Positions 1 through 64,000 of a DNA stretch of 64,000 nucleotides are shown here, one piece after another; position 1 is the first letter of the stretch; each line of letters begins with the position of its first letter. Below the pieces are notes generated by a model. The model worked only from the letters and a program-made list of their open reading frames with translations. It was not told where the DNA came from and did not search any database. This DNA is from an uncultured Gammaproteobacteria bacterium (lineage in GTDB: Bacteria > Pseudomonadota > Gammaproteobacteria > Pseudomonadales > Pseudohongiellaceae). Made by a program: the position numbers and the translations under genes. Where the stretch lies: positions 1-64,000 of the forward strand of contig CAJXIY010000006.1 in the NCBI GenBank assembly GCA_913054495.1. Reading direction: 5' to 3'.

Positions 1-353
1 TTGCCGTCTGCGCCGGGACGCTGGCGGCCAAAATTTAGTTGCTTCTTCAGGCCGGAGACACGAATTTCAAAATACTCATCCAGATTGGAGCTAAAAATCG
101 ATAAAAAGTTGAGGCGCTCGAGCAGAGGGTGCTTGGGGTTTTTTGCCTGACTTAAGACCCGTAAATTAAACTCCAGATAACTCAGTTCCCGATTTTCAAA
201 ATATGCGCTATCGCTCAGGTCGATTTCGCCGCCGACATTTGCGTTTGGCAAGCGGGCAGTGCGGAGTTCGAAATTATCCGAGCTGTCATTCGTGACCACT
301 TCCAGAATAGAGTTTCCGGATCGCTTCGCCATGGTTTCAAGATCCTGATTCAT
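1..353 (-). CDS. ppk1: Polyphosphate kinase 1, N-terminal part (cut by window edge)
   Basis: Polyphosphate kinase 1 reversibly transfers the ATP gamma phosphate to inorganic polyphosphate. Only the first 117 codons lie in the window; the gene continues past the left edge, so the catalytic histidines cannot be checked. The N-terminal domain is recognisable from [10 protein letters not shown] at residues 54-63 and FSSNLDEYF at 87-95, followed by the usual IRVSGLK segment. The ATG at 353-351 was chosen; a second ATG seven codons later is also possible, and neither has a strong ribosome site. It is divergent from rpoS, a sensible neighbour because polyphosphate and RpoS are both linked to stationary-phase physiology. 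Confidence 0.9.
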
Positions 354-782
354 CAACGAGAACTGGCCGTACCGTGGTGACAGGCAGTGCTTAGTGACGC
401 CAGTTGAACCGAAAATGTTAGCATTTTCTGCTACTGCTTCATACGTCGCTTGTCGCCAGTGCCGCCGGCACGGCGATTCCAGGGATTGGGAGTGGCGAGG
501 TGGTATGATTCGAAATAGTACATAACCAATTGATAAATAACATTATAATTACTTCCAAGTGGTCCCTGGCAGGGCGTTTTCCCTACTCTCCCGAACCCCC
601 CGTGCTATGCGTGAATTCAGTCCTGGCTGGCGCAAAGAAACTCGCAATATTCAAGCAAAGATCTATACTGAACTTGGCTGATATGCTTTGTGTCGCCGAA
701 TGGCAAGGATGCTATGTCGTGGTACGTTTCCCTAACCAAGGCGAGATAGTTGGGGACGACAATCCAGGGAGGAGTGAACGCG
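354..782. promoter_or_regulatory. Divergent ppk1/rpoS intergenic region
   Basis: This 429-base gap separates the divergent starts of ppk1 and rpoS and must hold both promoters. A perfect short hairpin, GAAAATG-TTAG-CATTTTC, lies at 411-428. The rpoS side has a long untranslated leader and a strong ribosome site, GGGAGGAG at 767-774, eight bases before the ATG at 783. I could not assign a convincing -35/-10 pair. An 86-codon reading frame at 530-790 lacks protein character and is not annotated. Confidence 0.4.
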
Positions 783-1832
783 ATGTTTGACGGCAGTGAG
801 CAAGGTAGCGAGAGCCAAAATTCGGAATTCAAATTAGAATTTCAGGATGAATTACCGAGTCTGTCCAGCACGGCTTCCTGCCCCTCCTACCCGTCGCAGC
901 CAAAAGCTCCTCCATCCAGGGCACCATCGTGCTCCCTGGCAAACTTCCAAGAATCCGGCAATCGTAAGCAAGCCACATCCGAAAAGTCCGGGCAGGCGTT
1001 TGACGTCACCCAGATTTATCTGAGGGAGATTGGCCAGACACCTCTGCCCACGGCTGCGGAAGAAGTCTATTACGCGAGGTGCGCCCTGCAGGGAGATGCA
1101 CGCAGTAAGCGGCGAATGATCGAGAGCAATCTCAGGTTGGTTGTGAAAATTTCCCGTCGCTATATCAATCGCGGCATGGCTCTGCTGGATCTGATTGAGG
1201 AGGGTAATCTCGGCTTGATACACGCCGTGAAAAAGTTTGATCCGGAACGGGGCTTCCGATTTTCAACCTATGCCACCTGGTGGATACGCCAGGGTATCGA
1301 ACGGGGTCTAATGAACCAGGCCCGAACCATTCGCTTACCCGTGCACGTAACTAAAGAGTTGAACTCGGTGCTGCGGAAGGCACAGCAATTAGCCACCAGG
1401 AAAGCACGGGATCCAAGCGCGGAAGAGATTGCAGCCGAAGTCGGCAAAACCGTGCCGGAGATTAAACGACTGCTACGTCTAAGCGAAAAAGTGACTTCTG
1501 CGGATGCGCCGATTCTGGCCGATGGGGAAATTACTCTGCAAGATACCTTTGCCGCCGACAATGGCCAGGGGCCAGATAATCTCCTGCAGAATTCGGAACT
1601 ACGTCAGCGCCTGGGCAACTGGCTGCATCAACTCCCGGATAGGCACAGGGAGATTTTGTCGCGGCGATTCGGACTCAACGGCTATGACAGCGATACCCTG
1701 GAAAACGTCGGCAGTGCCATCGGGTTAACCCGGGAACGAGTTCGTCAAATACAGATTGAGGCACTGAAGAAGCTTAAATCTATCATTAGCCGGGATGGTG
1801 TTGCGCGGGATATCTTTGCCGTGTTCAATTGA
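783..1832 (+). CDS. rpoS: RNA polymerase sigma factor RpoS
   Basis: Stationary-phase/general stress sigma factor of the sigma-70 family, 349 residues. Region 1.2 begins with [11 protein letters not shown]; region 2 carries [29 protein letters not shown] and [13 protein letters not shown], the core-binding and -10 recognition segments; region 3 follows; region 4 ends with [17 protein letters not shown], the -35 recognition helix. The order and wording match RpoS better than RpoD or RpoH. The N-terminal 70 residues are serine/proline-rich and longer than in E. coli RpoS. The ATG at 783 is preferred over an upstream start because of its strong ribosome site. The usual upstream neighbour nlpD is absent. 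Confidence 0.93.
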
Positions 1833-1922
1833 GTCAGTCACCGGGATATCCGGCTTTCCTGAAGATGAAAATACGGATTACTTGAAGGTTTCACCCTCTT
1901 GGATACCCGTCGGCAGTGGCCC

Positions 1923-1946
1923 TCTGACGCCGGTTCTGGCGTCAGA
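1923..1946. repeat. Perfect inverted repeat downstream of rpoS
   Basis: TCTGACGCC and GGCGTCAGA form a perfect nine-base stem around a GGTTCT loop, 90 bases after the rpoS stop. There is no T-tract on either side in the sense needed for an intrinsic terminator on the plus strand, so it may be a transcript 3' end stabiliser or a protein site rather than a terminator. Confidence 0.5.
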
Positions 1947-2008
1947 AAGATAAAAACATAGTTAAAACAAACACTTAACATACTGATTAATTTGCTTGCT
2001 ATCTACTG

Positions 2009-2040
2009 ATATGGTGTTATAGTTATGTATAACACTATAT
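2009..2040. promoter_or_regulatory. Palindromic operator ahead of the YtrA-type operon
   Basis: Two 13-base arms (ATATGGTGTTATA and TATAACACTATAT) form an inverted repeat with one mismatch around a six-base centre. It ends 34 bases before the regulator's GTG and overlaps AT-rich -10-like sequence (TATAGT at 2018-2023; a weak TTGCTT lies at 1992-1997). YtrA-subfamily GntR repressors bind symmetrical sites in their own promoters, so this is inferred to be the autoregulatory operator. Confidence 0.65.
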
Positions 2041-2074
2041 GGGTAGCTGGATGAGACACAGCAGAGTGGTCTGA

Positions 2075-2434
2075 GTGGAAATCAACTGGAATAACAAAGA
2101 GCCGATTTACCTGCAGCTAAGAGACCGTTTGGTCGAGCTGATCATGGATGGCTTGCTGAGTGAGGGCGATGCACTGCCCTCGGTGCGGCAGATTTCCAGT
2201 GAACAGCGCATTAATCCCATTACAGTATCTAAAGCGATTCAAATTCTAGTTGATGATGGTTTGGTGGAAAAAAAACGGGGGCTAGGAATGTATGTTGTTA
2301 CTGGAGCGAAGGAAAAATTGTCGAAGCAGGAACGGGTCAAGTTTCTCGAACAGGAATGGCCACAAATTATCGAGCGGATTGAGAGATTGGGTCTGGAGAT
2401 CCACGAACTCATTGGCAGCCATAAGGCTCGATAG
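2075..2434 (+). CDS. YtrA-subfamily GntR transcriptional regulator
   Basis: A 119-residue regulator consisting of the N-terminal GntR winged helix-turn-helix (PIYLQLRDRLVELIMDG, then LPSVRQIS and INPITVSKAIQILVDDGLV) and only a short helical C-terminal tail, the layout of the YtrA subfamily. Such proteins usually repress a linked ABC transporter operon, and one follows 23 bases downstream. GTG at 2075 directly follows an in-frame TGA, so no longer start is possible. The operator at 2009-2040 suggests autorepression. The effector cannot be read from the sequence; cell-wall-active compounds are the usual inducers in Gram-positive homologues. Confidence 0.85.
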   Translation: MEINWNNKEPIYLQLRDRLVELIMDGLLSEGDALPSVRQISSEQRINPITVSKAIQILVDDGLVEKKRGLGMYVVTGAKEKLSKQERVKFLEQEWPQIIERIERLGLEIHELIGSHKAR

Positions 2435-2457
2435 AGCCAAGGCGATAAGGACGAGCA

Positions 2458-3318
2458 ATGAGTAATATCGTTGAAGCCAGGGCGCTGACGAAAACCTATG
2501 GCAGTCTCAAGGCGCTGGATGGGATTAATCTTACTATTCCAACCGGCGCTATCAGCGGCTTGATTGGGCCCAATGGTGCGGGCAAGACAACCGCGCTGAA
2601 GGCACTGATTGGATTGTGCGATGTCGAAGGCGAACTGAACGTCGCCGGTATGGACCCTCGCGCGGCGCGGCATAAGTTGATGGAGGACGTGTGCTTTATC
2701 GCCGATGTGGGCATCTTGCCCAAATGGTTCAAGGTTTCCCAGCTTATCGACTACGTAGAAGGCGTACATCCAAAATTTGATCGAATTAAAACCGGGGAAT
2801 TTTTAAGTACGACGGATATTCCTGCCAATAAACGGATAAAAGAATTGTCCAAAGGCATGGTGACTCAATTGCACCTGGCCCTAGTGATGGCAATAGATGT
2901 TAAGTTACTGGTACTGGATGAGCCAACGCTGGGACTGGACATAATTTACCGAAAAGAATTCTATGATCGCCTACTCAATGACTATTACGACGGAGATCGC
3001 ACCATCGTCATCAGCACCCATCAGGTGGAGGAGATCGAGGCGCTGCTAACCCATCTGAACTTCATCAATAATGGGGAAATAGTACTCAGTGCGATGATGA
3101 CGGACCTTGCAGATATCTATACCGAAGTCGTAGTGGATCCAGAACAAATCGCGCAAGCCGATGCACTAAACCCCATTCATATTCGCGAACTCCTGGGTAA
3201 AAAATCCTATACATTTGAATCGGTGCCAAAGGCTCAACTACAGCCCCTGGGTGAAATCTACACACCCAGCGTTGCCGACTTGTTTGTCGCCAAGATGAAG
3301 GACAGCAGACATGAATAA
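2458..3318 (+). CDS. ABC transporter ATP-binding protein (YtrB-like)
   Basis: Cytoplasmic ATPase subunit of 286 residues. Walker A is GPNGAGKT at residues 37-44, Walker B is LLVLDEP near 150, the D-loop GLD follows, and the switch histidine lies in STHQVEE. The signature motif reads LSKGM instead of LSGGQ, a change seen in YtrB/EcsA-like exporters. The roughly 70-residue C-terminal extension after the nucleotide-binding domain is typical of this group. It sits between the YtrA-type repressor and the permease, overlapping the permease by eight bases, so the three are co-translated. Substrate unknown. Confidence 0.88.
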   Translation: MSNIVEARALTKTYGSLKALDGINLTIPTGAISGLIGPNGAGKTTALKALIGLCDVEGELNVAGMDPRAARHKLMEDVCFIADVGILPKWFKVSQLIDYVEGVHPKFDRIKTGEFLSTTDIPANKRIKELSKGMVTQLHLALVMAIDVKLLVLDEPTLGLDIIYRKEFYDRLLNDYYDGDRTIVISTHQVEEIEALLTHLNFINNGEIVLSAMMTDLADIYTEVVVDPEQIAQADALNPIHIRELLGKKSYTFESVPKAQLQPLGEIYTPSVADLFVAKMKDSRHE

Positions 3319-4162
3319 ATTTCATCTTCTACAGTTCCACGCCCTGTTACAGCGGGAAATACTGGAACATAGAAATATGTTTATCATGGCGCCGGCGATT
3401 CTCGCGGGGTTAATCTTGCTCTTCAGTGTTTGGGCAATGACGCGGATGGGGCAAGATACTGTATCGATAAGTATAGAATATATGGCGCTGTTATTTGATG
3501 GTTTGTCACCGCTGGAAATGGCGCCAATGTTTATGATTCCTGCGATCCCATTCATCGGCATATTTTATTTTTGCGCAATCATCTACTTAATGAATTCTTT
3601 GTATCAGGATCGTCAGGAACTCAGCATATTGTTCTGGCAATCGATGCCAGTTTCCAATTTGAATACCGTGCTGTCGAAATTGGTAACGATCGGGATGGTG
3701 GCGCCTCTATTCTACATAGCTACGATGTTCGCACTCTATGTCATTGCCTTGTTCTGGCTCGCTATCCTTGGATGGAGTTACGACATCGAAGTAGCCGGGC
3801 TCGGCTATATGTTTCTGGCAGCGGTGGTGAGCCTGATATTTGTATACTTATCAATTGTCACAACAGCTCTGTGGTTACTACCGACGATTGGCTGGGTGGT
3901 ACTGTTTTCGGCGTTCGCTAAGCGCACACCGATTCTGTGGGCGATCGGAGTATTCATCCTGGTAGGGTTTTTAGAAGAGTTCATATTCGGCACGCAATTT
4001 TTAGGAAATTTTGTCCAGAGCAGATCCACTCCAACTCAATACCTGATATTGGATTTCCAGGATGTAGTTGAAAGACTAATTAACTACGACATGCTGTTTG
4101 GGATAATGGTGGGATCTATCCTGCTTGCCGGTGCCGTTTACATGCGACGGTTTATTGATTGA
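3311..4162 (+). CDS. ABC-2 type membrane permease
   Basis: Integral membrane protein of 283 residues with about six hydrophobic segments, beginning after a charged RQEL-type amphipathic stretch (LLQREILEHRN). It would form the membrane half of the transporter with the ATPase whose gene it overlaps. The segment YQDRQELSILFWQSMPVSNLNTVLSK is the cytoplasmic coupling-type region seen in ABC-2 permeases that export or sense membrane-active compounds. No periplasmic binding protein is present, which favours export or resistance over uptake. Confidence 0.82.
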   Translation: MNKFHLLQFHALLQREILEHRNMFIMAPAILAGLILLFSVWAMTRMGQDTVSISIEYMALLFDGLSPLEMAPMFMIPAIPFIGIFYFCAIIYLMNSLYQDRQELSILFWQSMPVSNLNTVLSKLVTIGMVAPLFYIATMFALYVIALFWLAILGWSYDIEVAGLGYMFLAAVVSLIFVYLSIVTTALWLLPTIGWVVLFSAFAKRTPILWAIGVFILVGFLEEFIFGTQFLGNFVQSRSTPTQYLILDFQDVVERLINYDMLFGIMVGSILLAGAVYMRRFID

Positions 4163-4212
4163 GAGCGGGCCTGGATGCTCAGTAGCGACGGGCTTGTTTA
4201 AAGGAATTGCGT

Positions 4213-4395
4213 ATGAAAAATATCATATTGAAAAATCGCTATACCTTGTTAGTGACCGTATTAACGGTGTATATCGTCGTGCTTGTGATTGAGGGATTTA
4301 TCACTGGAAGACAGGCCCAGGTTCTGGACTTCGAGAATCCATTCTTCGATCTGAATATAAAAGATCTAGAGGGACTCCGAGAGCGACGCGCCTAG
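4213..4395 (+). CDS. Small single-helix membrane protein of the ABC operon
   Basis: A 60-residue protein with basic N-terminus (MKNIILKNRY), one membrane helix (about residues 11-30) and an acidic C-terminal tail ending in DLNIKDLEGLRERRA. AAGGA at 4201-4205 is seven bases before the ATG, a good ribosome site, so ATG 4213 is chosen over an upstream TTG. Lying 50 bases after the permease it is probably the last gene of the operon and could be an accessory or stabilising subunit. I do not recognise the family. Confidence 0.65.
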   Translation: MKNIILKNRYTLLVTVLTVYIVVLVIEGFITGRQAQVLDFENPFFDLNIKDLEGLRERRA

Positions 4396-4462
4396 CCCGG
4401 ATATTTCACGCAGAGACAATGAATACCTAATCAGGGGTCACCTAAAGATCAACACAAAAACG

Positions 4463-4491
4463 TTGACAGTAATTCCAGATTCCCATAGAGT
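4463..4491 (+). promoter_or_regulatory. Sigma-70 type promoter
   Basis: A perfect -35 hexamer TTGACA (4463-4468) is separated by 17 bases from TAGAGT (4486-4491), four of six matches to the -10 consensus. Transcription would begin near 4498 and run into the 37-codon ORF and the terminator at 4724-4763. Confidence 0.65.
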
Positions 4492-4593
4492 CTCGGGCGC
4501 TAAGGCATACAAGCATAGAATTTGGCTGCCAGGCCTCGATTACACAGGTCAAATCAAGCAGGGCCATAACAGCGGGAATACACAAGATCAGCA

Positions 4594-4707
4594 ATGAATA
4601 GCACAGCCTTTAATACAATCTTGAATCAGGCGACAGCGGTAAACGCAGTGTCCCGCCGTGCCTTGCGCGCGGCGTTTACTCAAATTGGAGACTGTGGTTT
4701 TAGATAG
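4594..4707 (+). CDS. 37-codon small ORF (possible leader peptide)
   Basis: ATG to TAG, 37 codons, encoding a basic peptide beginning MNSTAFNTILNQ and ending IGDCGFR. It lies wholly inside the candidate leader RNA and stops 17 bases before the terminator stem. It has no clear Shine-Dalgarno sequence and no run of one amino acid as in classical amino-acid attenuators. A ribosome reaching its last codons would cover GGAGAC at 4687-4692, the possible antiterminator strand. I do not recognise the peptide; it may be non-coding. Confidence 0.35.
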   Translation: MNSTAFNTILNQATAVNAVSRRALRAAFTQIGDCGFR

Positions 4708-4723
4708 TTAGTAACAAAGATTC

Positions 4724-4763
4724 AAAAAACCTCTATGTGTCTCCGACCTTAGAGGTTTTTTTT
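4724..4763 (+). terminator. Strong intrinsic terminator just before the acetyltransferase
   Basis: AAAAAACCTCT and AGAGGTTTTTTTT form an 11-base stem with a 16-base loop and an eight-T tract, able to terminate in either direction. It ends only 29 bases before the preferred start of the downstream gene, so it is either the end of a separate small transcript or a conditional terminator in that gene's leader. Confidence 0.8.
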
Positions 4764-4792
4764 GCCTGTGAATGATTGAAGAGAGCCAGAAG

Positions 4793-5650
4793 ATGAAGAT
4801 GTTGAAAATCGAGGACGCCGCCAGGCTGGCCTGGCCAGCGCTGGAAGAAATAGCACTACCCTTCGGAGTATTGAGATATGCCCGTGGCGTGAATCGTCGA
4901 TCAAACTCCCTAAATGTCTACCCTCGTGTTAACTATGAGCACAGCGACTTGCTGCGCTCTACCGAGGCTTTCTTCGGGCAGAGGGGTTTGCCCGCTATCG
5001 TCAGAATTTTGGATAGTCGCGAAAACAGAAACCTGGATTCCCAACTCCTTGACAGCTATCTCGCCGGCAAGGGATACGGTCTAGAGGCGCCCACACGCGT
5101 ACTGCTCTGCGATTTGCCAATACGGAAATCCACGCATGCCCATGTGTCTGTATCGCTCGAGTTAAATGACTGGTTACGCGTCTGGCAAACAATCGGGGGC
5201 CGCAGTGATACGCAAATCGGCGTCCATCAAATAACCTTGAGCAAGATTGCTGCAGTCCACTGTTTTCTGACTCTCAAGGATAAGCTGGGTATTACAGTGA
5301 GTTGTGGCATGGGCGTAATCAGTGATGATGTTCTGGGGATTTATGGAATCGCAACCGGCGAAGCACATCGAGATCTGGGATACGGAACGAATTTGCTGCA
5401 ACAGCTGATGCGCTGGGGGTTCTCTAATGGGGCCAGGTATGCCTATTTGCAGGTGGAGTCGGCTAACTTCGCTGCGCTGCGATTATACGAAAAATTGGGC
5501 TTTGAAGAATTTTACAGTTACTGGTATCGCGTCCAAAACCAGCACTGCGTGCACGCACCAGGAGAATCGCATACACCAGCGAGTACAGAGAATAGGCAGG
5601 CCGAAGATGGATGCAGCCCTGTCTGCGGTTGTTCCGGTTCGGTGAGTTAA
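4793..5650 (+). CDS. GNAT-family N-acetyltransferase
   Basis: Cytoplasmic acetyl-CoA-dependent transferase of 285 residues. The C-terminal GNAT domain has the acetyl-CoA loop EAHRDLGYGTNLLQQLMRWG and the following ARYAYLQVESANFAALRLYEKLGFEEFYSYWYR, classical motifs A and B. The N-terminal half is a degenerate GNAT-like or lid region, as in tandem-GNAT proteins. ATG 4793 is chosen because GAAGAGAG lies seven bases upstream; the earlier ATG at 4772 has no ribosome site. The last 30 residues are poor in structure and Cys-rich (CSPVCGCSGSVS). Substrate unknown. Confidence 0.8.
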   Translation: MKMLKIEDAARLAWPALEEIALPFGVLRYARGVNRRSNSLNVYPRVNYEHSDLLRSTEAFFGQRGLPAIVRILDSRENRNLDSQLLDSYLAGKGYGLEAPTRVLLCDLPIRKSTHAHVSVSLELNDWLRVWQTIGGRSDTQIGVHQITLSKIAAVHCFLTLKDKLGITVSCGMGVISDDVLGIYGIATGEAHRDLGYGTNLLQQLMRWGFSNGARYAYLQVESANFAALRLYEKLGFEEFYSYWYRVQNQHCVHAPGESHTPASTENRQAEDGCSPVCGCSGSVS

Positions 5651-5717
5651 TGTAAACTGCAGCGCTTAAGCCAATTCACAGACGATATTTCGCAGATCTC
5701 GTCAGCAGGAACCAATA

Positions 5718-6740
5718 ATGATCAAGAACAAACAGGTAATATTCGCCAAGCGTCCCCTGGGGGAACCGGATGATGAATGTTTTCGAATAGAAGAAGCGGA
5801 AATTCCGGAGTTGGAAGCAGGCCAGATTCTGATAAAGGTGTGCTGGCTCTCTATCGACCCCTATATGCGTGGGCGCATGAACGACAATAAATCCTATGTC
5901 GCGCCTCTGGAGATAGGCGATATCATGTCCGGGGAGTCGACAGGAATAGTGATTAAGACTAGCTCAGACTCTTTTGCCGTCGGTGATCGGGTCGCTGCAC
6001 ACATGGGCTGGCAGTCTTACATTGTCGCCGATGCCGATGATGCCCGGCTGATGAAAGTGGATTTGAGTAACGGCAGCCTGTCTGCGCATCTAGGTGTCGT
6101 CGGCATGCCCGGGCGCACGGCCTTCTTCGGCCTAACTGAAGTTGGCAAGCCAGCAGACGGCGAAACCCTGGTGGTAGCCGCCGCCTCGGGTGCCGTCGGC
6201 TCTGCCGTAGGACAAATAGCCAAAATTAGGGGCCTGCGTGCGGTCGGTATCGCCGGCGGCCCGGAGAAGTGCCGCTACGTGAAAGAGGAATTAAATTTTG
6301 ATGCCTGCATCGATTACAAGGCGGGTAATCTGGCCGAGGAGCTTGCCGATGCCTGTCCCGATGGCATCGATATATATTTCGAAAATGTGGGAGGAGACGT
6401 GACCAAAGCCGTGGCGCCCTTGCTAAATCCCGGGGCCAGGGTACCGATCTGTGGCTATATTTCGAACTATAACGATGAAGACATTACCCAGGCAGAAACG
6501 CCATTTCACATTCTAAAGCGGTTAGAAGATGTTCCCGAGCACCGATTCTTCGTCGTCACAGAGTTTCGTGATCGCTGGCTCGAAGCCACCCACCTTCTGG
6601 GAGGCTGGGTTGCCGATGGCAGCGTAAAGTACAGAGAGAGCATCGGCGAGGGCTTGGAAAATGCACCGGGCTATCTTCGAGACGTGCTCAAGGGTAGAAA
6701 TTTTGGCAAGCAATTAGTTAAAGTGGCGGATGAAGATTAA
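5718..6740 (+). CDS. NADP-dependent medium-chain oxidoreductase (CurA/prostaglandin-reductase-like)
   Basis: Zinc-independent medium-chain reductase of 340 residues that reduces activated C=C bonds of enones using NADPH. Evidence is LSIDPYMRGRM near residue 50, the catalytic-domain segment GMPGRTAFFGLTEVG, the nucleotide-binding ASGAVGSAVGQIAKIRG and the family phrase DIYFENVGG. It overlaps the next gene by one base (TAATG), so the two are translationally coupled. With two SDRs and an acyl-CoA dehydrogenase it forms a rightward catabolic operon, plausibly for a cyclic or branched lipid such as a terpenoid or steroid side chain, though the substrate is inference. Confidence 0.87.
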   Translation: MIKNKQVIFAKRPLGEPDDECFRIEEAEIPELEAGQILIKVCWLSIDPYMRGRMNDNKSYVAPLEIGDIMSGESTGIVIKTSSDSFAVGDRVAAHMGWQSYIVADADDARLMKVDLSNGSLSAHLGVVGMPGRTAFFGLTEVGKPADGETLVVAAASGAVGSAVGQIAKIRGLRAVGIAGGPEKCRYVKEELNFDACIDYKAGNLAEELADACPDGIDIYFENVGGDVTKAVAPLLNPGARVPICGYISNYNDEDITQAETPFHILKRLEDVPEHRFFVVTEFRDRWLEATHLLGGWVADGSVKYRESIGEGLENAPGYLRDVLKGRNFGKQLVKVADED

Positions 6741-7570
6741 TGACAGACGGTGCCACCGACGACTACAAAATATCGAATCTGTTTTCTCTTGCAGGCAAGA
6801 CCGCGCTGGTAACAGGCGGTTCCAGCGGGCTTGGGCTGATCATGGCCAAGGGCCTATTGCTAAATGGCGCGCGGGTAATGATCGCATCCAGGGAAAAAGA
6901 AAAATGTGACCTGGCGCTTGGAGAATTGCAGCAATACGGAGATTGCAGCGCAATTGCAGCCGACGTAACCGATGCGGGAGACAGGGCAGCACTGGTTTCT
7001 GCAGTAGAGTCAAAGTTTGGCAGTCTGAGTATTCTTATCAACAACGCCGGTGCCAACTGGGGGGCAGAAATTGAAGACTACCCGGACACGGGATTTGCCA
7101 AGGTCATGAATACAAACCTGAATGCGGTGTTTTCCATGACCCGGGATTTCCTGCCCTTATTGGAAAAGGCAGCGAGCACGGAAGATCCTGCACGGGTTAT
7201 TAATATTGGATCGATGGACGGCATCCACGTGCCTATCGTGCAGCGTGTGCCTACATTTGCCTATTCCGCCAGCAAGGCAGCATTGCACCACCTCACGCGC
7301 ACCCTGGCGGTGGATCTGGCGCCGAAGAATATCACCGTCAATGCGGTGGCGCCTGGGTTTTTCGAATCCAGGATGACCGACTATGTATTTGAACACTTCA
7401 AGGCGGACATCGAAGACGACTGCCCTCTGCACCGGGTGGGTCGGCCACAGGAAATGGTGGGAATTATTGCCTACCTGGCCTCGAGAGCCGGTGCCTACAC
7501 CAATGGCACCGTAATTCCCGTCGATGGTGGCACCAGCATCTCGAAAGGACGGCGACCATGGACAGAATAG
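6740..7570 (+). CDS. SDR-family oxidoreductase
   Basis: Classical short-chain dehydrogenase of 276 residues. The cofactor loop TGGSSGLG spans residues 25-32, NNAGANWG follows, the catalytic Ser is in NIGSMDG (S158) and the YxxxK pair is Y175/K179 in YSASK. The C-terminus has the usual PVDGG. The 20-residue N-terminal extension before the first strand is slightly long. The segment VPIVQRVPTFAYSASK is wordier than in FabG and resembles 3-oxoacyl or gluconate-type SDRs. Coupled by a one-base overlap to the reductase upstream. Confidence 0.88.
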   Translation: MTDGATDDYKISNLFSLAGKTALVTGGSSGLGLIMAKGLLLNGARVMIASREKEKCDLALGELQQYGDCSAIAADVTDAGDRAALVSAVESKFGSLSILINNAGANWGAEIEDYPDTGFAKVMNTNLNAVFSMTRDFLPLLEKAASTEDPARVINIGSMDGIHVPIVQRVPTFAYSASKAALHHLTRTLAVDLAPKNITVNAVAPGFFESRMTDYVFEHFKADIEDDCPLHRVGRPQEMVGIIAYLASRAGAYTNGTVIPVDGGTSISKGRRPWTE

Positions 7571-7731
7571 CGCGAGTTCTCAATGTAAAACTGTTCTGCC
7601 CACGGCAGAAATCCGGTAGCTAATACCCTCGTTGCGGGTGTAATTTAACTGCCTGCTGTTTTATCGCAAGATCCGCAAGAAAGGAAAAATTACGCCGTCG
7701 AGCGCCCCGGCAGCAATTGAATGGAGTGGAT

Positions 7732-8496
7732 ATGAGTTTATTTAATCTTAAGTCTAAAGTTGCCCTGATTACGGGCTCGAGCAAGGGGATTGGACAGGCG
7801 ATTGCAACTCGCATGGCTGAGCAGGGGGCGAGCGTTGTTATCTCCAGCCGGAGCCAGGATGCCTGTGATCAGGTGGCTGCTGACATAAATACACAGGGGG
7901 GCACGGCGATCGCGATTGCCTGCAACATTAATTACAAGGAACAACTACAGGAACTGGTGTCGAAAACCGAAGAGCAGCTGGGAAGAATCGATATCCTGGT
8001 TTGCAATGCGGCAATCAACCCCTATTTTGGCCCCTCCCAGGATATTTCGGATGCAGCATTCGACAAGGTAATGCATTCAAATATCGGCAGTGTTCACAGG
8101 CTGTGCCAGATGGTGATCCCGGCGATGGCAGAGGCCGGCGGCGGTACCGTAATCATTGTGTCTTCGATCGGTGGCCTGAAAGGATCTTCCTCCCTGGGAG
8201 CCTACGCTATTTCCAAGGCGGCCGACATGCAGATTGCGCGTAATCTGGCGGTGGAATGGGGGCCGAAAAACGTGCGGGTCAACTGTATTGCACCGGGTCT
8301 GGTGCGAACGAACTTTGCCCGCGCACTGTGGGAAAATCCCGAGATCTACGAGGCGACAATTGCAAAATACCCGCTCAGGCGTATCGGGGAGCCAGATGAG
8401 ATTGCGGGGGCTGCGGTATTTCTGGCCTCGGACGCAGGAAGTTTTACCACAGGCCAAACCATTGTGATCGATGGCGGTGGTACAATCGCAAGCTAA
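7732..8496 (+). CDS. SDR-family oxidoreductase
   Basis: Short-chain dehydrogenase of 254 residues with TGSSKGIG at 14-21, CNAAINPYFGP in place of NNAG, catalytic SSIGG, and Y158/K162 in YAISK; it ends with the common TTGQTIVIDGGG. The overall wording resembles DHRS4-like and 3-oxoacyl-type enzymes acting on secondary alcohols or ketones. ATG 7732 has GGAG six bases upstream and is chosen over an earlier TTG. It lies 161 bases after the previous SDR and 39 before the acyl-CoA dehydrogenase, so it is probably in the same pathway. Confidence 0.88.
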   Translation: MSLFNLKSKVALITGSSKGIGQAIATRMAEQGASVVISSRSQDACDQVAADINTQGGTAIAIACNINYKEQLQELVSKTEEQLGRIDILVCNAAINPYFGPSQDISDAAFDKVMHSNIGSVHRLCQMVIPAMAEAGGGTVIIVSSIGGLKGSSSLGAYAISKAADMQIARNLAVEWGPKNVRVNCIAPGLVRTNFARALWENPEIYEATIAKYPLRRIGEPDEIAGAAVFLASDAGSFTTGQTIVIDGGGTIAS

Positions 8497-8535
8497 CATG
8501 CACTTTATGTACGGATTTTAGCAGGAGTAACCACC

Positions 8536-9753
8536 ATGATGGATTTGGGCTTGTCAGAAAAACTGGTTGAGGTACGGGAGACCATTCGCACCTTCGTGGA
8601 AGAAAAGGTCGAACCGGTGCAGCAGGAATATCACGATGAGATCGACGTGGGAGATCGCTGGTCCCACACCGCCCGTCAGGATGAAATTCTCAACAGTTTA
8701 AAAGATGAGGCGCGCAGACTGGGCCTGTGGAATTTCTTCTTGCCAGAAAGTCAGGGCGGTGCTGGCATTTCTAATCTCGAATACGCCCACCTGGCTGAGA
8801 TCATGGGGCGCAGCCGGCTCGCGTCGGAAGCGTTCAATTGCAGCGCACCGGATACGGGCAACATGGAAGTATTGGAGCGTTATGGCTCTGAAGCACAAAA
8901 GAAGCAGTGGTTGGAGCCGCTGCTGGCGGGAGAAATACGCTCTGCCTTTGCCATGACGGAGCCCGGCGTGGCTTCTTCCGATGCGACTAATATCGCGACG
9001 CTTGCCGTACTCGATGGTGATGAATGGGTCATCAGCGGTGAGAAATTTTATATCTCCGGTGCCGGGGATGTGCGCTGCAAGATTATGATCTGCATGGTGG
9101 TAACCGATCCGGATGCGCCGAAGCATAATCGTCAATCCCAGATTCTCGTGCCCATGGATGCAGAAGGCGTGGAGGTTGTGCGCCCGATGCAGGTGTTCGG
9201 ACGCGATGATGCGCCCCATGGACACATGCACATCAAATTTCACAATGTCCGTGTACCCGAAAATAACCTCATTCTTGGTCGGGGTCGCGGTTTCGAGATT
9301 TCTCAGGGTCGTCTTGGCCCGGGTCGAATCCATCACTGCATGCGCTCCATCGGCGCTGCTGAGAAAGCGTTGGATTTAATGTGTAAGCGCGCGGTGAGTC
9401 GTGAAGCTTTCGGCAAGCCCCTGGCGGAATTGGGCGGCAACTATGACATCATTGCCGACAGTCGCATCGAAATTGAGATGTGCAGGCTGCTAACCTTCAA
9501 GACAGCCTGGCTGATGGATACTATTGGTAACAAGGCGGCCAGGGATGCAATTTCTCAAATTAAGGTGGCCGTGCCCAACATGGCCCTGAGAGTAATCGAT
9601 CGGGCCATACAGATGCATGGTGCGGCGGGCATCTCTCAGGATTTTCCACTGGCCGCATTGTGGACCAGTCAGCGCACTTTGAGATTAGCAGATGGCCCCG
9701 ATGAGGTGCATCGGCGTGTTATCGCCAGGAAGGAACTGGCCAAGTATACTTGA
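8536..9753 (+). CDS. Acyl-CoA dehydrogenase (ACAD10/11-like)
   Basis: FAD-dependent alpha,beta-dehydrogenase of acyl-CoA thioesters, 405 residues, full length. FAD-contact motif [15 protein letters not shown] lies near residue 135, the middle beta domain follows, and the C-terminal helical domain has [19 protein letters not shown] and [14 protein letters not shown]. The position that holds the catalytic Glu in short- and medium-chain enzymes reads LADGPDEVH, with Asp, as in ACAD10/11-type proteins that act on longer or hydroxylated acyl chains. Good ribosome site AGGAG at 8523. Last gene of the operon, followed by a terminator. Confidence 0.9.
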
Positions 9754-9790
9754 GACCAGATGATTATCTGGCAGCGAGCCAAGAAAAGAA

Positions 9791-9817
9791 AAATTGGGAA
9801 CTTCGGTTCCCATTTTT
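9791..9817 (+). terminator. Intrinsic terminator with UUCG loop
   Basis: GGGAAC-TTCG-GTTCCC followed by ATTTTT, 40 bases after the acyl-CoA dehydrogenase stop. The UUCG tetraloop and T-tract make it a convincing terminator, closing the 5.7-9.75 kb operon; the upstream A-tract would also allow leftward use. Confidence 0.9.
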
Positions 9818-9857
9818 ATGAATTGTAGATGAGACTGCTAACCACAATATAAATGTA

Positions 9858-10706
9858 ATGGAACTAACAGTAGCCGCAATAATTCCAGTGTTTAACCGTG
9901 TTCAGTTACTGGGCCGTGCCCTGGAATCCGTGTACGCACAGACTTCGCCGGCAGATGAGGTCTGCGTCGTTGACGATGGTTCGAGCGATGGTGTTCGAGA
10001 ATTCGTAGAAGAGAATTTTCCAGAGGCACTATACTGCTACCAGCACAATCAAGGCGTTAGTGCGGCGCGTAATCGTGGTGTGGCTGTTACCACCAGTAGT
10101 TGGCTGGCATTTCTGGATTCGGATGACGAGTGGCTGCCCGGAAAACTGCAGGCCCAACTCGACGCACTGACAGAGCAGGACGAGTACCGCCTGGTACATT
10201 GTGATGAAATCTGGATTCGCCGGGGGGTCAGGGTTAACCCGATGAACAAACATCAAAAAAGCGGCGGGGATTTGTTTGCGTGTTGTTTGCCTCGCTGTGT
10301 GATTTCTCCATCGGCGGTGCTGCTGGAGCGCAGCCTGTTGAGCGAGTGCGGCGGCTTCGATGAGAGTCTGCCGGCTTGCGAGGATTACGATCTCTGGTTA
10401 AGAATATGCAGCAGGTATTCGGTGCTCTATCTCGAGCAGGCATTGTTAAGAAAATACGGGGGTCATGAGGATCAATTGTCCAGCAAGTATTGGGGCATGG
10501 ACAGATTTCGAATACAGGCTCTGGACAAGCTGTTGAGATCGGGGACGCTTAAGCGGGAACAGGCGTTAGCGGCGCGAGCGATGCTGGTCAGAAAAAGTAC
10601 AATCATGATGAATGGGGCAAGCAAACGAAAAAACACAGAACTGGCACAGAAGTACCGGCGCCTGATCGAAAACTATTCGCTGGGTGCTGAGGAAGAACAG
10701 CAGTGA
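9858..10706 (+). CDS. Family 2 glycosyltransferase
   Basis: GT-A fold sugar transferase of 282 residues using a nucleotide-sugar donor. AAIIPVFNRVQLLGRALESV opens the Rossmann-like domain, VVDDGSSDG binds UDP, and AFLDSDDEW provides the DxD metal site near residue 85; the acceptor half has CEDYDLWLRI. No membrane helix, so it acts at the inner face of the membrane or in the cytosol. The stop overlaps the GTG of the next gene (GTGA), so it is translationally coupled to a nucleosidase-like protein, an unusual partner for a cell-surface glycosyltransferase. Confidence 0.88.
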   Translation: MELTVAAIIPVFNRVQLLGRALESVYAQTSPADEVCVVDDGSSDGVREFVEENFPEALYCYQHNQGVSAARNRGVAVTTSSWLAFLDSDDEWLPGKLQAQLDALTEQDEYRLVHCDEIWIRRGVRVNPMNKHQKSGGDLFACCLPRCVISPSAVLLERSLLSECGGFDESLPACEDYDLWLRICSRYSVLYLEQALLRKYGGHEDQLSSKYWGMDRFRIQALDKLLRSGTLKREQALAARAMLVRKSTIMMNGASKRKNTELAQKYRRLIENYSLGAEEEQQ

Positions 10707-11533
10707 CGCATCGCAGTGGGGTAAACCTGGTGGTGGCCCACGCCCTCGAAGCGAAGCCCCTCATCGGATTTTTTCGGCTAAGACGGCAACTGACGGCAAA
10801 ACCATATCCGATCTATGGCGGGGAAGAGGGCATTTGTTTGATAGTGAGCGGTTTGGGTCGAAAGGCAGCGGCGGCTGCTACGCTCCACCTGGGGAAATGG
10901 CAGGCGCAGCAGATGGGGGCAGTGTCGGGCTGGTTAAACATTGGCATTGCCGGTCATCAGAAGCTCGCTATCGGTGAAGGCATCCTGGCGCACAAAATTA
11001 TCGAGAGGGCGTCCTCGTCCTGTTTTTATCCAAGCCAGATGTTTTCCGGTTTCCATACCGGAGACGTAATCAGCGTCGACGCGCCGGAACTCAATTATCC
11101 AGAAAATGCCGCCTATGAAATGGAGGCATCGGGGTTTTATGCCAGCGCAATGAGATTAGCAAACACAGAGCTGGCCCAGGTTTATAAAATCATTTCCGAC
11201 AATCCGTTCAATTCAATTGAGAAAATTGATGCCAGATTCGTGAGCGATTGTATGTCGGGGCAGATTGATCAGATTCAACGACTGGTGTCGGGATTGCAGG
11301 AATTGGCAGAGGTATATAACGATGCCTACCAGCTACCGGAAGCCGTCATGCAACTGGGCTCGAAGGTAAATCCAACTGTCACGCAACAGCTCCAGCTCAA
11401 GCGCTTGGTCCAGCGCTATCACGCCCTCAATCGAAGCGATGAGTTGAATGACTTTCTGAAAAAATCTTTCAATTCCGCCAGGCAGCTGATAGCAGAGCTT
11501 GAGCTTAACATGCGGCAATCAGGGGGGCGGTGA
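10703..11533 (+). CDS. Nucleoside phosphorylase/nucleosidase-like protein
   Basis: A 276-residue protein whose first 170 residues resemble the MTA/SAH nucleosidase and purine phosphorylase fold: VVAHALEAKPLIGFF at the start, LIVSGLGRKAAAAAT for the phosphate/ribose loop, WLNIGIAGH, then YEMEASGFYASAMRLA (the MEA motif that holds ribose hydroxyls) and IISDNP, where Asp is the purine-protonating acid. A helical C-terminal extension of about 100 residues is not part of that family. GTG start overlaps the glycosyltransferase stop. In this operon it could hydrolyse 5'-deoxyadenosine made by the downstream radical SAM enzyme; that role is inference. Confidence 0.65.
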   Translation: MTHRSGVNLVVAHALEAKPLIGFFRLRRQLTAKPYPIYGGEEGICLIVSGLGRKAAAAATLHLGKWQAQQMGAVSGWLNIGIAGHQKLAIGEGILAHKIIERASSSCFYPSQMFSGFHTGDVISVDAPELNYPENAAYEMEASGFYASAMRLANTELAQVYKIISDNPFNSIEKIDARFVSDCMSGQIDQIQRLVSGLQELAEVYNDAYQLPEAVMQLGSKVNPTVTQQLQLKRLVQRYHALNRSDELNDFLKKSFNSARQLIAELELNMRQSGGR

Positions 11534-11538
11534 TTAGC

Positions 11539-12555
11539 ATGTTCTCTGCTATCTACATAGAAGAAGAAGTGGCAGATACCGCGAGAGTGGAATCCATCCT
11601 GCAGAAATTTCCGGATATTCCCCAAATTCGCTGTGAAAGATATGCAGAGATATTCAATCGAAAGGCCCAGAATTTTCGCCTGCAGAAGCGCGCCCCCGCC
11701 CTGATTCTGGCGAAGAAATATGGCAAGTTGGTGCTACCAGCGCCGGCAGGCTACGGTTTTGATGCCAGCGCCAGTTATTACTTCTCGCATATGCTCAATT
11801 GCGTCTATGACTGCCGCTATTGCTTTCTGCAAGGCATGTATCGTTCGGCGAACTACGTATTATTCACTAACTATGAAGACTTTGGGGCTGCGATCGACGA
11901 TGTTATCGCGCAATCTTCCGGTTCTTCAGTTTTTTACAGCGGCTACGACTGTGACAGTCTTGCATTGGATCCGGTTAGCAATTTTTGTCGCTTCTTCATC
12001 CCGGAATTTTCCCGCCACCCGCAGGCGACACTGGAAGTAAGAACCAAGAGTACCCAGATCAGACACTTGCTGGAAATGCAGCCAATACCCAATTGCGTCA
12101 TTGCCATGAGTTTCACCCCAGAGGGAGCGGCTGCAAGGTGGGAGCATAAAGTACCGGCCATTGGCAAACGAATTGAGGCGCTGGGGAAACTGCAGAAGGC
12201 GGGATGGAAGGTGGCACTACGTTTCGAGCCCATTATCTTCGGTTCGGAAATATTCGAGGCAGGCGCTAAAGCAATCGACACCCTGGCTGCATATCGACAA
12301 TTATTCATCGAGGTGTTCGAGAAGATTGATCCCTCCACGGTGCACTCGGTGAGCACCGGATTGTTTCGCGTGCCGCTCAGCTATTACAAGAATATCGTCA
12401 AGCTGTATCCGGATGAAGCATTGTTCGCGCGGCAAACCGAGACCCGGCAGGGCCTGGTATTATTTTCTATTGACAGGGAGAGCGAGCAGCTCGAGGCCTT
12501 GGAAAAACTGCTATTTGGTTTTATTAATCGGCAACAGTATTATCGTTGCGCATAA
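11539..12555 (+). CDS. Spore-photoproduct-lyase-like radical SAM protein
   Basis: Radical SAM enzyme of 338 residues. The 4Fe-4S cysteines C88, C92 and C95 lie in NCVYDCRYCFLQG, followed by the TIM-barrel segments VFYSGYDCDSLALDP and LEVRTKST, and VIAMSFTPE. This wording matches the spore-photoproduct-lyase family, which cleaves thymine photodimers in spores, but this is a non-spore-forming lineage so the substrate is uncertain. ATG 11539 is preferred to GTG 11530 because AGGGGGG at 11521-11527 suits only the former. It starts five bases after the nucleosidase-like gene. No photolyase gene is nearby. Confidence 0.82.
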   Translation: MFSAIYIEEEVADTARVESILQKFPDIPQIRCERYAEIFNRKAQNFRLQKRAPALILAKKYGKLVLPAPAGYGFDASASYYFSHMLNCVYDCRYCFLQGMYRSANYVLFTNYEDFGAAIDDVIAQSSGSSVFYSGYDCDSLALDPVSNFCRFFIPEFSRHPQATLEVRTKSTQIRHLLEMQPIPNCVIAMSFTPEGAAARWEHKVPAIGKRIEALGKLQKAGWKVALRFEPIIFGSEIFEAGAKAIDTLAAYRQLFIEVFEKIDPSTVHSVSTGLFRVPLSYYKNIVKLYPDEALFARQTETRQGLVLFSIDRESEQLEALEKLLFGFINRQQYYRCA

Positions 12556-12592
12556 GCAATCGTGCTCATAAAGAATTTTCACAGGATTGTCC

Positions 12593-13309
12593 ATGTCCCA
12601 ATTGCATGAAAAACTGGTTGTAGTGTCCGGAGCCTCATCCGGTATTGGTCTGGCGATGGTGAATGCATTGCTCGATGATGGCTACCATGTGTTGGGCTTG
12701 GCCAGGGATTTCGAGCATTCTGTTATAGAACACCAGCGGTTTTCCAGTGTCTCTGTGGACATGACCCGATTTGAGTCATTGTCGGCGGTGCTTGCCGAAA
12801 TTATCGATGCCAACCAACTGCCTATCAAGGCGATTGTGAACAATGCAGGCATAGGAAAAATGGGGTATCTGGAACAATTGTCATTGCCGGACATTCAAGA
12901 GGTAATGGATACCAATTTCATGAGTCACGTCATCGTTACCAAGGCGTTTCTCCCCCTACTCAAAAAACAGGGGCAAGCCGATATTGTATTTACCGGTTCA
13001 GAAGCCGCCCTACAGGGAGCCAGGCAGGGCAGTATTTACTGCGCCAGCAAATTCGCCATCCGTGGTTTCGCCCAGGCATTGCGTGAAGAATGTGCCAAAT
13101 CCAATGTGCGGGTGACCCTGATCAATCCCGGCGCGGTGCGGACAGATTTTTTCGCAGACTTGAATTTCGAACCCGGTGCAGCCGAGGAAAATGCCATAGA
13201 GCCGGAAGACATCGCCAAGACTTTACTCATGGTGCTGGGGGCGAGGGCCGGTACCGTATTCGATGAGATAAACCTGTCTCCACTGACCCATGTCTGGCAA
13301 CGCAAGTAG
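12593..13309 (+). CDS. SDR-family oxidoreductase
   Basis: Short-chain dehydrogenase of 238 residues with SGASSGIG near residue 12, NNAGIGKMG, catalytic FTGSEAALQG and YCASKFAIRG (YxxxK). The C-terminal substrate lid is short and ends LSPLTHVWQRK, as in YdfG/classical SDRs that act on small hydroxy acids or unknown substrates. CAGGA precedes the ATG at 12593. It lies 37 bases after the radical SAM gene and is probably the last gene of that operon. Confidence 0.85.
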   Translation: MSQLHEKLVVVSGASSGIGLAMVNALLDDGYHVLGLARDFEHSVIEHQRFSSVSVDMTRFESLSAVLAEIIDANQLPIKAIVNNAGIGKMGYLEQLSLPDIQEVMDTNFMSHVIVTKAFLPLLKKQGQADIVFTGSEAALQGARQGSIYCASKFAIRGFAQALREECAKSNVRVTLINPGAVRTDFFADLNFEPGAAEENAIEPEDIAKTLLMVLGARAGTVFDEINLSPLTHVWQRK

Positions 13310-13318
13310 TTGGCTGGG

Positions 13319-13371
13319 GGATTATCGCTGCAGTCGCAACTCGCGATTTAACAGCAAAGCTGCGATAATCC
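13319..13371. repeat. Ten-base inverted repeat upstream of copC
   Basis: GGATTATCGC (13319-13328) and GCGATAATCC (13362-13371) are perfect complements separated by 33 bases. It starts ten bases after the SDR stop and ends 61 bases before copC. There is no T-tract; it may fold at the end of the upstream message or be a regulator site for the copper genes. Confidence 0.4.
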
Positions 13372-13432
13372 AATCTACAAGCTGATAGTTAATGACGGGT
13401 GATTTTCGAACCTGTTACACCGAGGTACTTCT

Positions 13433-13873
13433 ATGAAAATTCCGGCCACTGTAAAACTTCTCCTCTGTGCCAGCCTGACGGTGTTGCTGCAATTGAGCGC
13501 CTATGCTCACACCGGCTTGAAAGAATCCACTCCCGCCGCTGCTGCTACCGTCAAGATGTCGCCGGAGCATCTGCTCCTGGTATTCACAGAACCGGTAAAA
13601 CTTCTCAAACTGGAGTTGATGGGCGTGGGTCACGAAATGCCTACTGGGTTCGAAGCAAATAGTGAAGCCATGGTGAGCTACAGGATTGAGACGCCGGGTA
13701 TGCATCCTGGGGAATTTACTGTTAACTGGGCCGTGATCGGAGCCGATGGGCACGCGGTGAGCAATTACTTTAGTTTCACGGTCGACCCAAACGCGCCAGA
13801 GGCAGCTGCCGCGGGGCACGGCCATGGCGCAGCCGCAGGCCATGGTCATGACGCTGCTGCGGATCATCATTAG
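13433..13873 (+). CDS. copC: CopC-type periplasmic copper-binding protein
   Basis: Periplasmic copper chaperone of 146 residues. The signal peptide ends SAYA so that the mature protein begins with His26, the N-terminal Cu(II) ligand of CopC proteins. The CopC domain continues with HLLLVFTEPVKLL and ends with the second site GADGHAVSNYFSFTV. A His-rich tail (GHGHGAAAGHGHD) follows and may bind more metal. Twenty-six bases upstream of copD, forming a two-gene copper unit. Confidence 0.9.
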   Translation: MKIPATVKLLLCASLTVLLQLSAYAHTGLKESTPAAAATVKMSPEHLLLVFTEPVKLLKLELMGVGHEMPTGFEANSEAMVSYRIETPGMHPGEFTVNWAVIGADGHAVSNYFSFTVDPNAPEAAAAGHGHGAAAGHGHDAAADHH

Positions 13874-13899
13874 CCGCCGCTGAAGTTTAGAGTTATTCC

Positions 13900-14817
13900 A
13901 TGTTCAGCTTCCCAACTACTTGGGAATTCGCAAGCTTAGTTTGTAAATTGTTCCTCTATTTCGGTGCCGCCAGTATCGCCGGCGGCAGCCTTTGCCTGTG
14001 GCTATATTCTGATGGCAGCCGACGCATGGTTGAGCGCAATCTCCTCTATATCATGCTCGGTTCCCTGCTGGGATTTCAGGCGGTTATCGCTAATTTTCTG
14101 ATCCAGATTGGCCTCGTCAATGACGATGGCCTGATCGCCATGTTCGATTGGACCATGGCTTCGCTGCTGCTGGATACAGCCCTGGGCGATATGTCGGTGG
14201 CTAGACTACTTGGTTTTGGTATTGCATTTGTCGCCAGCCTGAGATTGTTACGCACCACCAGGCAACTGATGCGGGGCCCGGATCAGACCTTCTACCGCCT
14301 GCAGATGCTGGTGTATTCTCTGGCTTTATTGCTAGTGGCGTTCAGCTTTCGCGTAGGCGGACACAACTCGGTACTGCCCCTCACTTCACAGGTAGCGATT
14401 ACGATTCACTTCATGGCATTCGCGCTGTGGATCGGCTCGTTGTACCCCTTGCTCATGAGCAGCGGTAGCGATGACCTCGCCAGCCTGCAACTGACGATGA
14501 AACGGTTTGGAGATGGCGCCATTGCCATCGTTGTGGCTCTGTTGGCGGCAGGCTCGCTGATGCTCTGGGGGCTGCTGGATTCCTGGCAGGAATTCATCAG
14601 CAGTGCCTATGGGATAGCCCTGCTGATCAAGTTTTCCCTGGTGTTGGCAATCCTTGGGGTGGCTGCAATCAATAGACTGGTGCTGGTACCGCGTCTGAAT
14701 CGGGAGGCGAACGCAGGCAAATTACGCACCTCGATTCGCCAGGAAATGGGGCTGGCTATCGCGATTCTGATGACCACGTCTTATCTTTCTACGATTATCG
14801 GACCCGTTGACCACTAA
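13900..14817 (+). CDS. copD: CopD-family copper resistance/uptake membrane protein
   Basis: Inner-membrane protein of 305 residues with about eight helices. The CopD segment IHFMAFALWIGSLYPLL and the C-terminal YGIALLIKFSLVLAILGVAAINRLVLVPRL match the family, which takes copper from CopC across the membrane. The gene follows copC with a 26-base gap. No cusA, copA or copper-sensing regulator is adjacent, so regulation cannot be assigned. Confidence 0.87.
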   Translation: MFSFPTTWEFASLVCKLFLYFGAASIAGGSLCLWLYSDGSRRMVERNLLYIMLGSLLGFQAVIANFLIQIGLVNDDGLIAMFDWTMASLLLDTALGDMSVARLLGFGIAFVASLRLLRTTRQLMRGPDQTFYRLQMLVYSLALLLVAFSFRVGGHNSVLPLTSQVAITIHFMAFALWIGSLYPLLMSSGSDDLASLQLTMKRFGDGAIAIVVALLAAGSLMLWGLLDSWQEFISSAYGIALLIKFSLVLAILGVAAINRLVLVPRLNREANAGKLRTSIRQEMGLAIAILMTTSYLSTIIGPVDH

Positions 14818-14886
14818 CAAAGAATTCGAATCCCTGTACTTGGACCAGACTCCTGTGGAGCGGCCATTGAATCGATCAGAGCTTCC

Positions 14887-15915
14887 CTAAGTCAGGTTGA
14901 TTGGCTTAACAGACGCAGGCTCGATTGACGAGTCGTCCTCGATCAGTTGCCGAAGCGTAAGGCTGTCCAGATCCAGCATCAGAAAGTCAGCAGTCTGCTG
15001 GACCGGGGAGAACAGCGCTGGGATCGTCACGCTGGACTTGCTTGCAAACAGCAGGCTATTTCCAACGGGTGACCAGGCGAGATTGTACAGGTGGGTGTTA
15101 CAGCTGTAGACCGCCACAGGTTCAGTCATCTCATCGAGATTTCCGAGATAAATCGTAGAACCGCGCTCGCCGTATTGAATATAGGCATATTGATCGCCGG
15201 CATGGGAAACCACGGGAGATGCCATGGCGCCGCTTTCAAATTCCGGAGTTTCTGCGGTGCTCAGGATAATTTTCGCTCCGAGCCACTGCCGCCCATCGGC
15301 CACCACTTCATCGGTAAGCAGGGTCGGCGTTGGGACATTTGCCGTAGACTCCGGGGTGGGTGACAGCTGCAACCAGGTGACCATGACCAGCGTCAGGCAG
15401 AGGGCGGAGATTGCTGCCCTATGTGACCAGTTCAGGCTTGGGAGAAAGGCGGGGGCCGGGATCGCCACAGCGGACGACGGCGGCCGGACAGACTCCACCG
15501 GCGGTATCAGACGGTAACCCTTCTTCGGTATGGTTTCGATGTAGACCCGATCTGAAGAGGCGTCGATGGCTAAATGCTTGCGTAATTCGGAGATAGCACG
15601 GGTCAGGGAGTTTTCATTGACGACGACATGGGGCCATAACTCGTGAATCAGTTCATCCCGAGTCAGGACCCTGTGGGCATTCGCCGCCAGATAACACAGA
15701 AGCTGTACGAGGCGGGGTTCCAGTTGCCGGTATAGGGCACTGTGTCGATGTTGCAGTCGATTTAGCTCGGGCTGGATCTCCCAGTCGCCTACCGCTACAT
15801 GTTCCTGCAGGGCGGCCCCACCGCCTATTGAATGTAGTCCTGCCTGCGTTTCCATAGATGTCGACATTTTGTAGTCCCACGATTTCACGGCTTGCCAGGT
15901 TGACTGGGTATCCAA
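14887..15915 (-). CDS. CadC/ToxR-like membrane-bound transcriptional regulator
   Basis: A 342-residue regulator with an OmpR/PhoB-type winged helix (EPRLVQLLCYLAANAHRVLTRDELIHELWP, then NSLTRAISELRKHL and IETIPKKGYRL at about 65-140), a proline-rich linker, one membrane helix near 165-187, and a periplasmic C-terminal domain with two beta-propeller-like TolB/WD segments (SPVVSHAGDQYAYIQYG, LYNLAWSPVGNSLLFAS). Such proteins bind DNA while anchored and sense periplasmic conditions. The sensor looks shorter than a full propeller. ATG at 15915 is used; an ATG 48 bases inside is equally plausible. It is divergent from the HtrA protease gene and may control it. Confidence 0.82.
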   Translation of the reverse strand: MDTQSTWQAVKSWDYKMSTSMETQAGLHSIGGGAALQEHVAVGDWEIQPELNRLQHRHSALYRQLEPRLVQLLCYLAANAHRVLTRDELIHELWPHVVVNENSLTRAISELRKHLAIDASSDRVYIETIPKKGYRLIPPVESVRPPSSAVAIPAPAFLPSLNWSHRAAISALCLTLVMVTWLQLSPTPESTANVPTPTLLTDEVVADGRQWLGAKIILSTAETPEFESGAMASPVVSHAGDQYAYIQYGERGSTIYLGNLDEMTEPVAVYSCNTHLYNLAWSPVGNSLLFASKSSVTIPALFSPVQQTADFLMLDLDSLTLRQLIEDDSSIEPASVKPINLT

Positions 15916-16160
15916 TGAATTAGACGCAACTCAGGTCGTATTAGTTGTCAAAGCCAGGGTTTTGTCTCATTGCCGACAATAATAATCCAAGTAGACCGCT
16001 GCAGACACGATTTTCATCCATCAACAGGTTTTCTGGACCTTTTATTCACCGCATTTTCAGGTTATTCCACGTATTCGGGCCTAGATTCAGTCTCATGGCA
16101 AGCGGGTGATCCTTCGCCCGAATCGAGAAGCTTTCAGATTAGGTACAGGAGACAGAACTA

Positions 16161-17591
16161 ATGCATAAGCAGATGTGTAGCAAGATAGTCAAATTGATGG
16201 ACAGGCCGATTTCCCAATTAATCCTTGTCCTGGTCGTGGTAATGGTCTGGACCACCCAGGTCCAGGCGATCAGTACCGAGGCGCTCAAGCAGGGCATTCC
16301 CTCCCTGGCACCCATGCTCGAGATCGTAACCCCGGCGGTGGTCAATATCCGGGTCACCAGGGTGAGGCCATCGTCGGCCCGGTTTTTCTCCAATGGCGAG
16401 CAGTTACCGGACGAAGTGAGGCGCTTTTTCCGCGAATTGCCGCAGGGAGGTATTGAATCCCTGCGGCGTCCGTCGATGACGGGTGCTGGCTCTGGGGTCA
16501 TCATAGACGCGCAGCGAGGCTTCGTGGTCACCAATCATCACGTCGTCGAGCACGCCGCCAATATCACGGTCCAACTCAGCGATGGTCGGTCGGTTGAGGC
16601 CGAATTATTGGGCAGTGACGCGGGCACCGACATCGCCCTGTTGCAAATCATGGCCGATTCTCTGGTGGACATAGAGTTCGCCGACATCACTACGGTTCAG
16701 GTTGGTGATTACGTTGTAGCGATTGGAAATCCCTATGGAATAGGTCAGACCGTTACTTCCGGCATAGTCAGCGCTCTTGGCAGGGCCGGGCTTAACCGCG
16801 ATCACTACGAAGATTTCATCCAGACCGATGCCGCGATCAATGTGGGTAACTCCGGTGGCGCCCTGGTGGATATGGAAGGCAGGTTGATAGGAATTAATAC
16901 CGCGATACTCAGCGGTAACGGTGGCAGCAATGGCATCGGATTCGCGATCCCCAGCGATATGGTGGCAGCCGTCAAGGAGCACCTGGAGCGGGATGGCGAG
17001 GTGCGGCGCGGCCTGCTGGGTGTCAGCATTACCGATGTCACGGCGGACGTAAGACTGGCACTGAATGTCGATGTTGGCAGCGGCGCGGTAGTCACCAATG
17101 TGTTAGCCGATAGCGGCGCCGCCAGAGCCGGCATCGAGATATCGGATGTGATCGTGGAAATCGATGGTCGCGCGGTCAATGGTAGTCGTCAGTTACGCAA
17201 TATCGTGGGCCTGATGCGACAGGATCAGGAAGTGGAGCTGGGCCTCTATCGCGACGGTGAAAGAATGAACTTGAGCGCCACGATAGGTGGCGCCCGGAGC
17301 GAGGCATCCGGAGTGGATAGGCGGCCCGCATCGACGGCCGAATTTCGAGGTTCGCGTTTGCGTACGCGCGAGCTGACCGAGGCTGGGGATACCGGCGTGG
17401 ATGTGCTTTCGGTGCGGCGGCAAAGCCGGGCCTGGACTGCGGGATTACGCGCCGGCGATGTGATCACCCATTTGAACCGACAAGCCATCGACGATCTGGC
17501 GGCGTTCGAAGCGCTGGCTGCAGATGCCGAACGATTAATGGCCTTGACCGTTATTCGGGATGGACAGGAGATGCTGCTGTTCGTCCCGTAA
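16161..17591 (+). CDS. DegQ/HtrA-type periplasmic serine endoprotease
   Basis: Periplasmic quality-control protease of 476 residues. A signal peptide ends near TTQVQA; the trypsin-like domain holds H127 (TNHHVV), D157 (GTDIALLQI) and S231 (GNSGGAL); two PDZ domains follow, one starting RRGLLGVSITDV and one at GVDVLSVRRQSRAWTAGLRAG. ACAGGAGA precedes the ATG. The length and PDZ arrangement fit DegQ/MucD. Its promoter region faces the CadC-like regulator, about 245 bases away, and a terminator follows it. Confidence 0.92.
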   Translation: MHKQMCSKIVKLMDRPISQLILVLVVVMVWTTQVQAISTEALKQGIPSLAPMLEIVTPAVVNIRVTRVRPSSARFFSNGEQLPDEVRRFFRELPQGGIESLRRPSMTGAGSGVIIDAQRGFVVTNHHVVEHAANITVQLSDGRSVEAELLGSDAGTDIALLQIMADSLVDIEFADITTVQVGDYVVAIGNPYGIGQTVTSGIVSALGRAGLNRDHYEDFIQTDAAINVGNSGGALVDMEGRLIGINTAILSGNGGSNGIGFAIPSDMVAAVKEHLERDGEVRRGLLGVSITDVTADVRLALNVDVGSGAVVTNVLADSGAARAGIEISDVIVEIDGRAVNGSRQLRNIVGLMRQDQEVELGLYRDGERMNLSATIGGARSEASGVDRRPASTAEFRGSRLRTRELTEAGDTGVDVLSVRRQSRAWTAGLRAGDVITHLNRQAIDDLAAFEALAADAERLMALTVIRDGQEMLLFVP

Positions 17592-17660
17592 ACAGGGAAA
17601 CGCCTCGGGGGAGCTGACTGCGTTTAGCCCCCCAAACCACCTAACAACTGTCCCCCTTTG

Positions 17661-17692
17661 GCCGACTCACTCTGTTGAGCCGGCTTTTTTTT
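17661..17692 (+). terminator. Intrinsic terminator after the HtrA protease
   Basis: GCCGACTCA and TGAGCCGGC form a nine-base stem with one mismatch around CTCTGT, followed by eight Ts. It sits 70 bases after the stop codon. Confidence 0.88.
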
Positions 17693-17886
17693 ACAATTCG
17701 TCGGCAACTAATGTGTGTTTTGGGATTCCTATAGATATCAAGTCGTGTTAATTTCGTCATCGGCCGTAACCGGCCTCGATTCGCCGCAATGGATTGCCGA
17801 TCCCGAGTTTTTATCAGGATAGTAAGTATTAACCAGAATTATTTTACGTGGTCTCTGCCATTACTCCCATCAGTTCCCTTGGTTTC

Positions 17887-19038
17887 ATGCGCTCCCTAGG
17901 TCGGATTGGTCCGGCGCTTGCGCTAAGCCTGTTATTGGCCACAGGTTTGGCCAGGGCAGATGACCGTCAGCCGGCGCCCGCATACAACTACGACTTCAGC
18001 CAGTTTATTCACTGGCTGGAAGAGAACGTTGACGAGAAACAGCTACCCGGAGGAGCTCTCGCCATCGTCTCTCGCGAAGGCATCATCTATTTGCAAACCT
18101 GGGGTGTGAAGAGTGTAAGGGCAGAAGCGGTGGTGGCAATAGATTCAATATTCAGAATCGCGTCCATGTCGAAAACCTTCGCCGGCACGGCGGCAACCCT
18201 TCTGGTTGAACAGAACTTGCAGTCATGGGACACCAGGGTAAGCGACTTGTTCCCGAGCTTGCAGCTGGGGTCTTCCGCTTCGTCTGCTCAGATTACCCTG
18301 AGGCATATCGTCAGCCATTCTACCGGTCTCATGCCCCACTCCTATTCGAATATGCTGGACGACGGCGTGGCTTACGACAGAATTAAACAAAAATTCAACC
18401 AGATCCCCACCGTATGCGCGCCTGGCAAGTGTTACGGATATCAGAATGTGATTTTTTCTCTAATCGGCGATGTCGTCGAGCAAAGCACGGGAGACAGCTA
18501 TGAGAAGTTTCTCCATGAGCGATTATTCAAGCCACTGGGGATGCTGACGGCTTCTGTGGGTATGGAGCCCTACCTCAACAGTGCCGAAGCGACCTTGCCT
18601 CATCGTAGGGTGCGAGGCAATTGGAGAACCACCACGACCAACGCTGCCTACTATTCGGTGGCGCCCGCCTCCGGCGTCAACGCCAGCATTTTCGACATGA
18701 GCCTGTGGCTACGCGCGAATCTCGGTGCGTTTCCCGAAATATTGCCCGCTGATTTTCTCTCCCGGTTGCATGAGCCAATTATTTCCACGCCTAACGGCTA
18801 TTTCAGAAACTGGTCGGGCCTGGAAAAAGCCTATTATGCAACTGGGTGGCGGGTGTTCGACTACAACGGCATGCGCGCAGTTCATCATGGCGGCGGTGTC
18901 CGTGGCTATCGCTCCGAAATGGCCTTAGTCCCGGATGCCAACATCGGAATGGTGTTATTATTTAATTCGGAATCCAACCTCGCCAACGATGTGGTGCCGG
19001 CATTTCTCGATACCCTAAGTAATTTCGCTATTCAATAA
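17887..19038 (+). CDS. Serine beta-lactamase-fold hydrolase (class C-like)
   Basis: Secreted serine hydrolase of 383 residues in the beta-lactamase/DD-peptidase/esterase superfamily. A typical signal peptide runs from the chosen ATG to ARADD; a GTG 39 bases earlier is also possible. The nucleophile motif SxxK is SMSK in RIASMSKTF, the YxN motif is YQN in CYGYQN, and the third motif is HHGGG. These support a class C-like catalytic site, but such genes are more often esterases or peptidases than true beta-lactamases. It is 20 bases upstream of nfsA and may be co-transcribed. Confidence 0.85.
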   Translation: MRSLGRIGPALALSLLLATGLARADDRQPAPAYNYDFSQFIHWLEENVDEKQLPGGALAIVSREGIIYLQTWGVKSVRAEAVVAIDSIFRIASMSKTFAGTAATLLVEQNLQSWDTRVSDLFPSLQLGSSASSAQITLRHIVSHSTGLMPHSYSNMLDDGVAYDRIKQKFNQIPTVCAPGKCYGYQNVIFSLIGDVVEQSTGDSYEKFLHERLFKPLGMLTASVGMEPYLNSAEATLPHRRVRGNWRTTTTNAAYYSVAPASGVNASIFDMSLWLRANLGAFPEILPADFLSRLHEPIISTPNGYFRNWSGLEKAYYATGWRVFDYNGMRAVHHGGGVRGYRSEMALVPDANIGMVLLFNSESNLANDVVPAFLDTLSNFAIQ

Positions 19039-19058
19039 ACTCGCAACAGGACAAATGT

Positions 19059-19796
19059 ATGAGCTCAGTAATCGACTTACTGAAGTCGCATCGTAGTATT
19101 CGTAAATTCAGTGACCAGGCGATAGCGCCAGAGCTGTTCGATGATCTGATGAGGGCAGGACAGTCTGCCGCCACGTCCAGTTTCTTGCAGGGAGCAACGA
19201 TAGTGCGGGTGGAGGATAAAGTTAAACGCAATCAAATTGCCGAACTGGCGGGTGGACAACGCTATGTCGAATCTGCGGCGGAATTCATGGTGTTTTGCGC
19301 GGATCTCAAACGTGCGGGAAACTATTGCCACGAATATGGCAAAGCCTTCGAGGGTGATTTTACTGAACATTTCATTATTGCCACCGTCGACGTAGCGTTA
19401 ATGGCCCAGAGTCTGGTTACCGCTGCGGAATCGGTGGGTCTGGGTATATGCTATATCGGGGGAATTCGCAATAATCCTGCGCTGATGACGGAGCTGCTGG
19501 AATTACCGCGGGGAGTCTATCCGGTCTTCGGTCTGTGTCTGGGTTATCCAGATCAGAATCCGGAAACAAAACCGAGACTGCCGATTTCAGTAATTCTTAA
19601 ACAAGAAGTCTATAATGAAACCGGCGACCGGGACGCGATCGCTGAATATGACGAACAGATTCGCGAATATTACAAGACCAGAACCGGGGGTGGTCACGGC
19701 ATCAGTTGGACCGAACAGGTTGCCGACTTATTGTCGGAGAAATCCCGGCCACACATGAAGGGCTTTCTCGCGGCTCAGGGATTCAAATTTCGCTAG
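19059..19796 (+). CDS. nfsA: NfsA-type oxygen-insensitive nitroreductase
   Basis: FMN-dependent NADPH nitro/quinone reductase of 245 residues. The family start SHRSIRKFSDQAI binds FMN phosphate, and GLGICYIGGIRNNP and VFGLCLGYPDQNPETKPRLP are diagnostic for the NfsA/FRP group. The C-terminus SRPHMKGFLAAQGFKFR matches NfsA. It is convergent with a CopC-like gene on the other strand. Confidence 0.9.
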   Translation: MSSVIDLLKSHRSIRKFSDQAIAPELFDDLMRAGQSAATSSFLQGATIVRVEDKVKRNQIAELAGGQRYVESAAEFMVFCADLKRAGNYCHEYGKAFEGDFTEHFIIATVDVALMAQSLVTAAESVGLGICYIGGIRNNPALMTELLELPRGVYPVFGLCLGYPDQNPETKPRLPISVILKQEVYNETGDRDAIAEYDEQIREYYKTRTGGGHGISWTEQVADLLSEKSRPHMKGFLAAQGFKFR

Positions 19797-19832
19797 GGAA
19801 GAATTTCTTGCTGCAAAATTCCGCTCAGTATT

Positions 19833-20300
19833 TCAACGATAGGATCCAGTTGCAGGTAGTTCTTCTTCCAGATCGCTAACCCGGGCGGCGATGATCTCGG
19901 AAGGTGGCAGGGCGCCGGCACCAAATGCAAATTTAAATTCGCCGTTTATCAAGCGACGACGATCGTCGGTAACCGCCCACCTCGCAATATAATAATCTGA
20001 GGCCGGTAGTTCGAATGGAATCAGGTAGACGAAGCTGTGGCTGAGGCGGCTGGGATCATATTGAAATCCAATATTGATCCATTCTTCTTCTGCTGTGTAC
20101 AAGGCCAATTTCAGTAATCGCACATCGACACGAAAACTCATCGTTATCATTTGTGGAGGATCTATGAGCACCGCGTCGTCCTGGGGAAAGGTGACACCCG
20201 GAGTCAGAATGCCGTGACTGTGTTGGGCATAGGCGTTCGTACTCAACAGCATCGTCAGAATCAGGCTGGTGGTGGTCATGAGGAATTGTCTGATATTCAC
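19833..20300 (-). CDS. Exported CopC-like protein without the usual copper motif
   Basis: A 155-residue exported protein. GTG at 20300 has AGGA seven bases upstream and gives a good signal peptide ending NAYA. The mature start QHSHG retains two histidines but is offset from the canonical N-terminal His. The fold markers are LIDPPQMITMSFRVDVRLLKLALYT and YYIARWAVTDDRRRLINGEFKFAFG, which align with the CopC domain but have DDRRR where CopC has ADGH. Copper binding is therefore doubtful. It is paralogous to the protein at 21445-22077. Confidence 0.7.
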   Translation of the reverse strand: MNIRQFLMTTTSLILTMLLSTNAYAQHSHGILTPGVTFPQDDAVLIDPPQMITMSFRVDVRLLKLALYTAEEEWINIGFQYDPSRLSHSFVYLIPFELPASDYYIARWAVTDDRRRLINGEFKFAFGAGALPPSEIIAARVSDLEEELPATGSYR

Positions 20301-20422
20301 ATTAACATCCTGCTTGCCAAGCTTTACCCATTTTAACAAGAATCATGGCCGCAGTCCCATAGCTCCAGCCCCGAAATGCCAAAGTAAGATGGCTTACAGA
20401 TCGGGCTGAAAGATACATGTCT

Positions 20423-20540
20423 CAGCCGAAATAGACCATGCCTTGGATATGGGTGAGAGATGAAGGATCAGCCAAAATAGACTATGCATTGGAGATTGAG
20501 CTGCAAGATAAAGTCTTATTCAAAATAGACCATGCATTGA
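20423..20540. repeat. Three diverged copies of a gene 3' end
   Basis: A motif of about 25 bases containing AATAGACCATGCATTG recurs at 20423-20447, 20469-20493 and about 20519-20540, with 46-50 base spacing. Read leftward, each copy encodes Q(C/G)(M/I)VYF(E/G) followed by a stop codon. The rightmost copy is the real C-terminus of the thioesterase gene; the other two lie beyond its stop in different frames. Confidence 0.75.
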
Positions 20541-21313
20541 CGGGAGAGGGCGCACAGCTGACCAGACTCATCCCAGACCTTTCCTGCCTGTTGGGTATAA
20601 CCATCTGCGGCCGCCTCCAGGTAGTATTCCAGGTAAAACCAGTCACCGATGGCGTCCTCTGGCGGGATTACAAATTCCAGTGACCAGGTAAGCGAACTCG
20701 CTGGTACCGGTGGCTTGTGGTAATGGGAAAGAATGAGCGGAGGTGGAATATCGGCTATGGTCACGAGTCTTTCTACGGGCATGGATGTCATTTCCGCCCG
20801 ATGGCGTACCCACATCGTTAACTGTCGGTCCAATTTCCCGGCAAAGGGCTGTCCGCCACCGACCCAATAGCCGTCAAAGTATTGCAGAAAGTTGGGTAAT
20901 CGTTCGGCGTTCGCCTCGAAAGCCAGGCCCTGATCTCGCGGCCTGGGCTGGAAAACATAGTCGGGGGAAACTTTCAATGCGGCCCGAGGATTGCCGAAAA
21001 CCGCCATCGCCTGCAGGCAGATTGTGCCATTAGATATCACATCCGCAGATGCCTGGGTCACATTTCTGCCCTGCCGATGTATTCGCGCATCAACACTGAT
21101 TTCTCCGGGCGGCAACGGTGCTATAAACGAAACCATCAGCGATCGTATTGGCTGTGGTGAGTTCAGCAGGTGACGCATCGCGGTTACTGCAAAACAGGAA
21201 GCGAGTCCGCCAAATGCCGAACGTCCCTGGGACCAGTTTTCACCAAAGCTGGTGGTATTGCTGCCGCTCCGTTCCAGAGCGGTCAAGATAGAATGGATGT
21301 CTGATGCTGGCAT
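20516..21313 (-). CDS. Acyl-CoA thioesterase, TesB-like double hotdog
   Basis: A 265-residue acyl-CoA thioesterase with two fused hotdog domains: the first has WSQGRSAFGGLASCFAV and SLMVSFIAPLPPGEI, the second WSLEFVIPPEDAIGDWFYLEYYLEAAADGY. These match the 4HBT_3/TesB-like group that hydrolyses acyl-CoAs. ATG 21313 is preferred over a TTG twelve codons earlier because the intervening stretch coincides with a transposon-end-like sequence (21315-21333). Its terminal codons are repeated downstream. Confidence 0.85.
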   Translation of the reverse strand: MPASDIHSILTALERSGSNTTSFGENWSQGRSAFGGLASCFAVTAMRHLLNSPQPIRSLMVSFIAPLPPGEISVDARIHRQGRNVTQASADVISNGTICLQAMAVFGNPRAALKVSPDYVFQPRPRDQGLAFEANAERLPNFLQYFDGYWVGGGQPFAGKLDRQLTMWVRHRAEMTSMPVERLVTIADIPPPLILSHYHKPPVPASSLTWSLEFVIPPEDAIGDWFYLEYYLEAAADGYTQQAGKVWDESGQLCALSRQCMVYFE

Positions 21314-21314
21314 G

Positions 21315-21333
21315 TTAATCAGAGGTTCCTTAG
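21315..21333. repeat. Sequence like the terminal repeat of the MITE at 27.8 kb
   Basis: TTAATCAGAGGTTCCTTAG matches the right end of the element at 27842-28113 (TTGATCAGAGGTTCCCTAG) at 17 of 19 positions. No matching opposite end was found nearby, so this is probably a solo remnant. It abuts the start of the thioesterase gene. Confidence 0.45.
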
Positions 21334-21444
21334 GGCCTAAATTGCTCAACTATGCATACTGTAATATGCTTCGCCCTGGTGAGCTGCTCGCTCACCCGCA
21401 CCACGACCTGAAGCCGAGTAGCAGTACACGTAGGATTAACTAAT

Positions 21445-22077
21445 ATGGTAGACAGTATGCAGCCAAGTCGTCGTCCAAGTGTTTTTCTGGCTTGCTTGCT
21501 TTTGTTTTACAGTGAGCCGGTGATACCGCAGGTCTCACATTCCGCAGCCTATCAGCAGGCCGCAGATAGTACAGGAATCGCGGCGAAAACAAAAACCTCA
21601 CCTGCTGACGACTCGGTGCTGGATGAGGCACCGAATTCCCTCGATCTGGAATTTCCCGAGGCGGTACGCCTGGTGAAGCTGACCCTGCGAAATGATCAGC
21701 GAGACTGGGTGGACATCAGCTTCCGCTATAACCCCGCCGTCGCTAAAAATTATTTGTGGAACTTGCCTGACCTGGCCAGTGCCACCTACTACACTGTGGA
21801 TTGGGCAGTCCTCGGGGGCAGCGAACAACTGGTGCGAGGCAGGTTTAGTTTTGCATTTGGAGCCGACGCCGACGCGCCTTCGTTAATCAGGGAAGCGGCA
21901 GCCATCTTGCTGGATATTCGTACCGGTGATGGAGATTCAACGACCCGGTCCGTTACCCCGCCGAGAACTCAAATCATTATCGATCGGGATCCACCGAATT
22001 ACGACCCGCCGTTTACTATCGATCTGGAGGAGGCAGCACAGCCCAGAAAGCCAGATTCACTCAAGGACTCTCCGTGA
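21445..22077 (+). CDS. Exported CopC-like protein with proline-rich tail
   Basis: A 210-residue exported protein. After a signal-like N-terminus (ATG 21445, or 21457 giving MQPSRRPSVF) the CopC-type domain reads SLDLEFPEAVRLVKLTL, DWVDISFRYNP and YYTVDWAVLGGSEQLVRGRFSFAFGAD. It aligns with the leftward protein at 19833-20300 and again lacks the N-terminal His and the ADGH motif of true CopC. A unique acidic, proline-rich tail of about 55 residues follows. Its 3' end overlaps the first of the 37-base repeats at 22065. Confidence 0.7.
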   Translation: MVDSMQPSRRPSVFLACLLLFYSEPVIPQVSHSAAYQQAADSTGIAAKTKTSPADDSVLDEAPNSLDLEFPEAVRLVKLTLRNDQRDWVDISFRYNPAVAKNYLWNLPDLASATYYTVDWAVLGGSEQLVRGRFSFAFGADADAPSLIREAAAILLDIRTGDGDSTTRSVTPPRTQIIIDRDPPNYDPPFTIDLEEAAQPRKPDSLKDSP

Positions 22078-22175
22078 CCTTCACGTATTGATCGTGTTTG
22101 AGGACCCACGGTGACTGTTATATATTGATCGAGCTCACGGACCCACCGTGATGGTCACGTATTGATCGTGAAAGA
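22065..22175. repeat. Three tandem 37-base repeats at gene 3' ends
   Basis: Units start at 22065, 22102 and 22139 with an exact 37-base period; the core TATTGATCG is invariant and unit 1 matches unit 3 at about 29 of 37 positions. Read leftward, all three encode (H/L)DQY(V/I)xxTxxP. Unit 3 is the true C-terminus of the leftward secreted protein; unit 1 overlaps the 3' end of the rightward CopC-like gene. Confidence 0.8.
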
Positions 22176-23067
22176 GCCCGCCGTCGTCGGCCCGTGTCCA
22201 CAGCACATAAGTGCCTGGCTCTTCGAAGGTAGCTGTAATTTCATAAAGCCCGTCTTCCGGTGGCTCCGGCGGTAACCACAGCGGCCCCCAGGGAGAGTTT
22301 GCCGAGGTGCGAGTATCCTCCCAGGGCTTGGGCAATGGCGGATCGAAGATGACCTTGCCGGCGCCGCGATAAACATTCCAGGACAGGAACAGGCCGTTAA
22401 CTTTGCCCACGGTGATTCGGCTCGGTGGACGCAACATACGTGCCCGTAGTTGTTTGTCGGTGTTAGTAGATTCTCTTCTGCGCTTGGGTAAACCGTCGTC
22501 GGCAACATGGGTGATGAGGACAATAGGTTCGCCAACACGAGCCCTGCGAATATCGTCACCCCGTATCGTTACCACAGGAGGAATGTTAGATCTGGATTCC
22601 GGACTGCTGGTGCCGGCACCGAGGGAGCCCGTCTCTGAAGCGATGACCATATTGTCGACCAGATAGTCGTCCTTCAGTGTAGCGTAGGCCTTGCGTTCGA
22701 CACCATTAACATTGAGCGTCCAGACCAATTCCCGATCACCCCAGTCGGAGGGCACCGTCACTTCAAAATTAAAGCGGTTACGCCGTGGCAGGAAGTGGGT
22801 TGGCTGACCGCGATCGGCGGCGCCGGGAGAGAAGGAATTATTCGCGCCAATTTCCACATCGGGCTCTTCCAGCCAGTTTTCATTCATATAGCCGAACATA
22901 AAACTGAAGCTGCCGTCCGCATTGGGATGCCAGCCTTCATAGGCAGGTTCGACGTGTTGGCCGTTTTGATAGGTATCGGCGAGCGCCAGTTGAGGGCAAA
23001 CCAATAAAACCGCAACAAGCAGCAGAGCATTTACTCTGCTGCTTGCTTCAGTAGCTACCTTGTTCAT
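22135..23067 (-). CDS. Secreted beta-rich protein of unknown function
   Basis: A 310-residue exported protein starting at ATG 23067, 22 bases after the cytochrome/monooxygenase gene, so the two are probably one operon. The signal peptide ends LALA. The mature part has GWHPNADGSFSFMFGYMNENWLEE, RRNRFNFEVTVPSDWGDRELVWTLNVNG and a C-terminal Ig-like segment YEITATFEEPGTYVLWTRADDGG. This layout resembles partner proteins of exported copper/cytochrome enzymes, but I do not recognise a named family. Confidence 0.72.
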   Translation of the reverse strand: MNKVATEASSRVNALLLVAVLLVCPQLALADTYQNGQHVEPAYEGWHPNADGSFSFMFGYMNENWLEEPDVEIGANNSFSPGAADRGQPTHFLPRRNRFNFEVTVPSDWGDRELVWTLNVNGVERKAYATLKDDYLVDNMVIASETGSLGAGTSSPESRSNIPPVVTIRGDDIRRARVGEPIVLITHVADDGLPKRRRESTNTDKQLRARMLRPPSRITVGKVNGLFLSWNVYRGAGKVIFDPPLPKPWEDTRTSANSPWGPLWLPPEPPEDGLYEITATFEEPGTYVLWTRADDGGLFHDQYVTITVGP

Positions 23068-23089
23068 CCATAATTGGAATTGCCGGCTA

Positions 23090-24529
23090 TCAAAGTGATG
23101 CCAGATCATCGCTCTCTTCATCATCGGACTCGGCAACGGGGGCGACCAGTGGTGCCAGACACAGAGGGCAGCCGATGACGTGATCGTTCGGTCCCAGGTT
23201 CAATACCCGGCGTCGCTCTGCCATGGCTTCGAAGAATTGATCATCGGTCATGGTGACGCGAATGCCCAGATCGATAAACATATTGGCTACCGAGCGGTTG
23301 CCGGAACCCTGCCAGTTGCGTGGGTCAGGCACATTCGGGTTGGTGTCGGTATTATTCATATAACCCACGATATGCAAGATAGTACCCTTAGGCAGCAAGG
23401 GGGCGGCGGCATCGGTATAGGGATAACCCCGCACCCAGTTGTGGTCATAACCCACGCAGGACAGCGTCTCAACCGTATAACCCCAAATTGCTTCCAGACA
23501 CATGCGTTCGCCTGGGGCGTGCAGATGTGGCTCGAAGGTAATAATCTTGGTGTGTTGACTCAGCACCGTGTAGGCATGCAATTCCTGAGCTCTCTCACCA
23601 CCCGCAATGCTGATGTCGACACCGTTCCCCAGGCCGATGAAGGTATTCTGGTAGGTCGGTTTGTAGTCTTTTTCATGGAAGCGAAAGCCGACTTCCAGAT
23701 GTCCGGTGGTATCACGGCCATTGGAGTGAAGATGAATGGAGTCAGAAACAATCGCTGTGCCGGCTTTCAACAAGCGGCCAGCACCCTCATCGAAAATGTC
23801 TGCGTTGCGGCCAACTTCATGGACCGGCCATGGTAGTGAGAGGCCAGGAATGCGTTCTCCGTTGTCGTCCAGTTCAGCAGTTCCCCAAATCATATGATGG
23901 AAGATATAGGCACCACCAACCGTCTCCCGTCCGGTGCCGGTTTGATGGTTGACATCATTGACTTCGACCACTTCTACCGATTTCACGTAGCGATCTTCGG
24001 CGAGGCCGATAGGGACCGAATTGATCTCGCCCCACCAGTCGGGTGTTCCAGCCAGCTTGGTTATTTCATCCAGAACCACGATCAGGTCCGGTTCGCCGGC
24101 ACCCCATTTGACGCTATCATCGAACACCAGTGGCGCCGGCGCATCGGCGGGATCACCCTTAGGGGTACCACTGCGAGCCCAAGTAGATATGGCGGCGAGA
24201 TCTGCATCGCTCAGAGAGGGGTCATCCTTGTAACTCTGAATGCCAATGTCTTTCTCCATATACCAGGGCGGCATGGCACCGGCACGATCACGCAGAGCAG
24301 TCTTGTATTCGATAAGTCCAGCGAAAGGGGCGACTTGATCGTAGCTCACCAGGGGCATGGGGCCCGCACCACCGAGCCGGTGACAATTTTGGCAGCTGCG
24401 CTGCAGAATTGGCTCGATGTCCTTGTGGAAGGTGATTTCGCCGGATTGGGCCATAAGCCCGGCAGGCGCCACCAGTGTGGCTGCCAGTGCGGCACCGCTT
24501 AACAGGGATTTCGCGGAAAAGATGCGCAT
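23090..24529 (-). CDS. Cytochrome c / copper type II monooxygenase-like fusion
   Basis: An exported 479-residue protein. After a signal peptide, an N-terminal cytochrome c domain carries one heme motif, CQNCH at 46-50. The rest resembles copper type II ascorbate-dependent monooxygenases (peptidylglycine hydroxylase fold): HHM at 211-213, HLH at 266-268, and PHLHAPGERM with H335, H337 and M343, which parallels the HxH...M copper site, then GYMNNTDTNPNVPDP. ATG 24529 fits AGGAG eight bases upstream. Probable function is oxygen-dependent C-H oxidation in the periplasm with the heme delivering electrons; the substrate is unknown. Confidence 0.75.
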   Translation of the reverse strand: MRIFSAKSLLSGAALAATLVAPAGLMAQSGEITFHKDIEPILQRSCQNCHRLGGAGPMPLVSYDQVAPFAGLIEYKTALRDRAGAMPPWYMEKDIGIQSYKDDPSLSDADLAAISTWARSGTPKGDPADAPAPLVFDDSVKWGAGEPDLIVVLDEITKLAGTPDWWGEINSVPIGLAEDRYVKSVEVVEVNDVNHQTGTGRETVGGAYIFHHMIWGTAELDDNGERIPGLSLPWPVHEVGRNADIFDEGAGRLLKAGTAIVSDSIHLHSNGRDTTGHLEVGFRFHEKDYKPTYQNTFIGLGNGVDISIAGGERAQELHAYTVLSQHTKIITFEPHLHAPGERMCLEAIWGYTVETLSCVGYDHNWVRGYPYTDAAAPLLPKGTILHIVGYMNNTDTNPNVPDPRNWQGSGNRSVANMFIDLGIRVTMTDDQFFEAMAERRRVLNLGPNDHVIGCPLCLAPLVAPVAESDDEESDDLASL

Positions 24530-24755
24530 GTTCACTACTCCTCAGAGCTTGATTAATCTTGATGTGGCCGGGGCTGAATTCGTCAACCATAAACCCGCTG
24601 ATGGTAACATTTTTGGCCTCGGATTTGAACGTCTGGGAGCCAATTCGGGGGCAGATAATCTGACCCAGGGACCTGATTATCCACGAAAATTTCGATAATT
24701 GATTACTAAGTTTTAGAATCTGCCGCTACGGATCCGAAAACGCCTCGATCGAATG

Positions 24756-25544
24756 CTATCTCCGCGCCGGCCCCCGCAGTAATGGCCACAGATTACTACT
24801 GCTGAGCAGGGCCACGAAAATAACCAGCAAAGAGAAGATAAACCATTGAAATGCGTAGAATAAATTTTGATTTATGTCGGCATTTACCGCCGGCCAATGA
24901 CGCACTAACGCGCCCGGTTGGTCGACGGTGAGCCTGACTTCGAAGGGAAACAACGGTTCACCGAGAATTTCAGAGATTACATCGATTTCCAGGCTGCGCA
25001 GTCGCAGCGGCCAGACACCGGCATCGATCTGGCTGGGGATTATCCTCGCGTCCAGTGGCGGGACAAATATTTGCGCCGTGAGTTCTACAGTGCCGGATAC
25101 CGGGCGTAGATTTGGTTCCGTATTCGGTGGCAGGATGCCGGTGGTCCAGCCACGGCCGACCAGCACCAGTTGGCCGTTACTGGTGAGTCGAAAGGGCGTC
25201 ACCACACCATATCCAATTTGACCTTCAAAGAAATCCGCCAGCAGTAAGATTGCGCGCTCGTTAATGAATGTTCCGAGCAGTGAGATGTGTAAGTTCTGCA
25301 ACTCGGGGTTTGCCCGATGCAGATGTCCCACCGGGATGTCTTCGACTGGACCTGCACTATTCATGGATTCGATTATCAGGGCCTGCTGCGCTTCCACCTT
25401 TTCGGCGGCTCGATCTAACTGCCAGATACCGAGGCGAGCAAACGCTGCCACCGTGATCAGCACACAGCCTGCCACCAACCAGTTAATGTGGATGTGAAAA
25501 GATCCAAAATTGTATTGAGCATGTAGCCGCATAGGCCTGGTCAC
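24756..25544 (-). CDS. SURF1-family cytochrome oxidase assembly protein
   Basis: A 262-residue inner-membrane protein with helices near residues 22-42 and 232-250. The SURF1 markers are LGIWQLDRAAEKVEAQ after helix 1, VLVGRGWTTG, and the closing NLFYAFQWFIFS. SURF1 helps insert heme a into cytochrome oxidase subunit I. No oxidase genes are adjacent. The start is GTG 25544 or ATG 25532; neither has a strong ribosome site. Confidence 0.85.
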   Translation of the reverse strand: MTRPMRLHAQYNFGSFHIHINWLVAGCVLITVAAFARLGIWQLDRAAEKVEAQQALIIESMNSAGPVEDIPVGHLHRANPELQNLHISLLGTFINERAILLLADFFEGQIGYGVVTPFRLTSNGQLVLVGRGWTTGILPPNTEPNLRPVSGTVELTAQIFVPPLDARIIPSQIDAGVWPLRLRSLEIDVISEILGEPLFPFEVRLTVDQPGALVRHWPAVNADINQNLFYAFQWFIFSLLVIFVALLSSSNLWPLLRGPARR

Positions 25545-25734
25545 GAATTGCGTAGAGCGTCGCCACAGTCGATGGCTGGAGGAAGGCGGAGAGACTAAAT
25601 CAGAAGTAGCTTGAAAGCAATAATAGGGGCACGCGTATGGGCAATAAAAATTCCCATTGTGTGAATGCCCGCACTGTGCGCGTTATAGGTTGGAGGCCAG
25701 ACTCGTCAACAACAGCTTGCAGCTGGGGCGAGGC

Positions 25735-26241
25735 TCAGCACCAGGCACACCAGTAATATGGCGGCCGGTAATAGGTGATTAGGCGACCTCCGATGATAAC
25801 TGCGCACCAGCACGCGAGGGATATTGCGGCGATAGCGCGGGCACGCACAGGCACTACCAGCATGGCGCTGGTGCCTTTGACCTCTGCCGAAGTCGTGGTA
25901 TAGAAAACCAACATATTGACCCCGGCGATTAACATAAAGAAGAGCTTGGTTTGAAAAGCCGGATTAAAAAGGTATTGGTCTGGCGCCGTTGTGAAAAACA
26001 TTACCCCAGTGACCACATTTAAAAAGTAACCGGCGACACCGAGGCGGACGAGCTTGTGCAGATCGGCATAGGCCAGGCCAGACGCCATGCCTAATAGCCG
26101 CAAGTCAAAAACTCCTACGGTCCCGATCAGCAGGCACAATCCGATAAAGTGAATCGATTCCGCCAGCGGCCAGCCCCAGGGCGTGTTCATGAAGGCATAG
26201 ATACCTGTCGCTTGGGAAAAGCCGAGAATTGATTCAAGCAT
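25735..26241 (-). CDS. Membrane protein, probably DUF6644
   Basis: A 168-residue integral membrane protein with four or five helices. WPLAESIHFIGLCLLIGTVGVFDLRLLGM near the start, LFNPAFQTKLFFMLIAGVN in the middle and IIGGRLITYYRP near the end match the family I know as DUF6644. A conserved His in the first long helix could bind heme or copper, which is speculation. It is 27 bases downstream of a related gene, and the pair is mirrored by 51798-52831. Confidence 0.75.
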   Translation of the reverse strand: MLESILGFSQATGIYAFMNTPWGWPLAESIHFIGLCLLIGTVGVFDLRLLGMASGLAYADLHKLVRLGVAGYFLNVVTGVMFFTTAPDQYLFNPAFQTKLFFMLIAGVNMLVFYTTTSAEVKGTSAMLVVPVRARAIAAISLACWCAVIIGGRLITYYRPPYYWCAWC

Positions 26242-26267
26242 AGCTCAACAACAAGATAATCATCATG

Positions 26268-26759
26268 TTAATAAAATCGTGAAGCCAATAAAACGCTATG
26301 GGTGTAGGCGAGAAAGCGCCCGGCGGCCACGGTAACTATCCACAACACTAGCGATAGATACGCGAGTCGGGGTACAAGTCGTTCCAGCTCAAAATTTTCT
26401 CCAGTAAGGGCAAGCATTTTTTGGAAATAGCGACTGATAAGCAGGGCGGTGACGAGCGCGCTGAGTTTTAGATAGAACACCGGATTAGTGAGAGCCTTCG
26501 CCGGATAGGCCATCAGCAAGCTCAGACCAGACAGAAATATGACCACCGCCGCAAACCAGTGCAGGCGGTAGAATCGGAACAGAGGCGCGAGCGGAAAGCG
26601 GGGTAGGAAACCGACCAGGCGCAGATTGATCGCAATGTTAATACCCACCACCAATGCCATGGCGAGGGAATGAATTGTGAGCGAACCGAAAAATGCAACA
26701 GCGGACTCCCGCAGCCAGATGCTCAGTGCTGTCTCTTCAAATCTCGCCAGGGTATGCAG
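26268..26759 (-). CDS. Membrane protein related to DUF6644, likely CTG start
   Basis: An integral membrane protein of about 163 residues. Conventional start choice would be ATG 26660, but the frame stays open upstream and encodes LARFEETALSIWLRESAVAF, the normal N-terminus of this family, so the likely start is CTG at 26759 with GGGGA six bases before it. Later segments are INLRLVGFLPRF, NPVFYLKLSALV and LWIVTVAAGRFLAY. It pairs with the gene at 25735. Confidence 0.7.
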   Translation of the reverse strand: MHTLARFEETALSIWLRESAVAFFGSLTIHSLAMALVVGINIAINLRLVGFLPRFPLAPLFRFYRLHWFAAVVIFLSGLSLLMAYPAKALTNPVFYLKLSALVTALLISRYFQKMLALTGENFELERLVPRLAYLSLVLWIVTVAAGRFLAYTHSVLLASRFY

Positions 26760-26796
26760 ACGATTTCCCCACTATTTTCGCTTCACCGGCCTGATC

Positions 26797-27711
26797 TCAT
26801 GCCAGTAGTGGATCGATGAAATTTTCCATTTCTTGTCTCAGCCTGGCATCGGGTAATCTGCCCCTGGCCGCGGCAATGTTATCTTCCGCGTGGTGGGGCT
26901 TGGTGGTGCCAGGAATGGGTATCGCGGCGCTGGGATGAGACATCACGTATTTCAAAAATACCTGGGCCCAGGACTTCGCATCTATGTCCGCCGCCCAGTC
27001 GGGTAGAGGACGGCCACCGACGGCATTAAACAGCCGGCCGCGACCGAATGGCAGATTCACCAGGACTGCAATACCCTTATCCTGAGCCAGGGGCATTAAC
27101 TTTTGGGCCGCATTACGATTACCCAGCGAATAGTCCAGTTGAATGAAGTCCAGCTCATGCCTGAGCATCACTTCTGCAAAGCGCTCGTATTGTCGATCAC
27201 TGGATGTAGTGACGCCGATATACCGAAATCTGCCCTGCTGTTTCCATTCCTGCATAGTCTGGAGTTGAATTTCGACACCGCGCAGATTGTGCACCTGCAT
27301 CAGCTCGAAACTGTCGCCACCGAGTAATTCGAAAGAGCGCTCCATTCTGGCGATGCCGCTCTCGCGAGCTTCACGGTCGACCTTGGTCGCCAGCCACAGC
27401 TCATCTCGTATGCCCAGGTCTGCCATGATGCCGCCGATCACAGTCTCGGAGTTGCCGTAGTTGGGGGAAGTGTCCACAACCTTGCCGCCGAGGCGATGGA
27501 AGGTGGCAAAGGTCTCTCTAAACACAGACATTTCCGGCGCATCGGCTTGTCCCCGATAATTTCTACAGCCAATGCCTATGCCGGGAATTTGCTGGCCCGA
27601 AGATGGGATCGTGGTCATATTCAAGGGGCCCTGTGCCAGTAAAGGCCGGGGCAGGCCGGCGGCAGCGATTACGGCGCCTGCCTTGATTATCTGCCGTCTG
27701 GTGAAATTCAT
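26797..27711 (-). CDS. Tat-exported aldo/keto reductase
   Basis: NADPH-dependent aldo/keto reductase-fold protein of 304 residues with a Tat signal (TRRQIIKAG, then a hydrophobic stretch ending LLAQ). The tetrad is visible: Asp in VVDTSPNYG, Tyr in the same segment, Lys in LATKVDRE and His in LMQVHNLRG. The C-terminus has AIPIPGTTKPHH for cofactor binding. Export is unusual for an NADPH enzyme; Tat export implies it is folded with cofactor in the cytoplasm. It lies 37 bases upstream of the membrane-protein pair, in the same direction. Confidence 0.85.
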   Translation of the reverse strand: MNFTRRQIIKAGAVIAAAGLPRPLLAQGPLNMTTIPSSGQQIPGIGIGCRNYRGQADAPEMSVFRETFATFHRLGGKVVDTSPNYGNSETVIGGIMADLGIRDELWLATKVDREARESGIARMERSFELLGGDSFELMQVHNLRGVEIQLQTMQEWKQQGRFRYIGVTTSSDRQYERFAEVMLRHELDFIQLDYSLGNRNAAQKLMPLAQDKGIAVLVNLPFGRGRLFNAVGGRPLPDWAADIDAKSWAQVFLKYVMSHPSAAIPIPGTTKPHHAEDNIAAARGRLPDARLRQEMENFIDPLLA

Positions 27712-27841
27712 TTTATTGCTCCGCGGCCTCGCTTAGGACCGCCACTATGATCAATCTTTGCTGATATTGGTCTGTTCGGTGCGGCTGTGTCAATACATGG
27801 CGCCGCTACACAATCCGGTGGGGTTCAGGCAAAATGCTATG

Positions 27842-28113
27842 CTAGGGAGCCTCTGATCAATTCAATGGCCACTCTGCAGGAGTCTGGCACGTGCTGCTGC
27901 AAGGCGGCGTGCGCGGGCAATGGCCATAGTCCTTGGCAAGTACGTCAACGCGGCAGCTGTGCGCGCCAGGCCCTGCCCGAAGGGGCTTACAGTCGATCCC
28001 GCTCTCATCGTTGTACTTCCTTGACAGGTCGACACATGCCTGCGAAAGTGCGCCTTGATATCGGAATCGGCTGTAAGCCAGAGTGGTCATTGAATTGATC
28101 AGAGGTTCCCTAG
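27842..28113. mobile_element. MITE-like element with 35-base inverted ends
   Basis: A 272-base element bounded by near-perfect inverted repeats, 27842-27876 and 28079-28113 (33 of 35 matching), beginning CTAGGGA and containing CCTCTGATCAATTCAATG. CTAG or TA at the tips may be the target duplication, as in IS5-type insertions. The interior has no credible transposase; reading frames through it are composition artefacts. It sits between divergent genes, 59 bases from the start of the DGxPD gene. Confidence 0.75.
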
Positions 28114-28172
28114 ACTGCAGCAGTCCGGCCAAAGGCTCAAATAGCTGCGCAATAATAATAACGGAGGCGAGT

Positions 28173-28985
28173 ATGATTTTTGTCCGATACCCACAAATTC
28201 ACCGCGTTTTAACAGGTTCGGTAGCGATCTTCCTGCTTGGCTTTAGCCTGCAAGTCGCGGCCCAGACAACGATTCCCCGTACCACCGACGGTAACCCGGA
28301 CTTCAACGGCATCTGGCAGGCGTTAGGCAGTGCCAATTGGGATATCGAACCCCATGCCGCAGATTTTGGCCCCGTGGTGGAACTCGCTGCCATCGGCGCG
28401 ATACCCGCGGGCCTGGGTATTGTGAGCGGTGGAGAGATACCTTACACCGTCGCGGCCAGAGCTCAACAACAGGCGAACAAGGCAGACTGGTTGGCCCTCG
28501 ACCCCGTCGTCAAGTGTTATATGCCCGGTATTCCGCGGGCGAATTACCTGCCGTTCCCTTTTCAGATCATTCAGTCTCCTGCGCACATAGTCGTGGCCTA
28601 TGAGTTCGCCAGCGCCAGCCGCATCGTTTATATGGATCAACCAGATTTTGAGGCGCCTCTGCTAAGCTGGATGGGGCATTCCAGAGGCCACTTCGAGGGC
28701 GATACCCTGGTGATCGATGTGACGGACCAGATGCCTGATACCTGGCTGGATCACGCCGGCAATCATCACACCGATGCCTTGAGGGTGACCGAGCGTTACA
28801 CCCATATAGGTCCCAACACCTTGATGTACGAGGCTACGCTGGAAGATCCTAACGTCTATACACGACCCTGGACGGTGAGTTTTCCACTCTATCGCCGACT
28901 CGACGAAAACATGCAGTTGCTTGAATTCAAATGCGTTGAGTTTTCCGAGGAATTAATTTATGGGCATTTGCGCAAGACCGATTAA
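28173..28985 (+). CDS. Secreted DGxPDxxGxW-family protein
   Basis: An exported 270-residue protein with a signal peptide ending QVAAQ and the family start TTDGNPDFNGIWQ. Other shared features are LPFPFQIIQSPAHIVVAYE, WMGHSRGHFEGDTLVIDVT and the closing ...TRPWTVSFPLYRR. The family is common and uncharacterised in environmental bacteria; its tandem GDTLVI(D/E) modules suggest a beta-rich extracytoplasmic fold. ATG 28173 has GGAGG six bases upstream. It overlaps the next gene, a paralogue, by 26 bases. Confidence 0.75.
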   Translation: MIFVRYPQIHRVLTGSVAIFLLGFSLQVAAQTTIPRTTDGNPDFNGIWQALGSANWDIEPHAADFGPVVELAAIGAIPAGLGIVSGGEIPYTVAARAQQQANKADWLALDPVVKCYMPGIPRANYLPFPFQIIQSPAHIVVAYEFASASRIVYMDQPDFEAPLLSWMGHSRGHFEGDTLVIDVTDQMPDTWLDHAGNHHTDALRVTERYTHIGPNTLMYEATLEDPNVYTRPWTVSFPLYRRLDENMQLLEFKCVEFSEELIYGHLRKTD

Positions 28986-29994
28986 GCTTAATAAACCCAA
29001 TCCAGGCAAGCTAACGGGCATGCTTTTGGCTGCCGGCGTTCTATGCTGCGGCGGGTCATTGCTTGCCCAGGAATCGAGTTGGCAACTATCCCGCACCATA
29101 GATGGTCATCCTGATTTTCAGGGAGTTTGGGCGAACAACAGCATCACTCCCCTGGAGCGAGCCGTGGGTTTCGAAAACCGCGAGCTGCTGAGCGATGATG
29201 AATACGCCCGCCTGCGTGCTGGCGTCGCGGAGATAACCGACGGTGGTGGGGATGCGCAATTTGGAGATGGATTTTTCGACGCCCTGGTGTCCGGCGAGGT
29301 GCAATCCTACGATCCTTCCACCGGCAACTATGATCAGACCTGGATGTCTCACAGAAACCTGGAGCGTCGCACTTCACTAATTGTCGACCCCGCTAACGGC
29401 AGACTGCCACCCTATACCGATGTCGCGGCAGCGAAAGTTACCGCCCGCCTCGAGCACATCGAGCAGCACCCGGCCGATTCCTGGACCGACAGGCCGCTAC
29501 AGGAGAGGTGTATCACCTATGGCATGCCTTACCTGCTGGCAGGTTATAACAGCTATTATCAGATCGTGCAGAGTAAGGACTACGTCGCCATTATTCAGGA
29601 AATGATTCATGACGTGCGCGTAATCCCGCTGATCCCTAAAAGTGCAATCGATGAAAAAATCAGGCTGTGGCACGGTGATTCGCGCGGCTACTGGGATGGA
29701 GATACCCTGGTAATCGAAACCGCAAATTTTTCCGATGCCAGTGATCTGCGAGGCTCCGCTGGCAAACGGGTATTTATGGAAAAATTTACCCGCACCGCCG
29801 CCGACAATCTACAGTATGAATTCACCATCGAGGACGCCAGCACCTGGACCGCCCCGTGGACAGCTGTCATCAACTACAGCAGCAGTGAAGATCCGATCTT
29901 CGAATATGCCTGCCATGAAGGCAACTACGGTCTCTCCGGGATACTGTCCGGTCATAGAGCGCAAGAGCAGGCGGCTAATAGCAACGGCAACTAG
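28960..29994 (+). CDS. Secreted DGxPDxxGxW-family protein, second copy
   Basis: An exported 344-residue paralogue of the preceding gene, with TIDGHPDFQGVW, RTSLIVDPANGRLPPYT, SYYQIVQSKDYVAIIQEMIHD, LWHGDSRGYWDGDTLVIETANF and the C-terminal YACHEGNYGLSGILSG. ATG 28960 lies inside the previous gene and gives a long basic N-region before the signal helix; ATG 29020 would give a shorter signal. The closest relative in the window is the leftward protein at 61862-62875, which shares the CHEGNYG ending. Confidence 0.75.
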   Translation: MGICARPIKLNKPNPGKLTGMLLAAGVLCCGGSLLAQESSWQLSRTIDGHPDFQGVWANNSITPLERAVGFENRELLSDDEYARLRAGVAEITDGGGDAQFGDGFFDALVSGEVQSYDPSTGNYDQTWMSHRNLERRTSLIVDPANGRLPPYTDVAAAKVTARLEHIEQHPADSWTDRPLQERCITYGMPYLLAGYNSYYQIVQSKDYVAIIQEMIHDVRVIPLIPKSAIDEKIRLWHGDSRGYWDGDTLVIETANFSDASDLRGSAGKRVFMEKFTRTAADNLQYEFTIEDASTWTAPWTAVINYSSSEDPIFEYACHEGNYGLSGILSGHRAQEQAANSNGN

Positions 29995-30064
29995 GTAAAT
30001 CAGCTCTCCACTTACGGTCTTCCATCACTGCCACGACGTCGTGGGGGAGGTATCAAAAAGGGAG

Positions 30065-31390
30065 CTAGGGTGTGCGTTCGGCAAGTAAAGCCGCGCTTAG
30101 ACCCTCAATGCCCACCATACCTAGTGTCAGCAGCAGCGCTATCTGTGGACCGCGATGAGAGTTCGTGGGAGAAAACCATTCGTCGGGAGAGTGGGACCCA
30201 CCGCCCTGACCACCGCCGGCAATGGTGATGGCCGGAATTCCCAAGGACATGGGGACGTTTGAGTCCGTGCTTGAAATTCCCAGCTCCCGTAATTCGATGC
30301 CGATGGTCGCGAATGCCAGGGCCGCGACCTGCACCAGCGGACTGCTCGTGGGCGTCATGCCAACGGGTCGATCTCCAATCAGATTAAATTCCACGGTAAT
30401 TTCGCCATCGTTCCAGCGCGCGTTTTCCTCGGCTACCGCCTCAAATGCAGCCGCCTTGGCGCGGGCTTCCAGTTGTTTCAGCTCTTCAATATCATTCGAA
30501 CGCATGTCGAGGGCAAAACTGGCGTTGGCCGCGATTGAATTCACCGATGTGCCCCCGGTGACAGTGCCAACGGTGAAGGTGGTTTTCGGAAACTGGGGTG
30601 TCTCAAACTCGGCGATTTTCGTGATCGCACGCGCCATGGCATGGATCGCGCTGGCCAGGCCGAAGGCGCCGAAGGAGTGGCCGCCTGGCCCGCTAAAATT
30701 AAACTCGAAGCGCCGACTGCCGGTCCCGCCGGTGGTTATCCTCCTAAGCGTCACCCCGTCTATCGAGACGAAGCCATCTATTTCCGGATGATCGCGGAAG
30801 ATTGCCTTTATGCCCCGCAGATCGCCACGGCCTTCCTCCCCGACATTGCCCGCAAACATGATGTCGCCCACGGTTTCGATGCCGCTCTCGTTTAGCACTT
30901 CAATCACGGAGAGCAGGGCGGTAAGACCCCGGGTGTCATCGCCGATTCCGGGCGCGTAGTAACGGTTATTTATCAGCTTGACCCGAGTATCTACCCCTTC
31001 GGGAAATACCGTATCCAGATGCGCGGCGATGAGTAGGGTGGGGCCGTTGCCACTGCCTTTTCGCAGGCCGATTACATTGCCCTCATCGTCGATGTAGGCA
31101 TCAATCAGCCCACGGGTCTGCATCTGTTGCAGATAGTAGGCGGCGCGTCTTGCTTCCTGGAACGGCGGAGCCGGAATTTCGGTGAGCCTGATCTGCTCTT
31201 CTATGGCCAGCGGTTCGCGCTGAAATATCTGTTGTAATGCAGTGCGCACACGATCGTCGCGGGCGACCTGGGTGTAAACCCGTTCCACATCTTCCTCGAT
31301 TGCTACCGGAGATTGAGATTCCTGAGCGATGGGGGAGTTTGTAATCGATAGCAACAAGCATGTCGTCGCAAGTAGCGGGTAAGTCTTCAA
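30065..31390 (-). CDS. Exported M20-family metallopeptidase
   Basis: A 441-residue exported zinc peptidase/hydrolase of the M20 family. A signal peptide ends SPIAQ. Metal-site motifs are AAHLDTVFPEG (His and Asp), APGIGDDTRGL (bridging Asp), NVGEEGRGDL (catalytic and ligand Glu) and the terminal GGGSHSPDEW (His). The dimerisation domain lies between them. Likely a periplasmic di- or tripeptidase. Not clearly in an operon with its neighbours. Confidence 0.9.
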   Translation of the reverse strand: MKTYPLLATTCLLLSITNSPIAQESQSPVAIEEDVERVYTQVARDDRVRTALQQIFQREPLAIEEQIRLTEIPAPPFQEARRAAYYLQQMQTRGLIDAYIDDEGNVIGLRKGSGNGPTLLIAAHLDTVFPEGVDTRVKLINNRYYAPGIGDDTRGLTALLSVIEVLNESGIETVGDIMFAGNVGEEGRGDLRGIKAIFRDHPEIDGFVSIDGVTLRRITTGGTGSRRFEFNFSGPGGHSFGAFGLASAIHAMARAITKIAEFETPQFPKTTFTVGTVTGGTSVNSIAANASFALDMRSNDIEELKQLEARAKAAAFEAVAEENARWNDGEITVEFNLIGDRPVGMTPTSSPLVQVAALAFATIGIELRELGISSTDSNVPMSLGIPAITIAGGGQGGGSHSPDEWFSPTNSHRGPQIALLLTLGMVGIEGLSAALLAERTP

Positions 31391-31440
31391 GAGCGCTTCC
31401 AGTTCATTCGGTCCCTGCGGCCTCTATTACTGCCTTAACA

Positions 31441-31926
31441 CTATAGCAGGCGCATCCGCCATCCTCGGCCACCGGTCCTGAGGGCTCGTCTTTCACGCAT
31501 GCGCGAGTGCAGGACCGCACGCTTGTCTGCTATCCAGTCCTCCCGTCCGACATGAGGGTCAAGGCCACGGTTGCGGCGTCTATTTTCCTCGGCGATGCGG
31601 AATTGACAAAATTCCCGGTACATCTTGATCCCAGTTTTCAATTCCTGAATGATAATCTCTGCATAGATCGCATCATCGAGATATCCAATACCGGGCACGT
31701 TGTCGGGAATTAGATCCTCCGGATTAATAAAGTAATACAGGGCCCCGAGTATGCTCGCTCGCTCATCTTCGTTGAGCTGCCATTCCTCGTCGGTAATCAT
31801 GTTGATCAGTATCTGTAATTTGGCCAATCGATCAGATATGAAAGCGGGCAAATTGGCTGATCTGGCCTCCTCTATCAATTCGCTGGCAGCCATTTCAATT
31901 TTTGCTGCGTTTTTCGGGTCCTCCAC
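31441..31926 (-). CDS. DUF1232 (YkvA-like) protein, N-terminus frameshifted
   Basis: A protein of about 161 residues with the DUF1232 core EWQLNEDERASILGALYYFINPEDLIPDNVPGIGYLDDAIYAEIIIQELK. The paralogue at 38967-39530 starts MPLDITFTLSD; here ATG 32008, with AGGGAG seven bases upstream, encodes MPLDIT but hits a TGA after ten codons, whereas the conserved continuation LSDEDLQKF is in the next frame. One extra base near 31987-31996 accounts for this. Translation could start at GTG 31926, losing about 24 residues. Function of the family is unknown. Confidence 0.75.
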   Translation of the reverse strand: MEDPKNAAKIEMAASELIEEARSANLPAFISDRLAKLQILINMITDEEWQLNEDERASILGALYYFINPEDLIPDNVPGIGYLDDAIYAEIIIQELKTGIKMYREFCQFRIAEENRRRNRGLDPHVGREDWIADKRAVLHSRMRERRALRTGGRGWRMRLL

Positions 31927-32195
31927 GGCAACTATTCCACTGTCGATGCTTTCCCGAAATTTCTGTAGGTCTTCATCACTCAGTGTAATGAGTAATATCC
32001 AGAGGCATATGCGTACTCCCTAGTTTTTAATTATTATGCTGTTTCTTGCTCCCCCCGGTTCCGTCCCCGAGCTAGTGCGGTCGCAGTCCTTGTGATCTGC
32101 GGACGTTCCAGACTTTCCGAATCGGCACCCAGCAGCTCGCTATAGTGCGCCTCCCAGCCGGATTCTTCAACAATCGGCTACGGCTCATTGCAGTT

Positions 32196-32738
32196 TCATT
32201 TCTGGACAACACTGTGCAAGGGCGCCAGTCCTCGATCGATTATGGATGCCACGGTGCTGAGAATGAGTGCCAGTCCCAGTAGTTCGGTAACTTCTCGTAA
32301 GCTTGATGCCAGGCTGGCTAGAAACTCTAGTCGAGAAGCGGCGATGCAAAGCAGGGGTACAAAGTAAAAAATACCGTTCCAGCGGCCGAGGAAACTCATG
32401 CGTAATTGTTTCTGTCGGAACAGGAAATAGGAATCCAGCACATACTGACTGAATGCAATTATGATAAGAAACGGCAGCAAGGGGTGGATAACGTCCACGC
32501 TGGCCATGGCCGCCAGTGCCGAGGTAACAAATATAAAATCGGTGCCATGATCGAACAGCATGCCCCGGGCTGACTCGGTATGGGTGGCACGGGCTACTTT
32601 GCCATCAAAATAGTCAGTGGCGATAGCAATGAAGAGAAACGCCACTAGCAGCGGCGGCGTTAATAATTGCGGATCGGCAAACGCCCAGCTTACTGGCACC
32701 ACCAGTAACAAGCGCATCGCCGTCAGTAGATTGGCCAT
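32196..32738 (-). CDS. CDP-alcohol phosphatidyltransferase family protein
   Basis: A 180-residue membrane enzyme with the family motif DYFDGKVAR...G...D...D in full: Asp residues at DYFDG, then GMLFDHGTD. It transfers a phosphatidyl group from CDP-diacylglycerol to an alcohol acceptor. The acceptor cannot be read from sequence. It overlaps the upstream membrane-protein gene by one base, so the two are coupled. Confidence 0.85.
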   Translation of the reverse strand: MANLLTAMRLLLVVPVSWAFADPQLLTPPLLVAFLFIAIATDYFDGKVARATHTESARGMLFDHGTDFIFVTSALAAMASVDVIHPLLPFLIIIAFSQYVLDSYFLFRQKQLRMSFLGRWNGIFYFVPLLCIAASRLEFLASLASSLREVTELLGLALILSTVASIIDRGLAPLHSVVQK

Positions 32739-33721
32739 TACTTTCCGAACAGGTCCCGTTGCGCGCGGCGCCAGAAAACCAGCCCGATGGCGGCGTTGAA
32801 GAGAATAAAAAAGTTATGTTGTACGAACCCGAATGCAGCCATCTGGCCTTCGTTTTCCGGGAACAGGATCACCCAGAACGTGATTGCCGCTGCCCGCATG
32901 GGAGTGGGCACGGTGGCGGCAAAGAAAATAACCGGCAGATAGGGCAGCAGGGTCAGCAGCGACGCTTCCACTCCGAACAAGTTCAGCGCAACCGTGTAGA
33001 CGACGATGGCGGCGAGCAAGGCCGGCGAGCGTAACAGGAAGAACGCGCCATAGTGCCAGGGCTTGGCCTTGCGGAAGGCCAGCAACACCGGTCGCTCGCG
33101 AAACTGGCTCCGGGGCAGGATATAGCCCTGGAAATAGGCAATCCACAGTACCAGTATTACGCCGGCTCCTGCGGCGATATAGGGAATCAGGCTAAACACC
33201 TCCGGCAGGGAATCGCCACCGAAAATATAACCGATCGTCGCCCAAATGAGCAGATAGAAAACTTCACAAAACATAATAAACAACATTACCGAGCCTACCT
33301 CCCAGCCGGGAATATGGTCACGTTTATTCAGATAGTAGGCCATCGCACCCTTGCCTATCTGCTCATTGAAGATAGATATGATATAGGCGCTGGCGCGAAT
33401 CGGCGCGATATCCTTGTATTTGATGTCGGCGACAAACCAATTCAGTGCTCTGGTGACCACCAGTGTGTCGATGGCGAAGTAGAACAGGGAATAGCAAATC
33501 ATCAACAGCAGCCAGGGAATCCAGTTAACCGTGGCAAAGACTTCGGTCATGTAAGCAGCGAGGGAGAGACCTTCACGCAGCGCGGCTCCGTTCAAGCGGT
33601 AATACAAATACCCAAAGCACGCGGCGGTAAGAATCAGGAAAATAATGCGGCCTAACGGACTTTTTTTACGGGCGGCTGTGGCTTCCGGGGCTGCTTCTGT
33701 GGGGGATTCTGGTTCTGTCAT
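32738..33721 (-). CDS. Multi-spanning membrane protein, flippase-like
   Basis: A 327-residue integral membrane protein with eight or so helices and a charged proline-rich N-terminus. Segments such as ASAYIISIFNEQIGKGAMAYYLNKR and YLPVIFFAATVPTPMRAAAITFWV resemble lysylphosphatidylglycerol-synthase-TM/flippase-like proteins, though weakly. It is coupled upstream to the NAD-binding protein (ATGA overlap) and downstream to the CDP-alcohol transferase, suggesting a lipid-related role. Confidence 0.6.
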   Translation of the reverse strand: MTEPESPTEAAPEATAARKKSPLGRIIFLILTAACFGYLYYRLNGAALREGLSLAAYMTEVFATVNWIPWLLLMICYSLFYFAIDTLVVTRALNWFVADIKYKDIAPIRASAYIISIFNEQIGKGAMAYYLNKRDHIPGWEVGSVMLFIMFCEVFYLLIWATIGYIFGGDSLPEVFSLIPYIAAGAGVILVLWIAYFQGYILPRSQFRERPVLLAFRKAKPWHYGAFFLLRSPALLAAIVVYTVALNLFGVEASLLTLLPYLPVIFFAATVPTPMRAAAITFWVILFPENEGQMAAFGFVQHNFFILFNAAIGLVFWRRAQRDLFGK

Positions 33722-34617
33722 GAGCTTCGCTTCTCGTTAGTAATTTTCTCGAGTGTGGATTGCAGGGGTGTCAGGGAAATTCCCAGCACAGAATCGGCGT
33801 TGGTTTTAACGACTTCGTCCTGCGTAATGACATCAATAACCGTCGCCGAAATACCACCACCTTTCAATGTGCTGCCGATTGTAGCACCCAGTTTGGCCAG
33901 CCACATTGGCATGGAACCTACCTGTATTTCCCTGCCCAGCAGTTTCGCAGTGCGTGCGATGAGTTCTCGATAAGAGATAGTCTCCGGACCTGCCAATTCA
34001 TGGCTTGTGGTTCCCGCGGATTGGGATTCACAACAGCGCAGTATGGCCACGCCGAGATCGTCGATATCCAGAGGCCGCATAAGATAATGGCCGCCACCTA
34101 ACACTCTTATGCTGGTCTGTGAGGCTGCGCCCAGCAAGGCTTTCGCCCCCGCCGTGTCGGGCCCCAGCAAGATGGGAGTGCGGATGATGCTCGCAGAAAT
34201 ACCGGATTCGACCACCAGCTTTTCAGCACAGCCCTTGGATCTGAAATAAGCGTTGGCAGCGTTGGCATCGGCACCGATTACGCTGATGAAGACGAGGTGT
34301 TTAACGGCAGAATGTTTTACCGCTTGCACCACCGCCGCGGTTGCCGCCACGTTGGCGCTGGCATAGCTTGTTTGCCTGTTTTCAATAAGGATTCCAGCCA
34401 GGTGAACCACACAATCCACCGCTGCAAACAGGCTGGCCAGTCCTTCGCTATCCTCGTAGGAAATTATCCGGGGCTCAATTCTAGGTGAAATAGGAAGAGA
34501 TGCCTTTGCTCGTTCCGAACGCACACCGGCTATTACACTTATTTCGTCTTGTGTGGTGATTTTAGCCAACAGATGCTGCCCTACGCTGCTGTTGGCTCCA
34601 GTTACTGCGATTTTCAT
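33718..34617 (-). CDS. NAD(P)-binding protein, NmrA/atypical SDR
   Basis: A 299-residue cytoplasmic protein of the atypical SDR group. KIAVTGANSSVGQHLL is the dinucleotide loop; YFRSKGCAEKLV provides the YxxxK-like pair; YLMRPLDIDDLGVAILRCC and HELAGPETISYRELI resemble NDUFA9/YwnB-type proteins. ATG 34617 is chosen because the Rossmann motif begins within a few residues. It lies 102 bases downstream of fbiC and may be in the same message. Confidence 0.8.
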   Translation of the reverse strand: MKIAVTGANSSVGQHLLAKITTQDEISVIAGVRSERAKASLPISPRIEPRIISYEDSEGLASLFAAVDCVVHLAGILIENRQTSYASANVAATAAVVQAVKHSAVKHLVFISVIGADANAANAYFRSKGCAEKLVVESGISASIIRTPILLGPDTAGAKALLGAASQTSIRVLGGGHYLMRPLDIDDLGVAILRCCESQSAGTTSHELAGPETISYRELIARTAKLLGREIQVGSMPMWLAKLGATIGSTLKGGGISATVIDVITQDEVVKTNADSVLGISLTPLQSTLEKITNEKRSS

Positions 34618-34719
34618 AGTCAGAATTCTTTGTATAGCGCGGGGCCTAGTAAAAAACTTCTCAGGTATGCGGCGGCTCTGTTTGTTCGACAATAATCTCG
34701 CCACGGATATCGTAGCCCA

Positions 34720-37230
34720 TCAAACTACCCGGGTAAGATTATCGACTCTTTTGTCTCGCTGTTTCTTGCCGGCGCTGCTGTTTTCAATTGCTCTTAATTT
34801 TCCCGCAGCCATCGCGCTGCGACGGCGTTCTTCGGGGGCATCGGCATACAGTGTGTTGCGCATGCGTGGCAGTCGGGCCATTTTTCGAATACTTTCTTCG
34901 ATAGCCTGCGGCGCCCATTCTTCACCATAACTCGCCCCGGCGGCTCGGGTGATACTCTCATTCATCAAGGTGCCACCTAAGTCATTGGCCCCGGCATTTA
35001 AACAGGCGGCGACGCCTTCCATTCCCATCTTCACCCAGGATGCCTGAATGTTGGGAATCAATTCGTGAAATACCAGACGCGCCACGGCGTGCATTAAAAT
35101 CGCTTCTCGAAAGCTGGGACCCTTGCGGGATTTGCCTTTTAAGTACATGGGCGCTTCCATGTGCACGTAGGGCAGTGGCACAAATTCGGTGAAGCCGCCG
35201 CTGCGACTCTGCAACTCCCGAATCTTCAGCAGATGGGTGGCCCAGTGCACAGGCTTGTCCACATGCCCGTACATGATGGTTGCAGTGGTCCTAAAGCCTA
35301 GATCGTGGGCGGTCTCCATTACTTGTAGCCATTGCTGGGAATTTAACTTGTCCGGGCAAATCAACTCGCGAACATCATCGTGCAAGATTTCGGCTGCGGT
35401 GCCGGGCAAGGTGTTGAGTCCGGCTGCCTGCAGTCGTTGCAAGTAATGTTTCAAGCTGATGCCGAGGGTGCTGGCGCCTTGCCAGACTTCCAGGGGCGAA
35501 AATGCATGAATATGCATGCCCGGTACCGCCTGCCGCACGGTGTCAACGATATCCAGGTAGGTTTGGCCGGTGTAATCAGGGTGAATACCGCCCTGCATAC
35601 ACACCTCGGTCGCCCCTCTGCCCCAGGCTTCCTGACAACGACGGGCGATTTCTTCGGCGCTGATGTCGTAGGGTCGGCCCCTCAAATTTTCGCTGAGTTT
35701 GCCCTTGGAAAATGCACAGAATTGGCATTTGAAATAACAGACATTGGTGTAGTTAATATTTCGATTAACGATGTAGCTAACCTGCTCACCATTGATTTGC
35801 TGCCGCAGCCTGTTCGCGCTTTGCGCAATATAGGCAAAATCCTGACCCCGGCTTTCGAACAGGCAGCTTATATCTTCGAGGCCGATCGCTTCCTGCGCTT
35901 CACAGCGGGAGACGATGTCTTCGATTTTCGCAGATGCGGCGATGGGGGCGGCGTTCAAATTTGCAGCCGCGTGTAATTGCTCTCTTTCCAGGTCGGGGAT
36001 AGGGTTAAGCGCACCAGGTGTCCAGTTGTCCCTTTTTGCAAATCCACAGCTGTCCATCTGTTTCAATACATGGGGTCTTAATTCCTCCGCCAGCCATTTC
36101 CCAGGTTCCTGGGCGAAGCGCGGATAGATCGTCAGGCGCTGATCGAGAAATTTACCGGCGGCTGCAGTTTCCCTCGCCAGCTTATCCAGGTGTGGCCACG
36201 GCGCTTCGGGATTTACATGGTCCGGAGTGAGAGGAGAAACTCCGCCCCAGTCGTTAATGCCGGCAGCTATCAGTTGCGGCAACACCCCCGGGCTCAGATT
36301 AGGAGGTGCCTGGATACTCATTTCGGCACCGAAAATGAGTCGGGCTATGGCGATAGTCCAGAGCAGGTCGTCTAAATCCGGCTCCGCTGCCAGGGCCATT
36401 TTTGTACCGGGCTTGGCGCGGAAATTTTGCACGATAATTTCCTGGACATGACCGTGGCGTTGATGGCTTTGACGCAGTGCCAGCAGAGATTCAATTCTCT
36501 CGCGCCGCGTCTCACCGATACCGATAAGAATTCCTGATGTGAAGGGGACGGATAAGAGACCGGCCTGTTCGATCGTTTCCAGGCGGGTCGCCGGGTCTTT
36601 GTCGGGAGATCCGTAATGGGGCATGCCTTTCTCGCAGAGGCGATCTGAAGCAGACTCCAGCATGATTCCCATGGAGGCGCTGACCCGACGCAGGCGCTCG
36701 ATCTCTGCCGGGCTCATGTTGCCGGCATTAATATGGGGTAACAGACCGGTTTCGTTTAGCACCTTGCCGGCAACTTCCACAACATAGTCCATCGTAGTGG
36801 CAAAGCCGAGTCTCTGCAGAGCGTCCCGGGCCGCCTGGTATCGCAGTTCCGGTTTCTCACCCAGGGTAAACAGGGCTTCCTGGCAGCCTGCCTCGGCCCC
36901 GGCATGGCAGAGCTCGAGCACCTGATCGATACTCATATAGGGCTGTTGAATGCGCTTTGGCGTTCGCGCGAAGGTACAGTAATGACAGACATCACGGCAC
37001 AGATGGGTCAGGGGTATAAACACCTTCCTGGAGTAGCTGATTACATTGCCATGGCCTTGATCACGCAGGCTGCAGGCCGATTCTGCCAGGGCGTTAGTAT
37101 CCGGGCATTCGGCCAGGGCAAGTGCTTCGGCGGCGGTGAGCGACTGGCCTGAGAGTAGCGGTTTGTGCAATGTCTGTACCCGTGATATAGATGGTCGGCA
37201 GGAATGAAAAGGCTGCTGAGAATCCCTCAA
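34720..37230 (-). CDS. fbiC: FO synthase (fused CofG-CofH)
   Basis: An 836-residue bifunctional radical SAM enzyme that makes FO, the deazaflavin chromophore of coenzyme F420, from a tyrosine-derived and a flavin-pathway precursor. The CofG half has CRDVCHYC at 78-85; the CofH half has CYFKCQFC at 498-505. Both halves carry their characteristic bodies (MGIMLESASDRLC; HIHAFSPLEVWQGA; AGLNTLPGTAAEIL). A TTG start at 37230 is used because no ATG is available before the conserved region. The fused form is typical of actinobacteria; F420 genes cofD, cofE and cofC are not in the window. Confidence 0.92.
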   Translation of the reverse strand: MRDSQQPFHSCRPSISRVQTLHKPLLSGQSLTAAEALALAECPDTNALAESACSLRDQGHGNVISYSRKVFIPLTHLCRDVCHYCTFARTPKRIQQPYMSIDQVLELCHAGAEAGCQEALFTLGEKPELRYQAARDALQRLGFATTMDYVVEVAGKVLNETGLLPHINAGNMSPAEIERLRRVSASMGIMLESASDRLCEKGMPHYGSPDKDPATRLETIEQAGLLSVPFTSGILIGIGETRRERIESLLALRQSHQRHGHVQEIIVQNFRAKPGTKMALAAEPDLDDLLWTIAIARLIFGAEMSIQAPPNLSPGVLPQLIAAGINDWGGVSPLTPDHVNPEAPWPHLDKLARETAAAGKFLDQRLTIYPRFAQEPGKWLAEELRPHVLKQMDSCGFAKRDNWTPGALNPIPDLEREQLHAAANLNAAPIAASAKIEDIVSRCEAQEAIGLEDISCLFESRGQDFAYIAQSANRLRQQINGEQVSYIVNRNINYTNVCYFKCQFCAFSKGKLSENLRGRPYDISAEEIARRCQEAWGRGATEVCMQGGIHPDYTGQTYLDIVDTVRQAVPGMHIHAFSPLEVWQGASTLGISLKHYLQRLQAAGLNTLPGTAAEILHDDVRELICPDKLNSQQWLQVMETAHDLGFRTTATIMYGHVDKPVHWATHLLKIRELQSRSGGFTEFVPLPYVHMEAPMYLKGKSRKGPSFREAILMHAVARLVFHELIPNIQASWVKMGMEGVAACLNAGANDLGGTLMNESITRAAGASYGEEWAPQAIEESIRKMARLPRMRNTLYADAPEERRRSAMAAGKLRAIENSSAGKKQRDKRVDNLTRVV

Positions 37231-37315
37231 AGTGGCCTAGATTACCAGTCTCGAGCCCAAAAAGAGAGTAAAAGTAATGGCCTGGTCAATGACGGGGATC
37301 GACAGGAACCGACAG

Positions 37316-38716
37316 ATGCTGCAGAGATTCCGAAAAATAATTCCCCTGCTGGTGGTTCTTGTAGTGGCCCAGTGGCCAGCGTCGTCGGGGCAGACACCCG
37401 ATGATGCCAACGCATTGTTACTGCAAGACGCGCGCTTGATTGTGGGCGATGGCAGCGTTGTGGAAAGGGGCTCGATCTTGATAACGGGGGGCTTGATCGC
37501 CGCCGTCGGTGAAGTTGCTGCAGATGCCCTGCCGGAAAACACCCGGATTATTAAACTGCAGGGCAAGACGGTGATGCCGGCGTTGATCGATGCCCATGCC
37601 CATCTGGGCTATGAGGGTCACAGCGGTTGGGGCTCCCGATATTATAGTCGTGAGAACCTGATCGATCACCTGCAGCGATACGCTTACTACGGTTTTGCTG
37701 CGGTTTTCTCCGCTGGCAGCGACCCCGAGGACCTGGTGCTGGCCTTACAACGCTCACAGCGAAGGCGTGAGTTTGAGGGCGCCCGCTTGCTGTTCGCGGC
37801 GGGCATGGCACCGCCGGGTCAGGGTCCCAATAACCAGTTTCTAAGCCATGCAATCGCGCTAGCCGAGCAAACCGGGATGACTATCCTGCGGGGACTCGAG
37901 ACGCCGCCACAGGCGCGGCAGATGGTAAAAGAAGTGGCGGCGAAGAAAATTCCATTTATCAAAATCTGGGTTGATGATCGCGGTGGCAGCCAACAAAAAC
38001 TCGACCCTGAACTGTACCGCGCCGTTATCGATGAGGCGACAGAGAACGATATCAAGGTCTTCGTGCATCAGCAATTTGCAGAAGACATGCCGGATCTGCT
38101 GGAGGCGGGTGTCAGCGGTTTTCTGCATGGGCGTATTGGTGACGGCTTCAGCGAAGCGATTGCTCGGCAATCGAAGCAGGCGGATGCATTTATCATTCCC
38201 AATCTGGGCCTGGCAGAACTGAGGCGTGAAGCAATCGGTGAGGATGAATTCCTGCGCGCAAGCATTGCCGACGCGGTGGCCGAGCGCTTGACTGGAATTT
38301 CCAGCCAGCGGCAGTCCAACCCCCTTCGCAATACCGATGCCGAAGCAGAGCTGCAACGCGGCTTTGCCAGACTATTGAATGCCGAGGTGGATATCGTACT
38401 TGGCACCGATGCGGGTGCGCTGCCCGATCATTTTTTCGGTTACAGCGGGCATCGTGAACTGGAAATATTCGTGCGCCTGGGTATGACACCGATGCAGGCA
38501 CTGATGGCAGGGACCAGCAAGCCAGCACGGGCACTGGGCCTACATGACATGGGTTTGATCGAGCCTGGAATGAGCGCGGACCTCCTGGTATTGGACGCAA
38601 ATCCACTGGATAATATTCGGAACACCAGGACGATTGCGCGGGTGTATTTGCGCGGGAATGAGGTTGACCGCAATGCGATTCTTGAACAGTTGGTTCGGCG
38701 CTATGACTCGCAATAA
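37316..38716 (+). CDS. Exported amidohydrolase family protein
   Basis: A 466-residue metal-dependent hydrolase with a signal peptide ending near SSGQ. Motifs: MPALIDAHAHLGY for the first metal pair, IKIWVDDRG with the carboxylated or bridging Lys, VFVHQQF and GFLHGRIGD for later His ligands, and VLGTDAGALPDHFFGY for the catalytic Asp. The end reads GLIEPGMSADLLVLDANPL. ATG 37316 has AGGA eight bases upstream. It belongs to the imidazolonepropionase-like/prolidase-like amidohydrolases; the substrate is unknown. Confidence 0.87.
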   Translation: MLQRFRKIIPLLVVLVVAQWPASSGQTPDDANALLLQDARLIVGDGSVVERGSILITGGLIAAVGEVAADALPENTRIIKLQGKTVMPALIDAHAHLGYEGHSGWGSRYYSRENLIDHLQRYAYYGFAAVFSAGSDPEDLVLALQRSQRRREFEGARLLFAAGMAPPGQGPNNQFLSHAIALAEQTGMTILRGLETPPQARQMVKEVAAKKIPFIKIWVDDRGGSQQKLDPELYRAVIDEATENDIKVFVHQQFAEDMPDLLEAGVSGFLHGRIGDGFSEAIARQSKQADAFIIPNLGLAELRREAIGEDEFLRASIADAVAERLTGISSQRQSNPLRNTDAEAELQRGFARLLNAEVDIVLGTDAGALPDHFFGYSGHRELEIFVRLGMTPMQALMAGTSKPARALGLHDMGLIEPGMSADLLVLDANPLDNIRNTRTIARVYLRGNEVDRNAILEQLVRRYDSQ

Positions 38717-38966
38717 ATCGGGCTTAGTCGCAGTCACCTGAGTCAAAATTCCCAACCAGCCTTCGGCAGTGGTAAGCTGAGGCTGTGTTCCCATTCGTCC
38801 AATAGTCCTTGCTCCCCAAAATGTATCGTATAGTCACCCCCAATGCGCGGCCTTTTGATCACGATTCGCATCGAAAGCTCTGAAGCTCACGCTGGTATCA
38901 CTGAAGATCAGTTTGTAGATTTAGCCAGTAGGCAGAGGAGATGCTAGAGAGCTTTTCAACAGCCTG

Positions 38967-39530
38967 CTAGGGAAAATGAAAAACGAAATCGTCTTCGCTG
39001 GACTCTTCTTGTGATTTTCGGATGAGAGAGTGTAGCTCATCACGTTTTGCGCCGACCCAGGCCTCTCTGTTTTCATCCGGGTCCAGTCCCTGTTCGGTGA
39101 GGCGGATCTCTTCGGCTTCGCGAAAAACACAGAATTCATTGTATGCCTCGATCTCTGCTTTCAGTTCCCGAATGATTATTTCAGCAAACATGGCATCGTC
39201 GAGAAAACCGATGCCGGGGATATGATCGGGAATAAGATCTATGGGGTCGCTGAAATAAGACAATGCGCTGGTAATCCGTTCGCGGTCTTTATCGCCGAGC
39301 TGCCATTCGTCGTCTTTCATCATCTCCAGCAGGACCTTCAGTTGCAACAGGCGTTCGGCAATGAAATCCGGAAGATCGTTGTTCATAGCCACATCGACAA
39401 TCTTGTAAGCGGCCCTTTCGATTTCGGCCGGACTCTGGCTGCTAGCGGAGGTGGTTCTGGCTTTGTCTACTATTGTCTTGAACTTGTCCAGGTCTCTGTC
39501 GCTGAGAGTGAATGTAATATCGAGAGGCAT
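38967..39530 (-). CDS. DUF1232 (YkvA-like) protein
   Basis: A 187-residue protein starting MPLDITFTLSD with the core DEWQLGDKDRERITSALSYFSDPIDLIPDHIPGIGFLDDAMFAEIIIRELK. It is an intact paralogue of the frameshifted gene at 31441. The two share length and ending patterns but little flanking sequence, so they are separate copies rather than a recent tandem duplication. Function unknown. Confidence 0.8.
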   Translation of the reverse strand: MPLDITFTLSDRDLDKFKTIVDKARTTSASSQSPAEIERAAYKIVDVAMNNDLPDFIAERLLQLKVLLEMMKDDEWQLGDKDRERITSALSYFSDPIDLIPDHIPGIGFLDDAMFAEIIIRELKAEIEAYNEFCVFREAEEIRLTEQGLDPDENREAWVGAKRDELHSLIRKSQEESSEDDFVFHFP

Positions 39531-39907
39531 AGTTCCGTCCTGTTTATCGGTTTTTGCTAATTGATGATTGAACTAACTAATTTGGTCTTGCTGAATTCGG
39601 CCGCTGCTTGAGGTCCGGTTGTCTTCGGTTTACCTCAGCCGAATATACTCGAAAATCTGACTGTCTTCTTTAAGTTTCATTCATGAATTTGCTGAAATTC
39701 ACCATGCGGTGTGCATAATAGGAGCTAATTCAATGGCATGGGGAGATCCCGGGCAGTCTGGTGCGCTCGCCAATTGGGCCGGGCGGGGATTATCTTCATC
39801 GTCTTCGTGCTAGATTAATGGTTCGCCCAGACTCTGCCGCTGCCCTAGTCGCCATGAACCTGTGCTGATTTTTGGGACCACGCAGTGCAATAGGAAATTA
39901 AACAATT
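39531..39907. other. Intergenic region between the DUF1232 and MaoC genes
   Basis: This 377-base stretch precedes the divergent DUF1232 and MaoC genes. The only thing seen is a 26-codon frame at 39733-39813 (MAWGDPGQSG, ending in five serines and a cysteine) with AGGAG eight bases upstream; it may be chance. No terminator or clear promoter was found. Confidence 0.3.
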
Positions 39908-40408
39908 ATGAATGAGCGAGGGGACATCGATCCTGAGTTCGATCCAGCAAAACACAGCTTGACAGATTCCAGTTATTTCGAAGATCTGGAGGTCGGACAG
40001 CGCTTCGTGATCCCGTCCCGCACACTGGGTGATGCAAATTTCGCCGCCTTCCAATTTCTCTCCGGAGACAATCATCCGATCCACTATGATGTGGAATACT
40101 GCAGGCGTAGAGGACATCCACAATTGCTTGCTCACGGCTTTCAAGTAGTCAGCCAAACGGCGCCCGGTGCCGGCATGCTACCCCATGTGCTGGAGGACAG
40201 TTTGATCGCCCTGATCGAACAGAGTTCGAAATTCCTTAAACCGGTATATTGTGGAGACACTGTGTACCCGGCCCTGATAATTCGTGAGCTGACGCCTGGC
40301 AAGACTACCGGCGTGATAACACTCCGTTCCACGATTCATAATCAACATAGACAACTGGTGATGGAAGGTGAACAGAAAATGCTGGTTCGAATGCGTCCTT
40401 CCAGTTAG
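39908..40408 (+). CDS. MaoC-like (R)-hydratase / acyl dehydratase
   Basis: A 166-residue hotdog-fold protein. FQFLSGDNHPIHYDVEYCRRRG contains the catalytic Asp and His of MaoC-type hydratases, and AHGFQVVS and the later GDTVYPALIIRELTP complete the domain. It probably hydrates or dehydrates an acyl-CoA. It faces a double-hotdog protein on the opposite strand. Confidence 0.85.
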   Translation: MNERGDIDPEFDPAKHSLTDSSYFEDLEVGQRFVIPSRTLGDANFAAFQFLSGDNHPIHYDVEYCRRRGHPQLLAHGFQVVSQTAPGAGMLPHVLEDSLIALIEQSSKFLKPVYCGDTVYPALIIRELTPGKTTGVITLRSTIHNQHRQLVMEGEQKMLVRMRPSS

Positions 40409-40509
40409 CAGGGAAGCAGTGCAGTTTTTCAGATTCGACTTTTAGGTAATGTGTCGAGCAGGCGCGGTATTTTCCTGGCCAGTTCCCGGAGATTTTCAAG
40501 CCGTCCGTT

Positions 40510-41328
40510 TTATGCAGCTATTCGAAAGATCGCGCTGTGCTCCACTTCCACCGCCACCTCATCGTCGCTCCACATGGCGATGTATAACTTGATGAATTGG
40601 TGGCCTTTGCGTTCCCATTTCTCAATTGGGACGGTACGAATTTCTATGGCTTGCCCTGCGTGCAGAGCCTTGCGCAATATTATTCGACTGCCGGTGTGAA
40701 TCCAGGCCGGCAGAATGAACATTCGCATCAGGGCCTTATTACAGGCATCCAGCAAATAGTAGGGGTGGATCAGACCGTTACCGCCAAAATAAAGCGAGGT
40801 GTGGTCTCTCTGCGCATTGACTCTTTCCATGTTGTCCTGCTCTGACGGATTCCAAATATAGACAGGCGCTGGCCGATCTATGTCGATCAAATTCCAGGCA
40901 ATTTCCTGGCGTTCTGTTGGTGCGGGCTCACCGACGGCGTGCGCCAGCTCGTGGATCGGTGGTAGTTCTGCTGGTAGCGCGGAGTCCAGCTTGGCGATCT
41001 GTACGCCCTCCGCGTTGACTGCCGAAGTCTGGTGTCTGCGCTCTCCTGCATCGGCGCCAACATTCTCCGTTTCGATGGTCAGCAAATCGTCCTGATAGGC
41101 CGGTTTGAGAAATAGGACGTCAAGCACTCCGCGGTTTAGCCATTGCGCACCGTAGACCCGCACCAGTGGCTGGCAAAGATAACCGAAAATGTTGACTCCG
41201 CTGACCAGGGCGCCACTGAAGCCGTACTTCAGCGCGATATCATCTCTGTGAATACGATTTTCTGACGCCTCGGCATCGTTCAGAGCGACTATCTGCTGGG
41301 TTGCTACGGAAGTTATTGTTGCAGGCAT
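40510..41328 (-). CDS. Double-hotdog protein, MaoC-like
   Basis: A 272-residue protein with two hotdog halves. The first has IHRDDIALKYGFSGALVSGVNIFGYL, close to the MaoC helix (HxD-like region and GxxSG/AHG). The second has LDACNKALMRMFILPAWIHTGSRIILRKALHAG and KGHQFIKLYIAMWSDDEVAVEVEHSAIF. The canonical Asp-His pair is not clear, so enzymatic function is uncertain. It is convergent with the single-domain MaoC gene, suggesting a linked acyl-CoA pathway. Confidence 0.7.
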   Translation of the reverse strand: MPATITSVATQQIVALNDAEASENRIHRDDIALKYGFSGALVSGVNIFGYLCQPLVRVYGAQWLNRGVLDVLFLKPAYQDDLLTIETENVGADAGERRHQTSAVNAEGVQIAKLDSALPAELPPIHELAHAVGEPAPTERQEIAWNLIDIDRPAPVYIWNPSEQDNMERVNAQRDHTSLYFGGNGLIHPYYLLDACNKALMRMFILPAWIHTGSRIILRKALHAGQAIEIRTVPIEKWERKGHQFIKLYIAMWSDDEVAVEVEHSAIFRIAA

Positions 41329-41577
41329 TAAAAACGTCGAGGCCAGGTCGCAGGGTTTGTATCAGTCGAAGATATCGACTTTGCCAAGTTTCCAACTAAC
41401 GTTTGCGGTGGAAGTTTGCATTCGGAGTTTGCGCAGCTTGTAGTTAAGCTGGGGGGTTCTGAGTCGGAGTCTTTCGAGGCGCCGGACATCGAATAACAGC
41501 AACACACAGCCGTCTTTGCTAATGATGGGGCCGGTCCTGGCCGCAGCGAAGGGCCTGGCACCATAGTCCTCATCCTG
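41329..41577. other. Intergenic region with possible gene fragment
   Basis: The plus strand from about 41331 to 41494 is open for about 54 codons and reads like the end of a protein (VEDIDFAKFPTNV, then QLVVKLGGSESESFEAPDIE, stop), but no start codon is available. It may be a remnant of a gene truncated on the left. The rest holds nothing I can assign. Confidence 0.25.
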
Positions 41578-43562
41578 TTACATGGATTCTGCGTTTAAGG
41601 TGGCATCACCGCTGGAGAGTAAACACCAGCAGGCTTCTGATAACTCGAAACAGCCACCCTCAGGCAATGTAACCAGCTCGCCAATCTGACTTAGCTTTTC
41701 AAGTACTGTGAAGATGAGTCCGTTGAACTGGGCCTGCTTGGCGATAATTGGTCGCATCGACCAGCCTAGCAGCAGTCTGTCCTGGAATCCTTCGGCGGTG
41801 ATAAAGGATCTAAATGTTTCTTCGGAGAACACGCACAGGGTGACCGGAGTTCTTGCTACGACGCTGGCATTGCGGGTAGATCTGCCGGTAATTACCGCCA
41901 TTTCACCCAGCACATCGCCGGCTTGCAGTTTTGCATCGACGTGCAAGTTCGAGCCATCATGTCTAACCACGTCGCAATAACCGGTAAGGATGAGATAGAC
42001 GTAACCACGAGTAGTCGAGTCCTGTACCAGGATGACATCATCGGCGTTGTAGCGTCTGATTTCCTCATCTGCCAACAGGCTGCGCATCCACCGATTGGGG
42101 AATGGCCTGCCCAGCCATTCGGTAAGGTAGTGATTAATCTGGGAAGTATAGATGGCGGAATCACCTTCCAGAATCGTATAGCGTTTGCCTGATGTCGCAA
42201 GAGAAAACGTGGTGTTGAATTCGTTGGCAAGTTTTTCGACGTGTACGAATACCACCCGGTCAGAAGCAGACTGAATCGCATCGGCCGGATCGCCATGAAT
42301 CGCACCGGCGCCGCCATCGGCAACCAGCAGAGAGAAGCGATCCTGGTAGAGTCGCTCGAGATTTCTGAGGGTACTCTTTCGAATCAGGCCTTTCGCGGCC
42401 ATTGCATTCACTGCCGTCATGGAGTGGTTATCGCCGATTATGCAGATTTCCCGCTCGATGCCGCGATTAACAGTGGAAAAGGTCGCGCCGATAATGGGGA
42501 TGCTATGCACCGTGACGTGTGGTTCGATAGTCAAACCAAAATAGTTAAAACGCTCGCCGGGGCGAACTTCCACCAGTCTAAAATGCTCGCGAATGGCGCT
42601 GATTTTCCAACCGATGCCACAGGAAATCTTCTCCATGGCCATGTGAAAGATTTCGCGCGTGGTGATTAAATCAACCCGATGCGGCATCTGCATCAAGGGA
42701 AACAATGCGGAGTGATCGTCGTGTAAATGGGTGAGGAAAACTGCCGCTATCTGGTTCTTGGAGACGCCCCGGGCCAGCAGATGTTCATCGAGAAAGGGAA
42801 TACAGTCAATCAACAGGTATTCGCCGTTGTAACACAACGCCAGTCCGGTACAGGCTTCGGTAGGTGTGAATCCGGAAGCGCCACCGAGTACTTCTATGCC
42901 CATTTTCACGAGGCCGCCAGGCACGTAATCCGAACTGACCTTATAGGGAGGTTCGATGCGCTGGTCTTCATTCAAGTCGATGCGGACGACGGAGTTGCCA
43001 TTACCGATATCGTAAACGTCCTGGTCTACATGGGTGATGCTCTGGTTGCCCACCTTCACCCAACCATCACGGAAGGGCAAAATATTGAAAAAGCTTTGCA
43101 GCGGGATAATTTCGCCGTACCTATCCTTCAGTGCCAGTTCCCTGCTGGCAGCGAGCCATTCATCGCGTAGCTCTGGCTCGGTTTTCCAGTTTTCCAGTTC
43201 CTGACGAGTCGGTCCAAATAAGGTGATACGCAACAGGCGCAGGGCGTGGCTTATATCGTCTTCTTCACCCACCAGGTTGAGCCTGCGACCATCGGCAAGC
43301 CCATTACTGACGAAGAGGAAAAAGTACAGTGGAAATTCCATGGAGTTGGTGAGGGAACCATTTTTTCCTTCACATCTGGCAACACCAGCGTATCGAAGTT
43401 ACTGATACCGTGCAGTAACAGTCCCTTCAGCACTTCTGGTGGCTGTCCGAGCAGAATCGTGCCGTCGTCATCTTCGTACAGCCGACTACCCATGGCGGGC
43501 TTGATCAGCGTGTGAATGCCGGCATAGGCGCTAACAGGGTATCTGTGGTTCTTTGTGGCCAT
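41578..43562 (-). CDS. Metallo-beta-lactamase/cyclic-nucleotide-binding protein, frameshifted
   Basis: The gene spans two reading frames. From ATG 43562 the first frame gives 67 residues (to LVLPDVKEK); at the A6 tract read from 43366 to 43361 the coding shifts one base back into the frame that continues NGSLTNSMEFPLYFF to 41578. Restored by one added A, the protein has 661 residues: an N-terminal domain, a metallo-beta-lactamase domain with LTHLHDDH, and a cNMP-binding domain (YVYLILTGYCDVV, LQAGDVLGEMAVITGRSTRNAS). It may sense a nucleotide while hydrolysing an unknown ester. Real slippage, a homopolymer sequencing error or pseudogenisation are all possible. Confidence 0.8.
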
Positions 43563-43684
43563 GCTTGTAATTTTAGTTCCATCGGCTGCGGGGCTGTACC
43601 CGAGCGAAACTAGCCTACAGACTAGGAACGGTGAGGGGAAGGGAAAATTGGGGCAATATCGGGGTACGTCACTGTTTTAGCGGG

Positions 43685-44269
43685 CTATTTACTGCGTTTG
43701 ACCCTGCCCAGAAGATGAAATTCATCATTTGGGCGAATACTGGCCATGTGAGCCAATCGATTCGACAGCGCAAAGAAGCTGCTTATGGCGCCGATATTCC
43801 AGATATCATCCTCACTAAATCCTTGTTTTTCAAGCAACGTTAAGTCGGATTCACTAATTTCATAGGGTTTCAGGGAGACCTTGACGGCATAGTCCAGCAT
43901 CGCCCGCTGGCGCCCGGAAATATCGGCTTTTCGGTAGTTGGTGGCGAGTTGATCGGCAATTAGGGGGTTTTTCTCCCGAATCCGCAGCACCGCACCGTGG
44001 GCGACAACACAATAAATACACTGGTTGAGGCCGGAGGTGGCCACTACGATCATCTCTCTCTCACCCTTGGTCAAGCCGCCGTCTTTCTCCATAAGGGCGT
44101 CGTGGTAGGCAAAGAATGCCCGAAACTCATCTGGCCTGTGGGCCAGGGCGAGAAAGATATTCGGAATAAACCCTGTTTTTTCAGATACTGCGACGATTCT
44201 CTCGCGAATATCCGTGGGTAAATCCTCCAGATCCGGTACCGGGAAACGACTGATGGCTACTGTGGTCAT
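43685..44269 (-). CDS. Peroxidase-related enzyme, AhpD/CMD-like
   Basis: A 194-residue helical protein of the uncharacterised peroxidase-related (carboxymuconolactone decarboxylase) group. The active-site segment LNQCIYCVVAHGAVLR has the CxxC...H arrangement; TGFIPNIFLALAHRPDEFRAFFAYHDALM and DIWNIGAISSFFALSNRLAHMASIRPNDE are family-typical. ATG 44269, preceded by GGAG, is chosen over a start 17 codons earlier. Likely reduces organic peroxides using a thiol partner. Confidence 0.85.
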   Translation of the reverse strand: MTTVAISRFPVPDLEDLPTDIRERIVAVSEKTGFIPNIFLALAHRPDEFRAFFAYHDALMEKDGGLTKGEREMIVVATSGLNQCIYCVVAHGAVLRIREKNPLIADQLATNYRKADISGRQRAMLDYAVKVSLKPYEISESDLTLLEKQGFSEDDIWNIGAISSFFALSNRLAHMASIRPNDEFHLLGRVKRSK

Positions 44270-44672
44270 AGCTGTTGCTCCGCCTGTATTAGTGGCGTTG
44301 AATCTCACTGGATTCAGCAAGGTCCGTATTAGGTGCTACGGTAGCGAGCTGCCCGATCACCCCGATAAAGGCACGGGATGTAGTGAACCAGGCGCCTGCT
44401 AGCTCTCCGAAACAAACTCCATTCCTGGGAGTTCGCGTCCACCTCAGTAAATAGGAAGAGGCTTGCTTATTCACATAATTCCCTCTACAAAGCAGTTCGT
44501 GTTCGGCTTGCCGACCCGACTCAGGATTCGCTGCGGTGGTTTCTGTGCAAGAGAGGCATTTTACAAGAATTCACCGGGCTGTCTTCTGTTTGAGCAAATT
44601 TAGTTGCCTTCCAGCGCGTATTTATTGCCCTGTCTCTAACGCGCAATCGAGCCGGCAGTGGGAGAGAGATGA
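44270..44672. promoter_or_regulatory. Divergent intergenic region
   Basis: About 400 bases separate the leftward peroxidase-related gene from the rightward SDR and should contain both promoters. I saw no strong -35/-10 pair, terminator or inverted repeat in it. Short reading frames here have no protein character. Confidence 0.3.
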
Positions 44673-45548
44673 ATGAGCGAAAAAAAACAAGACCTGCTAG
44701 AGAAAACCTATGTGGTGACGGGAGCCAACAGCGGTATTGGCTATGAGGCGGCGCATAATTTTGCCAGCCGAGGTGCGACCCTGGGGCTGGTTTGCCGAAA
44801 TGAAGCACGTGGACGCCAGGCGCTGGCAGCAATTCACGGGGAAACCAGGAATGACAAAATAAGCCTGTACCTGGCCGATTTTAATTCCCTGGCCGACGTT
44901 CTCAGAATGTCAGGCGAGCTGCTCGCAGACTTCCCCAAGATTGATGTATTGTGTAACAACGCAGGCGGATCGAATGCAAGCAGAGTGCTTACATCGGAAG
45001 GTTTTGAAGCGACTTTTGTCACTAACCATCTCAGTGGTTTTCTGCTCACCACCCGCTTGATGCCAGCGCTCATAAAAGCGGGGGAGACACACAGGGCGCG
45101 CATCGTGTTTACCAGCTCTCTTGGACACACGAATAGCGCTATCGATTTCGGCGATCTCAATTTGGCGCAGGGCTATAGCACGCTCAAAGCCTATGGCAGG
45201 TCCAAGCTGATGAATTTGTTAACTGCGCGGGAACTGCAGCGCCGCTACGGTGATAAGAATATTGTGGCCAGTTCGTTTCATCCGGGCATGGTGCGCACGG
45301 CGATATGGAGTAAGGGTGGCATCCTGGCGAAATTGGTCGGCATAGTCATGTATCCTTTCATGGTGAATATCGAAAAAGGCTCAGATACATTTATTTGGTT
45401 GGCAAGTTCCGACGATGAAGCCTGTGTCTGCGCTGACGGGAACTATTTTTTTGAACGCAGGCGAGGAAAGCCAGCAGGGTTTGCCACCGATGAAGCGGCA
45501 AAAAAATTGTGGCTGGTCAGCGAGGAATTGATCGGGCAAACCCTCTAA
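44673..45548 (+). CDS. SDR, retinol-dehydrogenase-like
   Basis: A 291-residue short-chain dehydrogenase of the RDH/WWOX-like group. TGANSGIGYEAAHNFASRGA is the cofactor loop, NNAGGSNASRVLTSEGFEATFVTNHLSGFLLT is the group signature, catalytic Ser is in FTSSLGH, and YGRSKL carries YxxxK. GAGAGAG precedes the start. Substrate unknown. Confidence 0.87.
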   Translation: MSEKKQDLLEKTYVVTGANSGIGYEAAHNFASRGATLGLVCRNEARGRQALAAIHGETRNDKISLYLADFNSLADVLRMSGELLADFPKIDVLCNNAGGSNASRVLTSEGFEATFVTNHLSGFLLTTRLMPALIKAGETHRARIVFTSSLGHTNSAIDFGDLNLAQGYSTLKAYGRSKLMNLLTARELQRRYGDKNIVASSFHPGMVRTAIWSKGGILAKLVGIVMYPFMVNIEKGSDTFIWLASSDDEACVCADGNYFFERRRGKPAGFATDEAAKKLWLVSEELIGQTL

Positions 45549-45606
45549 TTCTGGTCAGGCTGTCAACACCGGTGCTAGCGTTCATGAATCTTAAAACTTG
45601 CCTGCA

Positions 45607-45918
45607 TCACCGTCGTCGATTTGAAATCGCTTTCACTTTGTCTGAAACATATAGTTGGGTGCTGCGAATAGCACGCGATCTTAATTGAGACAAAACCGCG
45701 AGGGCGGGATCGGCTCGATAGCTATTATACTTGTCTAAATCTGAGAACTGTATGTAGTGCACCTCTATACCGTCCGAGTCGGAGGAGAATGAAGTATCGG
45801 GTTCAAATGCCGCAACAAGTTTGCCGCCATGTGACCTTATAATTTGAATAGCTTGTGTCTCAAATTTGTTGAATTCCTCTCTGTTCTTCACTTCCAATAT
45901 TGCAATAATGTTAATCAC
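45607..45918 (-). CDS. DUF1330/ABM-like dimeric alpha-beta protein
   Basis: About 103 residues of ferredoxin-like alpha-beta fold (INIIAILEVKNREEFNKFETQAIQIIRSHGG, then VHYIQFSDLDKYNSYRADP), like DUF1330 and antibiotic-biosynthesis monooxygenases. GTG 45918 overlaps the stop of the upstream gene (GTGA) and has AGGA upstream, so translation is coupled. An ATG at 45957 would add 13 residues. Confidence 0.65.
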   Translation of the reverse strand: MINIIAILEVKNREEFNKFETQAIQIIRSHGGKLVAAFEPDTSFSSDSDGIEVHYIQFSDLDKYNSYRADPALAVLSQLRSRAIRSTQLYVSDKVKAISNRRR

Positions 45919-46322
45919 TGGCTTCCTAGCCTGCCCTTTACGTCCAAGTAGGCCCATTCAATTAGCTCACTAAGAGCGCGAGAATCTATATCGATTCCAG
46001 GTCTCACCTTGACATGGCGCATTCTCTTTCCGGTACCTTCAAGAAGACTATGCGGATCTTGAAGAAATGCGCCGGTAAAAAATCCTACGTTCATATGAGA
46101 ATTAAACACATTGACATATCCGAAAGCGGCGTCATTTACACAAGCGGTTGGGCAACCATCATGCATGATTTCGTTGACGTCATCACCACATTGTCGAAAT
46201 ATTGCAAACCATTGTCGCGCGATTGAAAATAGTTCATTGGGTTCATTAGAAAGCCATGCATCAATCTGAGGCAGATGATGGGCTGCTTCGGTGAATATAA
46301 ATAGCTGATTTATGTTATTCAT
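45915..46322 (-). CDS. DUF1801 (YdhG-like) protein
   Basis: A 135-residue protein with the DUF1801 core FNSHMNVGFFTGAFLQDPHSLLEGTGKRMRHVKVRPG. ATG 46322 has GGAG five bases upstream and overlaps the stop of the decayed MBL gene, so the three genes 45607-46772 were once one translational unit. The function of the family is unknown. Confidence 0.75.
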   Translation of the reverse strand: MNNINQLFIFTEAAHHLPQIDAWLSNEPNELFSIARQWFAIFRQCGDDVNEIMHDGCPTACVNDAAFGYVNVFNSHMNVGFFTGAFLQDPHSLLEGTGKRMRHVKVRPGIDIDSRALSELIEWAYLDVKGRLGSQ

Positions 46323-46772
46323 CTGCACTCCATAGAACAACATCTGGATTCAATTCACGATGAGTTTGCAGACTTTCGATCATTGATTCCGAGCTACCAC
46401 CTGCGTTTGAAATGATCAAAGTGTGCCATTGCCCATTTGGCTGGAGTAACGTGTCAGCTGAAAAAAAGTGCGATCAAATGGAGAGTTGTACAAAAACGAA
46501 ATGCTGCCATTGGTGTGTCCTGGCGTACAAATTATGTCGATGTTAGAAAAGTGCCTGATGTTCTCGGAGAAGGTGACATCTACTTCGCATGACTGTGAAA
46601 TCTCGTTTCTTTCTTTTTCGTGGCAACATAACTCTGAATTAAATTGTTGTTTGATGATTTCTACGGAAGCATACTGGAGATTGGCTATCTGGCCGCAAAA
46701 ACTGCCACACTGGATAAGTTCGCAATGTAGAAGGAAGAAACTCTCTACTGGAATAGAGGCGATTCCAACAGT
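46315..46772 (-). pseudogene. Decayed metallo-beta-lactamase-fold gene
   Basis: On the minus strand a start-less frame encodes IPVESFFLLHCELIQCGSF, then SCEVDVTFSENIRHFSNIDI and CTPGHTNGSISFLYNSPFD, clearly MBL-fold. The metal motif HxHxDH has become HCELIQ. Past a T7 run the frame shifts and continues SADTLLQPNGQW and ISNAGGSSESMIESLQTHR to a TAA overlapping the DUF1801 start. The 5' part is missing beyond an in-frame TAA at 46773-46775. The gene is therefore a non-functional remnant. Confidence 0.65.
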
Positions 46773-46783
46773 TTAGAAGTTTT

Positions 46784-46847
46784 GGAGCCAGGCCTCTGAT
46801 AGCACATCATGTCTGTAGTCAACCTGTGCAACCTCAGACCTGGCTCC
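46784..46847. repeat. REP-like inverted repeat
   Basis: GGAGCCAGG (46784-46792) and CCTGGCTCC (46839-46847) are perfect complements, with partly matching CTCTGA and TCAGA inside. It lies between the decayed MBL gene and the PQQ dehydrogenase 3' end and resembles the REP-type sequences scattered in gammaproteobacteria. Confidence 0.5.
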
Positions 46848-46864
46848 GTCATTCTTCAACCGTC

Positions 46865-46892
46865 TTGATTAACCTTAGTTGATTAACCTTAG
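46865..46892. repeat. 14-base tandem duplication at a stop codon
   Basis: TTGATTAACCTTAG occurs twice in direct, gapless repeat; the second copy contains the stop codon (TTA on this strand) of the PQQ dehydrogenase gene. The repeat provides a second TAA in the leftward direction. Confidence 0.8.
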
Positions 46893-48535
46893 TCCCTTAA
46901 TCCAAAAGTGTAGACCACATTACCCGATGCCATGGACACAAACTGCTGGCCATTAACCGCGTAAGTAATCGGTGCGGCATGGACGCGCCTGCCCAGGGAG
47001 ATATGCCAGAGTTCTTCGCCGGTGGCCGCATCCAAGGCGAAGAAGTAGCCATCGGCACTGCCGGTAAATACCAGACCACCTGCGGTGGTGGTGATACCTG
47101 CAGAAGAGCGCGGCATGATCGGGAACTCCCATTCGATTTCCGCCGTGACCGGGTTGATGGCGCGGATAGAACTGTGGAAAGCATCCATGGGCTGTTTGTA
47201 ACTACCGCCACCACCGGTGAAACGCTCGCCAACTTCATATTCTTCATCACGCTTGAAGAATTCCTGTTCGCCATCGAAGGAGGTGACGTAGAAAAGTCCG
47301 GTCTGCTGACTATAGCCCGGTGAATACCAGTTGGTCCCCCCGGTGATAGGTGGCGATACCATAATGCCCTCGTAGGTGGGCTCCATGCCAGGCACTCGAA
47401 TCGGTCTGCCGTTGACGTCAAGACCCTGAGCCCAGGTCTGGGTGGCGAAGGGCTTGCCAATCAAGAAGCGTCCGTTGGTACGATCGATGGTATAGAAAAA
47501 GGCGTTGCGGTTGGCCCACATCATGACTTTTCGAGTGCGGCCCTCGAACTCGATGTCGGCGAGAATCGGCACCTGGATCGCGTCGTAGTCGTGCACATCG
47601 TGGGGCGTAAACTGGAAATGCCACACCAGTTCCCCGGTGTCGCCGTTCAGCGCCATGGCCGCGTCCGAATACAGGTTGTCGCCGAGACGGGCGTCTCCGT
47701 TCCAGTCTGGGCCGGGATTACCAGTGCCCCAGTAAACCAGGTTTTCATCTGGGTCATAGGCGCCGGTAATCCAGGTGGCGGAACCACCGGTTTTCCAGGA
47801 GTCACCGGACCAGGTGTCATTACCAGGCTCACCTTCTCCGGGAATCGTGTAGGTGCGCCATTCGAGTTCCCCGGTCTCGGCATTATAGGCATCGATGAAG
47901 CCACGGATGCCGAATTCGCCACCGGCGATGCCGGTAACGACCTTGTCTTTGACGATGAGGGGAGCTGCGGTCTTGCTATAGCCTTCCTCGTAGTTTGCAA
48001 CTGTTACATCCCATAACACGTTGCCGGTGCGGGCATCGATAGCCACCAGGTGTGCATCCAGGGTACTCATGTACAGGGTTTCACCGAGGATAGCCACGCC
48101 TCGATTATTACGACCGCAACAGATACGCAGGTCATCGGGCAGCTCATGATCATAACGCCAGTACTGGCGGCCGGTTGCTGCGTCAACGGCGACCAGGTTG
48201 CTAGGCGCCTCGGTGATAAACATGATGCCGTCGACAACCAGGGGCACAGTTTCGGCGCGATCGATGACTGGAATCTGGTAGGCCCATTTCAATTCCATTG
48301 TCGCCACATTTGAGGTATTGATCTGGTCCAGCTTGCTGTAGCGCTGGCTGTCCAGAGTGCCGGAATACATCAACCAGTTTTCCGGTTCGTCGCCGGCATT
48401 GAGAAGCCTCTCCCAGGTAATGGGAGTGAAGGCCGGAGTGATTACAGTCTCGAACGGGTCTTCCTGGGCAAATATTGGCATCGATAGGCATAGTGCAATC
48501 AATAGTGTCATCAACAGGCTTGCAATCTTATTCAT
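46889..48535 (-). CDS. PQQ-dependent alcohol dehydrogenase (quinoprotein)
   Basis: An exported 548-residue quinoprotein of the methanol/ethanol dehydrogenase family, an eight-bladed propeller that oxidises alcohols in the periplasm and passes electrons to cytochrome c. The signal peptide ends PIFAQ; the vicinal cysteines that stack on PQQ are in RICCGRNNRG; TGELVWHFQFTPHDVHDYDA holds the catalytic Asp; WANRNAFFYTIDRTNG and GGLVFTGSADGYFFALDAATGEELW are propeller blades. The catalytic segment has DYD rather than DYA, as in lanthanide-type enzymes. The cytochrome c gene ends two bases before its ATG. Confidence 0.92.
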   Translation of the reverse strand: MNKIASLLMTLLIALCLSMPIFAQEDPFETVITPAFTPITWERLLNAGDEPENWLMYSGTLDSQRYSKLDQINTSNVATMELKWAYQIPVIDRAETVPLVVDGIMFITEAPSNLVAVDAATGRQYWRYDHELPDDLRICCGRNNRGVAILGETLYMSTLDAHLVAIDARTGNVLWDVTVANYEEGYSKTAAPLIVKDKVVTGIAGGEFGIRGFIDAYNAETGELEWRTYTIPGEGEPGNDTWSGDSWKTGGSATWITGAYDPDENLVYWGTGNPGPDWNGDARLGDNLYSDAAMALNGDTGELVWHFQFTPHDVHDYDAIQVPILADIEFEGRTRKVMMWANRNAFFYTIDRTNGRFLIGKPFATQTWAQGLDVNGRPIRVPGMEPTYEGIMVSPPITGGTNWYSPGYSQQTGLFYVTSFDGEQEFFKRDEEYEVGERFTGGGGSYKQPMDAFHSSIRAINPVTAEIEWEFPIMPRSSAGITTTAGGLVFTGSADGYFFALDAATGEELWHISLGRRVHAAPITYAVNGQQFVSMASGNVVYTFGLRD

Positions 48536-48537
48536 GC

Positions 48538-49347
48538 TTAGATCTCCTTTCTCAACGAGAACATATAGGCGACAAGGTCGTCCAGGTCGCTCTCGGTCAA
48601 TGTCTGTGCATAGCTTGGCATGGTCGATTCCTCGACCCGTTCGGCGGATTCGATCCGGGTCTTGGGGTATGACCAGAGATTAAAATCGTTGTCCATGATG
48701 CGCAGGGAAAAGCTGTCTTCATTCATGCGCAGACCTTCCCTGTAGCTGCCGTCGGTGCCGGTTATCTTCATGGTCCACCAGCGCGGCGCTACGTCTTCAT
48801 GGGGGGTGATGAGGTCGCTCATCAACTCCTCCGGATCGCGACGCTCGCCGACGCGGCTCAAGTCAGGTCCCAGCCGTCCACCTTGGCCGCTAACCATGTG
48901 ACAACTGTCGCAATCGCCGCGGCCGGTGAACACCATGGCGCCGGACGTTGCCGAGCCGCTCAGATTAACATTGGTTGGATCGATGCTGAGAGCATCCACG
49001 TAAGCGACTAGTTGCCACACCTGCGAGTCGGGCAAATCGGCCGCCACTGGCAGCATGGCCGTGCCGGCAATGCCTTCCCGAAGGATATTAAAGATGCCCA
49101 CATTAGTGCTGGCGCGGGATAGTCTACCGGTGAGGTCCGGTGCCCCAGTCTCGTCGTTGCCCTTGGCATCGAAGCCATGACAGCGGGAACATTGCCGTTC
49201 GAAGTAACGTTGGCCCTGGCCGATGTCGTAGCCGGTGTTGTAGAGATTGCCTGCATCTTCCGCCATAGCGGGCAGGCCAGAGAGGAAAATACTGATTGCC
49301 CCCGATGCCAGCAACCATTTCCACCAAAACCTTGAGTTAAAGCCCAT
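48538..49347 (-). CDS. Exported diheme cytochrome c, partner of PQQ dehydrogenase
   Basis: A 269-residue periplasmic cytochrome with a signal peptide ending PAMA and two heme c sites, CSRCH at 53-57 and CDSCH near 150. ATG 49347, six bases after AGGAG, is preferred over a GTG two codons upstream. It is immediately upstream of the quinoprotein gene on the same strand and should carry its electrons toward the terminal oxidase. Confidence 0.88.
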   Translation of the reverse strand: MGFNSRFWWKWLLASGAISIFLSGLPAMAEDAGNLYNTGYDIGQGQRYFERQCSRCHGFDAKGNDETGAPDLTGRLSRASTNVGIFNILREGIAGTAMLPVAADLPDSQVWQLVAYVDALSIDPTNVNLSGSATSGAMVFTGRGDCDSCHMVSGQGGRLGPDLSRVGERRDPEELMSDLITPHEDVAPRWWTMKITGTDGSYREGLRMNEDSFSLRIMDNDFNLWSYPKTRIESAERVEESTMPSYAQTLTESDLDDLVAYMFSLRKEI

Positions 49348-49465
49348 GCTCACTCCTTTGTATTTGTTGTGTTGGTGAGGGAAGCTAGTGTAACACCCGC
49401 ATGAATCGTTGCAATTAGCGTGTGGCAGCCGGTCCGGTGGTCACCGGGCTTGGGTCGCCAGCGTT

Positions 49466-50095
49466 CTAGCTGTCGGTCGCCGCCATGCTCATCATCAAGA
49501 ATCCGGTGAAGGCGGCGCTGTTAGGTGACAGGCTCGGGTCCACCTTGGTTTTCATCTCGTTGAGGATGTCCCGGTACTCCGCATAGAATGCCCATGAAGG
49601 TTGGGGTCGGTACTGCAATGATTTCAATTCAAAGTGTGCGATGACCCCTTTGGTGGTGGTGGGTTTAACGAAAATCTCCCGCTGTGGGCGAAAGTAGACC
49701 GGTATGATACTGATCAAGGACCACTTGGCCAGCTTGTACATCAATAGCAGGTCGAGTATTTTTTCAAAGCCCCCGCGCTCGTCACCGTGTAATTGCGCCT
49801 TCAGGCCTGCGACCAGCTGGTTCTTTTCTTTCGGCGTAAGAGAATTGGCAAAATCCCTGAATCTAGGTTTTTCGAACACCGAAATCATGGAAGAACGGCC
49901 AATGATTTTTATCATATTGTCGATGATGTCGAGGGTATCTCTGAAATTCTTGTTGACGAAACATGTCTGGGTAAAGGTGATCATCTGGTCCACCTTGTGC
50001 TTCTTGACAATGGCCTGAATCTCGGGATCGGAAAAACCGCCAGGATATCGATTCAGGAACCATCGCTCGGCTTGCCGTAATCTTTCTGAATTCAC
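49466..50095 (-). CDS. Uncharacterised protein
   Basis: A 209-residue, mostly alpha-helical soluble protein (basic start RLRQAERWFLNRYPGGFSDPEI; later GFEKILDLLLMYKLAKWSLISI and RPQREIFVKPTTTKGVIAHFELK). The GTG start has AGG six bases upstream. No signal peptide, membrane helix or motif I recognise. It lies next to small RNA-binding and DUF1415 genes on the same strand. Confidence 0.65.
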   Translation of the reverse strand: MNSERLRQAERWFLNRYPGGFSDPEIQAIVKKHKVDQMITFTQTCFVNKNFRDTLDIIDNMIKIIGRSSMISVFEKPRFRDFANSLTPKEKNQLVAGLKAQLHGDERGGFEKILDLLLMYKLAKWSLISIIPVYFRPQREIFVKPTTTKGVIAHFELKSLQYRPQPSWAFYAEYRDILNEMKTKVDPSLSPNSAAFTGFLMMSMAATDS

Positions 50096-50168
50096 TGTTT
50101 ACCTGTGCGTAGTGGGATTGGGGAGAGATGGAGCGAGATGATCCTGATCCAAGTCTGCGGCGCAATGG

Positions 50169-50417
50169 CTATTCAACATGGGTCGCCGCTCTCTTCACCC
50201 GGATTGTTTTACCGTCCATGGCCCTGCCGTTCAAATTTTTCATAGCAGCCTTGGCCTCTCCGGTCTTGGGCATCTCGACGAAGGCGAATCCCTTGGAGCC
50301 ACCGCTTTTCTTATCTAAAACCAAATTACAAAACTGCACGGTGCCATGGGCGGCAAACAGAGCCTGTAGTTCGGCTTCGGTAGTTGATCGAGCAAGATTG
50401 CGGATGAGTAGTTTCAT
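50169..50417 (-). CDS. RRM-domain RNA-binding protein
   Basis: An 82-residue single RNA-recognition-motif protein: RNP2 is KLLIRNL at the N-terminus, RNP1 is KGFAFVEM near residue 43, and the end KRAATHVE is basic. Such small RRMs in bacteria bind single-stranded RNA and are often cold-induced. Its ATG overlaps the TAA of the DUF1415 gene (TAATG), so they are coupled. Confidence 0.88.
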   Translation of the reverse strand: MKLLIRNLARSTTEAELQALFAAHGTVQFCNLVLDKKSGGSKGFAFVEMPKTGEAKAAMKNLNGRAMDGKTIRVKRAATHVE

Positions 50418-51007
50418 TATTGTTTCTTTGTCAGCTTTTCTGCCGCCGACGATTCCAGCAGGCACGCCCGCCTGATTTTTAGCAGTTTGGTCTCGCCCAG
50501 CCTTCGCATCAGTTCAATATTGCGGCGGGGTATTTGTTCGACATCGGGATATCTGGCGATGGCTCTTTCCAGGCTCTCCTCCCGCAGCAAATGTAACATA
50601 GGGTAGGGCGATCGGTTCGTGTAATTCTCTGCGGCGGCGGGATCGCTGCCTTCAAACCGATAGTCTGGATGAAAGCTGGCGATCTGGTAGATGCCTTCCA
50701 ATGCCATTTGTTTTATTAATGCCTCGGCGTAACTAAGGAATTGATTGTACGCATCAAATTCCCGCAGAACTCCGGGATGAATCAGCAGGGTTGTTTCGAT
50801 GCGCCGATTACTATTGAGTAATTCGAGTTCCGCCTGTAATGCAGCCAGGAGCAGGTCTTCAGAATTCGCAGCCGATACGGTGAAGCGGACACGATTCCCG
50901 GTCAGTTCTGTTTTTGCGAACGGACACAGGTTCATGCCGACGACGAAGCGGTCTACCCAATTCCGGACGACCGCCACTATCTTGCTTGCATCGAAGGTGC
51001 TATCCAT
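50417..51007 (-). CDS. DUF1415 family protein
   Basis: A 196-residue protein with the DUF1415 start VVRNWVDRFVVGMNLCPFAKTELTGNRVRFTV and later FLSYAEALIKQMALEGIYQIASFHPDYRFEG and SPYPMLHLLREESLERAI. The function is not established. ATG 51007 (MDSTFDASK) is preferred to an earlier start at 51061 that adds a poorly conserved stretch. It overlaps the RRM gene by one base. Confidence 0.82.
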   Translation of the reverse strand: MDSTFDASKIVAVVRNWVDRFVVGMNLCPFAKTELTGNRVRFTVSAANSEDLLLAALQAELELLNSNRRIETTLLIHPGVLREFDAYNQFLSYAEALIKQMALEGIYQIASFHPDYRFEGSDPAAAENYTNRSPYPMLHLLREESLERAIARYPDVEQIPRRNIELMRRLGETKLLKIRRACLLESSAAEKLTKKQ

Positions 51008-51267
51008 CTGCGGGCAGATGTTACGGCATTCTCCGGCCGATGACAGCACTGGGGTTAACACATTGGCGTTGGCCAGCTATCAGGATCTCAGCTTCAAGCC
51101 GGATTCAGGGAGATCGGAATGTCCAGGCTAAGGTCCGGCCAGAAGCACGATGCGCAGTGCCGGCAGCATACATCGGCTTCACCAACGCCGCGAGTCAATT
51201 TTCTGGATCAAACGCACCCCCAGTGGCAGGATTTGCCACTGTCATGTTTTGCTCCTGGCCCCGAAGA

Positions 51268-51711
51268 CTACTCTTCTTTCGTGAGCACCGCGCAATACGC
51301 AGTCGCTGATTCTTCAGTCACATTCGTGTAGCAGTACTCGAAAACAGTCGGACTCTCGAACCATATCAAACCGTTGCCACCGGTACTGGTAACAAACATC
51401 GCTTCGAGACCGGTGGAACGAATCGTGCCCCACACACTAATACCGGCAGAGCTGCCAGACGTATCCGAGCTCTGAGACCTGCCGATGAATGTTTCCCCAT
51501 CTTGATAATCAACAGAGAAGACCAGCTCTGATTCAGAAATTACCGCACCGCCGCTAGATACTTGACCTGATGTGCCGGAAGTCACCACACGGATATCGCC
51601 GATCCAACGGCCCTCCATGTTCGGGTACTCTGCAGAGATCGCAGATTGAGTAAAGAGAAGCAGTACTGCTGCACTTATGCGACTTAAGCTCGTAGCCTTA
51701 TTCGCCTCCAA
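51268..51711 (-). CDS. Uncharacterised exported protein
   Basis: A 147-residue protein with a signal peptide (SRISAAVLLLFTQSAISAEYP) and a serine/glycine-rich beta-type body (SGTSGQVSSGGAVISESELVF, WFESPTVFEYCYTN). A TTG start at 51711 is required to include the signal peptide. No family recognised. Two cysteines near the end could form a disulfide. Confidence 0.6.
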   Translation of the reverse strand: MEANKATSLSRISAAVLLLFTQSAISAEYPNMEGRWIGDIRVVTSGTSGQVSSGGAVISESELVFSVDYQDGETFIGRSQSSDTSGSSAGISVWGTIRSTGLEAMFVTSTGGNGLIWFESPTVFEYCYTNVTEESATAYCAVLTKEE

Positions 51712-51797
51712 TCTTTGTCTTTTACCCTACTACTTCTAGTCCTTATTGCAGCCTTAATCAAGGGAAATATAGCGGCGCTCTGCCACGCGGTAGCCGG

Positions 51798-52295
51798 TTA
51801 GATGATATGCCCAATCCATCTGCCGGCGAGCATGACCCCGGACCAGGTGAGCAGCGACAGGCTGCCAATTACCTTCAGTTGAGTGGGGGTAGCGACCGTC
51901 GTGTCCCACTGTTGAATTTGCGAGTACACCCGGAAATGGAAATAGGCCATGTTGACACCGGCCAGTAGCAATAAGAACATTTTCCACTGAAACGCGGGAT
52001 TGACGACATGGGAGGCGGCACGCGTAATGAACATGCCCACGCCGGTAATGGTAGCGACTATGAATGCTCCCCAGGACCAGGGTATCAATTCTTTAGACAG
52101 GGTGGTGATGGCGTAGTTGGTGGCAGCCAGTCCGAGCAGGCGCAGGTCCACCATCAAGATTGAGCCGACGACGAAGCTTGCCGCAATGACGTGAATGGAT
52201 TCAAGAAATGGAAACCACGCGGTGCCACCAATCTCCCAGGAGATGGGCCAGTTTTCGATATCGATCCAGAATGGTGCGTGGAGTAATTCCATCAT
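51798..52295 (-). CDS. Membrane protein, probably DUF6644
   Basis: A 165-residue membrane protein with four to five helices. FPFLESIHVIAASFVVGSILMVDLRLLGLA, NPAFQWKMFLLLLAGVN and GVMLAGRWIGHI align with the protein at 25735. The start codon overlaps the end of the next gene to the right by being just past its stop (ATG 52295 or 52292). Pair mate of 52304-52831. Confidence 0.75.
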   Translation of the reverse strand: MMELLHAPFWIDIENWPISWEIGGTAWFPFLESIHVIAASFVVGSILMVDLRLLGLAATNYAITTLSKELIPWSWGAFIVATITGVGMFITRAASHVVNPAFQWKMFLLLLAGVNMAYFHFRVYSQIQQWDTTVATPTQLKVIGSLSLLTWSGVMLAGRWIGHII

Positions 52296-52303
52296 GATAA
52301 TTT

Positions 52304-52831
52304 TTACGCCGGAAAGTAAATGTACTCCATGTAGGCAATCCATCTTCCCGCCATGGCTACCATAATCCACAGCCCCAGGGACAGGAGTGCAATGCCGCGG
52401 GCCGCCCACAGACGTTTCGAGTTTAATTCCCAGTAGTCATGCTGGCGTCTGCTCATTAAATAGAAGAACAGGGTTAACAGAATCGCTGGAATCAGGAAGC
52501 TTAGCTTCCAGCCAAAAACCGGGTTGTTGAAATACCGATTGGGTCTGGCGAACAGGAAGAAGCCGCCGGAGACAAAATTGGAGGCTAGTGCCCACCACAG
52601 CCAGGGCATTAAGCGCGTGGTCATTTCCGAGATCTTCTGGCTGGGGACGGCAAGGCCGAGGATGCGCAGATCCAGTATCACGACGGAGCCCATGACGACG
52701 GCGATGCCGAGTATGTGCACGGTCTGAATGATGGGCGGAAAGCCGGGAATGTTGCGCAGTGCCCACAGCGCGCCGTCTTGCAGAAAACTTCCTGCGATTA
52801 ATCCGCCAATACTGGTAAAAAATTCTGGCAA
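52304..52831 (-). CDS. Membrane protein related to DUF6644
   Basis: A 175-residue membrane protein: IIQTVHILGIAVVMGSVVILDLRILGLA, NPVFGWKLSFLIPAILLTLFF and LGLWIMVAMAGRWIAYMEYIY. It corresponds to the 26268 protein, with the same NPVF...K and (V/A)AGR(W/F)(I/L)AY landmarks. The order of the two genes of this module is as in the 25.7-26.8 kb copy, indicating duplication of a two-gene unit. Confidence 0.75.
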   Translation of the reverse strand: MPEFFTSIGGLIAGSFLQDGALWALRNIPGFPPIIQTVHILGIAVVMGSVVILDLRILGLAVPSQKISEMTTRLMPWLWWALASNFVSGGFFLFARPNRYFNNPVFGWKLSFLIPAILLTLFFYLMSRRQHDYWELNSKRLWAARGIALLSLGLWIMVAMAGRWIAYMEYIYFPA

Positions 52832-52869
52832 AATTCAGCCTATTTTTCTTATCGCTACTAGTCTATCGG

Positions 52870-54549
52870 CTAACAGTGCTTATCTGTAACCGCGCCCTCT
52901 GAAGCTGACGTCACCATCGCCGCATATTTTGCCAGCACGCCACGAGTATAACGGGGTGCCGGTTTCTCCCACTGGGCCAGGCGGGCGGCGATTTCTTCGT
53001 CATTGACCTCCAGCTTTACCTCATTGGTCTCGGCATCGATGGAAATCCGGTCTCCGGTCCGTACAATCGCGATCGGGCCGCCTTCGATGGCCTCCGGGGT
53101 CACATGTCCCACGACGAAACCATGTGATCCGCCCGAAAACCTGCCATCTGTAATCAGCGCCACGTCATTGCCCAGGCCGGCTCCCATGATGGCGGCAGTT
53201 GGACTGAGCATTTCACGCATACCCGGCGCGCCCCTGGGACCTTCGTAACGGATGACCAAAACATCGCCCTTGACCACGGTGCCATCCAGCACCCCCTGCA
53301 GGCATTCTTCCTCTGACTCGAACACCCGGGCACTGCCAGAAAAACTCAGGCCTTCCTTGCCGGTGATTTTCGCTACGGCGCCGCCTGGTGCTAAATTACC
53401 TCTTAAAATAACAAGATGGCTGTCTTTCTTAATGGGATTGTCTAATGGTCTGATGATGTCCTGACCGGCCGGATAAGGCGCTACATCTGCCAGGTTTTCC
53501 GCTATGGTCCCACCGGTGACAGTCATGCAACTGCCATCCAGCATGCCAGCTTCCAGCATCGTCTTCATCAGCGGCTGGATACCCCCAATCTTGATGAGTT
53601 CGGACATCAGGTATTTTCCGCTGGGCTTGAGGTCAGCCAGCATGGGAGTCTGCTTGCCGATCGTGGTGAAGTCGTCCAGTTCCAGCTTCACCTTCATGGT
53701 GTGGGCCATCGCCAGCAAATGCAGCACCGCATTGGTGGAGCCACCGAGTGCAATCACCACCTTGATGGCGTTGTCGAAGGCGGCGCGGGTCATGATGTCG
53801 GACGGTTTAATGTCATGCTCGATCAGGTGCATGATGGCTTCGCCGGCCTGCAGGCAATCGTCGGTCTTTTCCTGGGAGATCGCATCCTGTGCGGAACTGT
53901 TGGGCAGGCTCATCCCCAGCGCTTCGATGGCGGAGGCCATGGTGTTGGCGGTGTACATGCCACCGCAGGAGCCGGGGCCAGGAATCGCGGTATCTTCGAT
54001 CTGCTTGAGTTCGATATCGGACACCTTGCCAGCGGCGTGACCGCCAACAGCCTCGAATACAGAAATCACGTTCGTGTGATTGGGTCCGGGCTGGATAGTG
54101 CCGCCGTAGATAAAAATCGATGGCCGATTGAGCCTGGCCATACCCATGAGCAGACCTGGCATATTCTTGTCGCAACCGCCGATGGCAATGATGGCGTCGT
54201 GGCCCATACAGCCAGAGACAGTTTCGATCTCATCGGCGATAACTTCGCGGGAAACCAGCGAGTACTTCATGCCCTCGGTGCCCATGGAGATACCATCGGA
54301 GATTGTGATACAGCCATAGATGATGCCCTTACCCCCCGCAGCATCGGTGCCCTTGTTCACATCTTCAGCTAGTTTGTTGATATGCATATTGCAGGGAGTG
54401 ACCATGCTCCAGGTGGACGCGATGCCGATTTGAGGCTTCTCGAAGTCGTCGTCCTCGAAGCCGACGGCACGTAACATTGCGCGGCTGGGAGCCTGGCTTA
54501 CTCCATCGACTACGATAGAAGAATATTTTCGCAGGTTTTTGTTTGTCAT
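52870..54549 (-). CDS. ilvD: Dihydroxy-acid dehydratase
   Basis: A 559-residue Fe-S enzyme of branched-chain amino acid synthesis, converting 2,3-dihydroxy acids to 2-keto acids. Cluster cysteines appear in TPCNMH (C53), GGCDKNMPG and [14 protein letters not shown]; further family text is [12 protein letters not shown] and [23 protein letters not shown] 54549 ([11 protein letters not shown]), with AAGG upstream, is chosen over a longer frame that begins in unconserved sequence. It is the only amino-acid biosynthesis gene here. Confidence 0.95.
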
Positions 54550-54781
54550 ATAGGTACTACCTTCAGCGCTGCTTGGGGCAGTTTTGCTGCGTATCGATCG
54601 CTCGGTTCCAGCCCAAAATCGATCGCTAATATACACCACGGCGCCGTTCGCCGCACGACTCTTTGATGACCATCGCGACTGCGCTTCGGTGTGCCTGCCG
54701 CCGAGGGGCGAAATTCGCAAACGCTGGTTAGCCAGGTGTGGGGTTTCTTGTCTGTCTTCTTGCTGTGCGCTGGTTTAGAGT

Positions 54782-55929
54782 TCAGGCAGGGTCTGCCACT
54801 TCAACACGATCCCGACCATTATGCTTCGCCTCGTACAGTGCCCGGTCGGTCGATTCCAGGAACGCGTGGGAGGCATCCTGCTGGGTGGGGATACAACTTG
54901 AAACACTCAGGCTCAGCGTCAGCTTGCTCTGGGGGCTACCCCCCTGCTCGAGCGTGGCTCCGTGTATGGCCGCTGTTATGTCCCTGGCGATTCTAACTGA
55001 GCCGTCGAGGTCGGTAGCCGCCATGACCACGGCAAATTCCTCACCCCCGATCCTGGCGCAGAGGTCAGTGCCCCGGCTCGCGACATCACGAATCAACTGC
55101 GCGACCCTGATCAGCGCTTCGTCCCCTTTGGGGTGACCATAGCGATCGTTATATTCCTTGAATAAATCAATATCTATCAGGATCAGGCCCACAGGCTGGG
55201 AAGAGCGCACCGCATTCTGCCAGACATCATCCATACACTCATCAAACCCCCGACGATTCGCCAGGTCTGTCAGGGCATCGATCTTGGACAAGGCGTCCAT
55301 TCGCAGACGCAGCTTCAAGCCCTCAAAAAACGTGCTTTCCAGGCGCGACACGGCGATCAACAGCACCGCGACGTAGAGAATTACCATGCCCGCGAGCACG
55401 TCTTGCACGCGCCCGCCTCCCTGCATCAGCTGGTATACGAGCGGCGCCGCGATCGGACCGCAGTAGACAACGAACGAGCGCGTGTGAGTCGCGAGTATCA
55501 CCCCACCGGCGGAGATAATGCCGATAAGCACGGCAGCCATGAGTACCCGGTACTCAGCCGAATCTGGCTAGATGATAAACACCGTCGCTCCCCAGAAAGC
55601 GGTGTGAACAAAGGCCAGTGCCGACTGAATTCTGACCCAGGCGGGCAACGCAGCGTCGTCGACTGGCCAACGGGCGACGAATTGTCTCGCCGCAACGAAC
55701 CTGGCGACCGCCGCGAGTGTCAGCCCGGCCCACCATACGAACAGTGTCTGCAGGGCAATCACGACGGAGAACGCGTAGACGACGAGCCCGCCGCGACGAC
55801 GTGAGCGACCGCCGCGGTGGGTGTTTGTTGATACAGGACTAGAAGGGACTCACGCCTGGCTTCGTGTTCGAACGCGTCGTCTGGTGCCACCGCTGGCGTC
55901 GGGTTCGTTGTCGGTGCTCGCTTCCACAT
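54782..55929 (-). pseudogene. Broken diguanylate cyclase with membrane sensor
   Basis: A GGDEF protein interrupted twice. From ATG 55929 the first frame encodes SLLVLYQQTPTAAVAHVVAAG; a missing base near 55786 moves coding to a frame beginning LVVYAFSVVIALQTLFVWW; an in-frame TAG at 55568-55570 then separates GATVFII from PDSAEYRVLM. The intact C-terminal part (54782-55540) has two membrane helices, SKIDALTDLANRRGF and the active-site RIGGEEFAVV. Normal GGDEF enzymes make cyclic di-GMP from GTP. ATG 55540 could give an active fragment. Confidence 0.75.
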
Positions 55930-56126
55930 ACAGCGAATATAACAGATTTGCCTGCCTCTTCGCCTGTAGTCACGCCACGGCAACCCGCCCATGGAATGGC
56001 GGGGACCTGGCAGGCTGTACGCAGCGCCTTGGACCTGGTGAACGCCTTGCAGCAGCGTGCATCCGGCACCTACATAAATAAGATGATGAAGTCCGAAAAC
56101 GGCCAGTATTTCCGCAAATAAGGAGT

Positions 56127-57659
56127 ATGATCACCGCCAGAGAATTGAAATTTTCCACCACTTCCAACACCGCAGGATTACCCTTGTTACTCAACAGTGA
56201 TGAATATGAAGACGCCCGCCAGAGTCGAGATCCTCGCTTCGACGGGCGTTTTTTTGTCGGCGTGTTGACCACGGGTATCTACTGCCGGCCAATCTGCCCG
56301 GTGCGGATTCCGAAGAAAGAAAACATTCAGCTCTATCGTTCGGCCGCCGGCGCCGTCGAGGCTGGTTTCCGGCCCTGTCTGCGTTGCCGACCGGAGTCGT
56401 CACCGGGCACACCGGCCTGGATCGGCGCGCCATACAAGGTGTCCAGGGCCCTGCAATTGATCGCGAAGGGTGTGTTGGACGAGGGCTCTGTGGACGCGCT
56501 TGCCGCCCAACTGTCGATTGGGCCGAGGCAGCTGACCCGCTTGTTCCAGCAACACGTGGGTGCGTCTCCGGTCGCGGTCGTCCAAACCCAGCGCCTGCAT
56601 TTTGCGAAGAAACTCATCGACGAAACCGGCTTGCCCCTGTCTGAAGTGTGCTTCGCGGCAGGCTTCGGCAGTGTGCGTCGCTTCAACGCGGTGTTTCAAA
56701 ACACCTATGGACGCTCGCCGCGACAACTGCGTGCCCGCCGCAAACAGGACGACGCAGCAGCCGGAGGCACGATCGAGGTACGCCTTGCCTACCGCCCCCC
56801 GCTTGACTGGCAAGCGATGTTGAGATACCTGGAATATCGCAAAATCCCAGGGGTGGAAGCGATCGATTACGCGGCGAATGCCTACGCACGCACGATTGTG
56901 GTTGACGGCCAGGCTGGCGACATTCGAGTGCAGTTCTCCGATGCGGGCAATTTCGCGCACTTGCAGATCAATTTCCCGGACACGCGCCACCTGTACCACA
57001 TTGTCGAGCGGGTTCGGTTGCTGTTTGACCTCAAGGCAGACAGCGAAGAGATCGATCGATTCTTTGGGCAGGACAAACTGTTAAAGCAAGTGGTAAAGAG
57101 AAATCCCGGCACCCGGATAACTGGTTGCTGGGACGGCTTCGAAGTCACAGTGAGGGCGATATTGGGACAACAGGTCACCGTCAAGGCAGCGACCACGCTC
57201 GCCGGCAGGGTTGCCGATCGACACGGCAACGTCTATGCAAGCGCGAATCCACAACTTAGCCGCACGTTTCCCAGTGCCGGGGACCTGGCGGAGGCAGACC
57301 TGGATGGCATCGGTATCGTCGGTCAACGCATCAATGCAATTCACTCCGTGGCGAGGAAGATAGCTCGAAACGAAATCGGCTTCGACGGCGTGTTGGAAAC
57401 CGACGCCTTCGTGGAGTCTATCTGTGAGATCAAGGGGATAGGGCAGTGGACGGCGCACTATATAGCGCTGCGGGTTCTGAATGATCCGAACGCCTTTCCC
57501 CACTCGGATTTGATCCTGCGCCGGGCGGCGGCACCCCAAGGTGAGACCTTGACTCCGAAACGCCTGCTGGCGCGAGCAGAAGCGTGGAAACCATGGCGGG
57601 CCTATGCGGTGATTCTGTTGTGGAAGCACTACCAGCAGAGCGTGCGTGACAACAAATGA
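56127..57659 (+). CDS. Ada-AlkA fusion: methylation-sensing regulator with DNA glycosylase
   Basis: A 510-residue DNA repair protein. Residues 35-90 form the Ada methyl-phosphotriester/zinc domain with C53, C57, C84 and C87 in GIYCRPICP and RPCLRCRPE; an AraC-type helix-turn-helix occupies roughly 100-200; and the rest is an AlkA-type 3-methyladenine glycosylase, with the helix-hairpin-helix IKGIGQWTAHYIALRV and catalytic D461 in FPHSD. It excises alkylated bases and activates its own operon after methylation. AAGGAG lies very close to the ATG. Divergent from the diguanylate cyclase; ogt follows by 102 bases. Confidence 0.92.
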   Translation: MITARELKFSTTSNTAGLPLLLNSDEYEDARQSRDPRFDGRFFVGVLTTGIYCRPICPVRIPKKENIQLYRSAAGAVEAGFRPCLRCRPESSPGTPAWIGAPYKVSRALQLIAKGVLDEGSVDALAAQLSIGPRQLTRLFQQHVGASPVAVVQTQRLHFAKKLIDETGLPLSEVCFAAGFGSVRRFNAVFQNTYGRSPRQLRARRKQDDAAAGGTIEVRLAYRPPLDWQAMLRYLEYRKIPGVEAIDYAANAYARTIVVDGQAGDIRVQFSDAGNFAHLQINFPDTRHLYHIVERVRLLFDLKADSEEIDRFFGQDKLLKQVVKRNPGTRITGCWDGFEVTVRAILGQQVTVKAATTLAGRVADRHGNVYASANPQLSRTFPSAGDLAEADLDGIGIVGQRINAIHSVARKIARNEIGFDGVLETDAFVESICEIKGIGQWTAHYIALRVLNDPNAFPHSDLILRRAAAPQGETLTPKRLLARAEAWKPWRAYAVILLWKHYQQSVRDNK

Positions 57660-57761
57660 ATGTCTCGCTGAATCCAAAAACGAGCACCCCGGGCAGCGCA
57701 ACGGATTCGCAAACCACGACGAAACCTAACCACTATTTGAATACTTCAGGAGTAGCCGATC

Positions 57762-58262
57762 ATGACAACCTACTATGACTATCACAACACGGTTATTGGC
57801 AAGCTGCTCGTTGCTGGCGACGGCAACTATCTGAGCCTGCTCGGCTTTCCCCAGGGCAAGATGCTGAAACGCCACGAAAAGGAATGGCTTAAGGATCCTG
57901 CGCCGTTTAAGGAAGTCAAGTTTCAACTCGACGCCTACTTCGCCGGAGAGCTGCAGGAATTTGACTTGCCCCTGCTGCCGACGGGTACGCGTTTTCAAGA
58001 GCGTGTGTGGCAGGCCCTGACTGAAATTCCCTATGGAGAAACTTGGAGTTATGGGCAACTGGCGAGGCATATCGGCAAGCCCAAGGCGTCACGGGCGGTG
58101 GGTGCGGCGAATGGAATTAATCCAATACCGGTGATCATTCCCTGCCACCGGGTAATCGGCAGCTCCGGCAAGCTCACGGGCTTCGGCGGTGGACTCGAGA
58201 CGAAGCAGTACTTGCTGAAGCTCGAATCTGAGGCGCTTGCCCCGGAATTCAATTTCGCCTGA
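57762..58262 (+). CDS. ogt: Methylated-DNA-protein-cysteine methyltransferase
   Basis: A 166-residue suicide DNA repair protein that transfers the methyl group from O6-methylguanine to C128 in the PCHRV motif; the preceding RAVGAANGINPIPVIIPCHRV and the following GKLTGFGGGLETKQYLLKLE are family standard, and YGETWSYGQLARHIG is the DNA-recognition helix. A good ribosome site (AGGAGT) precedes it. Downstream of the Ada-AlkA fusion, consistent with a joint alkylation-response unit. Confidence 0.95.
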   Translation: MTTYYDYHNTVIGKLLVAGDGNYLSLLGFPQGKMLKRHEKEWLKDPAPFKEVKFQLDAYFAGELQEFDLPLLPTGTRFQERVWQALTEIPYGETWSYGQLARHIGKPKASRAVGAANGINPIPVIIPCHRVIGSSGKLTGFGGGLETKQYLLKLESEALAPEFNFA

Positions 58263-58389
58263 ACCGGTCTGGGCATCGCCTGCACACCGGAACTTTCTCC
58301 ATCTGTATCGGTCTAGGTTCACAGGGTTCCTGTGTCTGCCATAGCCAGGCAAGGCAGAGTTCACGTTCCGGGTTCGGCATTGGTGCAGC

Positions 58390-58803
58390 ATGGCATTCGA
58401 CAGAGACATCCCGCTTGGGGAAGGGTTGCCAGACGATCTTGATGACACGTTGCGTAGTCGCCGCGCGTCTGACCAAGCTGCTGGTAATCGTCTTAACCTG
58501 ACCGTCGCTCTGACGGTCAGTATTTCCATCCACCTGCTCTTGGCATTTGTATTCTTGCAGCTGTCCGTAGGCTCCATCGAAAACCCTACACGAGCGCTGC
58601 CATCGACGGTGCAGATTAGACTGTTACCACCTGCAGTGCGCGAGCCGATACAGCGTGCAGATCCCGAGTTGGAAACTGATGTCGTCTCGAGTGATAAGCC
58701 GCTGCAGGAGTTTCAGGAACAACAGCGTGAACAGACGAAGCTGCAGGCATATTTCAGCTGCGCAAAATTAAAACTAGATCAATCCAATTCTATGGCGATA
58801 TAA
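58390..58803 (+). CDS. TonB-like N-terminal fragment or small membrane protein
   Basis: A 137-residue protein with a soluble acidic start, one membrane helix (LTVALTVSISIHLLLAFVFLQL at about 37-58) and a charged periplasmic tail (TVQIRLLPPAVREPIQRADPELE). This is the layout of a TonB/TolA-type N-terminus, but the C-terminal energy-transduction domain is absent. It may be a truncated gene or a small accessory protein. Confidence 0.5.
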   Translation: MAFDRDIPLGEGLPDDLDDTLRSRRASDQAAGNRLNLTVALTVSISIHLLLAFVFLQLSVGSIENPTRALPSTVQIRLLPPAVREPIQRADPELETDVVSSDKPLQEFQEQQREQTKLQAYFSCAKLKLDQSNSMAI

Positions 58804-58885
58804 TACGCCCGCTTTCCAATCGGAAATAACACGCGAGGTAATGCCAATGGACCTGCTCAGCCCAATGGGAGATCAGGTCTGAATT

Positions 58886-59002
58886 GATAGCGCGACGCGC
58901 TATCGCAACATCCCGTCACACCATCTCATCTGCTTTGCCTACTGACATCTTTAGCCGGAAACGCTAAAAATGTTCGTGTCGGATATTGGCCCGACACGTT
59001 TT
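58886..59002. terminator. Two hairpins before the MATE gene, one terminator-like
   Basis: GATAGCGC-GAC-GCGCTATC at 58886-58904 is a perfect eight-base stem. Farther on, CGTGTCGG (58975-58982) and CCGACACG (58991-58998) form a stem followed by TTTT, a plausible intrinsic terminator 97 bases before the MATE start. The intervening bases hold no gene. Confidence 0.55.
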
Positions 59003-59098
59003 CGCACGACGGCAACTCCAGGCCCCCAAATCTCCAATGACAGCTCATAGCAAACACAGTTTGCTGTGCCGATTTGCTTTATCTCCTGGAATTTAAAA

Positions 59099-60502
59099 AT
59101 GGCAACACAAAGAATTGAGAACACCTGGCAGCTTTTCAAGCAGGCTATCGCCGGCGATACCGATATCGACTACACCCAAGGATCGATCGCGCGGGTTACA
59201 CTGCTGCTCGCCATTCCCATGATTCTGGAAATGGCGATGGAGTCGGTGTTTGCCGTTGTCGATATTTTCTTCGTGGCAGGCCTCGGTACCGAGGCGGTGG
59301 CGACGGTGGGGCTCACGGAAGCGATGATCACCTTACTGTATGCGGTGGCGATTGGCCTGAGCATGGGAACCACCGCCATGATTGCGCGGCGTATAGGTGA
59401 AAAAAATACCGCCGCGGCTTCCCTCACTGCAGGCCAGGCGATCTGGATTGGTGTGTTTGTATCGGTGTTCGTCGGTCTGATCGGGATTTTCTATGCGCGC
59501 AATATTCTCATGCTCATGGGTGCCGACGAAATTGTATTGGAGACAGGCGAAACCTATACGCGGCTGATGTTTGGTGGCTGTTTCACGATCGTGTTTCTGT
59601 TTCTGGTGAATGCGATATTTCGTGGTGCCGGCGATGCCAGCTTGGCCATGCGGGCGTTGACCCTGGCAAATTGCATCAACATCGTCCTCGACCCCTGCCT
59701 GATTTACGGTTACGGACCGTTTCCTGAGTTCGGCTTAACCGGTGCTGCCGTCGCCACAAATATTGGTCGTGGGATCGGCATGTTGTACGGGCTTTACTAT
59801 CTCTGTAGCGGCAGGGGGCGAATTCACCTACAGCTGCAACACCTGAAGATACAAATCCCGGTCGTGATCTCCCTGTTGCGCATTTCCGTTGGAGGTGTCT
59901 CCCAGTTCCTGGTAGCGACCGCGAGTTGGGTATTCCTGATGCAGATTGTTTCCGGTTTTGGCAGTGAGGCGGTTGCTGGTTATACCATCGCCGTGAGGGT
60001 CGTGATGTTCAGCATCTTGCCGGCTTGGGGATTAAGTAACGCGGCGGCGACACTGGTGGGGCAGAACCTGGGGGCAGGATTACCCGAGCGCGCCGAAGCT
60101 ACGGTTTGGAAAATCGTGAAATACAACTCGATCTATATGGGCATTGCCTCCGTGTTGATGTTGCTGTTCATCCATCCGATCGTCGAATTCTTTACCCAGG
60201 AGCCGGTGGTTGTGGGCTATGCCGTGTAATGCCTGCGCATATTTGCCGCGGCATTCGTGGCCTGGGGCGCCGGCATGGCCATCATCCAGGCCTTCAATGG
60301 TGCCGGTGATACCATGACCCCGACCTGGATCAACGTATTCTGTTTCTGGGTGGTGCAGGTGCCGCTCGCGTATACCCTGTCGCTTGGTCTGGGCCTCGGC
60401 CCGGTGGGTGTTTTCTGGTCGGTGTTTGTAGCGGATATCCTCACTGGTATAATAGGCTTCCTTGTCTTCCGGCGCGGCAAATGGAAGCTGCGCATGGTAT
60501 AA
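59099..60502 (+). CDS. MATE-family efflux transporter with in-frame stop
   Basis: A multidrug and toxin extrusion antiporter with 12 expected helices over 467 codons. The N-terminal half carries IPMILEMAMESVFAVVDIFFV; the middle has GAAVATNIGRGIGMLYG; the C-terminal AIIQAFNGAGDTMTPTWINVFCFWVVQVPLAY is also typical. A TAA at 60227-60229, in the same frame, splits the gene after EPVVVGYAV, and the remaining 91 codons continue in frame. One base change would restore it, so it is either a recent nonsense mutation, an assembly error or a split gene. Confidence 0.82.
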
Positions 60503-60563
60503 CAATTGCTGGGGTATCACTGCATTGTTTAGAGGTGCCCTTGGATAAACGGATTTAGAAAAC

Positions 60564-61538
60564 ATGCAGAGTAGTCAGCAGCAAATAATTTCCCATGTCG
60601 CCACATGGTTGCAGAGTCAGAAACCGGTCTGGCTTAGCACGATTCTGAAAACCTGGGGATCTTCACCACGGCCCATCGGTGCGATGATGGCCTGCACCGT
60701 CGATGGCGATCTGATCGGCTCCATTTCCGGCGGCTGCATAGAAGAAGATTTCCTCGAGCAGTTGCGGGACGGCTCCCTGAAGTCCCAATTCGATGACATT
60801 GCCAAACCGTTTGTCGTCAAATATGGGGTGACGGCGGCAGAGCAGGCGCGATTGAAACTGCCCTGTGGTGGGCAATTGCATGTGTTGCTCGAATACATCG
60901 AGGCGTCTGACTCCAATATCGGCGTATTCAATCGCCTGTCCAATGATCTCGAAAATCACAGCAAAGTAAGCCGGGTGGTCAATCTTGAAAACGGTGAAAT
61001 ATCTGCCAGTGATTCATCCGGTGAAGACGCCGTGGTAATGTCGGAGGAAATCATGACCCACAGTCTCAGTCCCATGTATCGATTGTTGTTACTTGGGGCA
61101 GGGGATGTAGCAAAGTTTGTCGCCGAGATGGCACTGGCGCTGGAGTACGATGTCACCTTGTGTGATCCGCGACCCAGCTATCTGGATAACTGGTGTGTCG
61201 ATGGCGTAGAAAAAACCTCCCGATTACCCGACGATGTGGTGCGGGAGCGTTTCAGTAATCCTTTCAGCGGCATTATCGCGCTCGCCCATGACCCAAGAGT
61301 GGATGATATGGCGCTGATGGAAGCGTTGAAGACCGATGCGTTTTATATCGGAGCGATGGGCTCCGAACGCACCTCGGCGGCGAGAAGAGAACGGCTTCCC
61401 GAGTTGGGGCTAAGTGAGTTAGAGATCGACCGGCTGCACGCGCCGATTGGATTTCAGATTGACAGCAAGACGCCGGCAGAGATTGCGATATCGGTGATGG
61501 CGGAAGTCACGGCTGTTCGCCACGGCACAGAACAATAG
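60564..61538 (+). CDS. xdhC: XdhC-family molybdopterin enzyme maturation protein
   Basis: A 324-residue protein that normally binds molybdenum cofactor and helps load it into xanthine dehydrogenase-type enzymes. Motifs are TWGSSPRPIGAMMACTVDG, GSISGGCIEEDF, LLLGAGDVAKFVAEMALALEYDVTLCDPRP and FYIGAMGSERTSAARRERL. No molybdenum hydroxylase subunit genes are within the window, so its client is elsewhere. The ATG lies 61 bases after the MATE stop. Confidence 0.9.
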   Translation: MQSSQQQIISHVATWLQSQKPVWLSTILKTWGSSPRPIGAMMACTVDGDLIGSISGGCIEEDFLEQLRDGSLKSQFDDIAKPFVVKYGVTAAEQARLKLPCGGQLHVLLEYIEASDSNIGVFNRLSNDLENHSKVSRVVNLENGEISASDSSGEDAVVMSEEIMTHSLSPMYRLLLLGAGDVAKFVAEMALALEYDVTLCDPRPSYLDNWCVDGVEKTSRLPDDVVRERFSNPFSGIIALAHDPRVDDMALMEALKTDAFYIGAMGSERTSAARRERLPELGLSELEIDRLHAPIGFQIDSKTPAEIAISVMAEVTAVRHGTEQ

Positions 61539-61664
61539 GGCCCAGAGTCTGTGATACCCCGAGAAATATTCTGTTAATTCAAAAGTTAACCGAAAATGAA
61601 ATGCATGATGTGCTGTTTTTGGTGTACGTCTAGTACGCAAGCTCGGAGCAGGGGGGTTATTTTG

Positions 61665-61700
61665 CCGTTCCAGTGGGCCATCCCTGGCCCAACCGAACGG
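61665..61700. repeat. Long hairpin in the intergenic gap after xdhC
   Basis: Two 16-base arms (CCGTTCCAGTGGGCCA and TGGCCCAACCGAACGG) match at 13 positions around a TCCC loop. No T-tract follows on the plus strand. It is the only structure found in the 323-base gap between the convergent xdhC and DGxPD genes and may end one or both transcripts. Confidence 0.5.
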
Positions 61701-61861
61701 AAAAACAGTACCCCTTGCCAAGCCCCGGCACACGCATCAACTGCGGACAATCCTATCCATAATTTCGTGGGGGTATCTCAGGCCAGTGTAAAATTATCGC
61801 ACTGCGCCGCCAATCGGCGTCGAGTGCGCTCGTAATTTTACTCAAATCATTCCGGCTTTGA

Positions 61862-62875
61862 TTACTGTGCGATTGAGCGCTCTTCGCCCTTCGCTGCCAT
61901 CGATTCCAGGCGTCTGGCACCGGCCAGAATGCCGATAATGCCATAGTTACCTTCGTGGCAGGCATATTCATATATCGGTTCGTCCAGCCTGGAGAGCGGG
62001 TACTCGCCAGACCACTGTGCAGTATAGACAGAAGAGTCGTCGACGGTGAAACCGTAGATGATCTTGTTGTCGGACTCACGCCTGAAGGTCTCAATTACCG
62101 TCAGATTTTCGGTGGGTGCACCACGATAATTCATCCAGTGATTGTAATTCCTGGTTTCGACGATGAGCGTGTCACCGTCCCAACGGCCTATGGAATCCCC
62201 CATCCACTTCTGATGTGTCGTGGAAGCCGGGCTGCGCTCATCGGATATCTTGATAATACGAGCATCGTGAGCCATTTCCACGATGATGCTGACGTAGCCC
62301 GGCGACTGCACGATTTGCATGTGGCTGTTGTACATGACCGGTGACATAACCGGGCCGGAACTACTGCCGAATGCAAGCAGGCAGCGTTCGCCCAAGCCGC
62401 GACCCTCGGGTCCATCGTTGCGGTGGGGACTGTTGGCCCGGAGTTCACGCATGCGATCCCGAAAACCGGCGACCCGCTCTGGGATACGGCCATTGGCTGG
62501 ATCGATAATTGCGGAGGTGCGAAATTCACCGTCTATCGTGGGCAGAAACATGCCGCGATCGGTCCAGAACAGGTCATAGTTGCCAACCGGTGGCAGCGCC
62601 TTCAGGTCGGGAGCAGGACGGTTTGGATCCAGTGGCTCATTGTCTGCTTCCACCGCCTGCTGGGCACGGTGTTCCAGTACCAACGCTTCTGCTTCAGTGT
62701 AAGCCTGCTTGCTGCCCAAATCACGGGGACGCTCAAAAGGCATCACCGTGTGATGCTTCCAGTTGCCTTGTAAATCGGGCACACCCCATTCCGTCAACGG
62801 AGTCTGAAATTCCTGGGCAGAGGCGCTGGCAGTCAGAGCCAGAGCGCCCACCAGTGCTGAAAAACGCGTGTTCAT
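61862..62875 (-). CDS. Secreted DGxPDxxGxW-family protein, third copy
   Basis: An exported 337-residue protein with signal peptide ending SASA and a variant family start (TEWGVPDLQGNW). It shares MSPVMYNSHMQIVQSPGYVSIIVEMAHD, KWMGDSIGRWDGDTLIVETRNYN and YACHEGNYGIIGILAG with the 28960 protein, so it is the nearer relative of that copy. Its upstream region (62881-62960) is very AT-rich and probably contains the promoter. Function unknown. Confidence 0.75.
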   Translation of the reverse strand: MNTRFSALVGALALTASASAQEFQTPLTEWGVPDLQGNWKHHTVMPFERPRDLGSKQAYTEAEALVLEHRAQQAVEADNEPLDPNRPAPDLKALPPVGNYDLFWTDRGMFLPTIDGEFRTSAIIDPANGRIPERVAGFRDRMRELRANSPHRNDGPEGRGLGERCLLAFGSSSGPVMSPVMYNSHMQIVQSPGYVSIIVEMAHDARIIKISDERSPASTTHQKWMGDSIGRWDGDTLIVETRNYNHWMNYRGAPTENLTVIETFRRESDNKIIYGFTVDDSSVYTAQWSGEYPLSRLDEPIYEYACHEGNYGIIGILAGARRLESMAAKGEERSIAQ

Positions 62876-63072
62876 GCGGGAGTCTCCGAGTTAATGTAGT
62901 AATTTAACTATAACTAGTAACTCATTATATTTATTAATAATATATTAAAATTAACTGAATATCACTTGGGCGCATTATAAGGTAAACCAGCTTGTTCTTC
63001 GGTCACGAATTGTGACATTTTTTCGAGCCGGCAGGGGCTGAACAGACAGGATCCACAACCTGCCTGGAGCGA

Positions 63073-64000
63073 CTAGAGGCTGTCGCTATATCTCGGCCAG
63101 GGGCTGGCCTGCTCGATCTGCCGCGCCAGGCGCAATAGCAGGGAATCCGCCCCCCAGGCGCCGGTGAACATCACGCCAACGGGCAGCTTATCGGCAGTCC
63201 AATGCAGGGGCATGGACATGCTGGGCTGGCCGGTGCCGTTGTAGAGTGCGGTAAAACCACCATAAGCCTTGAAGCGCGCCGTGTACTGCTTCATATCGTC
63301 GCTGTTCATATCGAGCCAACCGATCCTGGCCGGGGTCTTGCTCAACACCGGCGAGATGACCACGTCGTAGCGGTGGTGGAACCGGGTCATCTGGCGCTCG
63401 GCGTCTTTTAACAGGTCCCGTGCAGCAAGATAGTCGGCGGCACTGAGTTTACTGCCGCTCTTTACCATAAGCCGGGTCGAAGCTTCCAGCGGGCTGTCTT
63501 CGAGGGACAGATTTAATTCATCCAGTCGCCCCTGCAGGGCTTGATAGACATGGAGGTTAATGATCCTGGCCATCGCAGAAATCACCGGCTGATACGCCAC
63601 CGGGTGAATCACTTCTTCGATGCTGTGCCCCAATGATTCGCAAAGCTGCGCCGCCTTGTGTACGGCATCGATGCAGTCTGCATCAATCCGCTGATCCAGC
63701 GGGTGAGCGAGTTGGACGGCGATTCGCAATTGGCCCGGTTCCTGATTTACTGCTTCATAAAAAGATGGGGGTGAGGGCGGCATGGGGTAGAGATTCGGTT
63801 CATCTATACTGATCAGATCGAGGAATGCCGCGCTATCGCCCACAGTTTGACTGACCACATGCCCGACACTCATGCCACTCCAGCTTTCTCCCAGGGAATT
63901 CTCAACGGCAGTCAGACCACGGCTCGGTTTTAAGCCAAACAGACCACAAACCGAAGCCGGAATACGGATTGAGCCACCACCGTCGGTCGCATGGGCGACC
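63073..64000 (-). CDS. Amidase, C-terminal part (cut by window edge)
   Basis: The C-terminal 309 codons of an amidase-signature enzyme; the N-terminus, including the catalytic lysine, lies beyond the right edge. The visible signature is DGGGSIRIPASVCGLFGLKPSRG, which contains the serine pair of the Ser-Ser-Lys triad. The end has YNGTGQPSMSMPLHW and PVGVMFTGAWGADSLLLRLARQIEQ, as in family members that hydrolyse amides. The substrate is not predictable. Confidence 0.88.
   Translation of the reverse strand, partial: VAHATDGGGSIRIPASVCGLFGLKPSRGLTAVENSLGESWSGMSVGHVVSQTVGDSAAFLDLISIDEPNLYPMPPSPPSFYEAVNQEPGQLRIAVQLAHPLDQRIDADCIDAVHKAAQLCESLGHSIEEVIHPVAYQPVISAMARIINLHVYQALQGRLDELNLSLEDSPLEASTRLMVKSGSKLSAADYLAARDLLKDAERQMTRFHHRYDVVISPVLSKTPARIGWLDMNSDDMKQYTARFKAYGGFTALYNGTGQPSMSMPLHWTADKLPVGVMFTGAWGADSLLLRLARQIEQASPWPRYSDSL

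Follow-up and report, generated by a model that had tools for sequence, protein, structure and literature searches.

A probable heme c-containing dicopper monooxygenase of the PHM/DBH superfamily and its Ig-like partner in an uncultured Pseudohongiellaceae bacterium

The P0001 gene (positions 23090..24529, minus strand) lies in the window, a 64,000-nucleotide stretch of contig CAJXIY010000006.1 from an uncultured marine gammaproteobacterium of the Pseudohongiellaceae. It encodes a 479 aa protein in which a predicted heme c domain is joined to a PHM-fold, dicopper monooxygenase-like domain (as judged from the open reading frame, an AlphaFold2 model and a homolog alignment). P0001 is quite probably a dicopper monooxygenase of the PHM/DBH superfamily that works in the periplasm and carries its own electron donor. 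The fold, the two ligand sets, the fusion and the linkage to a partner gene were established computationally; copper and heme loading, the route and direction of electron transfer, and hydroxylase activity are inferred. An earlier note, made from the sequence alone, had proposed the fusion of heme c to a PHM-fold dicopper domain. This proposal is supported by the fold search on the predicted structure, the in-register ligands of DBH and PHM, and the invariance of these ligands. The partner gene, the expansion of paralogs and the PAL-like lyases described below go beyond that note.

Gene, signal peptide and heme c domain

The P0001 frame has 480 codons (24529 to 23090, minus strand) and starts with an ATG that has the sequence GAGGAG approximately 8 nt upstream. 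Open frames of 202-218 aa on the opposite strand of the same stretch look like shadow frames. Residues ~1-28 (24446..24529, minus strand) form a putative signal peptide, as the earlier note had read, on the basis of both the sequence pattern and a helix predicted at residues 7-25 in the AlphaFold2 model; the cleavage site was placed by eye near the junction of AGLMA and Q. At the opposite end, the motif GCPLC (C454-P-L-C457; 23159..23170, minus strand) lies in a tail of low prediction confidence. It is present in 105 of 150 homologs, is restricted to the P0001 clade, and is a possible metal or disulfide site.

The heme c attachment motif CQNCH was found at residues 46-50, where it had been claimed (C46-Q-N-C49-H50; 24380..24394, minus strand), with C46, C49 and H50 invariant in the 150 homologs. 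M86, likewise invariant and part of an M86-P-P motif (24266..24274, minus strand), is probably the axial heme ligand, a role assigned with class I cytochromes c as the model. P0001 therefore combines the two features of that class, a CxxCH motif and a distal candidate axial Met. The Pfam search returned PF13442 below its cut-off (20.2 bits compared to 27). All intact family members found in the window's genome carry the heme motif.

PHM/DBH fold and copper ligands

The AlphaFold2 model of P0001 was built on the family alignment (pLDDT 79.6, pTM 0.75). When this model was used in a Foldseek search, the best 31 PDB matches were all PHM or DBH structures (E-values: 4e-10 to 3e-6), with a target TM of 0.51-0.65 for PHM structures. 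P0001 is thus predicted to contain the double beta-sandwich catalytic core of PHM, a two-copper unit for oxygen activation that is otherwise familiar from hormone enzymes of animals. The earlier note would have abandoned its claim had the predicted structure lacked a jelly-roll core; at the fold level, this test left the claim intact.

With the P0001 sequence itself, a single-sequence PDB search found no oxygenase, the NCBIfam search gave no match, and neither PF01082 nor PF03712 was matched in Pfam, a result that concerns model sensitivity and not structure. Family profiles reached the known enzymes. A profile of the 26 paralogs of the window's genome matched human DBH (E-value: 0.0022), a 55-row family profile matched DBH (4zel; E-value: 7.6e-4) with the Cu histidines aligned, and a profile of more PF03712-like members matched PHM (E-value: ~0.008) with the HH, HYG and HxH (HTH) motifs in register. 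PF03712 matches 8 of the 26 paralogs at E<0.1, two sites being above the curated cut-off, and the family is at the edge of this model.

In PHM, three histidines bind CuH, His107 among them, and ascorbate gives one electron to each of the two coppers (PMC6123673). Profile alignments to both DBH and PHM place the corresponding histidines of P0001 at H211-H212 (PHM H107/H108; 23894..23899, minus strand) and H266 (PHM H172; 23732..23734, minus strand). These three residues, which belong to the HHM (211-213) and HLH (266-268) motifs correctly identified in the earlier note, are present in 150/150 homologs and provide the HH + H set of a CuH site. The HxH + Met set of CuM is provided by H335-L-H337 (PHM H242/H244; 23519..23527, minus strand) and M417 (PHM M314; 23279..23281, minus strand), each again in 150/150 homologs. 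The methionine segment, in which PHM GGTSSDEM (M314) falls on the family DEM (M417 in P0001), is separate and weak (-2.3 bits); M417 is equated with M314 because the segment is colinear, the DEM motif is common to the paralogs and the Met is invariant. The motif PHLHAPGERM of the earlier note is present, although it spans residues 334-343 rather than 335-343 and its histidines are H335 and H337. M343, which had been put forward as the CuM methionine, is conserved in just 125 of the 150 homologs compared to all 150 for M417, and was ruled out as a ligand by the paralog and 150-homolog alignments.

Conservation and distribution of the family

Alignment of the 150 homologs (~24-84% identity, three phyla) leaves just 17 invariant columns, 10 of which are the four heme ligands (C46, C49, H50 and M86) and the six copper ligands. 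Most other His, Met and Cys columns are variable. The 26 paralogs of the window's genome share 22 invariant columns, including C46, C49, H50, M86, H211, H212, H266, H335, H337 and M417, with the ligands in the same order as those of PHM and DBH. Judged from these alignments, conservation of the P0001 motifs is far above chance.

The window's genome has ~27 copies of the family, a figure derived from 30 matches (24-100% identity), some of which are fragments of one gene. All 25 searched genomes of the window's genus have family matches (11-30 per genome), while none were found in 13 genomes of other families of the same order. Among 369 sampled genomes of the class, only 5 besides the window's own have a full-length match; the named relatives are Pseudohongiella-like or Pseudomonadales MAGs. 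Gemmatimonadota and Acidobacteriota include homologs that are 53-65% identical, and 42 of 199 sampled Acidobacteriota genomes have a family match. Match counts are highest in a Pseudohongiella-like genome (36) and in Vicinamibacteria-type Acidobacteriota (43-47), with 2-19 in Gemmatimonadota; the genomes compared are largely MAGs. A quick family tree shows phylum-mixed branches at several depths, with unsure deep nodes and long branches, and is compatible with a history of ancient paralogy and transfer.

One subfamily lacks CuM (L024:557-2242, on C65 of the window's own genome, with orthologs L190-L202, L206 and L215). Its members keep the heme, CuH and Met ligands, and in every ortholog seen both CuM histidines are replaced by Arg/Asn (Arg/Ser in the window's genome); the catalytic sister subfamily has the full ligand set. 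Not every family member therefore need be an oxygenase, and some probably have a different role. P0001 itself could in principle have such a role, with its PHM fold and copper sites serving a periplasmic copper/redox sensor, a copper store or a heme-copper electron-transfer protein, and the CuM-less paralogs and the very large copy number would suit this reading. It is nevertheless unlikely for P0001, which has a complete CuM set including the Met, as do all 150 aligned homologs; moreover, a sensor or store would have no need of all six PHM ligands and a heme.

Ig-like partner protein

The gene directly downstream of P0001 (22135..23067, minus strand) encodes a secreted protein of 310 aa with two Ig-like beta domains, identified as a partner from adjacency, structural modelling and co-evolution. 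The P0001 stop is at 23090 and the probable partner ATG is at 23067. A partner gene nearly always adjoins relatives of P0001: among 83 adjacent partner-family pairs, the partner is downstream in 77 and upstream in 6. Most of the 12 loci that lack it end at contig edges, and true absences are few (e.g. L039, L108 and L162). All 12 partner sites in the window's genome adjoin a family member, and the partner never occurs alone. Distance matrices of family member and partner are correlated for 11 paralog pairs of the window's genome (r=0.86, Mantel p=1e-4) and for 82 family-partner pairs (r=0.95); the two genes have therefore duplicated together.

The partner was modelled with a pLDDT of 92. Pfam assigns it to no family and no conserved metal site is evident. 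An enzymatic function was considered and rejected, as the fold search gave just generic tandem Ig-like proteins at low TM. The likeliest role of the partner is that of a scaffold or of a subunit that presents the substrate. At one locus (L040:5946-12007, on C47 of the window's own genome), four heme c-PHM paralogs form a tandem array, and only one partner gene is present, at an end of the array.

Substrate positions

PHM residues Q170, R240 and Y318, which bind the substrate carboxylate, correspond to S264, E333 and L421 in P0001, which thus lacks the residues expected of PHM proper (EC 1.14.17.3). E333 (23531..23533, minus strand) was placed opposite R240 by profile alignment and a position check. 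Because of these replacements a peptidylglycine substrate is unlikely, and P0001 is probably not a peptide amidator. One may speculate that an acidic residue beside CuM suits a neutral or cationic group. Position 333 is E, Q, R, L, G or A across the paralogs, and such variation at substrate positions suggests that the expansion of the family reflects different substrates.

A thioredoxin-like/heme c/PHM fusion (L021:1611-3359, on C121 of the window's own genome) keeps the equivalents of Q170, R240 and Y318 and, from its sequence, is the paralog with the best claim to a genuine peptidylglycine-type substrate. These equivalents are also kept in the L024 group; two sister subfamilies retain the Q/R/Y positions, one of them being the CuM-less one. 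The thioredoxin-like members (e.g. L019, L020, L021 and L025) have an N-terminal AhpC/TSA-like domain, matched just under the cut-off, and no partner gene was found for them.

PAL-like lyases

PAL-like NHL propeller proteins are a recurrent neighbour family, encoded at 11 of 83 module loci (about seven of them independent); such genes also occur at L030:7710-8777, L116, L142 and other loci. A PAL-like protein aligns with the PAL of animal PAM in a single stretch of nearly full length (193 bits; E-value: 4.6e-56), compared to at most 86 bits per stretch for the generic NHL proteins listed alongside. Three zinc histidines of PAL are aligned in the PAL-like proteins; in subgroup L030 the third is Glu. 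The window's genome has ~17 secreted PAL-like sites (L219-L236), the weakest of which are perhaps generic NHL proteins.

PAL-like genes were found in 25 of 25 genomes of the genus and in none of 13 genomes from the order's other families. Their copy number correlates with that of the PHM-like family (rho 0.83; 0.76 after accounting for genome size, phylogeny being uncorrected). In the window's genome, 3 PAL-like genes lie within 6 kb of modules where 1.8 are expected, which is not significant. PAL-like genes were accordingly rejected as close module neighbours, co-distribution being the stronger evidence. The syntenic locus of P0001 itself has no PAL-like gene, and P0001 is not a fused PAM, as its polypeptide ends after the PHM-like core and includes no PAL domain.

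P0001 might be regarded as a bacterial PHM proper that works with a separate PAL-like lyase to amidate peptides or cleave N-acylglycines, with heme in place of ascorbate. The near-complete match to the PAL core with its three aligned histidines, the shared distribution and copy number of the two families, and the Q/R/Y equivalents of the L021 paralog are in keeping with such a pair, yet it is very unlikely for P0001, given S264, E333 and L421, a syntenic locus devoid of PAL-like genes and the weak enrichment of these genes near modules.

A broader and tentative suggestion, itself doubtful, is that the family as a whole includes a split, heme-driven counterpart of PAM in the periplasm. N-alkyl, N-acylglycine or similar bonds would first be hydroxylated by the expanded heme c-PHM enzymes, which have either an Ig-like partner or a thioredoxin-like domain, and then be cleaved by the secreted PAL-like zinc lyases. 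The bacteria would in this way use dissolved organic nitrogen as food, and the CuM-less paralogs would be regulatory or electron-relay partners. If so, PAM chemistry would occur in bacteria with cytochrome c and not ascorbate as the reductant. A review of PAM covers the eukaryotic enzyme and makes no reference to bacteria (PMC6529398).

Copper-handling genes at the locus

The order of genes around P0001 is syntenic across the genus: AKR, two DUF6644, SURF1, P0001, the partner (sometimes two), CopC, thioesterase, CopC, nitroreductase and beta-lactamase-like. The SURF1-family protein upstream of P0001 (24756..25544, minus strand) has the domain PF02104 (E-value: 9e-27). The first CopC-domain protein, predicted to function in copper handling (21445..22077, plus strand), has the domain PF04234 (E-value: 5e-9). 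The second is CopC-like (19833..20339, minus strand); its PF04234 match is sub-threshold (20.7 compared to 23.3 bits), and its mature N-terminus was read by eye as QHSHG. CopC genes also adjoin non-syntenic homologs (L109, L115, L117, L120, L123 and L139), which supports a copper cofactor. That P0001 is a cytochrome c whose PHM-like domain is degenerate, purely structural and without part in any copper chemistry would fit its lack of recognition by the Pfam copper-monooxygenase models, but is extremely improbable in view of the CopC neighbours and the perfect conservation of the ligands over great divergence.

Proposed model and comparison with known systems

The proposed model for P0001 as a monooxygenase is as follows. 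The N-terminal heme c would accept electrons one at a time from the pool of respiratory or periplasmic cytochrome c and pass them to CuH (H211, H212 and H266), which would in turn supply CuM (H335, H337 and M417). O2 would be activated at CuM for C-H hydroxylation of a small or extracellular substrate, with heme replacing ascorbate as the reductant. The adjacent Ig-like protein would be a dedicated partner (a scaffold, substrate-presenting or docking subunit), and copper would be supplied by the neighbouring CopC proteins.

P0001 resembles the PHM domain of PAM in fold, as its best PDB matches indicate, and in its six copper ligands, which have the same order and similar spacing (211-212, 266, 335-337 and 417, compared to 107-108, 172, 242-244 and 314 in PHM). 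It differs from PHM in its N-terminal covalent-type heme c (predicted), its bacterial host, an identity of ~10% and the lack of the carboxylate-binding triad, and from PAM in having an Ig-like partner in place of a fused PAL. The bacterial PAL-like proteins share the propeller and Zn histidines of the PAL domain of PAM (3FVZ), but are separate secreted proteins. Human DBH (4ZEL) has the same fold, is the best profile match by sequence and has its Cu histidines aligned with those of P0001; DBH carries a DOMON domain and uses ascorbate, whereas P0001 has a heme c. In CDH-LPMO and cytochrome c-tethered NirK, a heme domain feeds a copper active site. These systems are analogous only, as their copper folds are unrelated and their sites are mononuclear or T1/T2.

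The combination of heme c and PHM domains may already be represented in protein-family databases. A literature search that did not extend to bioRxiv or to the bulk of subscription journals turned up no article on such fusions in bacteria. A survey of cuproproteins lists PHM and DBH in the eukaryote column only (PMC7435645). In Pseudohongiella-like gammaproteobacteria and in Acidobacteriota a single genome can have dozens of family members, which together with the expanded PAL-like lyases would represent a large, unassigned reservoir of C-H oxygenases acting outside the cytoplasm. The fused heme c donor would offer a natural test of electron entry into the CuH/CuM pair, and the frequent matching partner protein makes the likely electron supply and chemistry of P0001 testable.

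Other gene families near the modules

Secreted proteins with the motif 'GHPDFQGVW' are encoded at 28083-28985, 28960-29994 and 61862-62875 of the window and in ~45 copies in the genome; Pfam assigns them to no family. The secreted 'PDLQGVW' family was rejected as a module associate, its proximity not being significant (p~0.05-0.07). PQQ dehydrogenases are found near 19 of the 83 module loci. Coupling to these enzymes, in which a hydroxylated product would be oxidised as an alcohol in the periplasm, was likewise rejected, given ~50 copies in the genome and a proximity that is not significant (p~0.06). The ~50 PQQ-dependent dehydrogenase sites in this 3.4 Mb genome are unusually many; one example in the window (46889-48535) is accompanied by a cytochrome c gene (48538-49353).
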